NCBI RefSeq assembly: GCF_030145145.1
Contig: NZ_JAQYWD010000009.1
Span: 62,001-126,000 of the forward strand
Length of the DNA: 64,000 bases
Source: Desulfobacula sp.
Lineage (GTDB): Bacteria > Desulfobacterota > Desulfobacteria > Desulfobacterales > Desulfobacteraceae
Direction: 5' to 3'
Position 1 is the first letter of the stretch; every line of letters begins with the position of its first letter. Of this stretch, positions 1 to 64,000 are shown in pieces. Position numbers and translations under genes: made by a program. The notes beneath the pieces were generated by a model. The model was not told the origin of the DNA and did not search any database. It saw only the letters and a list, made by a program, of their open reading frames with translations.

Positions 1-845
1 ATTCTGGGAAACGGTGTGACAAGGTCAAGATCTCGTACGCGTTTAAAAATTGCCACAATCATCCCCTCGGCAATTTCCATGATCTGCTCTTCATTAACAA
101 AGGACAGCTCCATATCGATCTGGGTAAATTCGGGCTGCCGGTCTGCTCTTAAGTCTTCGTCCCTGAAACATTTGACAATCTGGTAATATTTGTCAAACCC
201 TGCGATCATCAATAATTGCTTGAACAACTGGGGTGACTGGGGCAATGCAAAAAATTCTCCCTGGTTGACTCTGGAGGGAACCAGGTAATCCCTTGCACCT
301 TCAGGCGTGCTTTTGGTCAAAACAGGTGTTTCAATATCCACAAACCCTTTGTCATCCAGATAATTTCTGATGGCCATGGTGGCCTGATGTCTTGCCAGGA
401 TATTTTTTTTCAGCTGGGGCCGTCTTAAATCCAGGTATCTGTACTGCAACCGAATGGATTCCGAAGCTTCCACCCGGTCTTCGATGAGAAATGCCGGTGT
501 TTTGGCTTTTGAAAAAATATACAGCTCATCTATCAACACTTCAATGGCACCGGTTTCCATATTCGGGTTGAGCATATCATCGGGTCGAGCAATCACCTTT
601 CCTTTTACGCCAAGGACATATTCACTTCGAATGTCTCGGGCCTTTTCATGAACTGCTTTTGAATTTTCCGGGTTAAAAACGATCTGGGTGATACCTTCCT
701 TGTCCCTTAAATCAATGAATATGACGCCTCCGTGGTCACGGCGGTGCTGAACCCATCCCATCAAAATAACGTGTGTATCAATATCCGTGTTCCTTAATTG
801 GCAACAATGATGTGTTCTTTTTAGATTTCCTAGTAAATCAGTCAC
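1..845 (-). CDS. aspS: Aspartyl-tRNA synthetase (N-terminal 281 residues; cut by window edge)
   Basis: Class II synthetase that charges tRNA-Asp in the cytoplasm. The visible part has the N-terminal OB-fold anticodon-binding domain ([26 protein letters not shown]) and the start of the catalytic domain. The flipping-loop region ([29 protein letters not shown]) and motif 2 ([19 protein letters not shown]) are present. The start is a GTG giving [14 protein letters not shown], with AGAGGAAA upstream; no ATG fits the family's N-terminus better. The C-terminal half lies outside the window. It is downstream of hisS on the same strand with an 18-bp gap, so hisD, hisS and aspS may be co-transcribed. 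Confidence 0.95.
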
Positions 846-863
846 TTAAATATTTCCTCTATG

Positions 864-2120
864 TTATTTTTTAAATATCTTGATCAGTTCAGGAACCAGG
901 GTTTCAACTGGGAGTGAAACCTGCTCTTTGGTATTCATGTCTCTTAAAATAATGGCATTTTGTATCAGCTCATCTTCCCCTGCAATTAATACATAATGGG
1001 CATTGAGTTTGTTCGCCCGTTTCATAAGGGCTTTCATGCTTTTTCCCCGAAAATCCATTTCCGTTCGGATGCCGTTCTGGTTCAATGCGCAGGACCAGTG
1101 ATATCCTTTTTCCGTGGCCATATCCCCTAAACAAATGAGAAACAGATCAAGGGCGGTTGCTTGGGGTGCTTTGTCCAGCTGTTCCATGACCTCTACTAGC
1201 CGGTCAAATCCAATGGCAAACCCAATTCCCGGCGTTTGCGGGCCGCCCAGTTCTTTGACAAGGCCGTCATATCGGCCACCGCCTGCAACAGCACTCTGGG
1301 CACCAAGGGTGGTGGTCTGAATTTCCCAGGCGGTTCGGGTATAGTAATCCAGGCCCCGGACCAGGGATTTGTCCACGATAAAGTCAACCCCCTGGGTTTC
1401 AAGGGTTGTTTTGACCGTTGCAAAATGGTCTTCACAGTGATTGCACAGATGATCCAGGGTTGCCGGGGCATCCTGAAGGACGTCTTTGCAAGACGTGACT
1501 TTACAGTCAAGGATTCTTAACGGATTTTTATCTATCCGTCTCAAGCAGTTGTCACAAAGCCGGTCTTTTTTTGATGCAATAAAATCCAGAAGCGCCCGTT
1601 GAAAGGACGGTCGGCAGTCGGGGCACCCAAGGGAGTTCACATGTGCTGAAAGCCCGGTCAGACCCAGTCGTTTAAACAATTCGGTTAAAATGAAAATCAA
1701 CTGGCTGTCAATATAGGCCGATTCGACACCAAAGACCTCTGCATCAATCTGATAGAATTGACGGTAACGCCCTTTCTGGGGCCTTTCCCGCCTGAACATG
1801 GGACCCATCATGAAAAATTTTCTGATGGGATCTGTGGCATACATCTTATGCTGGATGTAGGATCTGACAATGGAGGCGGTGGCTTCCGGCCTTAATGTGA
1901 GCTTGTCCCCTTTTCGATCGGCAAAGGTGTACATCTCTTTTTCAACAATATCGGTTGCCTCTCCGATACTTCTGGAAAAAAGCTGTGTTTTTTCAAGAAC
2001 AGGAATCCGGATTTCTTTAAACCCGAAGGCGTCAAATAAACGTGTCGCTTCTTTTTCTACTTTCTGCCACAGGGCAATATTTTCTGGCAGGATATCTCTA
2101 AACCCTCGTATGGTCTGCAT
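864..2120 (-). CDS. hisS: Histidyl-tRNA synthetase
   Basis: Class II synthetase that charges tRNA-His. The start chosen (MQTIRGFRDILPEN) matches the family N-terminus and gives 418 residues, the usual size. An upstream in-frame ATG would add an unlikely hydrophobic extension of 15 residues. Visible motifs are motif 2 (MFRRERPQKGRYRQFYQID), the HisA signature (LVRGLDYYTRTAWEI) and the glycine-rich GGGRYDGLVKELGG. A Cys-containing insertion (CPDCRPSF, CDNCLRRI, CNHCEDHF) is seen in many bacterial HisRS. It lies between hisD upstream and aspS downstream, all on the minus strand. The ribosome binding site is only a weak A/G-rich stretch. Confidence 0.96.
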   Translation of the reverse strand: MQTIRGFRDILPENIALWQKVEKEATRLFDAFGFKEIRIPVLEKTQLFSRSIGEATDIVEKEMYTFADRKGDKLTLRPEATASIVRSYIQHKMYATDPIRKFFMMGPMFRRERPQKGRYRQFYQIDAEVFGVESAYIDSQLIFILTELFKRLGLTGLSAHVNSLGCPDCRPSFQRALLDFIASKKDRLCDNCLRRIDKNPLRILDCKVTSCKDVLQDAPATLDHLCNHCEDHFATVKTTLETQGVDFIVDKSLVRGLDYYTRTAWEIQTTTLGAQSAVAGGGRYDGLVKELGGPQTPGIGFAIGFDRLVEVMEQLDKAPQATALDLFLICLGDMATEKGYHWSCALNQNGIRTEMDFRGKSMKALMKRANKLNAHYVLIAGEDELIQNAIILRDMNTKEQVSLPVETLVPELIKIFKK

Positions 2121-2228
2121 TGTTTTTTTCTTTTTCGCTAAAATTAGTATCAAAAAATAAACCAAACCTTATTTATATATTAAAATCAGACTGTTAGTCA
2201 ATATATAAAATAAAGTTTTACTAAAGTG

Positions 2229-3524
2229 TCATTTTCTGATTTTGATGGAATTGGCATGGGCTCCCAACCCTTCGGTTTCCGCCAGTCGAATGACATCATC
2301 GGCCTCTTTTTTAAAAGCGGTTTCAGAATAATGGATCAAGCTGGTTTTTTTTGTAAAATGATCAACACTTAGGGCTGAAGAAAACCGGGCTGTCCCGGCA
2401 GTGGGCAGGACATGGTTGGGACCGGCAATATAATCCCCCATGGGTTCCGGTGTATAGGCACCCAGAAACAGGGCACCGGCATTCTGTATCCGGCCGATAT
2501 AATCAAAGGGATCTTTGACGATCAACTCCAGATGTTCCGGGGCCAACCGGTTGGAAAGATCAATGCCGGTGTCAATATCCGGAACCAGCATAATGGCACC
2601 GAAGTGATCAATGGATTGCCGTGCAATCTCTTTTCTGGGCAGTTGTTCTATCTGTTGTTCAAGCGCGGTGATGGTATCGTTGGCAATGCGTTGCGAATCT
2701 GTCACCAGTATGGCAGACGCCATGACATCATGTTCTGCCTGGGACAGAAGGTCCGCTGCTAAAAATTGGGGATTGGCATGTTCATCTGCAATGATCAGTA
2801 TTTCACTGGGGCCTGCAATCATATCAATGCCAACGGTTCCGGCAACAATTTTTTTGGCCAGGGTCACGTAGATATTTCCGGGTCCCACAATCACATCCAC
2901 CTTTGGAATGGTTTGGGTGCCATAGGCCAGGGCAGCAATGGCCCAGGCGCTTCCTGCTTTAAAGACAGAGTGAATCCCGATTTTTTGGGCGGCAGCAAGG
3001 ATGTGCGGGTTGATCTCTCCGTTTTCCATGGGCGGGGTCACAAGGTTGATGGACGGGACACCCGCGACTTTTGCCGGAATGCCGCCCATGAGTACCGAAG
3101 ATACCAGGGGGGTTTTCCCGCCCTTTGCTCCCGGGGCATACACACCGGCCGCTTGAACGGGCGTTACCAGTTGCCCCACCATGACCCCGGGTCTGGGGGT
3201 ATCAATCCAGGCGGTTGCTTTCTGTTTGGAATGAAAATAGTCCAGTTGATGGATAGACCGGTCCAGGGTCTTTAAAAACAAGGGATCAACACTTTTCATG
3301 GCCTTGTCAAACTCTTCCGGAGTCACTTTTAATGTGTCGATGGAGACGTTTTTTGAATCAAATTTGCGGGTGTACTCCACAAGGGCCGCATCTCCCCTTA
3401 TTTTGACATCTTCAAGATATGCTTCAACCGCCTCATACTCCTGTTTTGAAAATCCTAAACCACGTTCTATGGTTTCTTTCACTCTTTTTTCTGCTTTTTT
3501 TGAAGGATATTGATATATTTTCAT
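2229..3524 (-). CDS. hisD: Histidinol dehydrogenase
   Basis: Zn-dependent NAD enzyme that catalyses the last two steps of histidine synthesis (L-histidinol to L-histidine). At 431 residues it has the family's usual length. The HisD signature region is clear: VDVIVGPGNIYVTLAKKIV, GIDMIAGPSEILIIADEHAN, AADLLSQAEHD, and the C-terminal GDYIAGPNHVLPT and LSVDHFTKK blocks. It sits upstream of hisS and aspS. About 100 bp of AT-rich DNA with an imperfect inverted repeat separates it from hisS, so hisS may have its own promoter. No other his biosynthesis gene is in the window. Confidence 0.97.
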   Translation of the reverse strand: MKIYQYPSKKAEKRVKETIERGLGFSKQEYEAVEAYLEDVKIRGDAALVEYTRKFDSKNVSIDTLKVTPEEFDKAMKSVDPLFLKTLDRSIHQLDYFHSKQKATAWIDTPRPGVMVGQLVTPVQAAGVYAPGAKGGKTPLVSSVLMGGIPAKVAGVPSINLVTPPMENGEINPHILAAAQKIGIHSVFKAGSAWAIAALAYGTQTIPKVDVIVGPGNIYVTLAKKIVAGTVGIDMIAGPSEILIIADEHANPQFLAADLLSQAEHDVMASAILVTDSQRIANDTITALEQQIEQLPRKEIARQSIDHFGAIMLVPDIDTGIDLSNRLAPEHLELIVKDPFDYIGRIQNAGALFLGAYTPEPMGDYIAGPNHVLPTAGTARFSSALSVDHFTKKTSLIHYSETAFKKEADDVIRLAETEGLGAHANSIKIRK

Positions 3525-3708
3525 CTTTTCATTATTCCAAACACTAGGGGTTATACCGTCACATGGTCTTAAAATGACGTTAAATTTCAGACATATATAA
3601 CAGCTTCAGATCCTTTTTATAGCAAAAGAAAAAGTATAAATCCATCAAATAAATGTGAACCGTGTGATTTCCAAAAAAAGGTTCCCCCGTCAGTTGAGTC
3701 ATTAAAAA

Positions 3709-3740
3709 AAATAAGGGCAGAAAACCTGCCCTTATTTTGT
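3709..3740 (-). terminator. Intrinsic terminator after the AOR gene
   Basis: Perfect 11-bp stem (AATAAGGGCAG / CTGCCCTTATT) with a 5-nt loop. Read on the minus strand it is followed by a run of T residues. It lies about 20 bp past the stop codon of the aldehyde oxidoreductase gene, so that gene appears to be the end of its transcript. Confidence 0.85.
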
Positions 3741-3760
3741 CCATGGTATGCCGTATTTAC

Positions 3761-5488
3761 TTAAAAGGTGAGGGTTTTTGATAATTCCTCGGTGGAGAAA
3801 TCCCATTGTGTGTTATGGGGGGGAAAGGTCTCTGTAAACATTCCCGGCAGCTGATCATCTATCGTTGTAAAACCGGCTTTTTTATTGAATTCCCTTTCGT
3901 TGTTCAGGATGGATTTCCCCAGTTCCAGAACATCATCCGGTGTCAGGGAAAGGCCATGTTGTGCATTGATCATTTCCACGATGGTGGGAAGCCCGTCTTC
4001 ATTGTCCAGAACGGCAAAGGCGACAAAGAGGCACAGCCCGGCGGCATCAATAGCAGCGGTGGCAATCTGAAGTCCCTGGGACAGTTCGATATTGCCTTGT
4101 TTTTTTGTGGGATCAACCGTTCCGCCAACGCCCAGGATGTTGGCCGTAACACCGTATCCTGCTGTATGATCTGCGCCCATGGGGGATGTGGCAAAGGTCA
4201 CGCCAACCCCTTTGCAGGATCTTGGGTCATAGGCGGGAAGGGCCTGATTTTTAACCACCGGGATCCGGTCCACACCCAGGGCATCGCCTGTGAATGCGGC
4301 GCCATTGCCGATAATTTTGCCCTCCGGTGCTGACGCACCAATTTTGGACAGCAGTTCTATGGCGGCTTTGCCGTCACCCCAGGGAATCATGCCGCCTTCC
4401 ATGGCAATCCCGATGGTGACACCCATCTCAATGGTATCAAGGCCGAAATCATCACACAGCCTGTCCAGCATGGCGATATCATCCAGTTCTTTAATCGTGG
4501 TATGGGCACCAAAGGCCCAGATGGTTTCATATTCAAATCCCGAGGTGAGATACTTGCCCGCTTTATCATGGTAAACATTTGAGCATTTAATCACGCAGCC
4601 AGGATGGCAGGCCTCTGTTGTAATGCCCCCTCTTTCCTCGATATTTTCCGCCATTTTTTCACCACTGATAGCCTGGGCATGCTCAAACCGACCGGATCGA
4701 AAGTTCTTTGTGGGCAGGGTGCCGGCTTCATTGATCAGATTGACCAAAACGGCCGTACCCAGAGCGGGAAGGCCCTGGCCGGTAACCGGATGCGTTCTTA
4801 ACATGTCCACCCATCGTTTATTGGCGGCTTTGAAGGCATCGGAATCTTTAATGTCAACTCTTCCTGCGCCTTTATCGTCCACAACAATGGCTTTGATTTT
4901 TTTGGCTCCCATGACGGCACCCAACCCGCCTCTGCCGTGAGCCCGTCCCGGCCTCCCATTCATGTCCGCTTGTTGGATACTGGCACCCTTCAGGCATTGT
5001 TCGCCTGCCTGACCAATGCTTAAGACCCCAACGGATTTGCCATATTTTTTCCACAGGGCTTCCATGACGGCATAATTGCCTTTGCCCGCAAGATCGCCGG
5101 CATCAAGGAGCTCCACCCCATCCTTATTGATAACAAGGACACTAAACGCCGATGTTTGAGGCTTGCCTTCCAGGACAAGGGCGGTGATCCCCAGTCGGGC
5201 CAGTTTTTGTGAAACAAGTCCGCCGGCATTGCTCTCTTTAATCCCCCCGGTGAGCGGTGATTTGGCTCCGGCGGAAAGCCGCCCCGAATCTGCTGCAGGA
5301 GATCCTGCCAGGATACCGGGTGCAAAGATCAGTTTGTTTGCTTTCCCAAGCGGATGACAGGTGGCCGGCACTTCATCCAGTATCATTTTCGATGTGAGTG
5401 CCCGTCCCCCAAGACCGGCATATGCCTGTGGCACTTCTTCAAAACCAAAAGTTTTTTCCTGGGTATTTACCCTTAACAATTTCCCCAT
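3761..5488 (-). CDS. Aldehyde:ferredoxin oxidoreductase (AOR) family protein
   Basis: Member of the tungsten/molybdenum-pterin AOR family, which oxidises aldehydes to acids, or reduces acids, with ferredoxin as electron partner in the cytoplasm. The 575 residues include the N-terminal domain (MGKLLRVNTQEKTF, GLGGRALTSKMILDEVPA, FAPGILAGSPAADSGRLSAG) and the pterin/cluster-binding centre. Three cluster cysteines are in ACHPGCVIKC, around residue 295, and a fourth candidate is in DAAGLCLF near the C-terminus. A Shine-Dalgarno sequence (AAGGAGG) precedes the ATG. No MoaD-like or ferredoxin-like gene is adjacent, so substrate and partner cannot be told. A strong hairpin terminator follows. Confidence 0.93.
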   Translation of the reverse strand: MGKLLRVNTQEKTFGFEEVPQAYAGLGGRALTSKMILDEVPATCHPLGKANKLIFAPGILAGSPAADSGRLSAGAKSPLTGGIKESNAGGLVSQKLARLGITALVLEGKPQTSAFSVLVINKDGVELLDAGDLAGKGNYAVMEALWKKYGKSVGVLSIGQAGEQCLKGASIQQADMNGRPGRAHGRGGLGAVMGAKKIKAIVVDDKGAGRVDIKDSDAFKAANKRWVDMLRTHPVTGQGLPALGTAVLVNLINEAGTLPTKNFRSGRFEHAQAISGEKMAENIEERGGITTEACHPGCVIKCSNVYHDKAGKYLTSGFEYETIWAFGAHTTIKELDDIAMLDRLCDDFGLDTIEMGVTIGIAMEGGMIPWGDGKAAIELLSKIGASAPEGKIIGNGAAFTGDALGVDRIPVVKNQALPAYDPRSCKGVGVTFATSPMGADHTAGYGVTANILGVGGTVDPTKKQGNIELSQGLQIATAAIDAAGLCLFVAFAVLDNEDGLPTIVEMINAQHGLSLTPDDVLELGKSILNNEREFNKKAGFTTIDDQLPGMFTETFPPHNTQWDFSTEELSKTLTF

Positions 5489-5845
5489 TTTTTCCTCCTT
5501 GGCAACGGTTAATAAAAATGATTCGCCAGTATTTTTTTAGTTGTTTTCTTCTGTCCGACGACGCGATTTTTCCCTTTTAGGTGTAGGTGTTGTCACTTTA
5601 TCAACATGACCCTTTTGTCGATCCATGACGGCTTAAATGAGTATTCCACCAAATCCAGTAGAAATCAATGGGTATCATTTTTTTTTGCAAGGAATAACGT
5701 CAGTCCCCTTTGTTTTGTCTGCAGGGGATATCTTTTAATGAAGAAATATTTTATGCGGCAAAAGACTGGACTGCCAATCGCGCCAGGCCAGCAGAGAGTT
5801 TAGAGATTGAACACGTGGGCATCCATAACGCCCAATAAAATTTTA
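5489..5845. other. Intergenic region between AOR and rhodanese genes
   Basis: About 360 bp with short open frames on both strands, none with family resemblance or a good ribosome binding site. The AOR promoter should be here, but no clear sigma-70 or sigma-54 pair was recognised. Confidence 0.4.
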
Positions 5846-5876
5846 CCCGGCCATGGCGGTTATTGCCATGGCCGGG
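5846..5876 (-). terminator. Hairpin terminator of the rhodanese gene
   Basis: Perfect 12-bp GC-rich stem (CCCGGCCATGGC / GCCATGGCCGGG) with a 7-nt loop, 7 bp past the rhodanese TAA. On the minus strand it is followed by TAAAATTTTATT, an AT-rich but not pure T run. Confidence 0.7.
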
Positions 5877-5883
5877 ACTGTGG

Positions 5884-6201
5884 TTAAAGCAGGGTATAGC
5901 CTGCTTCTTTCCAACCCGAGATTCCTTTATCCAGAACCTGGACATTGGTGTATCCCTCTTCCGTGTATTGTACGGCAAGACCTGCCGAAGACTTATCATC
6001 GGCTCAGCCTCAGTAAAAAATAATGCCTGTGTCTTTGGCAAGATCGGGTTTTAATTTTAAAAATTCACTCATTGGAATGGCCCCTTCAAGGTGGGCCTGG
6101 GTGTTGAATTTGTCATCATCATAAATGCAAACAAGTAAGGACAGGTTGGCGGTCACTTTTTTTTTTGCATCTGCTGCTGAAATTCTGTTCAAAGTTGTCA
6201 T
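5884..6201 (-). CDS. Rhodanese-domain selenoprotein with two in-frame UGA codons (Sec-Gly-Sec)
   Basis: Single-domain rhodanese of 105 residues if both UGA codons (complement of 6010-6012 and 6004-6006) are read as selenocysteine. The frame stays open and family-like on both sides: DTGIIFY, then Sec64-Gly65-Sec66, then ADDKSSAGLAVQYTEEGY and VLDKGISGWKEAGYTLL, ending at TAA. Related rhodaneses have YCxC(x)2-3(D/E) at this place, so the pattern is UxU replacing CxC rather than a nonsense mutation. A stem-loop lies directly after the second UGA. The ATG giving MTTLNRISA is chosen because GGAGGT lies 9 nt upstream; upstream in-frame ATGs are badly spaced. Rhodaneses carry persulfide or redox sulfur (here perhaps selenium), but the substrate is unknown. 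Standard gene calling would stop this gene at residue 63. Confidence 0.8.
5982..6003 (-). other. Putative bacterial SECIS stem-loop for the rhodanese
   Basis: Directly after the second UGA the mRNA can fold GCCGA / UCGGC, with inner GA / UC pairs around a U-U mismatch and a small UAAG apical loop containing a G. This is the compact geometry expected of SelB-binding bSECIS elements. One element could serve both UGA codons, which are only 6 nt apart. Based on hand pairing only. Confidence 0.5.
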
Positions 6202-6483
6202 TTTTATCATACCTCCATGGGTTGTGAGTGTTATCCATGACTGCTGAGTCCATAATATAGGCATGAATTTTGATTGGGCAAATCGGTTTTCCGGCATACC
6301 CTCCCCAAGGCGTTAAAAATAATTTTCATTTTGTTAAAAGTCAGGGTTTTCCCGGATTGTATTTTTTTTTCAGGTGATATAAACTTGATTTTATCACTAG
6401 AATAAAAGAAATTATTCATAAAGTTTGTAATAACCAGAAAGGGTTCCAACCTTACTTAAAATGGTTAGAATACACTATTACGT

Positions 6484-8055
6484 ATGACGAAAAAAAAACG
6501 ACTTCTCCTAGTGGATAAGGAAGAGGGAGTTGTCATCTTCAAGAATATATTTGATACCATGGAGGCCATTGTTTATGTCTCTGATATAGAGACCCATGAC
6601 TTAATCTACGCCAATAAAAAATTTAAAAAAACATTCGGGTGTGATGATCCAGACGCCCTTAATGGACGAAAATGCTGGCAGGTTACCCAGAAAGGCCAGA
6701 CCGGTCCCTGTCCTTTCTGCACGAACAAACGCTTGATCTTAACCGATGGGAAACCGGGCGAACCGTATGCGTATGAATTTTGCAATACACGCAACCAGCG
6801 TTGGTACAGTATCGTTGACAAAGCCATTGAGTGGTATGACAAGAGAATTGTCCGGCTTGAAACGGCATTTGATATCACTGATAAAAAAGAACATGAAAAA
6901 TTATTTCGGGAATTCGAAAAAGCCATTGAAACATCTAAAAAACTGGAAATCATGGGCACCCTTGCCGGTGGGGTGGCCCATGATTTTAACAATACCCTGT
7001 CCGGGATATTGGGAAACATCAATCTGGCACAGCTCAGCGCCTTTGACAGCAGCTCACAACATTATCTGGAAAATGCTGAAAAAGGGGTGATGCAGGCCAA
7101 GAGCATCTCATCAAAGTTGATCGCCTTTGCCAAAGGCAACAAACCGTTAAAAACAAAAATTGAAATTGAAACATTGATTCGTCAAATTCTTGAAACCAAC
7201 CTTGATCCGAAAAAAATCCACGTTTCTTTTAAACCGGATAGAATTTGTGATGCCTTTTATGCTGACGCGGATCAACTTAAGGTGGCCATTGAAAATATAC
7301 TTCAAAATTCAGTGGAAGCAATGGGGGGTATGGGCAGGATCGAGGTGGCCCTGACATCCCTGGCGCCTCCCCAAGACCCCCCCCGGATTACCATTTCCAT
7401 TTCAGATTCAGGTTGTGGCATCCCCCGGGAGCAGATGGATATGATTTTCAATCCATACTTCACCTCCAAGCCCCTGGACCGGCGAAAAAGCACCGGCCTT
7501 GGACTGAGTGTTGCCTGGTCAATCATCACAAGGCACGGCGGTACGATTCATGTGGAATCAATCTTAAAAAAAGGAACAACCTTTCACATCATTTTGCCGG
7601 TTTTTGATAGAGCAACGGCAGAGGGCAGGATCAAGGAAACGCTTGAACAACCGGTTGAATCGGTTTTGAATAAGATGACAGCTCGGGTTCTGGTGATGGA
7701 TGATGATGAACTGATTCTGGATGTCGTCTCCCGCCTGTTGATGCGGTTGGGATACGAAACCCTTGTCGCATCCAACGGGCATCAGGCCGTAGAAATGTGC
7801 AAAACAGCCATGGCCTGTGAAAGAAAGATTGATATTGCACTGCTGGATTTTGATATCCCGAACGGAATGGGCGGATTCCCAACCATGTCGCAGCTGAAGA
7901 AAACAGATCCGGATATCCGGGGGCTTCTCATTACCGGACACGATGATGATTTGGAAGTTAAAGATTTTCAGCAGTACGGCTTTAGCAGTATCCTTCACAA
8001 ACCGTTTTCCATAACATACTTGGACGATAATATCAGGCACCTTCTGGCGCAATAA
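6484..8055 (+). CDS. Hybrid PAS sensor histidine kinase with C-terminal receiver
   Basis: 523 residues. An N-terminal PAS-like sensor (about 20-130) contains a Cys-rich stretch (CWQVTQKGQTGPCPFC), which could bind metal or sense redox state. Then come a HisKA domain with the phospho-acceptor in GGVAHDFNN (His166), an HATPase domain (DSGCGIP, STGLGLSVAWSII) and a receiver domain (VLVMDDDEL; acceptor Asp455 in IALLDFD). No transmembrane segment is seen, so it is probably cytoplasmic. The start is uncertain because no ribosome binding site precedes the ATG used here; an internal start near residue 25 is possible. No cognate regulator is adjacent, and the target is unknown. Confidence 0.88.
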   Translation: MTKKKRLLLVDKEEGVVIFKNIFDTMEAIVYVSDIETHDLIYANKKFKKTFGCDDPDALNGRKCWQVTQKGQTGPCPFCTNKRLILTDGKPGEPYAYEFCNTRNQRWYSIVDKAIEWYDKRIVRLETAFDITDKKEHEKLFREFEKAIETSKKLEIMGTLAGGVAHDFNNTLSGILGNINLAQLSAFDSSSQHYLENAEKGVMQAKSISSKLIAFAKGNKPLKTKIEIETLIRQILETNLDPKKIHVSFKPDRICDAFYADADQLKVAIENILQNSVEAMGGMGRIEVALTSLAPPQDPPRITISISDSGCGIPREQMDMIFNPYFTSKPLDRRKSTGLGLSVAWSIITRHGGTIHVESILKKGTTFHIILPVFDRATAEGRIKETLEQPVESVLNKMTARVLVMDDDELILDVVSRLLMRLGYETLVASNGHQAVEMCKTAMACERKIDIALLDFDIPNGMGGFPTMSQLKKTDPDIRGLLITGHDDDLEVKDFQQYGFSSILHKPFSITYLDDNIRHLLAQ

Positions 8056-8086
8056 ACATCCAGGATTTTTTCACCGTTTTTTGTTT

Positions 8087-8767
8087 TTACACAAAACATT
8101 TCCCGTCCTGGACCCTGATACATCTGCTTGCATAGGCTTCCATATCTGCGTTATGGGTCACCACAACAACCGTATGCCCATCAGTATTCAAAGATTGCAG
8201 CAATATCATGATATCTTTGGCTGTCTTTGAATCCAGGTTTCCGGTGGGCTCATCCGCCAGGATAAGGGGGGGCTTGTTTACAATAGCCCGGGCAATGGCC
8301 ACCCGCTCCTGTTCTCCACCTGACAGTTGATCGGGCAGGCGGAGGGCTTTGGTTCCAAGTCCGACCCGGTCAATGACGGTCATTGCCATCTGGGTTTTCA
8401 CCTTTTTTTTCTGGCCTGTGACCGCCATGGGAAGCGTGACATTCTCCAGTACGGTCAGATAGGGAATGAGTTGAAAAGACTGAAAAACAAAGCCGATATA
8501 CTCACTCCTGAAATCTGCCCGTTGTTCTGCGGTTAAAGCATACAGATCAAGGGAATCTATGAAAACCTTTCCCTGGTTCGGATGATTGAGCCCCCCCAGG
8601 ATAGACAGCAGCGTACTCTTGCCCGATCCGGACGGTCCCATGAGGGTGATGAACTCTTCATCATCAATGAAAAAATCCATCTGTTTAATGGCCTCTACCC
8701 GGGTATCCCCATTGAGATATGCTTTGTTTAACCCATGAACTTCGATTAAATGATTCGCCTGTGTCAT
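8087..8767 (-). CDS. ABC transporter ATP-binding protein (MacB/LolD type)
   Basis: 226-residue nucleotide-binding subunit. It has Walker A (GPSGSGKST), the Q-loop region ([19 protein letters not shown]), the signature [15 protein letters not shown] and Walker B ([13 protein letters not shown]). This type pairs with FtsX/MacB-like permeases, which act by mechanotransmission or export rather than classical import. It is the last gene of the operon 8087-11374, 18 bp after the permease gene. The substrate is not evident, but the upstream genes encode metal- or thiol-related proteins (HMA-like, DUF2318). Confidence 0.93.
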
Positions 8768-8785
8768 TTTTATGGTTTTCCTATT

Positions 8786-9946
8786 TTAAAGCGCTCTTAA
8801 TGCTTCGCTGGGGTCCATGTTACTGGCTTTAACCGCCGGGTAAAGACTTGCCAGCAGGCTCAGGGCAACGGCCATAAACAGGGAGACGATCCCAAGGGTT
8901 GAATTGATTCCGGCAAAGACGCCGTCTTTGATCACCATTGGAATGAGACTGCAGGCCATCAGGTTCCCGGTAACAAATCCCATTATGCCCCCAATGATCC
9001 CCAGCAATAAGGCTTCCAGTAAAATAATCTGCATGACATGCCCCCTTCTGAACCCAATGGCCCTGAAAATTCCGATTTCCCTGGTCCGTTCGTTGACGGA
9101 TCCCATCATGGTGACCATGACCAGTAGGGAACCAATGAGAATGACGAGAATGGAAACCCCCAGGCTGAAAGACTTAAACATCTCAATGGACTGCATTTTG
9201 GACATGACAGCTTGTTTCATGGCGGTCACCTTTGCATGGGGAAATTTTTCTGCAATCTGCAATGTCATTTCTGAAATGGGACAACCCTGGCAAAATGCGG
9301 ATATCTCCACCATTGAAAGCTTGCCTTCCTTTCCCAGAACTGTCTGTCCGGCAATTAGGCTCACCATAATGGCGTCATCCTCAGAAGCCCCGGTGGGCCT
9401 TAAAATAGCGGCGATGTTAAAAGCACGGTCTGAAAGGCGGATGGTATCTCCCACCTTATACCCCAAAAGGGCAGCCGCCCGGGAGCCCAGCATGACGTCA
9501 TTCTCTCGTTCGGGAAACCTGCCTGCGCTTTTATGCCACCAGGTTTTCAAAGCCAGTTCTTGTTCAAACACGACACCCATCAACAGAACGGTTTTGTTTT
9601 TTACCGTGACAGGTCCCAGGACTTTCGGGGCGATGATGGAAAGGTTTTTATGGTTTTTTATGGTTCTGATGTCTGACAGTTTTTTCTGGTCAAATTCCCG
9701 AACCTGGTAGTTGACCCCCCCCACATTGATCCCGCCGTAATGGAGTGACAGGCGATCGCTTTTCGGGACCATGACAATATTGGCCCCAAACTGGTTGAGC
9801 CGCTGTTCAATATTCCAAGTCATGCTTTCTGTGATGGAAACAAGGGTGACAACCGTTGAAATACCCATCACAAGTCCCAGGACAAGGAACAGCATTTTGC
9901 CTTTTCTGCGTTGAATGTTACCCAAAGAGATATTATGGAGTTTCAA
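8786..9946 (-). CDS. FtsX/MacB-type ABC permease
   Basis: 386 residues with the ABC3 layout: an N-terminal membrane segment (MLFLVLGLVMGISTVVTL), a large extracytoplasmic domain (about 45-250) and three C-terminal membrane segments (VSILVILIGSLLVMVTMM, ILLEALLLGIIGGIMGFV, LGIVSLFMAVALSLLASL). It ends in the typical PAVKASNMDPSEALRAL. The periplasmic domain has a CQGC motif, which may bind metal. Its start overlaps the end of the upstream gene by 14 bp. It should form the membrane part of the transporter with the ATPase just downstream. Related permeases occur with DUF2318 proteins in Ftr1/P19-type iron loci, but no Ftr1 or P19 gene is here. Confidence 0.9.
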   Translation of the reverse strand: MKLHNISLGNIQRRKGKMLFLVLGLVMGISTVVTLVSITESMTWNIEQRLNQFGANIVMVPKSDRLSLHYGGINVGGVNYQVREFDQKKLSDIRTIKNHKNLSIIAPKVLGPVTVKNKTVLLMGVVFEQELALKTWWHKSAGRFPERENDVMLGSRAAALLGYKVGDTIRLSDRAFNIAAILRPTGASEDDAIMVSLIAGQTVLGKEGKLSMVEISAFCQGCPISEMTLQIAEKFPHAKVTAMKQAVMSKMQSIEMFKSFSLGVSILVILIGSLLVMVTMMGSVNERTREIGIFRAIGFRRGHVMQIILLEALLLGIIGGIMGFVTGNLMACSLIPMVIKDGVFAGINSTLGIVSLFMAVALSLLASLYPAVKASNMDPSEALRAL

Positions 9947-10373
9947 GGTCTTTCTCCTCCTGGTTCAAGGTGTTTTGATGTTGACGATGGTTGACCTGAT
10001 TGAGCAGGGTTACCGTCAGGCCCTGCCGGTCAAACACCGCTGTGATATGGGCAATTTTTATCCGGCGGCGGTCATATGTGACCACAAGGCGGGGGGGATG
10101 CCTGCCATTATCAGTACTTTTTACACCATCAAGGGTATTGATTTCTGCGATGAGGCTTGCGGGCCAGGCAGATGCCGATTCCAGCTTGAAAATCGCATCC
10201 TCCAGATGACGTGTGGTCATATAGGACACAGCCTGGGGAACCGTGGCAATACTCAGTCCCATGAGGATGACCAACGATACGACCATGGCAATGGTGCCGA
10301 ATCCCAAGCCTCTTTTTTTTATTCCCAGGACTTTTTCTCTTTTTCCGCGATATTTTTCCGGATCATATGCCAT
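9933..10373 (-). CDS. Small single-pass membrane protein with HMA-like fold, operon member
   Basis: 146 residues. A basic N-terminus (YRGKREKVLGIKKRG) is followed by one membrane segment (about 24-45, FGTIAMVVSLVILMGLSIAT) and a domain of about 90 residues. The pattern INTLDGVKS ... RLVVTYDRRRI ... ITAVFDRQGLTVTLL resembles a beta-alpha-beta heavy-metal-associated (HMA) or ferredoxin-like fold without the CxxC. It overlaps the permease start by 14 bp and follows the DUF2318 gene by 12 bp, so it is almost certainly part of the same system. I do not recognise the family; the fold assignment is inferred from pattern only. Confidence 0.75.
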   Translation of the reverse strand: MAYDPEKYRGKREKVLGIKKRGLGFGTIAMVVSLVILMGLSIATVPQAVSYMTTRHLEDAIFKLESASAWPASLIAEINTLDGVKSTDNGRHPPRLVVTYDRRRIKIAHITAVFDRQGLTVTLLNQVNHRQHQNTLNQEEKDLETP

Positions 10374-10385
10374 GGAAACTTCCTT

Positions 10386-10853
10386 TTATTTGAATTTGCA
10401 ATACCAGGCATTGGTATTGATGTCCTGCATGGAAATGACCAGCATCTTCCCTGCTATTGTTCGTGCCAGCGGTGCCGGATTACATCCGCCTTTGACCACA
10501 TTGATCCGTTCCGTGCCAAACCGCCTGTTGCAATTGGTGCAAATCATGACATTGCCGTCCTGAACATATCCTTTGCCGGATCGGTAACAGACATCACAGG
10601 AATCAATGGCGGCCCGGATCACCCCATCTTCACTTTGAACCAGAAAAAAATCTACCCGGGTTCCATCATCGGCGTTTACCTGAAAATAATGGGCTTTCCC
10701 ATCATTAAGCGTTTTGATGGGAATCAACAAATTCCCTTCTGAAGGGGTTAACAGTTTAAATTTATTTCTAAAAAATGCAGATGCCGTGGTTCCCGCCAAC
10801 AATAGTACGAGCAGGAGGGTGATGGGGAGGATTGTTTTATGAAATATGGTCAT
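10386..10853 (-). CDS. DUF2318 domain protein (Cys-rich, membrane-anchored)
   Basis: 155 residues: an N-terminal signal or anchor (ILPITLLLVLLLAGTTASAF), then a DUF2318 domain. The family hallmark cysteines are clear: DSCDVCYRSGKGYVQDG, MICTNCNRRF and VKGGCNPAPL. DUF2318 domains are found with Ftr1-like iron permeases and FtsX-type ABC systems in many anaerobes and Epsilonproteobacteria. They are thought to bind a metal or iron-sulfur centre, and the molecular role is not settled. It sits between the HMA-like gene and the small membrane protein, all on the minus strand with gaps under 20 bp. Confidence 0.88.
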   Translation of the reverse strand: MTIFHKTILPITLLLVLLLAGTTASAFFRNKFKLLTPSEGNLLIPIKTLNDGKAHYFQVNADDGTRVDFFLVQSEDGVIRAAIDSCDVCYRSGKGYVQDGNVMICTNCNRRFGTERINVVKGGCNPAPLARTIAGKMLVISMQDINTNAWYCKFK

Positions 10854-10870
10854 TGGGATTTCCTTATCGA

Positions 10871-11374
10871 TTAAAGGGTTGATGGCGAAATACCCGGCAG
10901 GGTGCAGCAGGTATCCTCCGGTGGTGTGACCCGGTGGGATGAACCTCGATTTTCACCGCTGTTCCCGGGCGGACCTTCCCTGCTGCAGCAACGGCCGCCA
11001 TTGGATGCAAAACCGGTTCTTCTGGAGTCAAGATGAGCAAAGGATTCTTTTTGAGAAATAATACCAATGGTTTCCAGCTTTCCCGGATACCCGATTTCAG
11101 AAAGTTTCCGGGATATTTTTTCATCCGTTAACGGGGCCGTGAAATCAATGGCAATTAATTTTCTGAACAGATTGGCCCCAAATCCTGAATACCCTTCCAA
11201 CGATGCAAGGCGGTCAGCAATAATGGAAAAGCAGCTTCCACAGGACAGGTTGTCTATCTTTATAATTGCTCGATTTATCGGTTTGATCTGGGGAGGGGCA
11301 GCCCATGCCCACCCTGCCGGTAACACCATGCCCAATACAACAGATCCCCAAATGATATACAATGATTTCTTCAC
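10871..11374 (-). CDS. Exported HMA-domain protein with Cys-pair tail
   Basis: 167 residues from a GTG start with an AAGGAGG ribosome binding site 6 nt upstream. An upstream in-frame ATG is rejected because it would place the sigma-54 promoter inside the gene. It has a signal peptide (SLYIIWGSVVLGMVLPAGWAWA) and an HMA-like domain (about 35-100) with the metal-binding motif LSCGSCF in a typical beta1-loop-alpha1 position. The low-complexity tail has two CC pairs (GGRCCSREG, EDTCCTLPG). It is likely a periplasmic metal-binding protein feeding or sensing substrate for the ABC system downstream. It is first gene of the operon 8087-11374. Confidence 0.8.
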   Translation of the reverse strand: MKKSLYIIWGSVVLGMVLPAGWAWAAPPQIKPINRAIIKIDNLSCGSCFSIIADRLASLEGYSGFGANLFRKLIAIDFTAPLTDEKISRKLSEIGYPGKLETIGIISQKESFAHLDSRRTGFASNGGRCCSREGPPGNSGENRGSSHRVTPPEDTCCTLPGISPSTL

Positions 11375-11422
11375 AGAACCCTCCTTTTTTGAATCTCTTT
11401 TTATGGCAACACACTCCCATAA

Positions 11423-11438
11423 TTCAAAAGTTGTGCCA
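11423..11438 (-). promoter_or_regulatory. Sigma-54-type -24/-12 promoter of the HMA/DUF2318/ABC operon
   Basis: Minus-strand TGGCACAACTTTTGAA fits the consensus TGGCAC-N5-TTGCA except for one base in the -12 element. Spacing is exact. Transcription would start about 35-40 nt before the GTG of the first operon gene. The gene just upstream encodes an NtrC-type sigma-54 activator. Confidence 0.7.
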
Positions 11439-11540
11439 ACAGGTCCTGTTTGATGAAATTGGATTCTAATGTACTGAAAAGCGCAGAAACGCGTTAAAAG
11501 GTGCACCCGGCAAAAGCCAGCGAAAAGAAAGGCAGTTGAA

Positions 11541-11570
11541 GACTATTCCCCAGGCAGGTGTGGAATAGTC
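11541..11570. promoter_or_regulatory. Inverted repeat: candidate activator site or regulator-gene terminator
   Basis: Perfect 9-bp arms (GACTATTCC / GGAATAGTC) separated by 12 bp. It lies about 105-130 bp upstream of the sigma-54 promoter and 8 bp past the activator gene's stop codon. There is no T run on the minus strand, which argues for an upstream activator binding site over a terminator, although both remain possible. Confidence 0.5.
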
Positions 11571-11577
11571 TACAGGG

Positions 11578-12918
11578 TTAAAGGCCATACTTTTCCAGCC
11601 GGTATAAAAGAACGTGTCGGGGTATTTTTAACAACCTGGCTGCCTGGGAACGATTTTGATCCGCTTTTTCAAGGGCTTTTATAATATAAGTTTTTTCAAT
11701 ATCCTCTAAAGCAATGCCGTCATCGGGTATTACCGGTGAAAGGATATCTGCCAAGGGCTTGTTGACAATGAATTGAAGGTCTTCAGGTCCAATCACACGA
11801 TGCTTTCTTAAAATAATACATCGTTCAACAACATTCTGCATTTCCCGGATATTCCCTGGCCATTGATAGGCTTCCAGTATCGCCAGGGCCTGGGGGGAGA
11901 AGAGAACATCCCGGGGGGCATCAAATTTTTTTAAAAAATGGTTTACCAGGGCAGGGATATCTTCGGTGCGTTCCCTCAATGGGGGGATAAAAAGGGGGAT
12001 GACACTCAGCCGGTAATATAAATCTTCCCGGAAGGTTCCTTCTGTAATTTCTTTTTGAAGATCAAGATTGGTGGCCGCAATAATTCGGATATCAACACGC
12101 CTCACCCTTTCCGATCCCACCGGCTGGACTTCTTTCTCCTGGATGGCCCGTAACAGCTTTACCTGGATATCCGTCGTCAGTTCACCGATTTCATCCAGGA
12201 ACAATGTCCCGCCGGAAGCGGTTTGGAAATGCCCTTTTCTGTCCTTTATGGCGCCGGTAAAAGATCCTTTCACATGGCCGAACAGCTCGCTCTCTATGAG
12301 TCCGGCAGGAATGGCCGCACAATTAATGGCCACCATTGGCCCCTGGCTTTTCGGGCTGTTCTGGTGTATCAGCCTTGCCAGCACTTCTTTGCCTGTGCCT
12401 GATTCACCGGAGATTAACACCGTTGCTGAACTGTTGGCTGCCCTGGATGCCGTGTTCAACAATTCTTTCATGACGGAACTGGCAGACACGATCCCCTGGG
12501 TACCGGTCAGGCGGTTAATTTCATTGGTCTGCAGTTTGGTTTTAAACCGTAATCCCCTCAGTTCCAATGCCTTTTTACAGGATAGAATCAGGGTATCCCG
12601 GTCAAAGGGTTTGGTGATAAAATTGAACGCCCCCTTGTTCATGGCCTGAACGGCCATTTCAATGGACCCGAAAGCCGTCATGATAATCACTGGGATATCC
12701 GGGGCCTCTTTTTTTATGTGTGTGAGAATTTCAAGCCCGTTCATATCCCCCAATTTAACATCTGTCACCACAAGGTCCGGAGAAAGGGTTTCGAAATATG
12801 CCAGGCCGTCTTTTCCCGACGCTGCTGTAACGACATTAAAGCCTTTTGCGGCCAAATTGTATTCTGTTAACCGTCTAAGACTTTGGTCGTCATCAATCAA
12901 TAAGATTACATCAGACAT
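11578..12918 (-). CDS. NtrC-family sigma-54-dependent response regulator
   Basis: 446 residues from the ATG giving MSDVILLIDDDQS. A longer start would overlap the kinase gene deeply. Domains are a receiver (acceptor in LVVTDVKLGDMNG), a sigma-54 AAA+ domain (Walker A GESGTGKE, GSFTGA loop, GGTLFLDEIGEL) and a C-terminal Fis-type helix-turn-helix (NRSQAARLLKIPRHVLLYRL). It activates sigma-54 RNA polymerase from upstream sites when phosphorylated. It overlaps the kinase gene by 8 bp (ATGTCTGA), so the pair is translated together. The nearest candidate target is the operon directly downstream, which carries a sigma-54-type promoter. Confidence 0.95.
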   Translation of the reverse strand: MSDVILLIDDDQSLRRLTEYNLAAKGFNVVTAASGKDGLAYFETLSPDLVVTDVKLGDMNGLEILTHIKKEAPDIPVIIMTAFGSIEMAVQAMNKGAFNFITKPFDRDTLILSCKKALELRGLRFKTKLQTNEINRLTGTQGIVSASSVMKELLNTASRAANSSATVLISGESGTGKEVLARLIHQNSPKSQGPMVAINCAAIPAGLIESELFGHVKGSFTGAIKDRKGHFQTASGGTLFLDEIGELTTDIQVKLLRAIQEKEVQPVGSERVRRVDIRIIAATNLDLQKEITEGTFREDLYYRLSVIPLFIPPLRERTEDIPALVNHFLKKFDAPRDVLFSPQALAILEAYQWPGNIREMQNVVERCIILRKHRVIGPEDLQFIVNKPLADILSPVIPDDGIALEDIEKTYIIKALEKADQNRSQAARLLKIPRHVLLYRLEKYGL

Positions 12919-14050
12919 GTTGGATACTTTCATTGTTTGAAAAAGGGGTTTCAGGTAAAAATATTGAAAAGCGGGCACCGCCCAGGGTAGCTCGGTCAAT
13001 GGTTATGGTTCCCCCTAAGCGTTCAACCACCCGTTTTGAAATGGAAAGTCCAAGGCCGGTCCCGTTTTCCTTGAACGTGACAAAGGACTGGAACACCTCC
13101 TGGACAAGGTTTTCGTCTATACCGGGGCCGTCATCTGAAATTTGAATAAGGCCGCCGTTTTCGTGTTGACAAAAATCAATGATGATGCGGCCGTTTTTTT
13201 CCACCGCATCAATCGCATTGATAATGATATTCATCAACACTTGAATCATGGCGGCCTCATCTGTCAAAAACCGGTTTCCGCTGGTTGCCGGGTTGACGGA
13301 AACCTGGATGGCTTTTTCCTTAATCCTGGCATCAAGCAAAGAGACCACCCGGCGGATAATCGTCCCAACGGATTCCTGCCGGCCGCTGTCATTGTGATGG
13401 TGACCCCGGCAATATTCCAGGACATCGTTCACTGAATGATTCAGCCGTGAAATTTCAGAGCGCATGATGTTAATAAATTCATGTTTTGGATGGTCTTCGG
13501 ATACTTCATCCGCCAGGATTTCAGCAGCCCCTTTTATGGAAGCCAGCGGATTTTTTATTTCATGGGCCAGGGAAGCGGACACATGGCCCAGCATGGAAAG
13601 CATCTGGCTTTGCCCCAGTTGTTTTTCCGCTTCTAACAGCTGGGAGGCCTGTTCGTGAAGGCGTTGATATGATCCGGTCAATTTTTCCGAAAGGGTTTTA
13701 TATTTTTCCCTTAATTTGGTTTCCCTGCTGGAAATAAGGCCGATCACAATGCCTGCTGCCAGGTAAAAGACAATTTCCGACAATTCACTGAAATAGGCTT
13801 GCGGCCCTGCTGCCCAGAACATATAAAGATGCGGAACAAATGCCAGGCAGGACAGAACCGCAAGACAAATCCCTCCCCGCAACCCGTACAGGATGGCACC
13901 GATGGCAATGGGAAAATAGCTTAATCGACGGTAGGTGTCATGGTAAAAAATCATGTACCCCGGGGTAAGGGCGTGAAGGACACCAATCCCGGCAACAACG
14001 GCCAGGAGCAGGTAAAATAAAATACATTTCATATTGAGTTTCATGGCCAA
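12911..14050 (-). CDS. Membrane sensor histidine kinase, partner of the NtrC-type regulator
   Basis: 379 residues. Four to five membrane segments occupy the first 115 residues (ILFYLLLAVVAGIGVLHAL, PIAIGAILYGLRGGICLAVL, IVFYLAAGIVIGLI) without a large periplasmic loop. Then come a coiled linker, HisKA with ASLAHEIKNPLASIKGA, and an HATPase domain (ISDDGPGID, GTGLGLSISKRVVERLGG). The layout resembles kinases that sense a signal in or at the membrane. The gene overlaps the regulator gene by 8 bp. Confidence 0.93.
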   Translation of the reverse strand: MAMKLNMKCILFYLLLAVVAGIGVLHALTPGYMIFYHDTYRRLSYFPIAIGAILYGLRGGICLAVLSCLAFVPHLYMFWAAGPQAYFSELSEIVFYLAAGIVIGLISSRETKLREKYKTLSEKLTGSYQRLHEQASQLLEAEKQLGQSQMLSMLGHVSASLAHEIKNPLASIKGAAEILADEVSEDHPKHEFINIMRSEISRLNHSVNDVLEYCRGHHHNDSGRQESVGTIIRRVVSLLDARIKEKAIQVSVNPATSGNRFLTDEAAMIQVLMNIIINAIDAVEKNGRIIIDFCQHENGGLIQISDDGPGIDENLVQEVFQSFVTFKENGTGLGLSISKRVVERLGGTITIDRATLGGARFSIFLPETPFSNNESIQHV

Positions 14051-14294
14051 TCCTGGGAAGACAACACTATCCAGTTTTTAAACTCAATAGATCGTCGGGT
14101 CTGAATTTTGTGAGCGGTTTCCATGATATTCAAAGTATCTTAAGAAAACAGTGAATTTACAAGGGTTAATTCATCTTTTTCACAAATGGCTGACGCTGTT
14201 GCGAGAGAAAAAGGGGCCATGCTAACGGTCTGTTCTTGTTATTTATTATTAAACGGGTTAAAATTTTAAAATTAAACCTTGCAAAGGAATATAT

Positions 14295-15575
14295 ATGGAC
14301 AACACGGATAACCGGTATAGAGACTATCTTGACATATTGCATGAAGAGCTTGTGCCGGCCATGGGCTGCACAGAACCTATTGCTGTCGCGTATGCTGCAG
14401 CCCGGGCCAGGGCGGTCTTGGGTATCCAGCCGGACCGGGTCGTGATTGAAGCCAGTGATAATATAATTAAAAACGTCAAAAGTGTGGTCGTTCCCAATAC
14501 GGGCAGCCTAAGGGGTATTGAAGCTGCAGCGGTTGCAGGGATTGTGGCGGGTGATGAAGACAAGGTGCTTGAGGTTATCTCCTCTGTGGATGATGAAGGG
14601 CGGAAGAAAATTAAACATTTTCTTGAGAGCAGGGACGTAACAGTTTGTAAATCAACAAGCCCTTTGACATTTGATTTGCGTGTTACCGTTTTTAAAGGAG
14701 AGTCAAAAGCATGTGTGAAGATTTCCCACTTTCATACCAACATCGTCTTGATAACAAAAGATGATGAAATCATTTTCCAGAATCAGGACTGTGATGAGAT
14801 CAATACTGCCGGCCTGACCGATCGTTCCATGATGAATGTGAAAGATATTCTTGACTTTTCCGAATCCGTAGACATATCTGAAGTCGAGGATCTGCTGCAA
14901 CGCCAGATTGAATACAATACCCGTATTGCAGCGGAAGGTCTTAAGGGGGATTGGGGGGCCAATATTGGCTCCGTCCTGCTTGAAATCTGGGGGGATGACA
15001 TAAAGACACGGGCGAAAGCAATGGCGGCTGCAGGATCTGATGCCAGAATGAGCGGATGTGGACTGCCGGTTGTGATCGTATCAGGGAGTGGGAATCAGGG
15101 AATCACCGCTTCAGTTCCTGTGATTGAATATGCCAAAGAACTGGGTGTTAAAAAAGAGGCTTTGTATAGAGCCTTGGTCGTGTCCAATCTGGTTACCATT
15201 CATCAGAAAACCGGCATTGGACGGTTGTCAGCCTATTGCGGGGCCGTCAGTGCCGGTGTGGGTGCCGGTGCTGGAATCACCTGGCTTCATGGCGGCCGAT
15301 TTGTGGAAGTCGCCCACACAATTGTCAATGCCCTTGCAACGGTATCCGGGATCATCTGTGATGGTGCCAAACCGTCATGTGCTGCTAAAATTGCTGCTGC
15401 CATTGACGCGGGGATTTTAGGATTCCATATGTATCAAAAAGGGCAACAGTTTTATGGCGGGGACGGGATCGTCAAAAAAGGGGTTGAAAACACAATCGCC
15501 AGCATCGGCCGGCTTGGCCGTGATGGCATGCGTGAAACCGATAAAGAGATCATCCGCATCATGTTAGGAGAATGA
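14295..15575 (+). CDS. cyuA: L-cysteine desulfidase (UPF0597/CyuA family)
   Basis: 426 residues of the UPF0597 (YhaM/CyuA) family, whose characterised members use a [4Fe-4S] cluster to degrade L-cysteine to pyruvate, ammonia and sulfide. The family motif VPAMGCTEPIAVA is near residue 20. The C-terminal half has the serine dehydratase-alpha-like blocks (RMSGCGLPVVIVSGSGNQG, SAYCGAVSAGVGAGAG, ICDGAKPSCAAKIA) with the cluster cysteines. It overlaps the mutY start by 4 bp (ATGA), so the two are co-translated. Cysteine degradation may serve sulfide or carbon metabolism here; no cyu regulator is adjacent. Confidence 0.9.
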   Translation: MDNTDNRYRDYLDILHEELVPAMGCTEPIAVAYAAARARAVLGIQPDRVVIEASDNIIKNVKSVVVPNTGSLRGIEAAAVAGIVAGDEDKVLEVISSVDDEGRKKIKHFLESRDVTVCKSTSPLTFDLRVTVFKGESKACVKISHFHTNIVLITKDDEIIFQNQDCDEINTAGLTDRSMMNVKDILDFSESVDISEVEDLLQRQIEYNTRIAAEGLKGDWGANIGSVLLEIWGDDIKTRAKAMAAAGSDARMSGCGLPVVIVSGSGNQGITASVPVIEYAKELGVKKEALYRALVVSNLVTIHQKTGIGRLSAYCGAVSAGVGAGAGITWLHGGRFVEVAHTIVNALATVSGIICDGAKPSCAAKIAAAIDAGILGFHMYQKGQQFYGGDGIVKKGVENTIASIGRLGRDGMRETDKEIIRIMLGE

Positions 15576-16666
15576 TTATCCCAGATTTAGACATCTGCCG
15601 GTTTCAAGAGAAACTGGTGACATGGTATCAGGCCCATCATCGACAGCTGCCCTGGCGGGAAAGCAATGATCCGTACCGTATCTGGATATCCGAGGTCATG
15701 CTTCAACAGACCCAGGTCAAAACGGTTATTTCGTATTTTTATAAGTTTATTCATCACTTTCCCACCCTTGACGAGCTGGCACAGGCGGACCTTGAAAGGG
15801 TCCTGAAAATGTGGGAAGGGCTTGGATATTATGCCAGGGCCAGAAATTTTCATAAAGCCGCCAAGCGCATATCAAAGGACTTGAACGGGATCATACCGGA
15901 TGATTTTTCCCAATTTAAAACCTTACCCGGTGTAGGCGATTATATTGGTGCCGCCGTCCAGAGCATTGCCTTTGGCCATCCGTTTGCGGTTGTGGACGGC
16001 AATGTCAAACGGGTTCTGGCAAGGCTGTATTGCCTCAGGCATCCGGTGAACAAATCGTCTTCCCATCAATATTTTAAAGGTCATGCCGACCTTTTGCTGG
16101 AGAAAAAAGATCCAGGGACATTTAACCAGGCCATGATGGAACTGGGGGCATTGATCTGCACCCCAAGAAATCCGCAATGCACGGTTTGCCCTGTGTCCCA
16201 GTTCTGCAAAGCTTTTTTATCCGATAGAATGGACGAATACCCCCGGCGGGTTAAGGCTAAAAAGGTTCCCACTTACCATATTGCCGCAGGAATTGTCCGA
16301 AAAAAAGGTCAGATGCTGATCACCCGGCGGAAACTGGATGGTCTGTTGGGTGGATTATGGGAATTTCCAGGGGGAAAGCTTAAAACAGGAGAAGATGCTG
16401 CCTCGGCCTGTATTCGGGAGATACAAGAAGAAACCGGTATTTGTGTGCAAACAGACGCTCACCTGACAACCGTTCATCATGCCTATACCCATTTTAAAAT
16501 TCAAATGGACATTTACTATTGTACCTATGTCTCCGGCAGCGTTCATTTAAACGGACCCATTGATTTTAGATGGATCAGGCTCAAAGAGCTTGACACGTTT
16601 GCCTTTCCAAAAGCCAACTTAAAGTTTATTCCCATGATCGAAGAAAACTTAAGCCATTCTGTTTGA
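15572..16666 (+). CDS. mutY: A/G-specific adenine glycosylase
   Basis: Base-excision repair enzyme that removes adenine opposite 8-oxoguanine. The 364 residues have the HhH-GPD core (MLQQTQVKTVISYF, LPGVGDYIGAAVQSIAFG, AVVDGNVKRVLARLY) and the four cluster cysteines in the C-x6-C-x2-C-x5-C arrangement (CTPRNPQCTVCPVSQFC). The C-terminal 8-oxoG-recognition domain keeps a full Nudix box pattern (GGKLKTGEDAASACIREIQE, then ETG). In most MutY proteins this box is degenerate, so some hydrolase activity (MutT-like) is conceivable. GGAG precedes the ATG, which overlaps the cyuA stop. Confidence 0.94.
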   Translation: MIIPDLDICRFQEKLVTWYQAHHRQLPWRESNDPYRIWISEVMLQQTQVKTVISYFYKFIHHFPTLDELAQADLERVLKMWEGLGYYARARNFHKAAKRISKDLNGIIPDDFSQFKTLPGVGDYIGAAVQSIAFGHPFAVVDGNVKRVLARLYCLRHPVNKSSSHQYFKGHADLLLEKKDPGTFNQAMMELGALICTPRNPQCTVCPVSQFCKAFLSDRMDEYPRRVKAKKVPTYHIAAGIVRKKGQMLITRRKLDGLLGGLWEFPGGKLKTGEDAASACIREIQEETGICVQTDAHLTTVHHAYTHFKIQMDIYYCTYVSGSVHLNGPIDFRWIRLKELDTFAFPKANLKFIPMIEENLSHSV

Positions 16667-16854
16667 CGTTTGCTTTCAATTATCTGTACCGTTGTTTTTA
16701 CCTGGAGCCGAAAGGAATCCATCTGATTTGGAATAAAAAAAAACATTTTCCCATCATAAATTCAAATATGTTTTGTCCTTAAATTAAATGCAAACAATTG
16801 AATTGATCCATAACCTGATTAGTATATGTAAAGGCAACATCAGGAAAGGATCAT

Positions 16855-17442
16855 ATGATATTTAAAAAAACCATATCCAGAAAAGAATTTAAAACGCTTA
16901 CATATCCGCACATGAAGCTGTTATACAATGTAGCGCTTAGATACTGCGGGAATGTGTTTGATGCAGAGGATATTGTCCAGGAAACTTACTTGATGGCCTT
17001 TAATAAATTTCATCAACTAAGGGAAAAATCAAAATGTAAGTCCTGGATGTTAACCATATTGAGAAACAATTTTTTAAAAAATTATCAAAAACAGAAAAGT
17101 AGGCAAAAGCTGTCAGAGATCGATTACATAAATTTTTTAAAAACCAGTCTGTCTGTGGATACGGCAGAAAAAATGCTTGAAAAAGCAATGAATCAGCAAC
17201 TGGTTCAAGAGGCAATAAATCAATTGCCGATAAAATATAAAGAGGTGTTGCTTTTGTATTACATGGATGAAATGTTGTATAAAGAGATTGCAGATGCCCT
17301 GGAAATTCCCATTGGTACAGTCATGTCCAGACTGACACGGGCAAGGGAAAGCGTAAAGATTATTTTATTGAAACAGATGACGTCATTGAATAATATAGTA
17401 AATGTTAATTTTAAGACAACCGGTACCCTTAAAAGAAAATGA
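16855..17442 (+). CDS. ECF-type RNA polymerase sigma factor
   Basis: 195 residues with sigma region 2 (LYNVALRYCGNVFDAEDIVQETYLMAFNKF) and region 4 (INQLPIKYKEVLLLYYMDEMLYKEIADALEIPIGTVMSRLTRARE). Region 3 is missing, as in ECF sigmas. AGGAAAGGATC precedes the ATG. Its stop overlaps the anti-sigma start by 4 bp. The regulated genes are not known. Possible local targets are the MOSC and YcaO genes downstream. Confidence 0.93.
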   Translation: MIFKKTISRKEFKTLTYPHMKLLYNVALRYCGNVFDAEDIVQETYLMAFNKFHQLREKSKCKSWMLTILRNNFLKNYQKQKSRQKLSEIDYINFLKTSLSVDTAEKMLEKAMNQQLVQEAINQLPIKYKEVLLLYYMDEMLYKEIADALEIPIGTVMSRLTRARESVKIILLKQMTSLNNIVNVNFKTTGTLKRK

Positions 17443-18131
17443 AGTGTAACGATTTTCAACATTGGCTCTTAACCCGAGATATTTTTACGGATGAGGAAAA
17501 CCCTGATGTGCTGGATCATCTGAAAGGGTGTGCCAGCTGTAGAAACCTTTATACCATTGATTCAAAACTTGAAGAGACTATCATACGGGCTTTTCACCAG
17601 CAGGAAGTCCCCAAGGGCCTGCCGGAACAGATTGAATTGAGCCTTGACCATGTGAAAAATCCCACTAGACTGACGCCGCATAAAATAGTCGGTTTTGCTG
17701 CTGGTATTGCCCTGGTGGTAATAATATCCATGGTGATGTTTAACAAGCCGTCTCATTATCAAACGCTTCAGCAATTGAGTGAAAAAGCCATTGTTAGGCA
17801 TCTCAAAGGAGATATGACCCTGTCATTTGGTGCGGATGAAATTGAACAGGCCGTGGCCATGCTGAGCCAGGAACTCAAGTTTAAAGTTATTCTTCCTGAT
17901 TTAAAGGCTCAGGGATATGTCCTGCTGGGGGGAAGGTGCTGTGTTCTCGGCAAATGCAAAACAGCATATCTTTTTTATAAGAAAAACGATAAAATTTGTT
18001 CCCTGTTTATTCTGGACTATGGGCACCTTGATTTTCAGATGGCTGAAGGCAGCCGGTTCAGCAACGATACAAAAGGCTGTCATACCGATATCTGGAAAGA
18101 AAAGGGACAGGTCTATGCAATGGTTTACTGA
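17439..18131 (+). CDS. Anti-sigma factor with zinc-finger-like N-terminus
   Basis: 230 residues. The N-terminal domain has an H-x3-C-x2-C pattern (VLDHLKGCASCRNLY) typical of ZAS anti-sigma domains. It is followed by one membrane segment (about 83-102, FAAGIALVVIISMVMF) and an extracytoplasmic domain. That domain has a Cys cluster (GGRCCVLGKCKTAYLF, DKICSLFILD) and a late Cys-His. The protein should sequester the ECF sigma encoded just upstream. The cysteine-rich sensor domain hints at a thiol, oxidant or metal signal, but this is inference. Confidence 0.85.
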   Translation: MKCNDFQHWLLTRDIFTDEENPDVLDHLKGCASCRNLYTIDSKLEETIIRAFHQQEVPKGLPEQIELSLDHVKNPTRLTPHKIVGFAAGIALVVIISMVMFNKPSHYQTLQQLSEKAIVRHLKGDMTLSFGADEIEQAVAMLSQELKFKVILPDLKAQGYVLLGGRCCVLGKCKTAYLFYKKNDKICSLFILDYGHLDFQMAEGSRFSNDTKGCHTDIWKEKGQVYAMVY

Positions 18132-18287
18132 TCCGAAGTAACACATTGCAGGTCTTGCCACATTGTGGTATTGTTTTGGGATATGGACAGTGGTTTACAA
18201 AAGGACACACGGGTGAAAGGGGGGATTGACAAATGCCTTTCTTCACAAAGGATAAGCAGACATCACGCTCTAGAACAAGGGGGTAAA

Positions 18288-18722
18288 ATGAAAATTGTTT
18301 CCATTGCTGTCAGCAGGAAAAAAGGGACAACCAAAAAATGTATCCAACAGGCGGAACTCATAGAAAATCACGGGATCAAAGATGATGCCCATGCGGGTGA
18401 CTGGCACAGGCAATTAAGTTTTCTGGCGTCGGAAAGTATTGAAAATGCCAGCAGCGAGGCGTTTAAACTGAGCTTTGGGGATTTTGCTGAAAATATCGCA
18501 ACCACCGGGATTGATTGGAAAACACAACCCATTGGCCAACAGTTTAACCTGGGGGAAGATGCGATTGTGGAAATTACCCAGATTGGAAAAGAGTGTCATC
18601 AAAAATGTGCTATTTTTTATCGGACCGGGGATTGCATTATGCCCAAAGAAGGTGTATTTGCTAAGGTTCTCAACGGTGGCATCATTAAGGTTGGAGATAA
18701 GATAGAACGGGTTGTCAAATAA
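18288..18722 (+). CDS. MOSC domain protein
   Basis: 144 residues from the ATG giving MKIVSIAVSRKKGTTK, preceded by AAGGGGG. An upstream in-frame ATG is rejected because it adds 41 residues without family resemblance. The MOSC pattern is clear: GIKDDAHAGDWHRQLSFLA, FAENIATTGID and the conserved cysteine region IGKECHQKCAIFYRTGDCIMPKEGVFAKV. Stand-alone MOSC proteins are linked to molybdenum cofactor sulfuration, or to sulfur and Moco handling in general. The exact role is unknown here. The YcaO gene starts 49 bp downstream on the same strand. Confidence 0.88.
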   Translation: MKIVSIAVSRKKGTTKKCIQQAELIENHGIKDDAHAGDWHRQLSFLASESIENASSEAFKLSFGDFAENIATTGIDWKTQPIGQQFNLGEDAIVEITQIGKECHQKCAIFYRTGDCIMPKEGVFAKVLNGGIIKVGDKIERVVK

Positions 18723-18771
18723 GATGGACAACCGGATGGATAAAAGATAAGGAATTTGTTAAGGACACTGC

Positions 18772-20502
18772 ATGAGTTATAAGATCGAGTTAACCGATGC
18801 CTTTAAAGGCTATACCTATGATCAGGACAAAATCATGTCTCCGGAAGAGACGGTGGCAAGGTTTAAACAGAAAACAGGCCGCCTGAATCTTGATATTTTA
18901 AGCCGAACCCAGAGGATTGATAACGGACGGCTGGGCATACCGGTTTTTTTCAGTGAATGCGGCACCGATGCCATGCAGGTGATTGGAACTAAAAAGCAGA
19001 TGGGCAAAGGCGGGACCCCTGACCAATCCGAAGCCAGTGCCGTGATGGAGCTTGCAGAACGATTTAGTTTTTTTTCGTTTATGAAACAAGAAGATCACTT
19101 TTTTTATTCAACCCCGAAACAAGTGGGAGAAAAAGCCCTTGCCTATGAACAGATCATAAAATCCGTTCATGATAACACCGAAGATGCCATGCGGGTAAAA
19201 TCGATTTTTGATGACCTGCCGTTAAAATGGACCAACGGATATAACCTGACAAAAAAACAAGCCGTTCTGATTCCCTTTAACTGGTTCTACATGATTAATG
19301 AATTCAATGGTCCCAGTGCAGGGAATTGCACGGAAGAAGCCTTAAGTCAGGGGATTTGCGAACTGGTCGAGCGGCATACCTCTTCCATTATCAGCCATGG
19401 AAATTTGAAAGTTCCCCAAATTAATCTTGCCTCGTTCACAGACCCGCTGGTCATTGAGATGCTGGACAATTTTAAAAAAGAAGGGATAAAGGTCTATGCA
19501 TCAGATTTTTCTCTGGACACGGGTATCTCCACCATTGGTGTCCTTGCCTGGGACCCTGCCACCTTTCCGGATTTAAGTGAGATTGTCTGGACGGCGGGAA
19601 CATCACCGGACCCCCAGAAAGCCATGAGCCGTGCCCTTACGGAAACAGCCCAGCTTGCCGGAGATTTTAACACCGGTTCCAATTATGTGGCCAGCGGCCT
19701 GCCGAAATTTACCAATATTGAAGCGGCCCGGTTTATTACCCATCCTGGAAAAACAATCAACATGGATGCCTTGCCCGATCTTTCCAGTAACAACATTAAA
19801 ACCGAGGTGGAAAACCTGATCCATGCCCTGGATAAACGGGGATATCAGGTGCTTGCCATCAGCACCCTGCATGATGACCTCAAGGTGCCGGCCTTTTATA
19901 CGATTATTCCCGGCGCACATTTCCGGGAGAGAGCTGCTGCTGCCAGTGTGGGCATGTTTTCTGCCCGACTCATCACGGAAAGTTTTGATCCTGTCCAGGC
20001 CCTGTGCCGTCTGGACGACCTGGAAACGGCCTTGCCCGGCAAATACTATACCAGTTTTTACAAGGGCCTGATGCACAGCGCGATGGATGACCCCAAAACC
20101 GCGTTAACGGAATTTGAGGCGGCATTGAACCGGGATCCGGCACGGCTGAACATGCCCGATATCTGCTCCCATATGGGGGCCTGCCTAAAAGATCTTGAAC
20201 ACTATGAACGGGCCATCAAGGTCTGCCAACAGGGACTTGAAATTGATGCCCAGCGCCCGGATATGTTAAATACCCAGGGGGTCTGCTATTTTATGCTGAA
20301 ACAGCATAACACCGCCATCACCTGTTTTGAAACAGCCCTGGAGGTAGACCCTTCCCTTGCCATCAACTATGCGAATATCGGTTCAAATTACAGGGAACTG
20401 GGCGAAAATCAGCTGGCCGTCAAATACTATGAAATGGCCCTGAAAATTGACCCATCCATAACCTTTGCCCGGGAGAATATTGAAAAACTGACCCCCTTCT
20501 AA
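18772..20502 (+). CDS. YcaO-domain protein with C-terminal TPR repeats
   Basis: 576 residues. The YcaO domain (about 50-400) has an ATP-binding pattern: DQSEASAVMELAERFSFF, CTEEALSQGICELVERH and SRALTETAQLAGDF. The C-terminal part (about 420-576) has about four tetratricopeptide repeats (AIKVCQQGLEIDAQRPD, AITCFETALEVDPSLAI, AVKYYEMALKIDPSIT). YcaO enzymes use ATP to activate amide backbones, for example in azoline or thioamide formation. YcaO-TPR proteins without a known peptide substrate occur in sulfate reducers. No leader peptide, TfuA or dehydrogenase gene is adjacent, so the substrate is unknown and may be a cellular protein. A terminator follows. Confidence 0.88.
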   Translation: MSYKIELTDAFKGYTYDQDKIMSPEETVARFKQKTGRLNLDILSRTQRIDNGRLGIPVFFSECGTDAMQVIGTKKQMGKGGTPDQSEASAVMELAERFSFFSFMKQEDHFFYSTPKQVGEKALAYEQIIKSVHDNTEDAMRVKSIFDDLPLKWTNGYNLTKKQAVLIPFNWFYMINEFNGPSAGNCTEEALSQGICELVERHTSSIISHGNLKVPQINLASFTDPLVIEMLDNFKKEGIKVYASDFSLDTGISTIGVLAWDPATFPDLSEIVWTAGTSPDPQKAMSRALTETAQLAGDFNTGSNYVASGLPKFTNIEAARFITHPGKTINMDALPDLSSNNIKTEVENLIHALDKRGYQVLAISTLHDDLKVPAFYTIIPGAHFRERAAAASVGMFSARLITESFDPVQALCRLDDLETALPGKYYTSFYKGLMHSAMDDPKTALTEFEAALNRDPARLNMPDICSHMGACLKDLEHYERAIKVCQQGLEIDAQRPDMLNTQGVCYFMLKQHNTAITCFETALEVDPSLAINYANIGSNYRELGENQLAVKYYEMALKIDPSITFARENIEKLTPF

Positions 20503-20600
20503 GAGAAGAACTCAACGCTTCTTGATGTATCAAACACTTGTGCGCCGCTGAGACACAACCTGCAATACAAATTTGTATCAAAATGATATTTGGAACGATT

Positions 20601-20637
20601 AACATCAGAAATTCTCATCAAAATTCTGATGTTTTTC
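20601..20637 (+). terminator. Intrinsic terminator downstream of the YcaO gene
   Basis: Stem AACATCAGAA / TTCTGATGTT (10 bp) with a 13-nt loop, followed by TTTCTTG. It separates the YcaO unit from the flavodoxin-prxU unit. Confidence 0.7.
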
Positions 20638-20640
20638 TTG

Positions 20641-20656
20641 TGGCACAAAACTTGTA
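20641..20656 (+). promoter_or_regulatory. Possible sigma-54-type promoter of flavodoxin-prxU
   Basis: TGGCACAAAACTTGTA matches TGGCAC-N5-TTGCA except for one base in the -12 box. It lies about 80 bp before the flavodoxin ATG and directly after the upstream terminator. No activator gene is adjacent. Confidence 0.45.
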
Positions 20657-20737
20657 GTGATATCCTCTGAAAATCAATTGTGTTTTAAGGTCCGTTGTGC
20701 ATGGCGTTTAATCACTTAATGATAAGGAGAAAAAAGC

Positions 20738-21184
20738 ATGAAGAAAGTATTGATAGCATATACCAGCAGAGCCGGTACCACTGAAAAAATGGCCAACTAT
20801 TTGGCAGAAGGTATTCGAATGTCTGGAAATGAAACAAAAGTTGCAAAAATTTCATCGTTAAAAAATGAGAAGGACTTGTCCGGATTTGACGGATATCTTT
20901 TCGGATGCCCAACCTATCATAAAGATATGACCAGTGGAATGAAGCAATTTCTTTTTTTAGCTGAAAAAGCCAATTTAATCGGAAAGATGGGAGGCGCTTT
21001 TGGGTCTCATACCCATAGTGGAGAATCCGCCCCCATGATTTTTGACACCATGCAGCACGTCTTTAAAATGGATGTGCTGGACCTGGGGCCTTTAAATCTA
21101 ACCGAAGCGATCATGGAAACGGATGAAGGCCTGAAAGCCTGTCAGCAATATGGGAAGGCATTGGGTCAGAAATTCGACGGGTAA
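20738..21184 (+). CDS. Flavodoxin-family protein
   Basis: 148 residues. The N-terminal phosphate-binding loop IAYTSRAGTTEKMA and the flavin-contact loops (FGCPTYHKDMTSGMKQFL, GAFGSHTHSGESAPMIF) fit the flavodoxin fold. It is a cytoplasmic FMN electron carrier. AAGGAG precedes the ATG. It is followed 42 bp later by the selenocysteine peroxiredoxin gene, so it may supply electrons for peroxide defence; this is inferred from neighbourhood only. Confidence 0.9.
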   Translation: MKKVLIAYTSRAGTTEKMANYLAEGIRMSGNETKVAKISSLKNEKDLSGFDGYLFGCPTYHKDMTSGMKQFLFLAEKANLIGKMGGAFGSHTHSGESAPMIFDTMQHVFKMDVLDLGPLNLTEAIMETDEGLKACQQYGKALGQKFDG

Positions 21185-21226
21185 CCATTTCATCAACGGC
21201 TAATCATCAACTATAGGAGAGGGACG

Positions 21227-21946
21227 ATGGCAGAAAAACTAAAGGCGGGATGTGCACGTCCGTCAGGTGGACCAGTGGAAGACCCATCCCCTGAGGAATC
21301 AACTGAAAATCAAACCCAGAAAAAGGAGACCAGGCCAATGATGCAAGTTGGAAAAAAAGCACCGGATTTTACGGCTCCCGGTTATCAGAACGGAACGTTT
21401 AATACGATAAAATTATCAGATTACCTGGGTAAATGGGTCCTTCTTTGTTTTTATCCTGGGGATTTTACTTTTGTCTGAGCAACTGAGATTTCAGCAGTTG
21501 CTGAAAAATACGCCGAATATCAGACATTGGGAGTGGAAGTATTGTCCATGAGTGTTGATAGTATGTTTGTACACAAAATGTGGGATGATCGAGAACTTTC
21601 CAAAATGGTAGAGGGGGGCGTGCCATTTCCCATGTTGTCTGATGCCGGCGGGAGAGTCGGTAAGGTGTATGGTGTTTATGATCAAGACGCCGGCGTGGAA
21701 ATGAGGGGACGATTTATCATCGATCCGGATGGTATTGTTCAAGGGTATGAGGTCTTAACCCCGCCCGTGGGACGAAATATAAATGAAACATTGCGGCAGG
21801 TTCAAGCCTTTCAGCTGGTAAGGGCGACCAAAGGCGCAGAAGCAACCCCTTCCGGCTGGAAACCGGGCAAGATGACCCTCAAGCCCGGACCTGAACTGGT
21901 CGGGAATGTGTGGAAGGAATGGAAAACATCCATGGCCTTTGATTAA
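21227..21946 (+). CDS. prxU: Selenocysteine peroxiredoxin, in-frame UGA at 21476-21478
   Basis: 239 residues with UGA read as selenocysteine at residue 84. The catalytic motif is YPGDFTFV-Sec-ATEIS, where ordinary 2-Cys peroxiredoxins have FVCPTE. Both halves are in one frame and conserved: [17 protein letters not shown] before; [46 protein letters not shown] after. The N-terminal extension ([17 protein letters not shown]) is low complexity. It reduces peroxides in the cytoplasm. A hairpin directly follows the UGA. The start has an AGGAGAGGG ribosome binding site. Ordinary gene calling would split it into two pieces at the UGA. PrxU proteins are known from Eubacterium and Deltaproteobacteria. 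Confidence 0.93.
21479..21501 (+). other. Putative bSECIS hairpin of prxU
   Basis: GCAACTG / CAGTTGC is a perfect 7-bp stem starting at the base after the UGA. An inner alternative CTGA / TCAG stem has a GATT apical loop. The position and the loop G fit bacterial SECIS elements recognised by SelB. Hand-folded only. Confidence 0.6.
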
Positions 21947-21991
21947 CTCAACTTTCCGGGTTGGCCATGCTTGGGGTCAGGCTTTCCTTTA
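21947..21991. repeat. Dispersed repeat, half copy (CTCAACTTTC...GGGGTCAGGC type)
   Basis: It begins right after the prxU stop codon: CTCAACTTTCCGGGTTGGCCAT, a short gap, then GGGGTCAGGCTTTCCTTT. The same two blocks in the same order and spacing occur at 27054-27100, where they form one arm of an inverted-repeat element. No opposing arm is seen here, so this looks like a half element. Confidence 0.7.
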
Positions 21992-22069
21992 AAGCGGAAG
22001 ACTGGAAGACATGAGAGGGGAACGGCAGCAGGGGGTTGTTTGTTGATTAAACTGCCCCGGGGATACCGT

Positions 22070-23521
22070 TTAGTCGCCGTCCTGTTTCCCTTCTGGTTTT
22101 TTTGAAATAAGATATTGAATCTGGATTTTATTGTTGTTTTCCAATTTAAGGGATGCCGGGTTTAAAACCAGACCAACCGAGGCTGTACCGGACTCCGTGA
22201 GTGTGTCCAATGAGATCGGTTCTGTGAAAAGGGTGGCCATGTCCTGGAGTATCAACCCCCCGCCAATGACCCGAATGGTTTGGGGAATGGCCTTTGCCTC
22301 TGTCATGACAAGCCCTTTGGGCAGTTTTCCTATCCAGTACGGCTGGATGGGGAGGTCTTTTTTCATCAGGGTATCCAGGCTGATATCCAGTTCTGTGGGG
22401 TCTATCTTTTTCAACCGGATCCCCGGGGGAAGTACAATGTTTTCCCGGGTGATGGACAGTTTGTTCATGCCGACCACAGAATGGGTCAGGTTGAGTTTGA
22501 CCTTGATCTGATCCGGTTTGATGGCATTGATTAGCGGCTTGGCACCGCTGATCAAAAGCTTAACATTGGATGCAGAAGAAGAGATGATTTCCATTTTTTG
22601 ATCCGGGTTCATAAACTCCACTGGAACATCCTGTGTGGCAAAGGTTTCCATCCCTGTTGAAAAGCGGAGCCAGATACCAGTAATGCAGAACAGGCAGATC
22701 GTTCCAGCCGTGACAAGTTCGATGGTCTGATGTCTAAATCCTTTTTTTGATGAATCATCTCCGGTATGTTCCCGGAGTTGTTTTTCAAGATCGGCCCGGT
22801 TTTTAATGGCATAGAATTGATTTTCTTTGAACAGGGAAACCTTTCCCCGTTCTTCTGAAACAACAATGACCAGAGCATCTGTTAATTCTGTCAGCCCGGA
22901 GGCCGCCCGGTGCCGGGTTCCGAAAAAAGAGGGCAAGTCCCCTCTTTTTGACAAGGGAAGAATCTGACCAGCGCTGATGATCCGATCCCCCTGTATGATC
23001 GTGGCACCGTCGTGGACGGGATTGTCGGGCCAGAAAATGCTCACCAGGATTTCCTGTGACAACCGGCCATTCAGCCGAACCCCCCCTTGAACGACCGAGG
23101 CCAGTCCTTGCTTTAAGGGCAGCACGATCATGGCACCGATTTTTTTTTCCGCCAGTTCATACACACTTTCAACAATGATATTCAAAGGGGTATGAAATTG
23201 ATATCGGGGGATTCCCCATAAAATGGATTTCAGATCTTTGGTCTGCAGAACGCTGGAGATTTCATTTCTGAAAATAATAATGATAATAAAGGCTGCCACG
23301 GTAATAAAGCCCTGCATGGCCCAGTTGGTTATGATCAGGCCTAAAGGGACGGCGGTCTGACTGACGGCCCAGAGCGCACAAACGGCCACCAGTACCCGGA
23401 TGACATTGGTTCCCCGGAAAAGCACATAGAGCCGAAATAAAATATAGCTGTTCAGCAGTATATCCAGTGCATCCTGCCAGCGAAGCCCGGAGAATAAATA
23501 AAAAAACGGTTCCATCATCAA
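22070..23521 (-). CDS. cdaA: Diadenylate cyclase CdaA fused to a YbbR (CdaR-like) domain
   Basis: 483 residues. Three N-terminal membrane segments (about 1-75) are followed by a DisA_N diadenylate cyclase domain with the catalytic DGA (PDNPVHDGATII, around residue 170) and RHR (FFGTRHRAASGL, around residue 202) motifs. It makes cyclic di-AMP. After about residue 255 there is another membrane segment (VTAGTICLFCITGIWLRF), then about 190 residues with two YbbR-like repeats (TQDVPVEFMNP, LPIQPYWIGKLPKGLVMTEA). In Firmicutes CdaA and its regulator CdaR (four YbbR repeats) are separate adjacent genes; here both are in one chain. The stop overlaps no gene. A DUF2914 gene lies directly upstream, end to start. 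Confidence 0.9.
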   Translation of the reverse strand: MMMEPFFYLFSGLRWQDALDILLNSYILFRLYVLFRGTNVIRVLVAVCALWAVSQTAVPLGLIITNWAMQGFITVAAFIIIIIFRNEISSVLQTKDLKSILWGIPRYQFHTPLNIIVESVYELAEKKIGAMIVLPLKQGLASVVQGGVRLNGRLSQEILVSIFWPDNPVHDGATIIQGDRIISAGQILPLSKRGDLPSFFGTRHRAASGLTELTDALVIVVSEERGKVSLFKENQFYAIKNRADLEKQLREHTGDDSSKKGFRHQTIELVTAGTICLFCITGIWLRFSTGMETFATQDVPVEFMNPDQKMEIISSSASNVKLLISGAKPLINAIKPDQIKVKLNLTHSVVGMNKLSITRENIVLPPGIRLKKIDPTELDISLDTLMKKDLPIQPYWIGKLPKGLVMTEAKAIPQTIRVIGGGLILQDMATLFTEPISLDTLTESGTASVGLVLNPASLKLENNNKIQIQYLISKKPEGKQDGD

Positions 23522-23947
23522 TCAGTCTGCCATGCTGAATCTTAAGGTTTTCAATAGGGTGTCATCAACATCCCGTATTTCGACACGCCAGGGCCCCTTG
23601 TCCGCATTCCGGATCTGCATACTGCTGAAAGAAGACCATTTGGGTGGAGAAAGGGTCAGCCGCATGGTGAAAATCAATTTATCTTTTTTATACCATTTGT
23701 GAAAAATATAGGTTTTTTCAAACACCGGATCAAAATTTGAAAAACAGAAAACCTCCCCCTGGGAGATGGAAAAAACCACGGCCGGGTTAACCGGTTTAAA
23801 ATTTTCAATGGATTCACACATGACAGCCTGGGTCAATATCATTTTTGACGCTGACGGTTCTGAGCTGACAGCATAGGGGAGCCATAAGCAGATGACAACA
23901 ATAATAAAAAGGGCGGGTATTGATTTGCCGGGAACCTGTAGTTTCAT
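23522..23947 (-). CDS. Exported DUF2914-domain protein
   Basis: 141 residues from the ATG giving MKLQVPGKSIPALF, which places a signal peptide (ALFIIVVICLWLPYAVSSE) at the N-terminus. An upstream ATG would add 16 residues and cannot be excluded. The mature part matches DUF2914: VFSISQGEVFCFSNFD, TYIFHKWYKKDKL, GPWRVEIRDVDDTLLKTLRF. It is likely a beta-rich periplasmic domain of unknown function. It abuts the cdaA-type gene without a gap, which suggests linked expression with cyclic di-AMP signalling. Confidence 0.8.
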   Translation of the reverse strand: MKLQVPGKSIPALFIIVVICLWLPYAVSSEPSASKMILTQAVMCESIENFKPVNPAVVFSISQGEVFCFSNFDPVFEKTYIFHKWYKKDKLIFTMRLTLSPPKWSSFSSMQIRNADKGPWRVEIRDVDDTLLKTLRFSMAD

Positions 23948-24029
23948 GTCTACCACTATATCGAATGCCGTATTTTTTTCAAGACTAAACCTCATGCATC
24001 CGGGAAAAAAGGGGGGGCAAACCGCTAAT

Positions 24030-24923
24030 TTATGGGAAGCCTGGCAATTTTAAGTGAAGAACCATCAACCCGGTTGTCACCAGTGCCAGCGCGGCCAGAA
24101 GATGAGACGTCACAGGTTCGCCCAGAATTAGCCATCCAAAGCATACCCCGGCGATGGGCATCAAAAAAACAAATGAATGCAGTGAAGCGGCACCATATTG
24201 TTTTAATAATGTATTCCAGGCCACAAAGCCCAAAGAGGCGATGGCGATGCTCTGGTATAGCAGGGCCCAGATAATGGTCCGATCCAGTCGGATCACCATG
24301 GCTGGGTCCAATAGTACCCCGCAGGCCAGCAACAGGGGGGCTGCAAGCAAGAACGGATAGAGGACCAGGTGGAAGGGCTCAAAATCCTGGATCACCTTTT
24401 TTGTGAAAATGATTCGGCAGGCCCACACAAAAACCGCCGCCAGGACAATCAGGTCACCGGTCTGGTATCCAGATCCCATCCCTTCCTTGTCCATGAGGAT
24501 CAAAAAAACGCCGGAAAACCCCATTAACATGCCCACCACTTTTCTGGGGGTGATACGGTCTCCGGGAATAAAAAAATGGGATAAAACAAGCACAAGAAAG
24601 GGGAGCAAATTGGTGATCAGGGCACCGTGGGAGGCATTGGTTTTGGTCATGCCAATGTAAAACAGGGACATTTGAGTCGCCAAAATCATTCCCAGGGTAA
24701 GGGTCGAGCCCCATAAGTGTTTTTGTATTTTTAACGGTTGCCGACTCAACAGGGCCCACAATAGGATAACAACTGCGGCAATGGCAAATCGAATACCTGC
24801 ATTTGTGAAAGATCCCAATCCGGCCAGGGTGATTTTAACGGCCACAGGATTGGCACCGAATATGATGCACAATAAAACAATGGCGGTGGTGGTGACGGCT
24901 GAAAACTCATTTTTAGAGGTCAT
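24030..24923 (-). CDS. EamA/DMT-family transporter
   Basis: 297 residues with ten predicted membrane helices in two EamA repeats (for example AIVLLCIIFGANPVAVKI, GALITNLLPFLVLVLSHFF, SIAIASLGFVAWNTLLKQYG, SFVFLMPIAGVCFGWLIL). The start giving MTSKNEFSAV is chosen because the longer form adds a basic stretch not expected in the family. Members export amino acids or other metabolites; the substrate cannot be told. It lies about 80 bp upstream of the DUF2914 gene on the same strand. Confidence 0.87.
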   Translation of the reverse strand: MTSKNEFSAVTTTAIVLLCIIFGANPVAVKITLAGLGSFTNAGIRFAIAAVVILLWALLSRQPLKIQKHLWGSTLTLGMILATQMSLFYIGMTKTNASHGALITNLLPFLVLVLSHFFIPGDRITPRKVVGMLMGFSGVFLILMDKEGMGSGYQTGDLIVLAAVFVWACRIIFTKKVIQDFEPFHLVLYPFLLAAPLLLACGVLLDPAMVIRLDRTIIWALLYQSIAIASLGFVAWNTLLKQYGAASLHSFVFLMPIAGVCFGWLILGEPVTSHLLAALALVTTGLMVLHLKLPGFP

Positions 24924-25216
24924 GGTCAGGTCTTTAAAGGGCTTCCTGGGTAAGTATTTTATCCCTGTCGGTTTTTTTGGCCAGGGCAAGCGCATCATCT
25001 GCTTATTTTATAAGGTCATCAAGGGTTATATCGGCATTTCCAACTCCTATTGCCCAGCCCGCAGCTACAGAATGACCTGTACGTCATGGCGTGATATCAA
25101 AAATATCATTGTATGTCAAAATATCAGCAAAAAGTGATTTGTAATTTCATCCATCTTTTACAAAACCTGCCGTCTTTCTTACCCGTTAACCGGTTGAAAT
25201 CGCAGAGGACATGAAA
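24924..25216. other. Intergenic region before the accessory island
   Basis: About 290 bp without a supported gene. Two short frames on the plus strand have no family resemblance. The EamA promoter is expected here, but no clear element was recognised. Confidence 0.35.
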
Positions 25217-25344
25217 TCAAAGAAAATCAATCTCGGCCTTGCTGGTAGCTTCTGCCGCCAGTCGTTCGAGACGTTCTTCAGCATATTCAGTCAACAGATT
25301 GAGGTGTTTGGAGATCTTGCTCCCCCTCTCGGACCAAATTTTCT
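25217..25344 (-). pseudogene. Out-of-frame coding remnant after the DUF4338 gene
   Basis: In the frame +1 to the DUF4338 gene, the minus strand reads KFYVQKIWSERGSKISKHLN then LLTEYAEERLERLAAEATS, ending at TGA. The helical, coding-like composition in a different frame suggests a frameshift or the remains of a second gene fused in a mobile element. No start of its own is visible. I cannot name the family. Confidence 0.4.
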
Positions 25345-26249
25345 GAACATAGAATTTTGCGAAAATCTTTAATCAAAGGCCTCGTATAAATTTTTTTTGG
25401 GCTGGTTTTATATGATTTGTCCTTGCGGACGAGCCCCTTACCGGTGGTCATGCCAAGGTATTCCCAGTTGGCAGCTTGATAGCAGGTTCCATGGAAAAAT
25501 TGTGGATCAACAAAGGTCTCCATTAAAACCGGCTGAAACCCCCATTTTTCATGCCAGTCATCTCGTATTCTGCGGGCAATCTTCCCCAATGTGTGACTGG
25601 CAAGATTCTTGATGGTGACCCAGGGAAAAATCAAAAATCGAGAGTTATTAATCACCCATGCCAAATTGTTCAGTCGTTGGTTGGTTGTCCATCCGATCCA
25701 TTTGTCTCTTGCCTGCATTGATTTTGCTGCTCCTGAAAATAATATGCAACCCAGAGTGGTGTGGTCATTGTTGATGAAATACCGTATAACATATCCAAAT
25801 GGCCGGCTATAGCCAAGATAATGATACCGCAACATATACTCATTCCAGAGTGTGATATTCTCCTTGTCTGTTACGACCTCCAGATGAATACTACAGAAAT
25901 TACCGGCGATGCTATTGATAACTGGTTGGGGGTTCGTTCTGGAAGTGAATACGATGGTTTGTTTGTTTGGTTTGCCTTGAATTTTTTTTTCAGGAAGGTG
26001 CAAAATCCCCTTGGCTTCTAATTTTTCCAACATCTTCAGGCAGGCATCCTGTTTATTGCTGCCCGCAGCTGTCCGCCAGTTCAAATGTTCACAAATTGTT
26101 TCTGTTAATTCAGAACGACTTAAATTGGAAAACAGCTGGACAGTTTCCTGTACAATTTTTATTTCTTTATGGGTAACGGGACGACCGCAGCAAACCATGG
26201 CAGGATCCGTTTTGTCAAGCATCGCTTGGTTCCTTCTTGTTTGGTTCAT
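25287..26249 (-). CDS. DUF4338/DruA-family protein (orphan)
   Basis: About 320 residues. The DUF4338 core is well preserved: YHYLGYSRPFGYVIRYF, ARDKWIGWTTNQRLNNLAWV, NNSRFLIFPWVTIKNLAS, GFQPVLMETFVDPQFF, GTCYQAANWEYLGMTTGKG and KKIYTRPLIKDFRKILC. DruA is a component of the Druantia anti-phage system, but stand-alone family members are common in mobile DNA and their function is unclear. No druB-E genes are nearby. The start is uncertain: no ribosome binding site was seen, and ATGs at complement 26294, 26249 and further in are possible. The last 20 residues may be out of frame relative to the ancestral gene. Confidence 0.75.
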   Translation of the reverse strand: MNQTRRNQAMLDKTDPAMVCCGRPVTHKEIKIVQETVQLFSNLSRSELTETICEHLNWRTAAGSNKQDACLKMLEKLEAKGILHLPEKKIQGKPNKQTIVFTSRTNPQPVINSIAGNFCSIHLEVVTDKENITLWNEYMLRYHYLGYSRPFGYVIRYFINNDHTTLGCILFSGAAKSMQARDKWIGWTTNQRLNNLAWVINNSRFLIFPWVTIKNLASHTLGKIARRIRDDWHEKWGFQPVLMETFVDPQFFHGTCYQAANWEYLGMTTGKGLVRKDKSYKTSPKKIYTRPLIKDFRKILCSENLVREGEQDLQTPQSVD

Positions 26250-26491
26250 ATTTTTAGGGAGTAAGAATCTCCGTATATATTTTATCCACAGCACACATAA
26301 GAACCATTTGGTTCCGTTTGTCCCATCTGATGTCTCTTGAATGTTGGCGATGCTCTTCCCTGCGGCCCCGCACTGGATTCGGCAGGGGTGTCAGGGTTTT
26401 TATTAACGAAAGAAAGCCATCTGTCTTTGCATATAAATGGCTTCCGTTTTGAAGTTCGTCTGCCAAGGGTTTCAGTGCTTCAGTGCCAGCA
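26250..26491 (-). other. Gap with possible remnant upstream of the DUF4338 gene
   Basis: The minus strand has an open frame (26254-26466) reading LADELQNGSHLYAKTDGFLS and later HRQHSRDIRWDKRNQMVLM, ending 5 bp before the DUF4338 ATG used here. The composition looks coding-like, but no family was recognised. It may be a transposase or upstream-gene remnant. Confidence 0.3.
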
Positions 26492-26914
26492 CTATTTTGT
26501 TATAAAAACGGGACATTCTGCCTTATGAAGCACCTGGTGGGCGACACTGCCGAGAAGCAATCCGGTAAAATCCGTAACCCCTCTTGACCCCATAACGATC
26601 AGGTCGATTTTTTCAATCCTGGCCACCTCGGGTATTTTGTTGCCTGGAGCCCCTTCAAGAATACGGATATCAAATGCGACATCTCCTTGTTGAAGCAGTT
26701 CTAAAAAGGGCTGGACAAGCGCTTCCGATGATTTGTTGATTTCATCAATGGCCTGCTGGAAATACGGTTCTGCCAGGACAATGGGAAACCGTGCATGGCA
26801 GTGCAGCAGGATGATTCTGGCATCTAACAGTTTTGCAAGTTCAATGGTATTCTGGGTTGAGCGCATTGAATGATCTGACCCATCAACCGGGTTCAGTATT
26901 TTTTTAATATTCAT
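26492..26914 (-). CDS. Universal stress protein (UspA family)
   Basis: 140 residues from the ATG giving MNIKKILNPVDGSDHS, with AAGGAGG 7 nt upstream; a longer frame upstream lacks family resemblance. The UspA fold motifs are present: the N-terminal VDGSDHS and the ATP-binding pattern VMGSRGVTDFTGLLLGSVAHQVLHKAECPVF. It is a small cytoplasmic stress protein that probably binds ATP. It lies between the DUF4338 island and the inverted-repeat element. Confidence 0.93.
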   Translation of the reverse strand: MNIKKILNPVDGSDHSMRSTQNTIELAKLLDARIILLHCHARFPIVLAEPYFQQAIDEINKSSEALVQPFLELLQQGDVAFDIRILEGAPGNKIPEVARIEKIDLIVMGSRGVTDFTGLLLGSVAHQVLHKAECPVFITK

Positions 26915-27053
26915 TTTCGCCTCCTTTTCAGCCTGTTTTGTTAAGGCTGATATCCTGTTCAAAGTATAATCTCTTTCCGAAAGAATGTCACTTGATTTGT
27001 CGACATAATAAAGTAAATATTGACAAAAAAAGCCGCCATTTGATACTTGATGT

Positions 27054-27195
27054 CTCAACTTTCGGAGTTGGTCATTTCTACATGGGGTCAGGCTTTCCTT
27101 ATGGCACTTTTTACCCGTCTGGTTATGAAATAGTATAAAAAGCACAATAAAAAAAGCCTGACCCCATTGATTAAAGCTAACGTCCGAAAGTTGAG
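27054..27195. repeat. 142-bp inverted-repeat (MITE/REPIN-like) element
   Basis: The outer arms are CTCAACTTTCGGAGTT at 27054 and its inverse AACGTCCGAAAGTTGAG ending at 27195. The inner arms are GGGGTCAGGCTTT (27084) and AAAAAAGCCTGACCCC (27149-27165). One arm reappears at 21947 and the outer arms alone at 35815. The internal part has no gene. The layout is that of a small non-autonomous element or REP doublet between two genes. The GGGGTCAGG block resembles sequences often seen near IS200/Y1-type (RAYT) transposase genes, but none is in the window. Confidence 0.75.
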
Positions 27196-27238
27196 TGGAT
27201 GTTTATCAAAGCAAAAGGACAAAAGGAATAACCGAATA

Positions 27239-28492
27239 ATGCAAAAAAAAAATAATTATCATTTTGAAACACGGGCAATTCATGAAGGGGAAACAGGAGA
27301 TGGATGGTCGGGTGCAACCCTTCCTCCCATTTTTCAAAGCGCTGCCCATTACCATGAGAGCGCCGAAAGCTTGAGCAAAACGTTTGCCGGTGAAACCCAG
27401 GACCATATTTATATGCGGTTGAGCAATCCGACAAACCGGTTTCTTGAACAAAAGCTGGCTGCCCTGGAATCCGGTGCAGGTGCTGTGGCAACAGGTTCCG
27501 GCATGGCCGCCATTAACAATGCCTGCATGACCCTGCTTCGATCGGGAGATGAATTTGTCGCCAGCAGATCTCTTTTCATGTCTTCCTATACACTTTTTAC
27601 CACTATTTTTAAAAAATACGGCATTCGCGTTCGACTGGTTGATCCGTTGAATCTTGATGATATTGAGCAGGCCATCAATGAAAAGACACGCTTTGTTTAT
27701 ATGGAAACCATCACCAACCCGGGAATGGAAATTGCCGATATCAAACAGATTGCACAGATTTCCCACACAAAGGGCATCCCGCTGATGATCGATAACACCC
27801 TGGCTTCCCCCTGGCTTTGCCGGCCCATTGAACTGGGGGCAGACATTGTGCTGCATTCAACCACCAAGTACCTGTCCGGTCATGGCGGTGCACTGGGGGG
27901 CGTGGTGGTGGATGCCGGAAACTTTGACTGGACCCGTGAAAGATTTTCTGATTTTGCGCCCTTTGTTGAACAAAGGGGACGTCTTGCCTTTCTGCACCGG
28001 TTGTTCAAAGAGATTCATGTCAATTTTGGTACCACGCCTGCCCCCCTCCATTCCTATCTGACCGCCATTGGATTGAATACCTTAGGCCTTCGCATGGAAC
28101 GTCATATGGAAAATGCCATAAGGGTGGCCGATTTTCTCAAAGACCAGCCAAAGGTTGAATGGGTCAATTTCCCGGGGTTTGAGGATCATGGGTGTCATGA
28201 GATGGCCAAAACACAGTTTTGCAACAAAGGCTTCGGTGCCATGCTGACCTTTGGGCTAAAGGATCAGGCAGCGTGTTTCAAGTTCATTGATCATCTGGAT
28301 ATGATTTTAAATATCGCCAATCTCGGTGACTGCAAAACCTTGATTATTCATCCGTATTCATCCCAGTATATTTCCTTTTCCCCGGCGCTTAAAAACAAAC
28401 TGGCCGATCCTCAACTGCTGCGATTTTCCCTTGGTGTGGAGCATGCTGAAGATATTTGCAATGATGTCGCACAAGCCCTTGAGGCGATATAA
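27239..28492 (+). CDS. O-acetylhomoserine sulfhydrylase-like PLP enzyme
   Basis: 417 residues of the Cys/Met metabolism PLP family (MetY-like). The start giving MQKKNNYHFETRAIHEG is preceded by AAAAGGA; a longer frame would begin inside the inverted repeat. Motifs are GSGMAAINNACMTLL, YMETITNPGMEIAD, DNTLASPWLCRPIELGAD and the PLP lysine in HSTTKYLSGHGG (Lys210). The FAPF and RLAFLHRLFKEIHVNFG stretches are typical of sulfhydrylases rather than cystathionine lyases. It probably uses sulfide to make homocysteine or methionine precursors. Methionine gamma-lyase activity is the main alternative. Confidence 0.88.
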   Translation: MQKKNNYHFETRAIHEGETGDGWSGATLPPIFQSAAHYHESAESLSKTFAGETQDHIYMRLSNPTNRFLEQKLAALESGAGAVATGSGMAAINNACMTLLRSGDEFVASRSLFMSSYTLFTTIFKKYGIRVRLVDPLNLDDIEQAINEKTRFVYMETITNPGMEIADIKQIAQISHTKGIPLMIDNTLASPWLCRPIELGADIVLHSTTKYLSGHGGALGGVVVDAGNFDWTRERFSDFAPFVEQRGRLAFLHRLFKEIHVNFGTTPAPLHSYLTAIGLNTLGLRMERHMENAIRVADFLKDQPKVEWVNFPGFEDHGCHEMAKTQFCNKGFGAMLTFGLKDQAACFKFIDHLDMILNIANLGDCKTLIIHPYSSQYISFSPALKNKLADPQLLRFSLGVEHAEDICNDVAQALEAI

Positions 28493-28581
28493 CCGGTGCG
28501 TGAGGGGATTAAATCCCTTGTGAGTGATTTTGGGATGTGGTAATGTGAAATACAGAAATTCACTTTTTTCAGGAGGTTCTT

Positions 28582-28941
28582 ATGCACATATCCATTACAT
28601 TTAAAAACATTGACTCTTCAGATGCCCTGAAATCAAAAATCCAAGAAAAATTTGGTCGGTTTGACAAAATGCTGGATAGCTCTACGGAAGCAGATGTTGT
28701 TCTCTCTGTTGAAAAAATTCGACACATAACTGAAATAAGACTTAAAAGTGATAAATTTCATATCCATGCCAAAGAAGCATCCGAAAACATGTATTCGTCC
28801 ATTGACGCGGTGGCGGACAAAGTAAAATTACAAATTCAAAAGCACAAGGAAAAGCTTAAACGTCATCTGGCCGGTGACAAGCACAGCATTAAGAATAATC
28901 CATTAGACTCCGATTCTCCAGACAGTTTGCCGGACAATTAG
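28582..28941 (+). CDS. hpf: Ribosome hibernation-promoting factor (short HPF/RaiA type)
   Basis: 119 residues, matching short HPF proteins that bind the 30S decoding centre and stabilise idle ribosomes in stationary phase. The family pattern is clear: ISITFKNIDSSDALKSKIQE, KFGRFDKMLDSS, IHAKEASENMYSSIDAVADK, VKLQIQKHKEKLKRH. The acidic tail (SDSPDSLPDN) is short. AGGAGG precedes the ATG. In many bacteria hpf follows rpoN; here it follows the sulfhydrylase gene by 90 bp. Its end overlaps the convergent exported-protein gene by 4 bp. Confidence 0.92.
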   Translation: MHISITFKNIDSSDALKSKIQEKFGRFDKMLDSSTEADVVLSVEKIRHITEIRLKSDKFHIHAKEASENMYSSIDAVADKVKLQIQKHKEKLKRHLAGDKHSIKNNPLDSDSPDSLPDN

Positions 28942-29576
28942 GACGGGGTCGGCGGGGGGATCTTTCTAAGTTTTGGCTGGCCGCTGATATGGACGGTTCC
29001 ACTTTCCGTATGGATACTGGTAAGATGCAGATCAATATGGAACTGGTCGTTGCATATTTGGGTGATAACGGGCTGGAACTTTTTAATTTCCATGGCATAT
29101 TCCACCCCGTTGGCCAGTGATAGCAATTGAAGCAGGTTAGCCGCTATCTGTCCACCGTTGTTTTTATCCTGTTTTTGTGACAGATAAGGGGTAATATACA
29201 GCAGGCGGTTGGGCGGGTCATACCGTAAAGAAAGGGTGCAGTTGAAAACGACATTTAAGTCGCCGATATCCATCAACAGGGCCTGACGACCCAACCGGGT
29301 TTCAAATTTGATGTTGTTGCCCCGGAGATTCATGTCAAAGGCCACCTTATCCGAACCGATGGTGAGGTGCTCAATGGTGTGAATCCATAAGTCGCCTTTA
29401 AAATAAGGCCCTTTTTCAAGGTTCAGCGGTAAGGCCGCTTCAATCATATTGAGGATGACATTACGCGGAATGGTAAGGTGGATTTCATCCGTTGAAATAT
29501 TTTGGGCATGACTGGTGCAAACGATTATCACCATAAGCCAACACATCAACAGTATGCCCGGATATTTATTTTTCAT
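28938..29576 (-). CDS. Exported protein of unknown function
   Basis: 212 residues from the ATG giving MKNKYPGILLMCWLMV; GGAGG lies 11 nt upstream. A clear signal peptide (ILLMCWLMVIIVCTSHAQ) precedes a beta-rich body (GDLWIHTIEHLTIGSDKVAF, RLLYITPYLSQKQ, TESGTVHISGQPKL). There are only two cysteines and no lipobox. The alternating pattern suggests a periplasmic beta sheet protein, similar in feel to DUF1439/LEA-like lipid-binding proteins, but no family was recognised. It is convergent with hpf. Confidence 0.7.
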   Translation of the reverse strand: MKNKYPGILLMCWLMVIIVCTSHAQNISTDEIHLTIPRNVILNMIEAALPLNLEKGPYFKGDLWIHTIEHLTIGSDKVAFDMNLRGNNIKFETRLGRQALLMDIGDLNVVFNCTLSLRYDPPNRLLYITPYLSQKQDKNNGGQIAANLLQLLSLANGVEYAMEIKKFQPVITQICNDQFHIDLHLTSIHTESGTVHISGQPKLRKIPPPTPS

Positions 29577-29673
29577 GGCAAAGAAAGCCTCCATTTTATC
29601 TGTTGTTTTTGATATTCAAAAATCGAATTCCAAGGACCTCGTCCGCATACAATAGCATAAAAAAGGAGTCATT

Positions 29674-30678
29674 ATGAAATCATTTGAGTGGAATCCGGGA
29701 AGTCTTCTTGAAATGTCAGGCTATTATTGGAAAACCTGCACCCTTCATACGGGTGTAAAACTGGATGTTTTTACGACGATTGGATCAGAGGTCTTATCCG
29801 CTGATGATATCAATGAACGGCTGAGGACGGACAAAAGGGGGCTTGTCATGCTGTTGAATGCCTTGTCCGCAATGGCGCTTCTTGTGAAGGAAAATGACAC
29901 CTATACCAATTCTCCCCCGGCCTTAACCTTTCTTTCAAAAACATCCAAACACTATATCGGGTTTATGATCCTTCACCACCATCATTTGATGGAATCCTGG
30001 CATAAAATGGATACCGCTATTCTTGAAGGCAAGCCCACCCGGAACCGGTCTTCTTTTTCCGATGATGACTGGCGTGAAAGCTTTCTCATGGGCATGTTCA
30101 ACATGGGGATGGCCATTGCACCCGGCCTGTCAAAAGCATTGGATTTGTCAGGATGCAGGCGCCTGATTGATTTCGGCGGGGGGCCCGGGACCTTTGCCAT
30201 TCATTTTTGCCTGGCCAATCCCGGATTGACCGCGTCTGTCTATGACCTTGAGACCACCCGCCCTTTTGCCGAAAGAACCATTAAACAATTTAATGCATCA
30301 GATCGGGTCGATTTTATTTCAGGAAATTATATTGAAGACGATATTCGGTTTCCCAATTCCTTTGATGCTGCCTGGCTTTCCCATATCCTTCACGGTGAAG
30401 GGCCTGATCAGGCCAGCGACATTATTCAAAAAGCGGTTTCAGCCCTGAAACCCGGCAGCAAAATTTTTATCCATGATTTTATCTTGAACGATACCAGGGA
30501 CGGGCCGTTATTTCCCGCACTTTTTTCCATTAATATGTACCTGGGAACCCCGGAAGGCCAGTCTTACAGTGAGACTGAAATTTCAGACATGCTCACCGCA
30601 AACGGAATAAGTCATATCAAGCGGCTGTCTTTTGAGGGACCGACTCAATCCGGTATTATCAGTGGTATCCTGTCATGA
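29674..30678 (+). CDS. SAM-dependent O-methyltransferase (plant-OMT/acetylserotonin type)
   Basis: 334 residues. The N-terminal dimerisation winged helix (CTLHTGVKLDVFTTIGSEVLS, RGLVMLLNALSAMALLVK) is followed by the methyltransferase domain. That domain has motif I CRRLIDFGGGPGTFAIHF (about 160-175) and later motifs AAWLSHILHGEGPDQASDII and PGSKIFIHDFILND. Family members methylate hydroxyls of small aromatic or tetrapyrrole-related substrates. The substrate here is unknown. It appears to be a single gene with an AAGGAG ribosome binding site. Confidence 0.88.
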   Translation: MKSFEWNPGSLLEMSGYYWKTCTLHTGVKLDVFTTIGSEVLSADDINERLRTDKRGLVMLLNALSAMALLVKENDTYTNSPPALTFLSKTSKHYIGFMILHHHHLMESWHKMDTAILEGKPTRNRSSFSDDDWRESFLMGMFNMGMAIAPGLSKALDLSGCRRLIDFGGGPGTFAIHFCLANPGLTASVYDLETTRPFAERTIKQFNASDRVDFISGNYIEDDIRFPNSFDAAWLSHILHGEGPDQASDIIQKAVSALKPGSKIFIHDFILNDTRDGPLFPALFSINMYLGTPEGQSYSETEISDMLTANGISHIKRLSFEGPTQSGIISGILS

Positions 30679-30930
30679 AAAACTGGTTATCCCAAGGATT
30701 TTTGCCAATCTGCTTTCCGATCCCACTTGACCGATTGCCATAATTAGTTTGCCGTAAATAATTTTTGACTCATCAGATGTCTTGATGTATACTTGGCCCA
30801 TATTGAACTTCATACGGCTATTTTTTCCATTTGATCGCGGATTCATCAAGTAAATTTCATGTGTTAACTATTTATCAACGGAACTGTCTTTTTCACAACA
30901 CTTGGGTTTTATTAAAAGAAAGGAGCAGCT

Positions 30931-31908
30931 ATGACGGATCAGTCCTCACAAGTATTTCTTCAGCGGGCACGGGTGATGACCTTAATCAGAAGAATCGCAT
31001 TTGTCTGTTTTATTATCGCTGTTTTATATTCTTTGGCTGCGGTGGTGTATTCAACCAAGGTCATTTACAAGGTCAAGCTCAATTATGCGGTTATCCTTGA
31101 ACAGTTTGGCGGGAAACGACAGGCGGTGACCGATCTTGGCTGGCATTACAGGCTTCCTTTTTTCACCCGACTTGAAAAAGAAGTCCCCTTGATGAATCAA
31201 AATTTGTATCTGGGTGGCAGTTCGGCCCCCATAAAAATTATTTCCCAGGAAAACGTCGCCCTTTGGACATCTGCTTTGATGACGTTTAAAATAACAGATT
31301 TAAAGGTCTGGGGGATTGAGAATCTTTCAGCTGAAATTCTTCTCCAGGGGGATTTTGATGGTATTGCCAAAGATACACTGCAAGCCCAGGAAGTCAATAA
31401 ACTGATCAGTGAAAGGGAACGAATAAAAGAGATTATTTTCCAGGCATTGAAAAATCGCCCCATCAACAAAAACGGCCCGACCATCGAAGGAAAGTACGGG
31501 ATTGAGGTGGTTAGTTTTGTGATCAATGAAACCCGGTTCGGCGATAAACTGGTTGAAGCAACCGAAGAGAAAAAACGACGTCAGCTCATCGCGGAAGCCG
31601 ATAATTATGCGGCAGACCAGGAAGCCGAGAGGATTAAGAAATTGTATACAGCCTATCTAGAAGGGATCCGATCCCTCCACCTTGCCTTGGGCGGGTCTGA
31701 CAAGCAACGTGTCAACCCGGCATTGTTTGAGTTTTTATCCCAGCAAAAATGGGCCACGGCCTATGAAAAAAATCAATCTGATCAAAAAACGTTTGTCCTC
31801 CATGGTGCAGGGCAACCACCTTCTTTAACCCTGCCTTCCCTGCCTGACTCCCGCCCCCCTGTCCTGTTGGGAGAAGGCCAGGCAACGACATTACCACAGG
31901 CTGATTAA
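30931..31908 (+). CDS. SPFH/Band 7 membrane protein upstream of the AAA-Lon protease
   Basis: 325 residues. One N-terminal membrane segment (about 20-42, IAFVCFIIAVLYSLAAVVYS) is followed by an SPFH domain (VILEQFGGKRQAVTDLGWHY, PIKIISQENVALWTSALMTF, GIEVVSFVINETRFGDKLVE). A charged helical stretch (EEKKRRQLIAEADNYAADQE) comes next, then a proline-rich tail (PPSLTLPSLPDSRPPVLL). It resembles HflC, stomatin or prohibitin proteins, which form membrane rings around AAA proteases. AAAGGAG precedes the ATG. The AAA-Lon gene starts 46 bp downstream, which parallels HflKC-FtsH and prohibitin/m-AAA pairs. Confidence 0.88.
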   Translation: MTDQSSQVFLQRARVMTLIRRIAFVCFIIAVLYSLAAVVYSTKVIYKVKLNYAVILEQFGGKRQAVTDLGWHYRLPFFTRLEKEVPLMNQNLYLGGSSAPIKIISQENVALWTSALMTFKITDLKVWGIENLSAEILLQGDFDGIAKDTLQAQEVNKLISERERIKEIIFQALKNRPINKNGPTIEGKYGIEVVSFVINETRFGDKLVEATEEKKRRQLIAEADNYAADQEAERIKKLYTAYLEGIRSLHLALGGSDKQRVNPALFEFLSQQKWATAYEKNQSDQKTFVLHGAGQPPSLTLPSLPDSRPPVLLGEGQATTLPQAD

Positions 31909-31954
31909 AAAAACTTAACCCCAGGTTGATTTCATTTTATTCAGGGAGAAGGGT

Positions 31955-34900
31955 ATGGCCAAAAGAACGACAAAAGAAAAAACATTGATCAGGCTTCCGG
32001 AAGAATCCATAAAGAAGTTAGAAAATCTTGTAAACGCATGGAGTTATGACACCAAAGCATTTGTCCGATCCCGTCTGAACCAGTACAAAGTTGTTCACCC
32101 CTTTATTTCATTTTTAAAAGAGTCCTTCTTTTTTCTCTTTTTTATGAGACGGAAAAAAAGAAAAATGAATGTGTTAAACAACCCGGAGATTCTCAGGGAC
32201 TGGAAAAAGCGATTTTTATACTCCGGGGAGACAAACCCCGGCGCCTCCTGGAACATGATCATTGAAAAAGAACTGACAAAACCGGAATATCATTATTTGA
32301 TTGCGGTGTTAGATAAAGAATTAACCGACCTCCATGTTCCCTTTGAACTGGAAGAAACGTTTGACAAGATATACCGGGTCCATATCCGGAAAGAACATAT
32401 TGAAGACCCGGATGTTCCTAAAGCCCCCATCGTTCTCATAGAGGGCACTTCCGGCAGCGGCAAGAGTGCTACGGTCAGGGAAACATTGGAAAAGGTGGTG
32501 TTCAGGAATGAAGTGATTCCCATGGTGGACTGGAAAAAGAAAAAAGAAGAAATCCTGGCAAATCACAGTCTGTTTACCAGCCTGGAAGATGTGGACCCTG
32601 AATTTGCCATGAAGATTGCAAAAAAAAGAAAGCAGGTCTTTTACAGCCGCCTGGCTCAAATTCCGGTGTTACGGTTCCTGTTTAAAAAGCGAATCATGAA
32701 CAACCTGACCTACTTTGAAGAACGCGGGATTACGGTGGATTCCTCTATTATCACACCCAATGACTATCAAACGGCGTTATCAGGAGAACCGGGTAATTAT
32801 TTTAAACGGGCCATGGGTCACCCAAAAGTCACGTCCATCCGACACATCGAAGAAGCCCATTCTGCCTTTGGAAAGTCCGAGAGCTCCCCTGGCAGTGGCG
32901 GCGCTGAAAAACAGCAGCGGACCCTGATTGATACCTCCAATATTGTACTGGATGAAATTATTGAGGGAAGAAGAGACTGTTTCATTATTGCCACCAGTGA
33001 CCAGACCCATCGATTTGATTCCGCCATATACCGGCGGTTTGTGGAAAAAGGGTGTATCATTGATATGGCCAAATACTGGATGAATGCAGAAAATTTGAAA
33101 AAAATTATTTACCTTGAAATCAAACGGCACCAGATCCCCACAACGTATGCCCCGGATTCCGACAGCCTTGATGATGCAACCCGGAAAATATACGAGGTGT
33201 TTAAAGAAAGAAGCCTTAAAATAAGCCCGGCCTACGTCAGAAAACTCATTGAATCCATTATCAATATCCGGGGGGATTTCATCCTTGATTTCCTGGATAG
33301 CAGTATCCTGGTCAGAAATGCATTTCAACTGGTGGCCAAAAATGTCTATGGTGAATTATACAACAAGGTCGTTGACCGAATGGATCGAACGGTTAAATGG
33401 GATGAGTATGTGGGGGATATCAAAGATAAATTTTCTGAAATGGCCAATAATTGTTTCAGTTATGGGATCAGTGAGGAAAAAGGTGTTGTTCTGACCGGAC
33501 CGCCGGGCAGTGGGAAGACATTTCTTGTCCGGACATGGTTGTCTTCAAACCTCAAGGTTCATGATATTGCCACGAGCCCTTCGGCTCTCCAGGACCCGTC
33601 AAGCCCGGTTCACGGCGCTGTCTCAAATCTTGAAAAAGTCTATGATATTGCAAAAATGATTGCTCCCACGATCATTTTTTTTGATGAGGGTGATGCCCTG
33701 GCCCCCCGAAGAAGTGCCACAGGGGGTCAACCATCGGATGCATTAACCAATAAATTCTTAAATATTATTGATGGGGAAATTCCCCTCAATAAGGTCTTTA
33801 CCGTTCTGACCACCAATCGTCTGGACATCCTTGATCCTGCCCTGATCCGTTCAAAACGATTAAAAACCCTTGAAATATCCGGCCACATGAGACAAAAAGA
33901 CATCTTTGACATTATTAAAAAGCGATTTGAAACCCTGCCCCATAATCGCCAGTTTAAAATTGAAAAAATTATTGAGACCGCCCAGGGCATCTGTAACACC
34001 CCGGCGGACTATACGTCTTTTACGGAAAAGGCCATTGCCCTGTGCAGTACAGAATACAAGGTCCTGTTAAAGCTTCGCCAGTTGAAAAAATCCACCCAGG
34101 AGGAAAAATGGGATTTTATCAAGCTGAATTTTAAAACCATCATCGGCATTCTTGATGCGGTCAAGGCGCCCCCCCTGATAAAGTCAAACATTAAAAATGA
34201 TATTAAAAATTTTGTTGCCCATTATGCCCAGATCCTTGTCTACGTCGATCATATCTATTCGGAACAAGACTATCCCCTTGTGGAAGCCCATCTGGAATCC
34301 GCGCGAAGGGAAATTTCTCAAAGTCCCGTAAGAAAAGGGTCTATCCAGCTCAATGAATTTCTGGAAACAGAGTTGAGCCAAGAACCCCAGGTCGGGTTTA
34401 TCATTGGTGTGGGCGCCAATGATCTCACCGGGATGCTGCTGCCCATAGCCACCAGCCTCACTGGAAGAGTGGACGGATCCCAGATTATTGTCACGGGTGC
34501 GGTATCCTCTTCTTCAGCCAATTCGGCGGAACTTGACATGGCGGTTCAAATGACAAAACAATCTGCCCAGGAAGCGTTGACCATGGTGAAAAACTATATT
34601 CAGGAGTTGTCGCCCAATTACAGTATTCCATGGATTTTTGGAGATTTTTTACAGCGATATTCCATTCACCATCAACTGCTTTCCGCGTCCTATAATGTCG
34701 GGGGACCATCCGCGGGTTATGCCCTTGCCTTGAATACGCTTTCCGCATTGTTAAGAATTCCCCTGTGCATCGATTTTGGTATCACCGGCGCTCCCTGGAC
34801 CAAAGGGGTTAGAAAAGATGAGGTTGGCGGTTCCGTCATTATCGGCGGGCACAGGAAAAAGACGGAAAAAGTGCTGTTATACCTGAGGAGAATGTACATG

Positions 34901-35269
34901 CCCTTACAGAATTATAAGGACCTTGAACCTGAATTTGTAATGGGATACTGGCAACGGAAAAAAGACATCATTGCCGTCACCCATTTTGCCGATTTAATGC
35001 CGGAAGTCCTGTTTCTGGATGACGAACATAACCAGAAGCGGGAAGATCTCATCGCGATGCGGATAAAATTGAAAAGCGAAAAATACTATGCCACAGAACG
35101 GACACCAAATCTTAAGGAAAACATTATCCAGACAAAAAAGGAAATGAGAAAACGGGCGGAAAATGAAATATTAAAGCGGGTGGGTGCCATCCGAAACTAT
35201 CTTACAGATCCTGACAGGGAAAGATATATCTCCCATGAAAAGATTTTTAAACAGTATATGGAAGAATAA
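31955..35269 (+). CDS. Tandem AAA+ ATPase with C-terminal Lon-type protease domain
   Basis: 1104 residues. After a basic N-terminus with a hydrophobic patch (about 50-65, ISFLKESFFFLFFMRR) comes a first AAA module with Walker A GTSGSGKS (164-171) and a Walker-B-like IRHIEEAHSAFG. A second, Cdc48/FtsH-like module follows, with Walker A GPPGSGKT (515-522), Walker B IIFFDEGDAL (Asp577-Glu578) and sensor VLTTNRLDILDPALIRSKRL. The C-terminal part has a Lon (S16) fold: FIIGVGANDLTGMLLPIATS, VTGAVSSSSANSAELDMAVQ, the serine in VGGPSAGYALA (Ser919) and GGSVIIGGHRKKTEKV, where the catalytic lysine would lie (967-969, exact residue unclear). Known LonA, LonB and LonC have one AAA module. An ATP-driven protease, probably tied to the membrane by the SPFH partner, is inferred. 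Confidence 0.85.
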   Translation: MAKRTTKEKTLIRLPEESIKKLENLVNAWSYDTKAFVRSRLNQYKVVHPFISFLKESFFFLFFMRRKKRKMNVLNNPEILRDWKKRFLYSGETNPGASWNMIIEKELTKPEYHYLIAVLDKELTDLHVPFELEETFDKIYRVHIRKEHIEDPDVPKAPIVLIEGTSGSGKSATVRETLEKVVFRNEVIPMVDWKKKKEEILANHSLFTSLEDVDPEFAMKIAKKRKQVFYSRLAQIPVLRFLFKKRIMNNLTYFEERGITVDSSIITPNDYQTALSGEPGNYFKRAMGHPKVTSIRHIEEAHSAFGKSESSPGSGGAEKQQRTLIDTSNIVLDEIIEGRRDCFIIATSDQTHRFDSAIYRRFVEKGCIIDMAKYWMNAENLKKIIYLEIKRHQIPTTYAPDSDSLDDATRKIYEVFKERSLKISPAYVRKLIESIINIRGDFILDFLDSSILVRNAFQLVAKNVYGELYNKVVDRMDRTVKWDEYVGDIKDKFSEMANNCFSYGISEEKGVVLTGPPGSGKTFLVRTWLSSNLKVHDIATSPSALQDPSSPVHGAVSNLEKVYDIAKMIAPTIIFFDEGDALAPRRSATGGQPSDALTNKFLNIIDGEIPLNKVFTVLTTNRLDILDPALIRSKRLKTLEISGHMRQKDIFDIIKKRFETLPHNRQFKIEKIIETAQGICNTPADYTSFTEKAIALCSTEYKVLLKLRQLKKSTQEEKWDFIKLNFKTIIGILDAVKAPPLIKSNIKNDIKNFVAHYAQILVYVDHIYSEQDYPLVEAHLESARREISQSPVRKGSIQLNEFLETELSQEPQVGFIIGVGANDLTGMLLPIATSLTGRVDGSQIIVTGAVSSSSANSAELDMAVQMTKQSAQEALTMVKNYIQELSPNYSIPWIFGDFLQRYSIHHQLLSASYNVGGPSAGYALALNTLSALLRIPLCIDFGITGAPWTKGVRKDEVGGSVIIGGHRKKTEKVLLYLRRMYMPLQNYKDLEPEFVMGYWQRKKDIIAVTHFADLMPEVLFLDDEHNQKREDLIAMRIKLKSEKYYATERTPNLKENIIQTKKEMRKRAENEILKRVGAIRNYLTDPDRERYISHEKIFKQYMEE

Positions 35270-35282
35270 CGGGCCACTTTTT

Positions 35283-35798
35283 TTATTCATCCCTTAATCC
35301 CACGGGTTTGGATAGGATTTCCAACCAGATAACGGCATTTTGAAGGGGGTTGGATTTGAAACAATAAGGCCCTTCCAACCGGCGTATGGGTTTCCCGGGA
35401 GACCCGGATTCTCTCCGGGACCGATACCGAGGTCTTTCTTCCGGCAAAACCCCCTTTTCAGGAGCGACCTTGTCCGGGGGGACAAGGGGCGGGGTGCCAT
35501 CCATATCCGCATCTTCACCGGTGGTGTCCATATCAGAAGCACCATCATTGTCTTCGGCCAGTGTATCCCACAAGGTATCCGGGGTCTTTTCTGTTGGTTG
35601 GGATTGCTGGCCCTGTTGTTCAAGTCCCTGGATAAATTGGCTGATCTGTTCACCGACCCGGTCAAGCAAGGAGGGATTCTTTTTCGGTGTTTTCGGTGCT
35701 GCCGTCTTTTTTTTTCGAGCCTGAAACTGCTTTAAAATGGATGGCAATATAAAAAAGCCAATAATAAAAAGAATGGTGATGATGGAATCAAAATCCAT
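35283..35798 (-). CDS. Small membrane-anchored protein next to the FloA operon
   Basis: 171 residues. An N-terminal membrane segment (IITILFIIGFFILPSILKQF) is followed by a basic stretch (QARKKKTAAPKTPKKNP), a Gln-rich helix (QISQFIQGLEQQGQQSQP), an acidic disordered region (DNDGASDMDTTGEDADMD) and a C-terminal segment (NPLQNAVIWLEILSKPVGLR). No family was recognised. It ends 13 bp from the AAA-Lon stop (convergent). It is on the strand of the NfeD/FloA operon and lies downstream of it, past a short palindrome and a stem-loop. The C-terminal NPLQNAVIWLEIL motif recalls the tails of small proteins found near NfeD/SPFH genes. Confidence 0.75.
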   Translation of the reverse strand: MDFDSIITILFIIGFFILPSILKQFQARKKKTAAPKTPKKNPSLLDRVGEQISQFIQGLEQQGQQSQPTEKTPDTLWDTLAEDNDGASDMDTTGEDADMDGTPPLVPPDKVAPEKGVLPEERPRYRSRRESGSPGKPIRRLEGPYCFKSNPLQNAVIWLEILSKPVGLRDE

Positions 35799-35814
35799 GG
35801 GGGAATCCTTTTAG

Positions 35815-35860
35815 CTCAACTTTCGCGTTTGGTTATTAAAGTGAAAGACCGAAAGTTGAG
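35815..35860. repeat. Short palindromic copy of the CTCAACTTTCG repeat
   Basis: Perfect 11-bp inverted arms (CTCAACTTTCG / CGAAAGTTGAG) separated by 24 bp. They are identical to the outer arms of the 142-bp element at 27054. It lies in the gap between floA and the small membrane-protein gene. Confidence 0.7.
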
Positions 35861-35865
35861 TTTTC

Positions 35866-35913
35866 AAGTAACCGGTCCCTGGCCCGTTATCGGGTCAGGG
35901 GACCGGCTTGTTT
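35866..35913 (-). terminator. Stem-loop after floA, possible terminator
   Basis: Long GC-rich stem (CCGGTCCCTGGCCCG / CGGGTCAGGGGACCGG with one bulge) 4 bp past the floA stop, extended by CAAG / CTTG. There is no T run on the minus strand, so termination efficiency is uncertain. Confidence 0.5.
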
Positions 35914-35916
35914 AAG

Positions 35917-36891
35917 TTATTTTTCAGGGCCTGATTCCGGTGTGGCAATCTGGTCCCGCATCCGTGTATCTGCAGAAATATTTTTCATTCTATAATAATC
36001 CATGATCCCCAGATTACCGCTTCTGAAAGCTTCTGCCATGGCCAGGGGCACCTGGGCCTCAGCTTCAACAACCTTGGCCCGCATTTCCTGAACCCGGGCT
36101 CTCATTTCCTGTTCCTGGGCAAAGGCCATGGCCCGTTTTTCCTCGGCTTTTGCCTGGGCAATTTTCTTGTCGGCCTCGGCCCGGTCGGTTTCCAGTTCAG
36201 CCCCGATGTTTTTGCCCACATCCACATCGGCAATATCAATGGATAAGATTTCATAGGCGGTTCCGGCATCCAATCCTTTTTTCAGGACGGTTTTGGAGAT
36301 CATATCCGGGTTTTCCAGTACTTCTTTGTGGGTGACAGCGGATCCGATGGTGGTGACAATCCCTTCCCCCACCCTTGCCAGAATGGTTTCAGCTCCGGCC
36401 CCGCCCACAAGGCGGTCAATATTGGCGCGAACCGTGACCCGGGAAATGGCTTTCAACTGGATACCATCTTTTGCCATGGCGGCCACCAGGGGGGTTTCAA
36501 TGACCTTGGGATTGACGGACATCTGAACCGCCTCAAGCACATCCCGGCCGGCCAGATCTATGGCAACGGCCCGGTTAAAGGTCAGTTCTATATTGGCCTT
36601 GTCTGCTGCAATGAGGGCCTGGACCACCCGGCTGACATTCCCGCCGGCAAGAAAGTGGGACTCCAGGCTGTCCGTGGGGATGTCAATACCGGCTTTGACT
36701 GCCATGATTTTAGATTCAACAATCAGCTTTGCCGGCACTTTTCTGAACCGCATAAAAATAATATTGATCAACCCGACCTTTGCACCGGACACCAATGCCT
36801 GTAACCACAGGGCTAAATAAGAAAAAATAAAATAAAACAGTACTAACCCAACAAGACCTGCAACAATTAATAAAATAACCATTAAATCCAT
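35917..36891 (-). CDS. floA: Flotillin-like protein FloA (YqfA family)
   Basis: 324 residues, typical of bacterial FloA. It has an N-terminal membrane hairpin ([20 protein letters not shown]), then an SPFH domain ([59 protein letters not shown]), then a flotillin coiled coil rich in Ala/Glu ([39 protein letters not shown]). FloA organises functional membrane microdomains, and in Bacillus its gene is linked to NfeD. Here it follows the NfeD-short gene by 15 bp and the NfeD gene before that, the same yqeZ-yqfA type arrangement. Confidence 0.95.
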
Positions 36892-36906
36892 TGAACCTAT
36901 CTCCTA

Positions 36907-37383
36907 TTATTTGGTTTTTTCAACGATAATCCGGTTGCCGGCGACACCTGTGACAACAATGGGCGTACCGGCTTCAATATATTCTCCATCGGTCACCACA
37001 TCCAATCGATGGGAGTTTACTTCGGCCATTCCCGCCGGGCGAAGATCGGTGACTGATTTTCCTTTCATCTGTATATAGGCTTCAAGTCCCTGGTTTTGTG
37101 ACACCACGCCCTCCTGTTTTGACAGCTCCCGCTTCAGGGACAGGGGGGAGTGGGCCAGGATTTTCATCCCCACAACAATTAATACCGGAATCAGGACCAG
37201 GTCCATCCCGGTGAAGAGTATCCCTGCTGCCGTAGATATGGTGGTAAAGACCAGGTACAGGGAATACAAAAAGATGCTAAGGGCGATGGCCGATAACAGT
37301 CCCAATGACGGGATAAAAATTTCGGCAATAATGACCAGAATGCCAATCACTTGAAGCAGAATGGGTAACAGATAGGGTTTCAT
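36907..37383 (-). CDS. NfeD-like short protein
   Basis: 158 residues. Three to four membrane segments (LLPILLQVIGILVIIAEIFI, LGLLSAIALSIFLYSLYLVF, GMDLVLIPVLIVVGMKIL) precede a small OB-fold domain of the NfeD type (GMAEVNSHRLDVVTDGEYIE, TPIVVTGVAGNRIIVEK). It corresponds to the C-terminal half of NfeD without the ClpP-class protease domain. It lies between NfeD and floA with gaps of about 15 bp and likely works with FloA in the membrane. Confidence 0.88.
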   Translation of the reverse strand: MKPYLLPILLQVIGILVIIAEIFIPSLGLLSAIALSIFLYSLYLVFTTISTAAGILFTGMDLVLIPVLIVVGMKILAHSPLSLKRELSKQEGVVSQNQGLEAYIQMKGKSVTDLRPAGMAEVNSHRLDVVTDGEYIEAGTPIVVTGVAGNRIIVEKTK

Positions 37384-37399
37384 TCCGTGCCTTTATATG

Positions 37400-38860
37400 T
37401 CAGGATGTTTTGGGTTTAACAATTACACGATTCTGGTCTATTCGATCAATAACAACAATGGTTCCCTGTTCAATGAAGTCTCCCCGGGTAATGGCATCAA
37501 TTTTTTTGTCGTTTATCATCACTTTTCCTGCCGGCCGGAGAAAGGTGTGGGCCAAACCGGTATCACCCGGTTCTATCCCTAAAGCGGTTGTGACATCCAC
37601 ATGGGAGCTTTCAAGGGTTGCGTCAAGATAAGGGCCATTCACTATTTTTGAAAACTGCGGTAAAACAAAGCGGATCATAAACAAAGAGATGAAAAAGGCC
37701 AGCATAAAAGACCCCAGAACCTGGGCCAGATTTTTCATCAACAATTTGCCTTCCCAGGGAAAGGCGGGGTCAGGGACCACAAATCCCTGAAAAGAAAGGA
37801 CAAGGCCTGCGGCAATGAACAAAAGGCCTGAAATACCGGCCACACCAAATCCGGGAAGAACAAACACTTCCACACCCAGCAGCAGCACACCGATGAGCAG
37901 GAGCAACAATTCCGTATAGTCTGCAAGGCCGACCAGGTATTGGTTACAGAAAACCAACCCCAGGCAGAGGATACCGACCATGCCGGGCAGGCCAAATCCG
38001 GGCGCCTTTATTTCCGTATAAATGGCACCGATTCCAATGAGCATTAATATGGGTAAAATCGGTTGAAGCCGCCTTACCAGGCTTTCAGACCAGGACTCTT
38101 CAATGGTGATGATATCCATGGATTCATACCCTAAAAGGGAGAGGACCTCTTGGATGTCAGTGACACTTTTTTGTGAAAACCCGAGATCAAAGGCTTCAGC
38201 ATCATCCATGGTGAGGAGTTCTCCCTTGGCCACAATGGTCTTTTTAGCAGAGATCTTTTTTTTCTCATCTTCAGTCAGATCGTCAAAGGATATTTTATCC
38301 ATATACGTTTTCTGACCCTCCATCACCACGGAATAGACTTCCATATCAATGGTGACCATGGACTCTGCCAGCACTACAGGATAATTGTTTTTCTTGGCCA
38401 ATGCACGAAATCTCGCCCTCAGGACCGTCTGAATCTTTTCACCGGCCATTTTCTGGCCTTCCTGGGTTTGGGTGATGGGCGCGCAATCCCCGATGAGGGT
38501 ATTTTTTTTCATGAACAACACGTTTGAGGACAGGGCGATCAGGGCGCCTGCGGAAATGGCTCTTTTCTCTACAAAGGCAATGGTTTTTCCCTGGGGAATA
38601 TTTGAAATAAAGTCTACAATATCCAGGGCGGCATCCACCCTGCCGCCAAAGGTATCCAGTTTAAACACAAAGACCGCCTCTTTTTCATCCTGGATTTCTT
38701 CCAAAGCTCTTTTAACATAGGCGGCCATGCCCGGTTCCACAGTTCCGGTAACCGGAATAATATACACTTTTTGTCGGTTTTCAGCAGCACACAAAGGGTT
38801 TCCCAAAAAAAGAAACCAACATCCCAGCAGGATAAATATCAGGTATATTCTTTGCTTCAT
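37400..38860 (-). CDS. NfeD family protein with ClpP-class serine protease domain (NfeD1b)
   Basis: 486 residues. A signal peptide (LIFILLGCWFLFLGNPLCAA) precedes a ClpP-fold protease domain (IIPVTGTVEPGMAAYVKRAL, FKLDTFGGRVDAALDIVDF, with nucleophile region AISAGALIALSSN). Five or so membrane helices follow (about 265-420), then an NfeD OB-fold domain (GDTGLAHTFLRPAGKVMIND). It probably cleaves membrane proteins such as stomatins or flotillins on the outside of the membrane; related archaeal NfeD cleaves a stomatin. First gene of the NfeD / NfeD-short / floA operon. Confidence 0.93.
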   Translation of the reverse strand: MKQRIYLIFILLGCWFLFLGNPLCAAENRQKVYIIPVTGTVEPGMAAYVKRALEEIQDEKEAVFVFKLDTFGGRVDAALDIVDFISNIPQGKTIAFVEKRAISAGALIALSSNVLFMKKNTLIGDCAPITQTQEGQKMAGEKIQTVLRARFRALAKKNNYPVVLAESMVTIDMEVYSVVMEGQKTYMDKISFDDLTEDEKKKISAKKTIVAKGELLTMDDAEAFDLGFSQKSVTDIQEVLSLLGYESMDIITIEESWSESLVRRLQPILPILMLIGIGAIYTEIKAPGFGLPGMVGILCLGLVFCNQYLVGLADYTELLLLLIGVLLLGVEVFVLPGFGVAGISGLLFIAAGLVLSFQGFVVPDPAFPWEGKLLMKNLAQVLGSFMLAFFISLFMIRFVLPQFSKIVNGPYLDATLESSHVDVTTALGIEPGDTGLAHTFLRPAGKVMINDKKIDAITRGDFIEQGTIVVIDRIDQNRVIVKPKTS

Positions 38861-38999
38861 AGAGACAGTCTTTTTTTAAATGATGGTGTATATGATTATA
38901 AGATAGATAATTTTCTCTTTAAGGTCAAGAACGCTTTTCAGGCGAGTACAAGGAAAATGGACCCGGATGACGGATATGCCGGCCAAACTGCCAAAAGGA

Positions 39000-39485
39000 T
39001 CAGGTGATTTGGTTCAAATCAATTTCAGATCGTTTGTCGGTTGTTTTGGAATTATCTGACAAAAAAATTTTATCCGGGCGAAAACAATAGAGTCGTGATT
39101 TGAATTTTGTTAAAAAAAAATTTTTGTTTTCAACAATCTGGGGGCCGAAGATTTTTTTTAAGAAACTGAACTTGGCGACATATTTTTTAACAATCAAGAG
39201 ATATACCGTTGTTTTTGAGACATTTTCAAGCACCCCTGACATCTGGAATCCAAAAATGTTGTCCATCCGGTCCGAATCCTGGAAAATTGAAGCGGAAAGG
39301 ACCTTCTGGTCTTTTGCACATTGGATGTGCCGGGAAGTTTCATTGGAAAAAAAATAGAACCGGTTATTATGAAACACAAAATATACGGGGGAGGACCACG
39401 GGATATCCTTATCTGAAACCGCAAGGGTCATTACCCTTGTTTCCTGGATCAGCTGTCTTGTTTTCTGTTGAATGGTGTTGTCCAT
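39000..39485 (-). CDS. Pyridoxamine 5'-phosphate oxidase-like FMN-binding protein
   Basis: 161 residues with the split-barrel flavin-binding fold pattern (TRVMTLAVSDKDIPWSSPVY, FVFHNNRFYFFSNETSRHIQ, FQMSGVLENVSK, KSRLYCFRPDKIFLSDN). It is similar in outline to the YhbP/UPF0306 and PPOX families. Function is unknown; such proteins may bind FMN, F420 or heme. It lies 20 bp downstream of glnE on the same strand and may be read from the same transcript. Confidence 0.75.
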   Translation of the reverse strand: MDNTIQQKTRQLIQETRVMTLAVSDKDIPWSSPVYFVFHNNRFYFFSNETSRHIQCAKDQKVLSASIFQDSDRMDNIFGFQMSGVLENVSKTTVYLLIVKKYVAKFSFLKKIFGPQIVENKNFFLTKFKSRLYCFRPDKIFLSDNSKTTDKRSEIDLNQIT

Positions 39486-39505
39486 GAAGTATCCTTTTTT
39501 ATCCC

Positions 39506-42406
39506 TTAATCCTGGGGCGTTGATAAATACCGATCATATATGTCCATGACATGGCTCCTGATGTCAGAAAAAGAGGACTCCGGTATCTCAAGGCGTTTTT
39601 CCTGGAGATTGAGTCTGTGTATGGCCTTTCGCATGACCAGATAGGCCTGTTGGAGGCGTTCGCTTTCGCAACCGGTAATAATGCCTTCTCCGTCAAGGCT
39701 TTCCAGAAGCCGGATATTATCTGTCCAGATGATTAAATCCGGACAGACATGGGCATGTTTTAAAATGAGATATTGAACCAGAAACTCAATATCCACAATA
39801 CTGCCCCGGGATTGTTTTAAATCAAAACACTCTTTGGTGCAAGTTAAGCGGTCATCCCGCATGCGTTCCCGCATGTCGCGGACCTCTTTTTTTAAGATGG
39901 CGGCATCCCTTTTTTTTGTCAGAACCGTTTTCCTGATCTCATTGAACCGTGAACAAAGCGACCGGTCTCCGGCAACCGGTCGGGCCCGGATCAATGCCTG
40001 GTGTTCCCAGGTCCAGGCCTGGTCCTTCATATAGTCTTCAAAGGCGTTGATGTGGGAGACAATCATTCCTGAAGTTCCCCCCGGTCTCAGCCGCATGTCA
40101 GCGCCATACAGGGTGCCGGCGGGTGTATGCATGGTTAAGGCATGAATGATTCGCTGGCCCAGGTTTGAATAAAACCGGATGGTATCAATGCTTTTCTCTT
40201 TTCCCACGGTAACACCGGCGTCTTCTTTGTGCAGAAAAACAATATCAAGATCTGATTTATATCCCATTTCAAGGCCGCCTACTTTTCCATACGCAACAAT
40301 GGCAAACCCGCAATGGTCAATGTCTTCTCCGGATAACCCTTCCGGTATTCCATATTTTTGTGTCACAATATTCCAGGAGATCTGAAGTACCTGGGCCAGA
40401 ACGGTTTCTGCAATATAGGTCAAATGGTCACTGACTTTCATCAACGGGTAATTGCCGCTGACATCTGCCGCTGACACCCTCAACATATTGATTTGTCGAA
40501 AGATACATAATTCTTCAAGCAAAAATTCCATATTGTCCGGGGGGATATCGGCCATCCGAATCGTCATCTCTTTTTCCAACGCTCGTTTGCCGGGGGGAAA
40601 ATATAGGGTGGCCGGATGCATGAGTTCATCCAGCAATGCCGGGTGTTTTGACAGAAAAGAGATGATCCAGGGACTTTTCCGGGCAAGGGTGATCAAGGTT
40701 TTAAGCGCGCCTTTGTTTTCCATGAGCAGGGACAGATAGCAGGTCCGTCTTTCAATGGTGATGATCAGATCAATCAATTTGATCAATACCGTGTCAGGAT
40801 CTTTCTGCTCCCCGATTTTTTTGACCAGCACGGGAATCAGCCGTGCCAGTTTTTTGCGGCCATTGGGTGTCAATCGTTTGGTATTTGGATGTTCTTCCAG
40901 GGATCGTAAAATGTCCAGCATCTTGTTTGGGTCTTTAAACCGGCCAATGACCATGGCATCTGCAGCAAACTGGGGGTCATTAATATTGACCCATAATTCT
41001 TTAAGGCGCTGTATTTCTTTGTCTGGTTTGTCCTGTTCTTCTGAAACCAGTAATTGATTGAAATGAAAATGAACGTTTTGCATGTGACCGTTTAGACTGT
41101 CAGCAAACTGCTGCCAGGTTTCATACCCCATGGACAGGGCCAGGATTTCCCGCTGGTCTTGTTTTTTCGGGAGATCATGGGTTTGAAGATCAGCATAGGC
41201 CTGAAGCCTGTTTTCAACCATTCTCAAAAACGTATATGCATTTTTTAGATCTTTTTTTGTTGCTTCATTAATGCAATGATGGGTGTGTAACAGATCCAGA
41301 ACCGTTAAAATTTTTCGTTCCTGGAGTTTGGGCTCCACCCCCCCCCGGATCAATTGAAACAATTGACCGAAAAATTCGATTTCCCTGATGCCGCCGGCCC
41401 CCAGCTTGATATTGTGTTGTAAGCGTTTGTTTTTTACCTGCAAGGTAATCCTATGTTTCATATCCCGAAAAGAATCAAAAGACCCATAATCAAAGTACCG
41501 CCTGTAAATGAAAGAATTCAACACTTTCAATATCTTAAAACCAGCCGCAATGTCACCGGCAATGGGTGTTGCTTTTATCATGGCATATCGTTCCCATTCT
41601 CTTCCCTGGGCCTGATAATAATCTTCAAAAGCAGAACTGCACATCACCAGGGGGCCGCCATCCCCATAAGGCCTCAATCGGGTATCAATCCTGTAAAAAT
41701 TGATTCCATGGGAGCCTGCTGAAAAAAATTTTAAAAATTTGCGGCAGACTTTTGTAAAAAAGACTTCATTGGGAATGATATTTTCCCCGTTGGTATACCC
41801 TTTCTCTGGATAGACAAAAATAAGATCAATGTCCGAAGAAAAATTCAACTCCCCTGCCCCTAACTTTCCCATTCCCAGCACGATAATTCTCTGGAAATTT
41901 CCCTGGCTGTCCACAGGAATCCCATGGTGTTGACACAGGTCATCATGAATAACCGTTATGGCCGCATCAACAATGGCCGTTGCAAGACCGGAAAGATCGC
42001 AAATCGTTTCTTCGAGCCGGGCCGCACCGGTTAAATCCCGCCATGCGATTCTGATGGTTTCATACAGTTTGGTCTGTAAAAGGACGTCCTTGACCATTGA
42101 CACATCCATGTCTGGAGAAATTTTCGTTTCAAGTTTAGTCGCATAGGTCTGTTTTGAATAGGATTTGAACAGATCTTTTGAGTCCATCAGGTCATTAAAA
42201 ATATCTGGATGTCTGGTAATGCTTGATGCGATATATTCACTGAAAAAAACAGCCTTGATAAAATCAGCGGTTAATTCCGGCGCCATATCAAATTGAAGCC
42301 CTTCTTTGTCCAGGCTTTCATTAAAAGAATCAAGCCGGTTCTGTATGGTTTCTCGAAGCGGTTTCTCAAGATGAGGAAAAAGTGTATCAATTATCGTCTG
42401 ATCCAT
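39506..42406 (-). CDS. glnE: Glutamine synthetase adenylyltransferase/deadenylase
   Basis: 966 residues, the full length of the bifunctional enzyme that adenylylates and deadenylylates glutamine synthetase under PII control. Both nucleotidyltransferase domains are visible: the N-terminal deadenylase (IIVLGMGKLGAGELNFSSDI, IDLIFVYPEKGYT) and the C-terminal adenylylase (AIVAYGKVGGLEMGYKSDLD, DMRLRPGGTSGMIVSHINAF). They are linked by helical regulatory regions (KRLTPNGRKKLARLIPVLVK). The start giving MDQTIIDTLF follows a CACCAATGG context with a modest ribosome binding site. No glnA or glnB gene is in the window. Confidence 0.96.
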   Translation of the reverse strand: MDQTIIDTLFPHLEKPLRETIQNRLDSFNESLDKEGLQFDMAPELTADFIKAVFFSEYIASSITRHPDIFNDLMDSKDLFKSYSKQTYATKLETKISPDMDVSMVKDVLLQTKLYETIRIAWRDLTGAARLEETICDLSGLATAIVDAAITVIHDDLCQHHGIPVDSQGNFQRIIVLGMGKLGAGELNFSSDIDLIFVYPEKGYTNGENIIPNEVFFTKVCRKFLKFFSAGSHGINFYRIDTRLRPYGDGGPLVMCSSAFEDYYQAQGREWERYAMIKATPIAGDIAAGFKILKVLNSFIYRRYFDYGSFDSFRDMKHRITLQVKNKRLQHNIKLGAGGIREIEFFGQLFQLIRGGVEPKLQERKILTVLDLLHTHHCINEATKKDLKNAYTFLRMVENRLQAYADLQTHDLPKKQDQREILALSMGYETWQQFADSLNGHMQNVHFHFNQLLVSEEQDKPDKEIQRLKELWVNINDPQFAADAMVIGRFKDPNKMLDILRSLEEHPNTKRLTPNGRKKLARLIPVLVKKIGEQKDPDTVLIKLIDLIITIERRTCYLSLLMENKGALKTLITLARKSPWIISFLSKHPALLDELMHPATLYFPPGKRALEKEMTIRMADIPPDNMEFLLEELCIFRQINMLRVSAADVSGNYPLMKVSDHLTYIAETVLAQVLQISWNIVTQKYGIPEGLSGEDIDHCGFAIVAYGKVGGLEMGYKSDLDIVFLHKEDAGVTVGKEKSIDTIRFYSNLGQRIIHALTMHTPAGTLYGADMRLRPGGTSGMIVSHINAFEDYMKDQAWTWEHQALIRARPVAGDRSLCSRFNEIRKTVLTKKRDAAILKKEVRDMRERMRDDRLTCTKECFDLKQSRGSIVDIEFLVQYLILKHAHVCPDLIIWTDNIRLLESLDGEGIITGCESERLQQAYLVMRKAIHRLNLQEKRLEIPESSFSDIRSHVMDIYDRYLSTPQD

Positions 42407-42563
42407 TGGTCACCCTAAAATTACAGGATAAAAAATACACCATAATATTACCCGCACATTTTATCAAGGACGGATCAGCACATGGAATGAATCCATGGGT
42501 ATTGATTCAAGGCTTGCCCCGGGGTTACACCGGGGTGCCGCGACGGCGACAGGGGGGGGGCGG

Positions 42564-44012
42564 CTATAACAATGGTGCAAACAGCCGTGCCAGGCTGTTT
42601 CTCAGTCGCTTGATCCTGGGCTGGCGATCATAGTCCTCCCGGGTAAACTCCCGGGAGGACTCAAGATCAACCATAAACTGGGTCTCCAGGATGGTGGCAA
42701 TGCCCTCATCATAGATCAGGGCATTGATTTCATAATTCAGTGAAAAGCTGCGGATATCCATGTTGGCGGTTCCAACGGAGCAGGTTTGGGCATCCACAAC
42801 AATGGTTTTGGCATGCATGAATCCCCCTGTATAGTAATAAAACCGCACACCAGCGTCCAACAGGCCTTTCATGAAAGTATAGGCTGTCCAATAGGGCAGG
42901 CGCTTGTCAACCCATCCAGTGAGCATGATGCGGACATCAATGCCGCTTAAGGCAGCTGTCTTGAGAGCCATGACAATGCTTGCGTCGGGAATGAAATAGG
43001 GTGTCTGAATGAAAATGGCGTGTTCTGCGGAGGATATCAGGAGAAAATACAATTGTTTGATGGACTCCCATTGTGAATCCGGGCCTGATGCCGTCACCTG
43101 AATATGGGTATTGACTTGGTCAGGGTATTGGACCGGGATAACGGGCTTCATGTCCAGGGTTTCTTTTGTAGTATTTGTCCAGCTGACGGAAAAAATACCT
43201 TGCAGAACGGCAACGGATTCTCCCTGTATCCGGATATGGGTGTCTCTCCAGGCGGGAAATCGCTTGCCGCCGGTTATGTATTCCTCTCCCATGTTCATTC
43301 CGCCCAGATATCCGGTGGTATCGTCAATGATAATGATTTTCCGGTGGTTTCTGTAGTTGAGGGTATGGGGCTTCAACGGTGATAGAAAATTATAATAGGG
43401 ATAAATCTGTATGCCCGCTTTCCTGAGTTTTGTCAGATATCGACTGGAAAGATAATTCCCCACTGCATCATACAGAATCTTTATCTGCACCCCTGATGCC
43501 GCCCTTTCCTTGAGCACATTCACCACCCGGACGGTCAGTGTGTCAGAGGTCCAGATAAAGTATTCCATGTGAATATATCGGGTTGCTTTTTTCAGATCAT
43601 CAATTAAGACATCAAATTTTTCTTTTCCATTAAAAAAAACCTTTACCGAATTCAATCGTGTCAGGATGGAGTCTGAATTCCTATAAAGCAGCTGAATCAG
43701 CTTTCTGTTACCAGAAGAGACATATCGGTGATGAAGAATTTTAATTTCATGTTTCTGTTGTTCGATAAGTTGATCATGGGTATATGACAATCGATTCACA
43801 AGGTCCTGCTGAATAAAGGATTTTTTTGTCTTTCGTCTGAGCCCCCGACCAAAAAGAAGATAGAAAATAATGCCGGCAAAGGGCAGAAAAATAAAAATCA
43901 GGAGCCATGAGAACGTGGTTGCGGTCTCTCGATTCTCCAGCAGAAGATAGACAATCACAACAAAGATGTAAACATATAAGGCAGCAATAAATATGGTGTT
44001 CCAGGGGAGCAT
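42564..44012 (-). CDS. cls: Cardiolipin synthase (ClsA type)
   Basis: 482 residues. Two N-terminal membrane segments (AALYVYIFVVIVYLLL, WLLIFIFLPFAGIIFYLLF) are followed by two phospholipase D repeats with HKD motifs: NYRNHRKIIIIDDTTGYLGG and GGFMHAKTIVVDAQTCSVGT. It condenses phosphatidylglycerol to cardiolipin at the inner membrane. It lies 9 bp downstream of the EEP-family hydrolase gene, and the pair probably forms an operon. Confidence 0.93.
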   Translation of the reverse strand: MLPWNTIFIAALYVYIFVVIVYLLLENRETATTFSWLLIFIFLPFAGIIFYLLFGRGLRRKTKKSFIQQDLVNRLSYTHDQLIEQQKHEIKILHHRYVSSGNRKLIQLLYRNSDSILTRLNSVKVFFNGKEKFDVLIDDLKKATRYIHMEYFIWTSDTLTVRVVNVLKERAASGVQIKILYDAVGNYLSSRYLTKLRKAGIQIYPYYNFLSPLKPHTLNYRNHRKIIIIDDTTGYLGGMNMGEEYITGGKRFPAWRDTHIRIQGESVAVLQGIFSVSWTNTTKETLDMKPVIPVQYPDQVNTHIQVTASGPDSQWESIKQLYFLLISSAEHAIFIQTPYFIPDASIVMALKTAALSGIDVRIMLTGWVDKRLPYWTAYTFMKGLLDAGVRFYYYTGGFMHAKTIVVDAQTCSVGTANMDIRSFSLNYEINALIYDEGIATILETQFMVDLESSREFTREDYDRQPRIKRLRNSLARLFAPLL

Positions 44013-44021
44013 GTTTTTTCC

Positions 44022-44771
44022 TCAAGCGGTTAAGGTGAAATCACATATCAGGGGAAGGTGATCCGATAACCTGATGTGCGGCACCATCATCCGGTTCACC
44101 GTAATGTCAGGACTGTGGAAAATAAAATCCAGTTCCCATCTGGGTTTTCTGCTGGGAAAAGTGAAGGCATTCAACTGGTTTGCACTCTCAAGCCGGGTCG
44201 TGGCCACAAAGTCGGTCAACTCCCGGGTTCCGAAAAAAATATTAAAATCTCCCCCCACCACCACGGGTTTTTCACAGAGGTTTACAAGCTGTCCCAGTTC
44301 CTTTAGCTGGGCATGTCGACGCTTAACCCGGATGGAAAGGTGCACCAGAAAAAAAATCATATTCTCGAGTTCAACCTCAATGATCAGGCGCTTGAATCCT
44401 CTTTCAAAATAATGGTACCGCTTGGTTAACATTTTATTTTTGGCAAAAAAAGCATTGCCCTGTCGTCTGATGACGGGGACGTGACGGGTCATGGTCAGTT
44501 GTTTGTATTTGGTTTTAAAAACAAAAGAATACCCCAGTCTTTCGGCGATCTGTCTTGCCTGGCTGAGACCTTCAGCTCTGCGGGACCCGCCGTCCACCTC
44601 GATCAGACCCACCAGGTCCGGATTCTGCAATCGAATAAATTCTATAATTCCCGGAATATTTTTTCGGGTCTTTCTCAGGTAACCGCTGAAGGGCAGCGGG
44701 GTGTGAAATCGCCACCCTGATCCGGTTCCATACCGGATGTTATAGAGTAAAAATCTGTAAGCGTCTTTCAT
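44022..44771 (-). CDS. Endonuclease/exonuclease/phosphatase (EEP) family protein
   Basis: 249 residues. Motifs of the EEP fold are YRFLLYNIRYGTGSG, NPDLVGLIEVDGG, MIFFLVHLSIRVKRRHAQ, PVVVGGDFNIFFGTRELTDF and ELDFIFHSPDITVNR...HIRLSDHLPLICDF. Members cleave phosphodiester or phosphate esters. Next to cls a role in lipid head-group metabolism is plausible, but not shown. An upstream ATG would add 6 residues; neither start has a good ribosome binding site. Confidence 0.85.
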   Translation of the reverse strand: MKDAYRFLLYNIRYGTGSGWRFHTPLPFSGYLRKTRKNIPGIIEFIRLQNPDLVGLIEVDGGSRRAEGLSQARQIAERLGYSFVFKTKYKQLTMTRHVPVIRRQGNAFFAKNKMLTKRYHYFERGFKRLIIEVELENMIFFLVHLSIRVKRRHAQLKELGQLVNLCEKPVVVGGDFNIFFGTRELTDFVATTRLESANQLNAFTFPSRKPRWELDFIFHSPDITVNRMMVPHIRLSDHLPLICDFTLTA

Positions 44772-44999
44772 TATAAAAATAAGAACCATTTTTAAGACCC
44801 AAAGTCAAGAGATCCTTTCACGACTGAAATACCGGAAAAAATTGGGCAGGGCGGTCTGCTGACCGCGCAAGAAGTAACTTGCCAAAATCACACGAATTGT
44901 GTTATTTAAACAGCTTCGATTTACAAAGGCATTTTACAATGATCCGGGGGTGACCTGGATAATGAATATTAAACCGATGGTGAACAGGTGTGAACTTTT

Positions 45000-46142
45000 A
45001 TGAAAGCATTATTAGCCCTTGAAGACGGAAGGATTTTTCCCTGCAGAAGTTTTACCGGACCGGGTGAGGCAACCGGAGAAGTCGTTTTCAATACCAGCAT
45101 GACAGGATACCAGGAGATCCTTACCGATCCGTCCTATTATGGTCAAATGGTCACCATGACCTATCCGTTGATTGGAAATTATGGTGTCTGTCCCGAGGAC
45201 ATTGAATCTGACAGGATTCAGGTGGCGGCATTTATTGTGAAGGAATACCAGGATTTTCCCAGTAATTTCAGATCCCGGGGAACCCTTGGCGATTATCTCA
45301 TCAAAAGCCACGTGCTGGGGATTGAAGACCTGGATACAAGGGCGCTGGTCCGTCATATCCGGAAATTCGGTGCCATGCGGGCGATCATATCCACATCTGA
45401 TTTTGATCCTGACGTACTGGTTCAAAAGGCCAGACAGATTCCTTCCATGCAGGGCCGAGACCTTGTGGACAAGGTCACCACGAAGAAACCCTATTTCTGG
45501 AAGTATAATCAGCCGGATTATATTGATATCAAAAAACTGGATGATCCTCTAATCTGGCGTTTCAAAGGGAAAAAACATTCTGTTGTCGCTTTTGATTACG
45601 GTATAAAATACAATATTATTCGAAGCCTTGAGCGCGCAGGATGTGAAGTGCTTGTGGTTCCGGCGAAAACAGATGCCGGCACCATTAAACAATTGAGGCC
45701 TGAAGGTGTTTTCCTGTCCAATGGTCCGGGAGATCCTGAACCCGTGACCTATGCGGTTGATACCATCAAAGCGCTCCTGGGAGTGGTGCCTGTTTTTGGA
45801 ATTTGTCTGGGCATGCAGCTGCTGGGTATTGCCATGGGGGGAAAAACCATGAAAATCAAGTTTGGTCACAGGGGGGGGAACCAACCGGTTAAAAACCTCT
45901 CCACCAATAAGGTTGAAATTACCTCCCAGAATCATGGTTTTGCTGTGGATCTGGATACCATTGGTAAAGATTCCTCTGTCATGACCCATATTAATCTGAA
46001 TGAAGATTCTCTTGAGGGTCTTAAAAATGATACCTTCCAGGCATTTGCCGTGCAGTATCATCCTGAAGCGTCCCCTGGCCCCCATGATTCAGCCTATCTT
46101 TTTAACCAATTTGCAAAAGTGATTGAAGATGCCAAAGCGTGA
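45000..46142 (+). CDS. carA: Carbamoyl-phosphate synthase small (glutaminase) subunit
   Basis: 380 residues. An N-terminal CPSase domain ([40 protein letters not shown]) is followed by a class I glutamine amidotransferase. That domain has the catalytic Cys in [20 protein letters not shown] and the His-x-Glu in [13 protein letters not shown]. It delivers ammonia from glutamine to CarB for pyrimidine and arginine synthesis. Its stop lies within the carB start region (14-bp overlap), which ensures coupled translation. Confidence 0.97.
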
Positions 46143-49100
46143 AGATATTAAAAAAATCCTGATTATTGGTGCAGGCCCCATCATCATCAGTCAGGCCTGT
46201 GAGTTCGATTATTCGGGTACCCAGGCCTGCAAGGCCCTGAAAGAGGAAGGGTATGAGGTCATATTGATTAATTCAAACCCGGCCACCATCATGACCGATC
46301 CCGAAACAGCCGACAGGGTCTATATTGAACCGGTCACTGTTGAAACGGTGACCAAGGTCATTGAAAAAGAACGGCCCGATGCCCTGCTGCCCACCCTGGG
46401 CGGTCAGACCGGTTTGAATACGGCCATAGAAGCGGCTCAATCAGGCGTTCTTGAACGGTATAATGTTGAGATGATCGGCGCATCGGAAGAGGCGATTAAT
46501 AAAGCCGAAGACCGGGAACTTTTCAGGGATGCCATGAACAGAATCGGCTTGAGAATTCCTAAAAGCGGGTTTGCCACTAATATGCAGGAAGTTGAAGATG
46601 TTTCAAGACGGATTGGCTTTCCCATTATTGTCAGACCCAGTTTTACCCTTGGCGGAACCGGCGGCGGGGTTGCCTACAATATGGAAGAGGTTGTCCACCT
46701 TTCAAAGGCCGGCCTTGATGCCAGTCTCATCACCCAGGTCATGCTGGAAGAATCCGTCATCGGCTGGAAAGAGTACGAACTGGAAGTGATGCGGGATCAT
46801 GCCGACAATGTGGTGATCATCTGTTCCATTGAAAATGTGGATGCCATGGGCGTTCACACGGGTGATTCCATTACCGTGGCTCCGGCCCAGACCCTTTCCG
46901 ACAAGGAATACCAGAACCTTCGGGATGCGTCCATCGCCATCATAAGGGAGATCGGTGTGGATACAGGCGGATCAAATGTCCAGTTTGCCATCAATCCTGA
47001 AAACGGGGATATGATTGTGGTGGAGATGAATCCAAGGGTCTCCCGAAGCTCGGCCCTGGCTTCCAAGGCCACGGGATTTCCCATTGCCAAAATTGCTGCC
47101 AAACTGGCGGTGGGGTACACCCTGGATGAAATTCCCAATGATATTACCGGAGAAACCCTTGCCTGCTTTGAACCGTCCATTGATTATTGTGTGGTAAAAA
47201 TTCCCAGGTGGACCTTTGAAAAATTTCCCGAAGCCCAGGATATTCTGACCACGGCCATGAAATCCGTGGGGGAAACCATGTCCATTGGCAGGACGTTTAA
47301 GGAAGCATTTCAAAAGGGAATTCGATCCCTTGAAATCGGCAGGGCCGGGTTTGGGGCAGACGGAAAAGATCCTGCTCCCGGCAGTGTTGCCGGCAATGAA
47401 CTGGAGTACAAGCTGTCCACCCCCAATTCCCAGCGGCTGTTCTATTTAAAGTATGCCATTGAACACGATATGCCCATTACCATGATCTATGAAATGACCG
47501 GTATTGATCCCTGGTTCCTCAACCAGATGAAACAGATCGTTGATCTTGAGAAACAGATCAAACTGGCCGGCAAAGATCTTCCCCGGGATCTGTTTGAACG
47601 GGCAAAAAAATACGGGTTCTCGGATGTACAGCTGGCATTTCTGACAAAACTGACGGAAAAACAGATTGAACAGTCACGAAAAGACCTGGGCATTGTCCCG
47701 GTTTATAAGCTGGTGGATACTTGTGCTGCAGAATTCAGGGCTGCCACGCCCTATTACTACTCCACTTATGAAACAGAATGTGAGGCCAGGGTATCGGATA
47801 GAAAAAAGGTGATCATCCTGGGGGGGGGGCCCAACCGAATCGGCCAGGGAATTGAATTTGATTACTGCTGTGTCCATGCCTCTTTTGCCCTGCGGGAAGA
47901 AGGTGTTGAATCCATCATGGTCAACTCCAATCCCGAGACGGTCTCCACGGACTATGACACCTCGGACAAACTCTATTTTGAGCCCTTGACCAGGGAAGAT
48001 GTGCTTCATATCGTTGAAAAGGAAAAACCCTATGGGGTGATTGTCCAGTTTGGCGGTCAAACGCCCCTGAACCTTGCCTCGGCGCTTCAAAAAGCCGGGG
48101 TTCCCATTATCGGGACCAGCCCGGACAGCATTGACCGGGCAGAAGACAGGGACCTTTTCCAGGAGATGCTCAATAAACTCGATCTTCGACAACCGGATAA
48201 CGGTATTGCCTTCAGCTATGAAGATGCAAAAAGCGTGGCAATGGATATCGGCTATCCGATTATGGTTCGACCCTCTTTTGTCCTGGGCGGCCGGGCCATG
48301 AAAATCGTTTATGATGAAAAAGATCTTGAAGAATATTTTAACCTGGCGGTCCTGGCATCTCCTGACAAGCCTGTCCTCATTGACAAGTTTCTTGAAGAGG
48401 CTTTTGAACTGGATGTGGATGTCATTTCCGACGGAGAGCAAACCATTATCGGCGGCATGATGGAACATATTGAAGAAGCCGGCATCCATTCCGGAGACTC
48501 AGCCTGCGTGCTGCCCCCCTATTCCATTTCTCAAACCCATATCGATGAGATGGCATCTGCTGCCCGGGCTATTGCAAAGGAACTCAACGTTAAGGGGTTG
48601 ATGAATATCCAGTTTGGCATCATGAATGATACGGTCTATATTATTGAGGTCAACCCCAGGGCCTCCAGAACCATTCCCTTTGTATCCAAAGCCATTGGTA
48701 TTCCCCTGGCCAAGCTGGCAACAAAAGTCATGCTGGGTAAAACCCTTGATGAGCTGGGATTTACCAGGGAAATCATTCCGCCTTATTATTGTGTCAAAGA
48801 AGCCGTCATGCCCTTTGACCGGTTTGAAAATGTTGACCCGGTTCTGGGGCCTGAAATGAAATCCACGGGTGAAGTCATGGGAATCGATAAGGACCTGGGT
48901 GCTGCCGTTGCCAAGGCCCAGTTGGCTGCCGGACAAAAACTTCCCACCCAGGGAACGGTTTTTATCAGTATCCAGGACAAGGATAAAATGGCGGCCCTGG
49001 AAGTGGCCAGAAATTTTCATAACATGGGGTTTACCATCATGGCCACACGGGGAACCTGTAAGTTTCTTGAGGAGAATAATGTCCCCGCAAAACTTGTCAA

Positions 49101-49359
49101 AAAAGTCTCGGCCGGCCGGCCCCATGTGGTGGATGCTGTGACAAACAATGACATTCAATTGATTTTAAATACCAGTGCTTCCAGCCAGACCAAGCAGGAT
49201 GGATATGATATCAGACGGTCCGCCATCAAGTATAAGATTCCTTATGCCACCACAACAGACGGGGCAAAGGCCATCTGCAGTGCCATCCAGGCCCTTAAAA
49301 AAGAAAGCCTTTCCGTCAAGGCCCTTCAAGATTATCACCAGGAAAATAGCCATGAATAA
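46129..49359 (+). CDS. carB: Carbamoyl-phosphate synthase large subunit
   Basis: 1076 residues with two ATP-grasp halves ([20 protein letters not shown] and [20 protein letters not shown] mark their N-termini), an oligomerisation region between them, and the C-terminal MGS-like allosteric domain ([20 protein letters not shown]). The ATG giving [11 protein letters not shown] is preferred over a TTG two codons earlier because it fits the family N-terminus. It forms carbamoyl phosphate from bicarbonate, ammonia and 2 ATP. It overlaps carA by 14 bp and purF by 8 bp. Confidence 0.97.
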
Positions 49360-50779
49360 TCCATTTGTTGATGAAGAAAAACCCAAGGATGAGTGTGGCG
49401 TATTTGGCCTGTATAAACATCCTGAAGCAGCTAAAATAACTTATTTCGGCCTTTATGCGCTCCAGCACAGGGGTCAGGAGAGTGCCGGTATTTCCGTAAA
49501 CCGGGGAGAAAATGATGAGATTTTTTCCCACAAGGGAATGGGCCTTGTCCCTGAAGTCTTTAACATGGAGGCCCTTGAAAGAATTGAAGGCGGTTCTGCC
49601 ATCGGTCATGTCCGGTATTCCACAACCGGGAATTCTGTTTTAACCAATGCCCAGCCCTTTGTGGCCAACCACCGGCACCGGTCCTATGCCGTGGCCCATA
49701 ACGGGAACCTGGTGAATGCCCATATCCTGAAAGAAGAACTGGAAGAGCAGGGGTCTATCTTCCAGACCACCATGGACTCAGAGGTGTTTCTTCACCTGTT
49801 TATTCAAAACCTGATTAAAGGGGATTATGAAAGTGCGATTTTAAAGGCGGTGTCTAAAATTGAAGGGGCCTATTCCATGATTCTGTTAACCTGCAAAGGG
49901 GAGATCATCGGCATGAAAGACCCCAACGGTTTCAGACCCCTGGCCCTGGGAAAACTCCATGGCCATTATGTCCTGGCATCTGAAACCTGTGCCTTTGATC
50001 TGATCCAGGCGGAGTTCATCCGGGAACTGGATCCCGGAGAGATCGTCATCATCAATGAAGACGGCATCAAGAGCATTCGACATCCCAAGGCTGCCAAACA
50101 TAAGTCCCTGTGCATCTTTGAATATATTTATTTTGCCAGACCCGATTCCACCATTGACGGTAAAAATGTCTATGAAATGAGAAAAGCACTGGGTCGGCGA
50201 CTGGCCCAGGAAGCCCCTGTGGAAGCAGATCTTGTCATGCCATTTCCCGATTCCGGCAATTATGCCGCCATCGGGTATGCCAGGGAATCGGGCATTCCCT
50301 TTGAGATGGGCATGATCCGGAACCATTACGTGGGCCGCAGCTTTATCCAGCCCACCCAGTCCATGCGGGATTTTGCCGTCCGGGTTAAGCTCAACCCGGT
50401 CAGGGAACTGATCAAGGGCAAGGATATCATCATTATTGAGGATTCCATTATTCGCGGTACCACGGCAAAAACCCGGGTCAAGGCATTGCGGGAACTGGGG
50501 GTTAAAAAAGTTCACATGCGCATCTCCTGCCCGCCCCATGTATTCCCCTGCTATTATGGGATTGATTTTTCTTCCAAAGGAGAATTGATCGCCGCCCAGA
50601 AATTCGGTGACGAGCTCAGGGATTACCTGGGCCTTGATTCTCTGCATTATCTGACCATTGACGGCATGATGGAAGCAACGGGGATAGAAAACCCCGAGTT
50701 AAATTTTTGTAAGGCCTGCTTTGATGGTGACTACCCGGTTCCTTTTGATCCGAATTTTACCAAGCAGTGTATGGGATAG
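49352..50779 (+). CDS. purF: Amidophosphoribosyltransferase
   Basis: 475 residues. First enzyme of purine synthesis (PRPP + glutamine to phosphoribosylamine). A propeptide of about 14 residues precedes the likely catalytic Cys15 ([15 protein letters not shown]). The glutaminase domain has [15 protein letters not shown] and [11 protein letters not shown]; the PRPP motif is [19 protein letters not shown]-terminal cysteines ([15 protein letters not shown]) suggest the [4Fe-4S] form as in Bacillus. The start was chosen at the ATG with AGGA 8 nt upstream. It is the last gene of the carA-carB-purF run, overlapping carB. Confidence 0.96.
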
Positions 50780-50780
50780 C

Positions 50781-51776
50781 ATGCAAAAACAAACAGTGGC
50801 ATTTTCAAAGGACTCTTCCAATCTCTTTTTTCATATTCTGACAAAGTGCAACCTGTCCTGTACCCATTGTTATATTAATAAAGATCAGCACGGGGCCAAC
50901 ACCCTTGATATGGAGACCATCAACGCCTGGCTCACGCTTTTTTCAACCCATGCCCCCAGAACCAATGTCATTTTTCTCGGGGGGGAACCCACCCTTCACC
51001 CGGATCTCCCCCAGGCGGTCCAGGCGGCAAATCGTCTGGGATTCAAATCCATCACCATTGATACCAATGGGTATCTTTTCCATAACATCCTGGACAAGAT
51101 AACCCCAAATGATATCGATTTTCTTTCTTTTTCTTTGGATGGTGCCACTCCGGAAACCAATGACGCTATCAGGGGAAAAGGCTGCTATGACCAGGTAATG
51201 GCGGGTCTTAAAACGGCAGTGGCCAAAAATTTTTCCTGTTCCATGATCTATACCGTGTCGGATAAGAACATTCATGAGCTTGAACGCATGCCGGATCTTG
51301 TGAGCCGTCTGGGTCTCAAGCGATTTTTTATCCAGGTGATCGGCATCCGGGGCAAGTCTTCAAAAACGGATGGACGGCTCCAGGTATCAAAGGAAACCTG
51401 GCTTTCCATCATTCCCAGGGTGGCAGAAACCATTGCTGGCCAGGGTATTATCGTGACCTATCCCAAGGTCTTTCTCAACACCAATGACATCTTTCAATGT
51501 GCCGGTCATGTGGCGGATAATTACTTTATCTTTCCCAATGGAAGGGTTTACCAATGCCCCATCTGCGAAGACTTTCCCCTGCATTCCTATGAAATCAGGC
51601 ATAACAAACGCATTGCCACACCAAAGATCAATGAAAAAGATCTGTTCGGTCTCACCATCCCTGAAGGATGCGTTATGAACAAAATGATCCAGCCCCAAAA
51701 TCTGTCTTACAACAGCGCCGGTGATCCTGAATATCAGATTGCCTGCTGCATGCTCAAAGAAGAAATATCCCTGTAA
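50781..51776 (+). CDS. Radical SAM protein with C-terminal Cys cluster
   Basis: 331 residues. The radical SAM signature CNLSCTHCY is near residue 25. It is followed by family motifs VIFLGGEPTLHPDLPQAV, TIDTNGYLF and FLSFSLDGATPETNDAIRG. A C-terminal region with extra cysteines (FQCAGHVADNYFIFPNGRVY, QCPICEDF, YQIACCMLKEE) suggests a SPASM-like auxiliary cluster. The start is 1 bp after the purF stop, so it is in the carA-carB-purF transcript. Such enzymes often modify peptides, but no peptide substrate gene was seen. The function is unknown. Confidence 0.87.
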   Translation: MQKQTVAFSKDSSNLFFHILTKCNLSCTHCYINKDQHGANTLDMETINAWLTLFSTHAPRTNVIFLGGEPTLHPDLPQAVQAANRLGFKSITIDTNGYLFHNILDKITPNDIDFLSFSLDGATPETNDAIRGKGCYDQVMAGLKTAVAKNFSCSMIYTVSDKNIHELERMPDLVSRLGLKRFFIQVIGIRGKSSKTDGRLQVSKETWLSIIPRVAETIAGQGIIVTYPKVFLNTNDIFQCAGHVADNYFIFPNGRVYQCPICEDFPLHSYEIRHNKRIATPKINEKDLFGLTIPEGCVMNKMIQPQNLSYNSAGDPEYQIACCMLKEEISL

Positions 51777-51848
51777 AAAAGGTGCCAGATTCCTTGATGA
51801 ATGGATTTGATATGCCCGGATCAGTTTTGCAGAATTTTTATGCAGGGC

Positions 51849-52013
51849 TTAAAGCTGTTCATCCTCCTGGGGCGGAAGGTCCTCGGTTTCCTCAACAGCA
51901 GATTCGGCAGCATTTTTCTGTCTTTCCAGCTTGAGCTTTTTTTTTTCTTCTTTCTTTTTTTTCTTTGCTAATTCTTTTTGACGCTTTTGAAATGAATAAT
52001 TTACTTTGGCCAA
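51849..52013 (-). CDS. 54-residue Lys-rich small protein (TTG start)
   Basis: Reads MAKVNYSFQKRQKELAKKKK, then a Lys/Glu helix and an acidic tail ending EETEDLPPQEDEQL. The TTG start is preceded by AAGGA with 6-7 nt spacing. The basic-then-acidic layout is found in short proteins of Proteobacteria beginning MAKVNYSF and of unknown function. It lies just past the terminator of the csp gene on the same strand. Confidence 0.65.
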   Translation of the reverse strand: MAKVNYSFQKRQKELAKKKKKEEKKKLKLERQKNAAESAVEETEDLPPQEDEQL

Positions 52014-52063
52014 TATTTTTTCCTTATGATTGTTTTATGTGATGTGTAAACACACCCTGTGGT

Positions 52064-52091
52064 AAAAAAGACCCTGCAAAGCGGGGTCTTT
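52064..52091 (-). terminator. Intrinsic terminator of the cold-shock gene
   Basis: Stem AAAGACCC / GGGTCTTT with a loop of about 9 nt. On the minus strand it is followed by a run of T residues, 20 bp after the csp stop. Confidence 0.8.
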
Positions 52092-52111
52092 ACACTGGTC
52101 GATGTCCATTT

Positions 52112-52312
52112 TTACAGCTGGACAACATTTTCTGCAGCGGGACCCTTTGGACCTTCGACAACATCAAAGCTTACCCGTGCGCCTTCTGCCAGAGATTTGA
52201 ACCCCTGGGCCTGAATTGCGGAATGATGCACAAATAGATCTTTGCCCCCATCCTGCTCAATAAATCCAAATCCTTTTGCATCGTTAAACCATTTTACTGT
52301 ACCTTCAGCCAT
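52112..52312 (-). CDS. Cold-shock domain protein (CspA family)
   Basis: 66 residues, the usual Csp size. RNP1 (KGFGFIEQD) and RNP2 (DLFVHHSAI) are intact, and the protein starts [13 protein letters not shown]. It binds single-stranded RNA or DNA as a chaperone. AAAGGAG precedes the ATG. A 5' leader with several possible hairpins (for example GGTTCC / GGAACC just before the ribosome binding site) and a small ORF lies upstream. Confidence 0.96.
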
Positions 52313-52413
52313 TTTGAATTACTCCTTTGTGATAGGTTCCTTTAGGGAACCACTTTGTTATGGAGTCGAGGTATCCTTTGATACGTCGACGGACGTCTGG
52401 GTGCCCAGACAAA

Positions 52414-52536
52414 TTATTGTATCAATCCATTGTCTTTTTTATACCAAAGCTGACGAACCATGGTGGGGAGGGCAAAAATGGTACAGCCGTTTGTTATTGC
52501 AGCGGTTCGATAAAGGGTTTTGACATAAAAATTCAT
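52414..52536 (-). CDS. 40-residue ORF in the cold-shock gene leader
   Basis: Minus-strand frame reading MNFYVKTLYRTAAITNGCTI, then FALPTMVRQLWYKKDNGLIQ and TAA. CTGGAG lies 7 nt before the ATG, a good ribosome binding site. It ends 101 bp before the csp ATG, with hairpins (GTCTGGG / CCCAGAC) directly after it. It could be a small protein or a translated leader. No known family was recognised. Confidence 0.45.
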   Translation of the reverse strand: MNFYVKTLYRTAAITNGCTIFALPTMVRQLWYKKDNGLIQ

Positions 52537-52842
52537 GCTGTTTCTCCAGTTTAAGTAATCAGCATAAACTTCTACGTCAACGAACAATGCTTGGAAAACA
52601 ACGAGGTTAACGAGGACAACCAGAAGAGAGCTTTGCTCCCCACGGGGAATTTGCTTTTACTTGAATGTTAATAAAGATTATACACGATTGGGCAGATTGT
52701 GCAATGAAATAAAAATGGAAGACTGAACCGGTCTAATACAGTGGTCCGTTTCCCGCATCAATAAAACCTTTTGAGAGATTATTCAAAATAAGGTATATCA
52801 GGGGGTAACTTAACACAATAAACTGGATACTAAAGGAAGATC
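52537..52842. other. Divergent intergenic region between csp leader and thioesterase
   Basis: About 300 bp with no supported gene. It should hold the csp promoter (minus strand) and the thioesterase promoter (plus strand). No confident elements were identified. Confidence 0.35.
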
Positions 52843-53289
52843 ATGGCGCGCATTGAAATTGAGATGATAGAAGAGTTTGTATTTGAAACTGAACTGGCAA
52901 TAAGAATTAGAGATATCAATTATGGGAACCACCTTGGACATGACGTCCTGGTTTCTCTTATGCATGAAGCAAGGGTAAGGTTCCTGGAAAGTTTTGGTTT
53001 TTCAGAAGCCGATATTGACGGAAATGGTTTGCTTGTTTCAGACCTTGCCGTTATTTATAAATCACAATCCTTTTATGGGGACACTTTGAAATTCGAAATC
53101 GGAGCGGGTGAGTTTAATACCTATGGATGTGACCTGTTTTACAGGGTAAGCAACACAAAAACAGAGACTCTGGTTGTTCTTGCTAAAACCGGTATTGTCT
53201 TTTTTGACCATGCCCGGAAAAAAGTCGTTAAAACCCCCAGGGCATTTTCTTCTCATTTTTCCAAGTCAAGGTGTGGTCTTTTGGTTTAA
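52843..53289 (+). CDS. Hot-dog-fold acyl-CoA thioesterase
   Basis: 148 residues, 4-hydroxybenzoyl-CoA thioesterase/YbgC-like. IRIRDINYGNHLGHDVLVSL resembles the catalytic loop (the Asp is in DINYGNHLG). Then come MHEARVRFLESFGF, LLVSDLAVIYKSQSFYGDTL and a C-terminal FFDHARKKVVKTPRAFSSHF. It hydrolyses acyl-CoA or acyl-ACP esters; the substrate is unknown. The next gene starts almost at its stop codon, so it is in an operon with the SPFH/zinc-ribbon pair. Confidence 0.83.
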   Translation: MARIEIEMIEEFVFETELAIRIRDINYGNHLGHDVLVSLMHEARVRFLESFGFSEADIDGNGLLVSDLAVIYKSQSFYGDTLKFEIGAGEFNTYGCDLFYRVSNTKTETLVVLAKTGIVFFDHARKKVVKTPRAFSSHFSKSRCGLLV

Positions 53290-53313
53290 ATGATCGTTTA
53301 TCAGGAGAGGGCT

Positions 53314-54444
53314 ATGGGACAAAATAATCTTGTGCTGCTGGAAATTCTTGAATGGTTTGACAAGACAGGCAAGGAAATGGTGCAGCGCATTCCGGCCCAG
53401 GGGTCCGGAGAAATCAAATTTGGGGCTCAAATGATCGTCAGGGAGAACCAGGTCGGTATTTTTTTTTATAATGGAAAAGCGGTTCATCTGTTCGGGGGAG
53501 GGCGACATACCCTGAAGACTGCGAATATTCCCCTTCTGACGAAGATCTTGTCCATTCCCTGGGGGTTGACCAGTCCTTTGCGGGCTGAAGCTTATTTTAT
53601 CAATATGAAAGTGTTTCCGGATTTGAAGTGGGGAACCCGTGATCCTGTGGCCTTCAGGGACAGCGAACTCGGTTTGATCCGACTGCGGGCCTATGGTATC
53701 TTCAATATCCGGGTGATCCAGCCGTTATTGTTCATCAACTCCCTGATCGGTACCATGGCCAATTTTACCATTGCGGATATTGAGGCATATCTGGGCACTG
53801 TCATTGTCTCCCGGTTAAATGACTATATGGGAGAGAATCTGGATACCCTTCTGAACCTGCCCGGAAAATATGAAGCCTGGGCCCGGGGCCTTCAAAAAAA
53901 CCTTGTCGATGAATTCAGCCGTTTTGGGCTGGCATTGACGGATTTGTTTATTAATGCCATCACCCCGCCCCGGGAAGTGCAGAAACTCATGGATGACCGC
54001 AGTGCCATGGGATTGTTTGATGATATGAACAAGCTCATGCAGCTAAAGGCCGCTTCATCCATGGAAAAAGCGGCTGAAAATCCAGGAACGGCAGGCCAGG
54101 GGATGGGGATGGGCTTAGGGTTTATGGTGCCGTCCATGATTTCCAGGATGATGGATCCCCCTGTAAAGGCAGCGGGTCCAACAACGGCAGACGATCCCCC
54201 CAAATGCCCGGACTGCGGGAAGGTGATACCACAGGATGCCGGATTCTGTCCCTTTTGCGGACATCAGATCCTGATATTGGAGAAATGTGCTGCCTGCGGT
54301 AAAAATTTATCCCTCAATGCCGTATTTTGTCCCCAATGCGGGACAAAGGTGAAAAAAAAGGAATCAACCAGGGGTTGTCCGGGGTGTGGCACAGAAAATC
54401 TAATGACGGCAAGGTATTGTAATGGCTGTGGTGAGCGGATATAA
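53314..54444 (+). CDS. SPFH-domain protein with C-terminal zinc ribbons (YdjI-like)
   Basis: 376 residues from the ATG giving MGQNNLVLLEIL, with AGGAGAGGG upstream; a start 24 bp earlier is possible. The SPFH region (IKFGAQMIVRENQVGIFFYN, LSIPWGLTSPLRAEAYFINM, IRLRAYGIFNIRVIQPLLFI) resembles the virion-core/YdjI branch. The C-terminus has three Cys4 zinc ribbons (CPDCGKVIPQDAGFCPFCG, CAACGKNLSLNAVFCPQCG, CPGCGTENLMTARYCNGCG). In Bacillus YdjI recruits PspA-type proteins to the membrane. There is no membrane helix. It overlaps the next gene by 23 bp. Confidence 0.88.
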   Translation: MGQNNLVLLEILEWFDKTGKEMVQRIPAQGSGEIKFGAQMIVRENQVGIFFYNGKAVHLFGGGRHTLKTANIPLLTKILSIPWGLTSPLRAEAYFINMKVFPDLKWGTRDPVAFRDSELGLIRLRAYGIFNIRVIQPLLFINSLIGTMANFTIADIEAYLGTVIVSRLNDYMGENLDTLLNLPGKYEAWARGLQKNLVDEFSRFGLALTDLFINAITPPREVQKLMDDRSAMGLFDDMNKLMQLKAASSMEKAAENPGTAGQGMGMGLGFMVPSMISRMMDPPVKAAGPTTADDPPKCPDCGKVIPQDAGFCPFCGHQILILEKCAACGKNLSLNAVFCPQCGTKVKKKESTRGCPGCGTENLMTARYCNGCGERI

Positions 54445-55639
54445 TTTCCAGATAGACCTCCTATGCCCCCAGTGCGGGGCTCCCGCTGTTTTAGAAGAGA
54501 CACAAACCATAATAAAATGTGACTTCTGCAGAACCCGGAATATTCTTCATTCCCATCCCTATCCTTGTTTTTATATGGCACCCGGGCTTAAAAATCCTGC
54601 CGGTCTTTCCGTGGTTTATGTTCCCTATTGGCGGTTCAAGGGACTTGAATTCAGTCTGGGAGAAAAATCGCCGGGGTTCCGGGTTATGGATCGTTCCCAT
54701 CTGGCCGTCGACAAGATTCGATTGCCACTGTCCATTGGACTGCGGTCCCAGACCCAGACGCTGAAATTTATCCGGGAAAACCTTGTCGGGAAATTTTTGC
54801 CCCCCACCATTTCCCGGAAAGAGATGCTCCAGCAGATTGCCGGCACTGGAGAGAAAAAAATATATATTGGTGAGATTTTCAGCCTGATTTTCATGCCCTT
54901 TTTTCAGGATGCAGACATTCTGTATGACGGGTTATCCGGTAAAAAGCTTGCCATAACAGCTTCAACGCTCATGGCAGATACGCCGGCACCGGTATATCGT
55001 CTTGAATATACACCCAGCCTGTGCCCGAACTGTGGATGGGATTTAAGGGGAGACGCCGATTCCCTTGTTCTGCAGTGTAACCATTGCAATACGTTCTGGG
55101 TGATCCATCATAAAAAATTAATCAAGGTCAAGGGCATGTTTTTTGATTCATGTCCGGGTGCAGATCTGTGCCTGCCGTTCTGGCGGATGCAGATTGGCTT
55201 TAAAACCCTTGAGTGTGGCACCTATGCCCATTTGATCAAACTTGCCAATATCCCAGAATCCATCCAGGAGGAACATAAACATCAGGCTGTCTATTTTTAT
55301 GTCCCGGCATTTAAAATTAATCCCAAATTGTTTTTAAGGATCGCCCGGCAAACCACCCTGGCGCAGATTGAACCAACCCGGACAGATAAGATGCCCACAA
55401 CCCAATTTTATCCGGCAACCTTACCCCTTGAGGAAGGCCTCCAGGCTGTTGTTCCTCTTCTCATGGACCTGTGTGCAAACAAAAAAGAAATATGGATACT
55501 CCTGGCAAAAGAAAAAGTGACACTAAACGCTTTCACTCTGGTGTATCTTCCATTTCAAACATCCGGGAGCGAGTATGTTCAGGATACCCTTTGCTTTAGC
55601 CTTCCGAAAAACTCCCTCAAGTTTGGCCGCAGGTTATAG
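54422..55639 (+). CDS. Zinc-ribbon protein partner of the YdjI-like SPFH protein
   Basis: 405 residues. The N-terminal zinc ribbon (CPQCGAPAVLEE, IKCDFCRTRN) is TFIIB/YdjH-like. A second CxxC pair is in the middle (LCPNCGWDLRGDADSLVLQC, then CNTFW). Between and after them are WR-type segments seen in bacterial zinc-ribbon partners of SPFH proteins (VVYVPYWRFKGLEFSLG, CLPFWRMQIGFKTLECG, YFYVPAFKINPKLFLRIARQ). Function is unknown. The 23-bp overlap with the SPFH gene points to a joint complex. Confidence 0.75.
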   Translation: MAVVSGYNFQIDLLCPQCGAPAVLEETQTIIKCDFCRTRNILHSHPYPCFYMAPGLKNPAGLSVVYVPYWRFKGLEFSLGEKSPGFRVMDRSHLAVDKIRLPLSIGLRSQTQTLKFIRENLVGKFLPPTISRKEMLQQIAGTGEKKIYIGEIFSLIFMPFFQDADILYDGLSGKKLAITASTLMADTPAPVYRLEYTPSLCPNCGWDLRGDADSLVLQCNHCNTFWVIHHKKLIKVKGMFFDSCPGADLCLPFWRMQIGFKTLECGTYAHLIKLANIPESIQEEHKHQAVYFYVPAFKINPKLFLRIARQTTLAQIEPTRTDKMPTTQFYPATLPLEEGLQAVVPLLMDLCANKKEIWILLAKEKVTLNAFTLVYLPFQTSGSEYVQDTLCFSLPKNSLKFGRRL

Positions 55640-55724
55640 GGGATATAGTATTCCCCGTTATTTCCGGCGTTCTTCTGAATGGGGCATGCGTAATGGAATA
55701 TCCGGAAATCCTGCAAGGATTATT

Positions 55725-55919
55725 TCACGTATCAGAATTTATCTGATACGTTCCATCCAACCGCTCCCACATCTGTTCCAGTTTTTTATCCAGGATCTCA
55801 ACGGCTTCATCATAGTCATCCGGTGTTATTTTACCGGTTTTTAGTTTTGATTGAATAAAATACAATTCATTGTCATACCATTTGTCCGGATCAAAATTAT
55901 ATGTCATGTTGCTTAACAT
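55725..55919 (-). CDS. 64-residue small protein
   Basis: Acidic small protein (NFDPDKWYDNELYFIQSKLK, TGKITPDDYDEAVEILDKKL, EQMWERLDGTYQI). AAGGAG lies just before the first ATG, with short spacing. The helical, coding-like composition supports a real gene. No family was recognised. The stop overlaps a 10-bp hairpin (ACGTATCAGA / TCTGATACGT), a possible terminator, and the gene is convergent to the zinc-ribbon gene. Confidence 0.6.
   Translation of the reverse strand: MLSNMTYNFDPDKWYDNELYFIQSKLKTGKITPDDYDEAVEILDKKLEQMWERLDGTYQINSDT
55728..55751. terminator. Hairpin between the convergent zinc-ribbon and small-protein genes
   Basis: Perfect 10-bp stem (ACGTATCAGA / TCTGATACGT) with a short loop. 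It lies about 90 bp past the zinc-ribbon stop and overlaps the last codons of the 64-residue gene. There is no strong T run. Confidence 0.45.
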
Positions 55920-56127
55920 CTACTCCTTCATCAGGGAAGTTAAATTCGGTCTGTCTCATCCTTGAACAACGTATCAGAAAGCGGATATACTGAATATGGA
56001 ACCGAGTTTACTATGGGTATATTGCACTGGGCAGGGGAGAAATTCAAGGGAATTTAAATTGAGGAATACGAAATTTTTTGATAATTCAATAGGGAAGATT
56101 CGATTCATTTAAAACGACAGGAGATCC

Positions 56128-56667
56128 ATGACACTTTACGCATATAAAACCCATCAGCCCAAACTCCACCCCACTGTTTATGTGGCACCAACCGCCCAAA
56201 TCATTGGAAATGTCCATATTGGCAAACACGCTTCAATATGGTTCCAAACCGTCATTCGTGGTGATTTAGACAAAATCCGCATTGGTGCCATGACAAATAT
56301 TCAAGATCTTTGTATGTGTCATGTGGATAAAAACATCCCATTGAACATTGGAAATCGTGTTACCATCGGTCACCGGGCTGTAATCCATGGCTGTACAATT
56401 GAAGATGATTGCCTCATCGGGATGGGCGCCATTGTCATGAATCAAGCGGTGATCGGCAAAGGATCTGTGGTTGCTGCCGGTGCTGTTGTGCTGGAAAAAA
56501 CAAGTATCCCGCCATATTCATTGGTAACGGGTTCGCCCGGAAAAGTTAAGAAAACATATGAAAATCTGGGGGAGCTTAAACAGAAAATGAGCATTATGTC
56601 GGAATCTTATGTGGACAGCGCCCGGAATTTCGGTTCAAGTGAAATATTTTATCGGATAGAGGATTAA
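56128..56667 (+). CDS. Gamma-carbonic anhydrase-family (LbH hexapeptide) protein
   Basis: 179 residues of left-handed beta-helix repeats (VYVAPTAQIIGNVHIGKHAS, IWFQTVIRGDLDKIRIG, VTIGHRAVIHGCTIEDDCLI, GMGAIVMNQAVIGKGSVVA). The zinc ligand histidines are in CHVDKN and GHRAVIHG. It is like YrdA/PaaY: gamma-carbonic anhydrase-like, with the activity of many members unproven. A SD (ACAGGAGA) precedes the ATG. A short frame beginning [14 protein letters not shown] starts 2 bp after its stop. Confidence 0.9.
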   Translation: MTLYAYKTHQPKLHPTVYVAPTAQIIGNVHIGKHASIWFQTVIRGDLDKIRIGAMTNIQDLCMCHVDKNIPLNIGNRVTIGHRAVIHGCTIEDDCLIGMGAIVMNQAVIGKGSVVAAGAVVLEKTSIPPYSLVTGSPGKVKKTYENLGELKQKMSIMSESYVDSARNFGSSEIFYRIED

Positions 56668-56668
56668 T

Positions 56669-56713
56669 ATGCTCCCAAAACGGTTTACATGCACACAATG
56701 CGGGAATTGTTGA
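56669..56713 (+). pseudogene. Truncated start of a YkgJ-like Cys-rich gene
   Basis: Frame ATG to TGA reading [14 protein letters not shown], with a GAGG ribosome binding site 2 bp past the carbonic anhydrase stop. The FTCTQCGNC stretch resembles the N-terminal FxCxxCGxCC motif of YkgJ-type metal-chelating proteins. The frame stops where the hcp fragment begins, so this looks like the original downstream gene cut off by the hcp junction. Confidence 0.4.
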
Positions 56714-57555
56714 TCATTGGTCTCAAGGGGGTTGCCGCCTATGCTGACCATGCGGCCATTCTGGGAGTTGAAAAGGATGAAATTTATGATTTCCTGCTCA
56801 AAGCCCTGGCATCCACAACCGAAGATCTCAGCGTTGACGAGATGGTGGGTCTGGTAATGCAAACCGGTGAATGCGCTGTCACCGCCATGGCCACCCTGGA
56901 TGAAGCCAACACCAAGGCCTATGGAAATCCTGAGATATCAGAAGTCAACATCGGTGTCAGTGACAAGCCGGGTATCCTGATCAGCGGTCATGATCTCAAG
57001 GACATGGAAGAGCTTTTAAAACAGACCGAAGGCACGGGGGTGGACGTTTACACCCATGGTGAGGTGCTGCCGGCAAACGACTATCCGGCCTTTAAAAAAT
57101 ATGGTCCCCTCAAGGGCAACTACGGCAGCTCCTGGTGGAAACAGAACGAGGATTTTGAGACCTTTAACGGTGCCATCCTCATGACCACCAACTGCATCAT
57201 TCCCATTAAAAAGAACAACACCTACACGGATCGCATCTTTACCACCGGCGTGGTGGGATACCCTGGCTTAAGCCATGTTGCAGACAGACAGGATGGAAAA
57301 ACCAAGGACTTTTCAGGGGTGATTGCCGTGGCCAAAAAATGTGAGTCCCCCCAGGAGATTGAAACCGGCACCATTGTTGGCGGATTTGCCCATAACCAGG
57401 TACTGGCCCTGGCCGACAAGGTGGTGGCGGCGGTTAAATCAGGCGCCGTGAAACGATTTATTGTCATGGCCGGATGTGACGGCAGGCAAAAGGGCAGGGG
57501 TGTTATTTTTTCTTTCGTTTTTTCTTTGTTTTTTCCCAGGCTTCCTGTTCTTTGA
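56689..57555 (+). pseudogene. hcp: Internal fragment of hydroxylamine reductase/hybrid-cluster protein
   Basis: Matches Hcp from about residue 35 to 320 of a family near 540-550 residues: [114 protein letters not shown]. The N-terminal cysteine cluster and the whole C-terminal half, with the hybrid-cluster ligands, are missing. Homology ends at about 57497, where the convergent helicase gene ends (57503), so about 19 residues at the end are read-through of unrelated DNA. It is very probably non-functional for hybrid-cluster chemistry. The gene looks cut at both sides by recombination or assembly. Confidence 0.75.
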
Positions 57556-58738
57556 TCAGGTCTTGAACGCTTTCTTTTTCATTGGAAAAAACGATAGTGT
57601 CGGCATAGTCTTGTTTGCTGACGGATAGCGGTTCAATGGGCTTGTTTAAGAACAATTGAATGGCTTCCAGGCGGTCTTTTTCTTCGGTGCTGCAAAAGGA
57701 GAGGGCAATGCCTTTTTTAGTGCCCCTGCCGGTTCTTCCCACCCTGTGGACATAATTTTCGCTTTTTTCAGGCAGATCATAGTTAATCACATAATGAACA
57801 TCGGCAATATCAATGCCCCGGGCACTGACATCCGTGGCTATCAAAATATTCATCTGGCCCTTTTTGAACCGGTTCATCACATCGGTCCGGTCCTTCTGGT
57901 CTTTTTCCCCATGAAGGGTTTCCGACGTGATATTTCCCCTTTCAAGGGCTTTGGCCACCCGTTCCGCCCGAACCCGGGTTCTGACAAAAACGATGATTCT
58001 GGCTTCTGGGTTGTCATTGATGAATCGTCGTAAAAAAAAGCGTTTGTCATCCATTTCAACAAACACCACAAAATGGGATACATTTTTGGAGACCGGATCT
58101 TCCGGGGATATTTGAATTCGGATGGCTGAAGATTTTACCTGGGAAAATGCCAGTTTTTTGATCTCTTTATTAATAGTGGCAGAAAAAAACAGGGTCTGGT
58201 GCTTTTGGGGCAGTTTTCTTTTCACCGCGCTGATATCATCGATGAATCCAAGATCCAGCATCTGGTCGGCTTCATCAAGAACAAGGGTGTCCACCCGTTT
58301 CAGGTTGATGGCCCCCTGGTGAATCAGGTCAAACATCCGTCCGGGTGTGGCCACAATCACATCAATACCATCGGCCAGTTTTTTGATCTGGGGATCCTGT
58401 TCAACGCCTCCGAAAACCGCAATGGTTTTGACTTTGGTGTGTTTTGACAGTGCATCAAAGACACTGCCAATCTGGGCGGCCAGTTCCCTTGTGGGGACCA
58501 TGACAATACACTGGATTCCCCAGGATCGCTTTGAACTTTTTGAGCGGTGGATCTTGTCAATGATGGGAATGGCAAAGGCAGCTGTTTTCCCTGTGCCGGT
58601 CTGGGCAATGGCCAGGACATCTTCTCCTTTCATGATGGAGGGAATGGCTTTATACTGGATGTCCGTGGGTCGCTGAAATCCGAGATCGGATAAATTTCTC
58701 TTTATATCTGACGATATATGGTATGTTTCAAATTTCAT
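57503..58738 (-). CDS. DEAD-box RNA helicase (RhlE-like)
   Basis: 411 residues from the ATG giving [16 protein letters not shown]; a longer frame upstream has no family resemblance. All helicase motifs are clear: Q motif region [15 protein letters not shown] ([12 protein letters not shown]), II ([10 protein letters not shown]), III (FFSATI), V ([10 protein letters not shown]) and VI ([11 protein letters not shown]). A Lys-rich tail (KTKKKRKKK) binds RNA. It acts in ribosome assembly or RNA turnover, typically under cold stress. The hcp fragment ends within a few bases of its stop. Confidence 0.94.
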
Positions 58739-58918
58739 GGATGCTTTACACTGATTAAGGTTAAAATGCTTAAAATACAGCTTATTCTCATAAAAAACAA
58801 CCACCTTCTGTCAAATATGGTGAAATGATTACATATCAGACAGAAAAAATAAATATTTACAGCACTGCAGTTTTGTTTGTATCCTTTACAGGCTGATATT
58901 TTTCAGAAGGGATAGAAA

Positions 58919-59530
58919 ATGATCCAGATGAGTTCCGTAGACCTGAACCGGAAGGGGAAAAAGATTTTTTCCGATTTGAACCTGACCGTCATGAAAAACG
59001 AAAAAGTTTTAATCCAGGGAAAATCCGGAATTGGTAAAACAACCTTGTTTAAAGTTCTGCTGGGATTTGAAACCATTGATAAAGGCAGTGTGACGATTAA
59101 CGGAAACCGGATTGATAAAGACCATATTCAAGACATCAGGGAACAATTGTTTTATTTGAGCCAGGATATTGATCTGAAAAATGATACCGTCGGCGCTCTT
59201 CTGGAAGAAATTTTCATCCAGAATCATAAAAAACCCCTGGAAAGCACCCGGCTAAATCAATTGATGGGGGTCTTTGAATTGAATGTCACGCTGCTGGAGC
59301 AGCAAGTCAAGGAGTTGTCCGGCGGTGAGCGCCAAAGGATCGGCCTGGTAATCTGTTTTCTTCTGGACCGTCCGGTCTGGCTTCTGGATGAGCCGACCGC
59401 TTCGCTTGATGACATCATGAAAAAGAAAATAGCTGATTTAATCCTTGGTCAGGAAAAAACAATGATCATTGTTTCCCATGATGATGTCTGGAAAAATAAT
59501 CCGGCTGTTAAAATAGAAAGGTGGATATAA
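58919..59530 (+). CDS. fetA: ABC transporter ATP-binding protein (FetA/YbbL-like)
   Basis: 203 residues: Walker A (GKSGIGKTT), signature (LSGGERQRIGLVICFLL), Walker B (VWLLDEPTASLDD) and H-loop (MIIVSHDD). Paired with the UPF0014 permease gene 1 bp downstream, it resembles E. coli FetAB, an iron exporter that protects against peroxide stress. The start giving MIQMSSVDLN lies after AGAAGGGAT. Confidence 0.85.
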   Translation: MIQMSSVDLNRKGKKIFSDLNLTVMKNEKVLIQGKSGIGKTTLFKVLLGFETIDKGSVTINGNRIDKDHIQDIREQLFYLSQDIDLKNDTVGALLEEIFIQNHKKPLESTRLNQLMGVFELNVTLLEQQVKELSGGERQRIGLVICFLLDRPVWLLDEPTASLDDIMKKKIADLILGQEKTMIIVSHDDVWKNNPAVKIERWI

Positions 59531-59531
59531 A

Positions 59532-60326
59532 TTGGGCGCCCAGGATCTTGGTGTTTTATCATTGGTATCTTTATTGGTTTTTCTTATCCCTGTTTTCTAT
59601 ATCAACAGGCGGGTAGGGCTCTTTATCGACAAAACCATTATTTTCTCCATTGTAAGGATGTGTATTCAATTGAGTTTTGTGGGGGTGTATCTTGAATTTC
59701 TATTCAAGTTTAACTCGCCGGTTTTAAATACGGTTTATCTGTTGATCATGATAGCCATTGCGTGTCAGTCTATTTTGAAATCAAGCAACCTTAAAGTCAG
59801 AAAACTTTTTGTTCCCATGTTTTTTTCCCTGCTGATACCATTTGTCCTTATCCTGTTTTTCTTCAATGCCGTGGTGGTGAGAATCGATAACCTGTTTGAA
59901 GCAAAATACATGGTGCCGGTGGGGGGCATGCTGCTGGGAAACTGCCTGAGGAGTAGCATTGTCGGGCTCAATAGTTTTTACTCCGGAATAAAAAAGGAGG
60001 AGAAGGTATATCTGTATTCCCTGTCGTTATTGTGCTCTCGTATTCAGGCATTAAAACCCTATTTAAAGTCAAGCTTTCTGGCAGCCATCACACCGACCCT
60101 GGCATCCATGGCCACCATTGGTCTGGTCTCTCTGCCCGGGATGATGACCGGACAGATCCTGGGGGGCTCCATTCCCATGGTGGCCATAAAATACCAGATT
60201 GCCATCATGTTCTCCATTTTTTATACGGAATACTTCAGCACGCTGCTGGCTATCCTGTTTTCTTTAAAGGTTGGCTTCAATGACCTGGATGTGTTAAATC
60301 AGGACATTTTTGCTTCTAAGAATTAA
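59532..60326 (+). CDS. fetB: UPF0014-family ABC permease (FetB/YbbM-like, TTG start)
   Basis: 264 residues with about seven membrane helices (LSLVSLLVFLIPVFYINRRV, YLLIMIAIACQSILKSS, SLLIPFVLILFFFNAVVV) and the conserved block AAITPTLASMATIGLVSLPG, MMTGQILGGSIPMVAIKYQI. It begins at TTG directly after the fetA stop. With FetA it probably exports iron, or related metals, from the cytoplasm. The TTG is the only candidate that covers the first helix. Confidence 0.87.
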   Translation: MGAQDLGVLSLVSLLVFLIPVFYINRRVGLFIDKTIIFSIVRMCIQLSFVGVYLEFLFKFNSPVLNTVYLLIMIAIACQSILKSSNLKVRKLFVPMFFSLLIPFVLILFFFNAVVVRIDNLFEAKYMVPVGGMLLGNCLRSSIVGLNSFYSGIKKEEKVYLYSLSLLCSRIQALKPYLKSSFLAAITPTLASMATIGLVSLPGMMTGQILGGSIPMVAIKYQIAIMFSIFYTEYFSTLLAILFSLKVGFNDLDVLNQDIFASKN

Positions 60327-60335
60327 AGGGAAAGA

Positions 60336-60932
60336 ATGACCTCAATTTATATCGATATGGATGATGTATTGTCCGAGAGTAATCAGACCTTTTTGCAGAT
60401 ACTGGAAAGAGAGTTTGGGAAAAAGGTGGCCTATTCTCAAATCACAACCTTTGATTTACAGGCATCCTTTGGATTATCCGATGAAGAATATGCCCATTTT
60501 TTTGAGTGCATCCATGCACCGGACGAGATGATGCTGCATGCGCCGGTGACAGGTGCCAGAGAAACGCTCAAGCACTGGCAGGAGAACGGATACCGGATTT
60601 GTGTGTTAACCGGACGACCCCTTGATACCCGGGAGGTTTCTCTCGAGTGGCTGGCGCTTCATGAGATCACCCATGATTCCTTCGCCATTGTCAATAAATA
60701 TGGGAGAGAGGCATCCAAAGGAGAACAGTCCCTCTCCCTTGAGATGCTTTCAACCTGTTCTTTTGATCTTGCTGTGGAAGATTCAGGCCAAATGGCACGA
60801 TTTTTAAGTGAACAGATGGGGGTGACCGTGGCATTGCTGGACAGGCCATGGAATCGATCCATGTCATTTAACAGCAATGTGAAACGATGTGCGGATTGGA
60901 CGGAAATTAAAAAAAATTTCGAAAGGCTATAG
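60336..60932 (+). CDS. HAD-type 5'-nucleotidase (NT5C family)
   Basis: 198 residues. Motif I is in IYIDMDDVLSESNQTF and motif II in CVLTGRPLDTREVSLEWLA. AVEDSGQMARFL carries motif IV. The 5'(3')-deoxyribonucleotidase family includes bacterial proteins of this size that dephosphorylate nucleotides. The start ATG has AAAGGGAAAG upstream. It follows fetB by 9 bp and is probably co-transcribed. Confidence 0.8.
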   Translation: MTSIYIDMDDVLSESNQTFLQILEREFGKKVAYSQITTFDLQASFGLSDEEYAHFFECIHAPDEMMLHAPVTGARETLKHWQENGYRICVLTGRPLDTREVSLEWLALHEITHDSFAIVNKYGREASKGEQSLSLEMLSTCSFDLAVEDSGQMARFLSEQMGVTVALLDRPWNRSMSFNSNVKRCADWTEIKKNFERL

Positions 60933-60982
60933 ACATATCCGTCCAGACGATCAATTTGAAGCGGGAAGGGTAAAGTTTTTTC

Positions 60983-61011
60983 TTGACACCGGGTTGGAAT
61001 CCGTTTATTTT
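60983..61011 (+). promoter_or_regulatory. Sigma-70 promoter of the cobalamin riboswitch transcript
   Basis: TTGACA (60983-60988), 17-bp spacer, TATTTT (61006-61011). The start of transcription would be near 61018, a few bases before the riboswitch. Confidence 0.65.
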
Positions 61012-61021
61012 GTTTGAACAT

Positions 61022-61183
61022 TCAGGTGCTGCGAGTGCAGTCAAAAGAGAATCCTGTGAAAATCAGGAGCGGACCCGCCGCTGTAACCGGGTATGAACGT
61101 CACTGTTACCACTGTTTGATAAGTTGGATTTAACGGGAAGGAGTGATTAGTAAATTGATCCGGAAGTCAGAAAACCTGCCTGA
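61022..61183 (+). ncRNA. Cobalamin (AdoCbl) riboswitch
   Basis: All conserved blocks are seen in order: GGTGC, AAAAGAGAATCCTGTGAAAA, GGAGCGGACCCGCCGCTGTA with ACCGG, the CCACTG box, AACGGGAAGG, and CCGGAAGTCAGAAAACCTGC. It binds a cobalamin and turns off the downstream transcript. A perfect intrinsic terminator lies 63 bp after it. The next recognisable genes are cobO and cobQ about 1.1 kb further on. Confidence 0.93.
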
Positions 61184-61245
61184 ATATTTGATCGATGTGC
61201 TTGCGAGGACTTGGGCAGATCATTAACATGTGGATAAAAACGGTT

Positions 61246-61280
61246 CCCATATCAAAAGTGTTTTGATATGGGATTTTTTA
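61246..61280 (+). terminator. Intrinsic terminator linked to the cobalamin riboswitch
   Basis: Perfect 12-bp stem (CCCATATCAAAA / TTTTGATATGGG) with a 3-nt loop and then ATTTTTTATTT. It is the expected expression platform of the riboswitch. Confidence 0.88.
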
Positions 61281-61548
61281 TTTGCGTCTGGCCCTTCCCC
61301 GCGTTATGGTTATTCATATAGTGTAGGAAATGTTATGGGAAAATTTAATTTTATCACACTGATTTTTTTTCCGGGCCGGGTTCTCTGTTCATATCTACGA
61401 ACCATAGCAGCCATAGCTGTTATCACTTTCGACGCCACCGCACCTGATATGCGTCATTCCATAAATCGTATCATATGCAAGGGAGAATTGACGTTTGGGG
61501 AACGCAAAAGCCAGGGATTAATCCATATGATGGTTCAGCCGTTCCATC

Positions 61549-61564
61549 TGTTTCACATGGAACA
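61549..61564. other. parS-like ParB binding site
   Basis: TGTTTCACATGGAACA matches the conserved parS sequence TGTTTCACGTGAAACA at 14 of 16 bases. It is in the gene-poor stretch upstream of cobO, about 590 bp from a second, better match. Confidence 0.65.
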
Positions 61565-61743
61565 ATACCCGTTGAAATTGGCAATCCTTTATATGAAAGT
61601 CGTGCGCTAGGAGTGTTGAACGGTGAGAGGATATGCCTTTTTAATACCCATTCCTCACCGCTCATGACCTTCATGTTTTTTTGTGCCCGCCAGGGCATAA
61701 ACGATAGTATGGCAAAGATTTGAGTATACCGGTTGCCATATCA

Positions 61744-61790
61744 CAAGGGAGAAAAGGATTTCTGGTGGTCCTTTTCTCCCTTGTTCTTGT
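61744..61790 (+). terminator. Strong bidirectional hairpin terminator
   Basis: Perfect 15-bp stem (CAAGGGAGAAAAGGA / TCCTTTTCTCCCTTG) with a 10-nt loop and then TTCTTGTTT. It would end any transcript reading through from the riboswitch side, which makes the link between riboswitch and cobO doubtful. Confidence 0.8.
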
Positions 61791-61818
61791 TTATAGGCAG
61801 TGTTTGAAAGAAAACTCA

Positions 61819-61906
61819 CCCATCTGCTGCGTTGCTGCAAAACTCTGAAATCCTCATGTACATTAGTACACTCCGGTTTCAGAGTTTCTTACGCCTTGCA
61901 TATGGG
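61819..61906. repeat. Imperfect palindrome of about 90 bp
   Basis: Arms CCCATCTGCTGCGTTGCTGC and AAACTCTGAAATCCTCATGT pair with the inverse GTACACTCCGGTTTCAGAGT and TTCTTACGCCTTGCATATGG. The centre is GTACATTAGTAC. The sequence style matches dispersed palindromic repeats seen in Deltaproteobacteria. No second copy was seen in the window. Confidence 0.6.
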
Positions 61907-62134
61907 CAACTTTTCATCCAAACACGGGTTTCCGTTCAGGCACTAGGTAGAATTAAACCATTGACCCAGGGGGGGGATCATTTGGATAATTTCAGGCTCA
62001 AAATCCGAACAAAGGGAAAGGATATGAAGAAATATAGGAACGCGGTTGTTTTTGCCGGTCCGGGCCCGGGGACAATACCCCTGTCCCGTGGGTTCCTTAA
62101 TGGGAATCGTTTTGTGTTCCCATTAGATCAAAGC

Positions 62135-62150
62135 AGTTTCACGTGAAACG
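62135..62150. other. parS site (ParB binding)
   Basis: AGTTTCACGTGAAACG contains the full 14-bp parS core GTTTCACGTGAAAC, a perfect palindrome. parS sites cluster near the replication origin in most bacteria. The site lies in the gap 159 bp before cobO. Confidence 0.78.
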
Positions 62151-62308
62151 CTAGTTTTGAAGGTCCGGGTCATGGCCATCCCTATCAGATGTACCACTGT
62201 TGGTAATCCGGGCACTTATGTCTTGGCAGATTTCGTCATTGTATTGTATAGTCCACATAGACAAACATACGCTATTAAACCAGGCAACATATTATTGGGA
62301 GATAAGAG

Positions 62309-62821
62309 ATGAAAGGATATATTCAAGTTTACACCGGCAATGGCAAAGGGAAAACAACCGCGAGTATAGGGCTTGCCCTCAGGGCTGCCGGTGCAGGCCT
62401 GTCCGTTTATATTGCTCAGTTCTTGAAAAAAGGGGATTATTCTGAAATCAAAGCCTTGTCCAGATTTGAGAATATCACAGTGGAACAATACGGCCTTGGA
62501 AAATTTGTAAAAGGGAGCCCTTCTGATGAAGATAGGGCAGCGGGTGCTGCAGGATATCAGAAATTATGTGAAATTTTAAGCCAGAACACCCATGATGTGG
62601 TCATTGCAGAAGAGGGAAATGTTGCGGTCATGTGCAACATTATAACGGAACAGGCCCTTCTGGCACTGATGGATATGAAACCCGATAATATTGAATTGAT
62701 CATTACCGGGAGAGGTGCTACGCCAAAAGTAATTGAACGGGCAGACCTGGTGACCGAAATGAAAGAAATCAAACATTATTACCATCAGGGCGTAACGGCA
62801 AGGGTTGGAATCGAAAAATGA
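62309..62821 (+). CDS. cobO: Cob(I)yrinic acid a,c-diamide adenosyltransferase
   Basis: 170 residues of the CobA/CobO family. The P-loop is GNGKGKTTASIGLALRAAGA at the N-terminus. Then come VYIAQFLKKGDYSEIKAL, VVIAEEGNVAVMCNIITEQA and IELIITGRGATPKVIERADL. It adenosylates the corrinoid cobalt using ATP. GGGAGATAAGAG precedes the ATG. The stop overlaps the cobQ start (ATGA), so the two are translated together. Confidence 0.94.
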   Translation: MKGYIQVYTGNGKGKTTASIGLALRAAGAGLSVYIAQFLKKGDYSEIKALSRFENITVEQYGLGKFVKGSPSDEDRAAGAAGYQKLCEILSQNTHDVVIAEEGNVAVMCNIITEQALLALMDMKPDNIELIITGRGATPKVIERADLVTEMKEIKHYYHQGVTARVGIEK

Positions 62822-64000
62822 TGAAAAAAAATATGGCTGTCTTTGGCACCGGTTCTGATGTGGGGAAAAGCATCATTGCGGCCGCCCTTTGTCGGTCCCT
62901 TGCGGACAGGGGGGTGACGGTTGCTCCTTTCAAGGCCCAGAACATGTCCAACAACTCGGGCATTACATTGGAAGGCCTGGAGATGGGACGGGCACAGATT
63001 GTCCAGGCCGAGGCAGCAAAAATTGTACCCCATGTCGATATGAATCCCATCCTTTTAAAACCGACAGGGGAGAGCCAGTCCCAGGTGATCCTTAACGGAA
63101 GGGTTCATGGGGATCATACGGCCATGGCATACCATAAAAACAACGGATTCTATTTCGAAAAGGCGTGTGAGGCCTTTGACAGACTTTCCCGGACCCATGA
63201 CCGGATCATCCTGGAAGGCGCAGGATCCTGTGCCGAAGTCAACCTGATGCCCAATGACATTGTGAATTTTGCCATGGCAGAATATGCTGATGCAGATGTT
63301 ATCCTTGTGGCGGATATCCACAGGGGGGGGGTATTCGGGCAGATTATCGGCACCCTTGCGTGTCTGCCACAACCGTATCGGGACAGGGTAAAAGGATTTA
63401 TTATCAACCGGTTCCGGGGAGATATCACCCTGTTCAAGGATGGCGTTGACTGGATTGAAAAACAGACAAAGATAAAAGTGCTGGGTGTTCTACCCTGGTA
63501 CACCCATTTTAAAATTGATGCTGAAGATTCTGTTGAAATTGAAAAATGTAATGATTTTGAGGGGTTTCGTAAGAACCTGCCGGCGATCGGTATCATCCGG
63601 CTGCCCCATATTGCCAATTTCACTGATTTTCATGGGCTGTCAAAGATAAAAACGATTCAAACCATTTTTTTTGACAACCCGGATCATCTGTCCAAATTCA
63701 GCGTGGTGATTATCCCGGGATCAAAAAATACCCGGGCAGATCTTGACTGGTTAAAACATCATTTCCAAGGCCCCTTGGAAAAATACCTCCGGGTAAACGG
63801 GTGTGTTTTCGGCATTTGCGGTGGATATCAAATGCTGGGTGAGTTTGTTGATGATCCTGATGGGCTTGAAGGCACACCGGGCCGGTCCATGGCTTTGGGT
63901 TTTCTGCCGGTTCAGACGGTATTAAAAGCTCCTAAAACAACGACCTTGAGTGATTTCCAGTGGGATAATGTTGCGGGTAAAGGGTATGAAATCCATATGG
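62818..64000 (+). CDS. cobQ: Cobyric acid synthase (cut by window edge)
   Basis: About 394 residues visible; the C-terminus lies outside. The N-terminal synthetase P-loop-like domain (MAVFGTGSDVGKSIIAAALC, FKAQNMSNNSGITLEGLEMG, ILKPTGESQSQVILNG region) is followed by the amidotransferase domain with Cys in GCVFGICGGYQMLGEFVDDP. It amidates four carboxylates of adenosylcobyrinate a,c-diamide. Two consecutive in-frame ATGs (62818 and 62821) are possible starts. Confidence 0.95.
   Translation, partial: MMKKNMAVFGTGSDVGKSIIAAALCRSLADRGVTVAPFKAQNMSNNSGITLEGLEMGRAQIVQAEAAKIVPHVDMNPILLKPTGESQSQVILNGRVHGDHTAMAYHKNNGFYFEKACEAFDRLSRTHDRIILEGAGSCAEVNLMPNDIVNFAMAEYADADVILVADIHRGGVFGQIIGTLACLPQPYRDRVKGFIINRFRGDITLFKDGVDWIEKQTKIKVLGVLPWYTHFKIDAEDSVEIEKCNDFEGFRKNLPAIGIIRLPHIANFTDFHGLSKIKTIQTIFFDNPDHLSKFSVVIIPGSKNTRADLDWLKHHFQGPLEKYLRVNGCVFGICGGYQMLGEFVDDPDGLEGTPGRSMALGFLPVQTVLKAPKTTTLSDFQWDNVAGKGYEIHM

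Follow-up and report, generated by a model that had tools for sequence, protein, structure and literature searches.

Every domain of life has SPFH assemblies. The reason for their association with membrane proteases is a matter of debate that involves open or closed HflKC cages (PMC12048511). The 64,000-nucleotide stretch of Desulfobacula DNA analyzed here (hereafter, the window), which is part of a 5.66-Mb genome, contains on the plus strand a gene for an SPFH protein directly followed by a gene for a large protein that combines two ATPase modules with a Lon-type domain. A sequence-only reading of this DNA had proposed that the two products could constitute a membrane proteolysis system, with an SPFH ring that might tether or gate a Cdc48-like double-ring protease. 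The locus raises the question whether the two genes form a conserved unit and, if so, whether this unit could be a membrane-associated, ATP-driven protease built differently from the HflKC-FtsH system.

Gene layout and the SPFH protein

The SPFH gene (30931..31908, + strand; 325 amino acids) was identified using Pfam and Foldseek, and the downstream gene (31955..35269, + strand; 1104 amino acids), the product of which we denote the protease for brevity, by using Pfam, comparison with NCBIfam and a structure model. These coordinates, the intergenic gap of 46 bp and both protein lengths were re-derived exactly as they had been given in the sequence-only reading, and the two Walker A motifs and the serine in the GGPSAG motif that it reported are present at the respective positions. 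A purine-rich stretch precedes the start of each gene. A promoter-like site 5' of the pair (TTGACT-17-TATACT, 30765..30793, + strand) is a consensus match only, and the region contains 15 such sites compared to 8.3 expected, a count that says nothing on function.

The SPFH protein (30931..31908) consists of a short basic N-tail, a single transmembrane (TM) helix (approximately residues 22-40), the SPFH domain and a helical C-terminal part. Membership in the SPFH superfamily is indicated by the Pfam Band_7 match (48 bits, cut-off 23.6). The best Foldseek matches of the structural model are HflK/HflC, prohibitin and stomatin structures (for 7vhq_G, E 3e-12, probability 1.00), with a whole-chain TM-score of about 0.4 and single stomatin SPFH domains fitting with a target TM-score of about 0.8; the pTM of the AlphaFold model is 0.48. 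The predicted fold of this protein is of the stomatin/prohibitin/HflKC kind. At the sequence level, the closest PDB profile match is QmcA (E 0.004), no NCBIfam model claims the protein, and comparison with E. coli HflK using hhalign yields a probability of 3%, so that the protein does not group with HflK/HflC by sequence profile. We take it as an SPFH subfamily of its own, with no close family by sequence. The same genome encodes a separate adjacent pair of Band_7 proteins, probably HflK and HflC. At window 53290-55639 (+ strand), a fourth Band_7 match of this genome, 384 aa long, has cysteine pairs like those of zinc ribbons at its C-terminus, and the 405-aa protein encoded after it carries similar pairs (recognized by eye in both).

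The charges that flank the TM helix of the SPFH protein range from 2 to 7 on the N-terminal side and from 2 to 4 on the C-terminal side (37 rows of the alignment), compared, by the same measure, to 0 versus 1 in QmcA, and 1 versus -1 and 1 versus -2 in the probable HflK/HflC of this genome. The topology leans towards an N-terminus inside and an SPFH domain outside, as in HflK/HflC, and this is a mere lean because E. coli HflK and HflC themselves give 2 versus 2 when measured in this way. Should the SPFH domain lie in the periplasm, just about 20 residues of the SPFH protein would face a cytosolic protease.

Domain architecture of the double-ATPase Lon-type protein

In the 1104-aa protein, Pfam recognizes AAA domains in two stretches and a Lon_C domain at residues 801-991; no NCBIfam model claims this protein, the LonA, LonB, FtsH and Cdc48 models all scoring far under the respective cut-offs. 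The AlphaFold model has a pTM of 0.51, with pLDDT values below 50 at residues 790-867, 903-919 and 946-966 (Lon domain). When the model of the whole chain was compared using Foldseek, the 50 top-ranking matches were Cdc48/p97 and further proteins with two AAA modules, and the alignments span 592-755 columns, more than one module would fill; given that the TM-scores are 0.18-0.27 by model length and the rmsd values 10.9-22.6, these matches support the make-up of the protein and not the arrangement of the modules in the model. The domain set fits the tandem (type II) AAA design, in which the two modules would form a stacked double ring.

The first ATPase module, AAA1 (approximately residues 151-400; 32405..33154, + strand), contains a Walker A motif (GTSGSGKS, residues 164-171), a Walker-B-like motif (HIEEAH, residues 297-302) and the sequence Tyr359-Arg360-Arg361; its model displays the expected order of strands and helices, with a helical insertion at approximately residues 193-252. 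In the alignment of homologues, the Walker A lysine is invariant (37 of the 37 rows having a residue there), and the Glu299-Glu300 pair and Arg360-Arg361 are conserved. Sequence profiles retrieved no confident AAA relative for AAA1 beyond the P-loop region, and hhalign aligned it with Cdc48 at a probability of 47%, in the P-loop region only. By eye, residues ~273-287 resemble the pore-loop stretch of the first module of p97 (LAGE). Judging from these motifs, AAA1 is a divergent ATPase module, too divergent for a confident assignment by sequence.

By sequence comparison, the second module, AAA2 (approximately residues 491-720; 33425..34114, + strand), is clearly Cdc48-like. Its Walker A (GPPGSGKT, residues 515-522) and Walker B (FFDEGD, residues 575-580) motifs are followed by TTNR (residues 619-622) and by Arg632 and Arg635; the Walker A lysine, the DE of Walker B, Asn621 and both arginines are invariant among the homologues. 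The best PDB sequence matches of AAA2 are p97/Cdc48, and the hhalign comparison with the Cdc48-family protein of relatives gives a probability of 99%. No obvious aromatic residue is seen by eye at the usual pore-loop place of this module. Both nucleotide sites are conserved among the homologues, and, in agreement with the double-module architecture claimed initially, both ATPase modules are found in every complete homologue aligned (37 of 38 rows, the 38th being cut by a contig end).

The N-terminal domain (residues 1-72; 31955..32170, + strand) belongs to no known family and is modelled as a strand-helix-helix followed by a helix of variable hydrophobicity. A ribbon-helix-helix DNA-binding domain was considered for residues 1-45 (window 31955-32089, + strand) because of the modelled strand-helix-helix and a likeness of the sequence to ribbon-helix-helix proteins that is apparent by eye. 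For 37 members of the protease family, the Pfam matches listed (E up to 10) comprise 12 families, each found in a single member; no plain ribbon-helix-helix family is among them, and one is a HicB-like antitoxin (E 0.24); among PDB chains, these 45 residues have no match. Hydropathy analysis detected no clear TM helix in the protease. The sequence-only reading had suggested that a hydrophobic patch near residue 55 could aid membrane association; this patch is pronounced among the closest relatives and weaker in the others, the mean hydropathy ranging from 1.83 to -0.52 across 38 rows (one of which is a partial sequence without that region). In three relatives (L065, L060 and L026), its hydropathy over 19 residues is borderline, at 1.60-1.65. 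Given this variation across the family, the patch was rejected as a conserved membrane anchor.

The Lon-type domain, the predicted catalytic pair and selection

The Lon-type (S16) domain (approximately residues 801-1020; 34355..35014, + strand) is recognized in Pfam as Lon_C with 25.6 bits (cut-off 21.1), which assigns it to the S16 family. It includes Ser919 (34709-34711) and Lys969 (34859-34861); these two residues, together with Gly965 and His966, are the same in all 38 homologues aligned. The profile of this domain matches archaeal LonB structures (best match, 1xhk, E 1.3e-6), and in this alignment Lys969 falls on the lysine of the LonB motif, which we take to be the catalytic one; comparison with the strongest Lon_C protein of this genome (LonA-like) using hhalign places GGPSAG on DGPSAG and GGHRKK on GGLKEK. 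The sequence-only reading had questioned the lysine on account of its GGHRKK context. That doubt is answered, because the motif context differs and the position does not: a non-catalytic lysine context is rejected by the LonA and LonB alignments together with the invariance, and Lys969 occupies the ordinary catalytic position. The LonB and LonA alignments place Ser919 and Lys969 on the catalytic pair of these enzymes, and the two residues are the predicted catalytic pair here, in keeping with the Ser-Lys feature of Lon proteases. Eight more places in the same genome (G000) match Lon_C, of which four do so strongly (E 2e-77 or better) and four less so; open frames of 801, 809 and 471 codons are among them.

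Judging from substitution patterns, both genes are real and are subject to purifying selection. The dN/dS values, which were calculated by the NG86 method for eight pairs of relatives and eight parts of the protease, range from 0 to 0.28 in every part where they are defined (one of the 64 domain values is undefined, and some dS values are saturated); for the SPFH gene, eight pairs of relatives yielded 0.042-0.108 by the same method. For the Lon domain, dN/dS is 0.013-0.055 in seven of the eight pairs, and the eighth pair shows no amino-acid change there. When the three modules are compared, dN/dS is lowest in the Lon domain in six of the eight pairs, AAA2 being lower in one and one pair being tied at zero; across all eight parts of the protease, values below that of the Lon domain are seen for the stretch 73-150 in three pairs and for the stretch 721-800 in two pairs. 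The trees of the SPFH and protease proteins are correlated (r 0.92), which shared ancestry alone would also produce.

These data bear on the possibility that the double ATPase is a segregase that extracts or remodels membrane proteins, with a Lon-type domain that mainly holds the hexamer together or cuts rarely, in parallel with the use of a Lon-like fold in RadA or BrxL. Such a role would be compatible with the tandem design and the Cdc48-like AAA2, with the large distance between the Lon domain and the LonA and LonB models (~37 bits against cut-offs above 500), and with the Ser-Lys spacing of 50 residues, which is longer than the 43 residues of E. coli LonA. A mere scaffold, however, would not need a Ser919 and a Lys969 that are strictly invariant, and the low dN/dS of the Lon domain in most pairs likewise speaks against it. 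We regard the segregase as an unlikely explanation and prefer a proteolytic function of the Lon-type domain.

Phyletic distribution and genomic context

Homologues of the protease share 48-93% identity with it, far more than chance would produce. Among the 97 nearer genomes, the protease gene is carried by 40 (as complete, contig-end-cut, split or broken copies), and 38 of these have an intact SPFH neighbor; in the remaining two (G031 and G036), the contig starts within the protease gene. In a phylum sample of 395 genomes, the protease profile (E <= 1e-60) and the SPFH-subfamily profile (E <= 1e-20) match the same 12 genomes, with the two genes adjacent and on the same strand in each, and neither profile matches any of the other 383 at those limits. 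The profiles of the Lon domain alone and of AAA1 alone (E <= 1e-9) match only the same 12 genomes, always inside a full-length frame, so no variant missing one module was seen in these scans, which scored the best few candidates per genome. An SPFH gene lies beside every homologue, in both samples, whose upstream side is on the contig, and no intact SPFH-subfamily gene was found without the protease gene beside it in the 97 and 395 genomes. With broken and split copies counted, the two samples contain 50 adjacent pairs in 49 genomes. The additional pair comes from a draft genome, G003, with two copies (G003:C450 and G003:C7), which may be a strain mixture. An overlap of 1-4 bp between the two genes is seen in L055, L056 and L057.

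Degraded copies were also found. In G012 and G013, a stop interrupts the protease frame next to an intact SPFH gene. Remnants of both genes are present in G022 and G057, where the C-terminus of the SPFH protein lies beside protease fragments (G057:C101 and G022:C349), an arrangement that indicates joint decay. In G006 and G051, scraps of the protease were detected and an SPFH remnant was not.

Across 29 neighborhoods, both families were found in all 29 by tblastn. Clustering of open reading frames recovered the two families in 26 and 23 of the 29, because the simple caller used preferred overlapping frames in the others; the next commonest gene family was found in 6 of the 29. Three candidates for additional components were rejected: the family of the upstream methyltransferase is present in 4 of the 29 neighborhoods, that of an alpha/beta hydrolase in 6 of the 29, and the adjoining FloA/NfeD cluster in 3 of the 29 (the window, L033 and L061). 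This last cluster, which consists of FloA, a short NfeD and a long NfeD with a ClpP-like domain (window 35917-38860, - strand), is convergent to the pair. Annotated neighbor genes are of the housekeeping type. Since the Ser-Lys pair, the second AAA module and the SPFH neighbor, the three features on which the initial proposal hinged, all hold among the homologues, the SPFH and protease genes are well supported, at the level of genome comparison, as a conserved two-gene unit; a membrane role of the patch near residue 55 is not supported across the family.

The strict adjacency also weighs on the reading under which the two proteins are co-expressed in response to the same membrane stress and never touch, the SPFH protein being a microdomain organizer and the protease a soluble quality-control enzyme. 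The protease has no clear TM helix, its N-terminal hydrophobic patch is not conserved, and the SPFH domain may be located across the membrane from it, all of which would suit two independent proteins. The adjacency in both samples, together with the joint remnants in two genomes, nevertheless amounts to a coupling above the usual co-regulation, and independent action of the two proteins appears still less likely to us than the segregase; physical partnership is the reading that we retain.

The carriers of the pair in the 97-genome sample belong to the family of the window and nine other families of its order, and those in the 395-genome sample add one family of that order and four from elsewhere in the phylum; the pair is absent from many genomes between carriers, and the carrier counts are not independent events because the genomes are related. 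Within the genus, 12 of 26 members have the pair, some of the genomes being incomplete. This patchy presence, along with weak PADLOC matches of the ATPase modules to the IetA, mad8 and TRIP13 models, might hint at an anti-phage or conflict system in which an ATPase and a protease are linked to a membrane sensor. The PADLOC matches, however, cover generic ATPase regions, and the identity of the proteases drops with kinship (86-93% in the genus, 57-62% in the order and 48-57% in the rest of the phylum), as expected under vertical descent and loss. Furthermore, plasmids and phages contain no place covering 80% of the protease, a scan of viral contigs with two patterns retrieved no relative of it, and the housekeeping character of the annotated neighbors is another argument against such a system. 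A plasmid search with the SPFH protein produced no match. A contig scan with a single protease protein and close-kin patterns retrieved 20 loci, all from close kin, with best segments 82-91% identical; it speaks for near relatives only. A role in conflict seems to us very improbable.

Proposed mechanism

We infer proteolysis, complex formation and the topology of the pair from the features described above, and somewhat favor the view that the two gene products make up a single ATP-driven protease unit at the membrane, which is HflKC-FtsH-like and employs a different enzyme. The SPFH protein would oligomerize into a ring or dome in the membrane, and the protease would be located on the cytosolic side, with two stacked ATPase rings over a Lon proteolytic chamber. 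AAA1 could serve for grip and entry, and the Cdc48-like AAA2 could be the motor. The SPFH protein would bring the protease to the membrane, probably via its conserved basic N-tail or a membrane-proximal face, and would select the substrates, which would then be pulled out of the bilayer, threaded and cleaved.

Comparison with known systems

The genes that the main text of the 2009 survey of prokaryotic SPFH proteins describes beside those subgroups for which it names neither NfeD-type operon partners (three of the 12 subfamilies) nor an FtsH interaction (others) are unlike the operon partners of known SPFH members, and this main text mentions neither Lon nor 'Desulf' (PMC2636767). Neither an SPFH-Lon pair nor a two-AAA Lon appears in the titles and abstract beginnings among the matches listed from the open-access literature. 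The two-gene stomatin/NfeD operons (PH1510-PH1511, QmcA-YbbJ and FloA-YqeZ) similarly join an SPFH protein to a partner that is sometimes proteolytic (PMC2636767), but that partner is ClpP-like or a small membrane protein rather than an ATP-driven machine.

In published descriptions, LonA and LonB possess a single AAA+ module, and LonC may have a non-functional one (PMC3391209). The protease shares with these S16 enzymes the C-terminal Lon_C domain with a Ser-Lys pair at the aligned positions, but it has two P-loop modules with conserved nucleotide motifs, and scores 37.8 bits with the LonB model (cut-off 516.6) and 36.8 bits with the LonA model (cut-off 608.05). By their sequence signatures, the two proteins belong to the S16 and SPFH families, yet the single AAA module of the known Lon classes is not what the protease has. 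With Cdc48/p97/VAT, it shares tandem ATPase modules: sequence comparison assigns AAA2 to the Cdc48 family, and Cdc48/p97 structures rank first among the fold matches of the whole model. It differs in the fused protease domain and the divergent first module; the Cdc48 model TIGR01243 matches one stretch, in AAA2, with 83.6 bits against a cut-off of 802.65, which places the protein outside that family.

The closest functional parallels are HflK/HflC-FtsH and prohibitin-m-AAA, in which an SPFH membrane protein is likewise coupled to an ATP-driven protease, as would be the case here; HflKC and the prohibitins are also the nearest predicted fold of the SPFH partner, with which they share the N-terminal single TM helix. 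Unlike the HflK/HflC pair, there is one SPFH gene here, and the gene of its partner is adjacent. Whereas FtsH is a zinc metalloprotease with one AAA module, the present enzyme is Lon-type, has two ATPase modules and lacks a clear TM helix as well as any membrane or periplasmic part; the FtsH model matches it with 56.8 bits (cut-off 600) in the AAA part only, so that it is not an FtsH, and no FtsH peptidase domain is found in it among 25 of the 35 matching Pfam families.

If the partnership is real, it would serve as an independent test: whatever this Lon-type enzyme and its dedicated SPFH protein have in common with HflKC-FtsH would be what such a partnership needs. The Lon family would then include a two-motor design, and nature would provide an example of a Cdc48-type motor that is fused with a protease. 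More tentatively, the pair could represent a further, undescribed class of ATP-dependent proteases, namely a Lon-type enzyme that combines a double ATPase stack resembling Cdc48 with an SPFH membrane cage of its own, and a second, independently built route to the extraction of membrane proteins that is otherwise performed by HflKC-FtsH and prohibitin-m-AAA.
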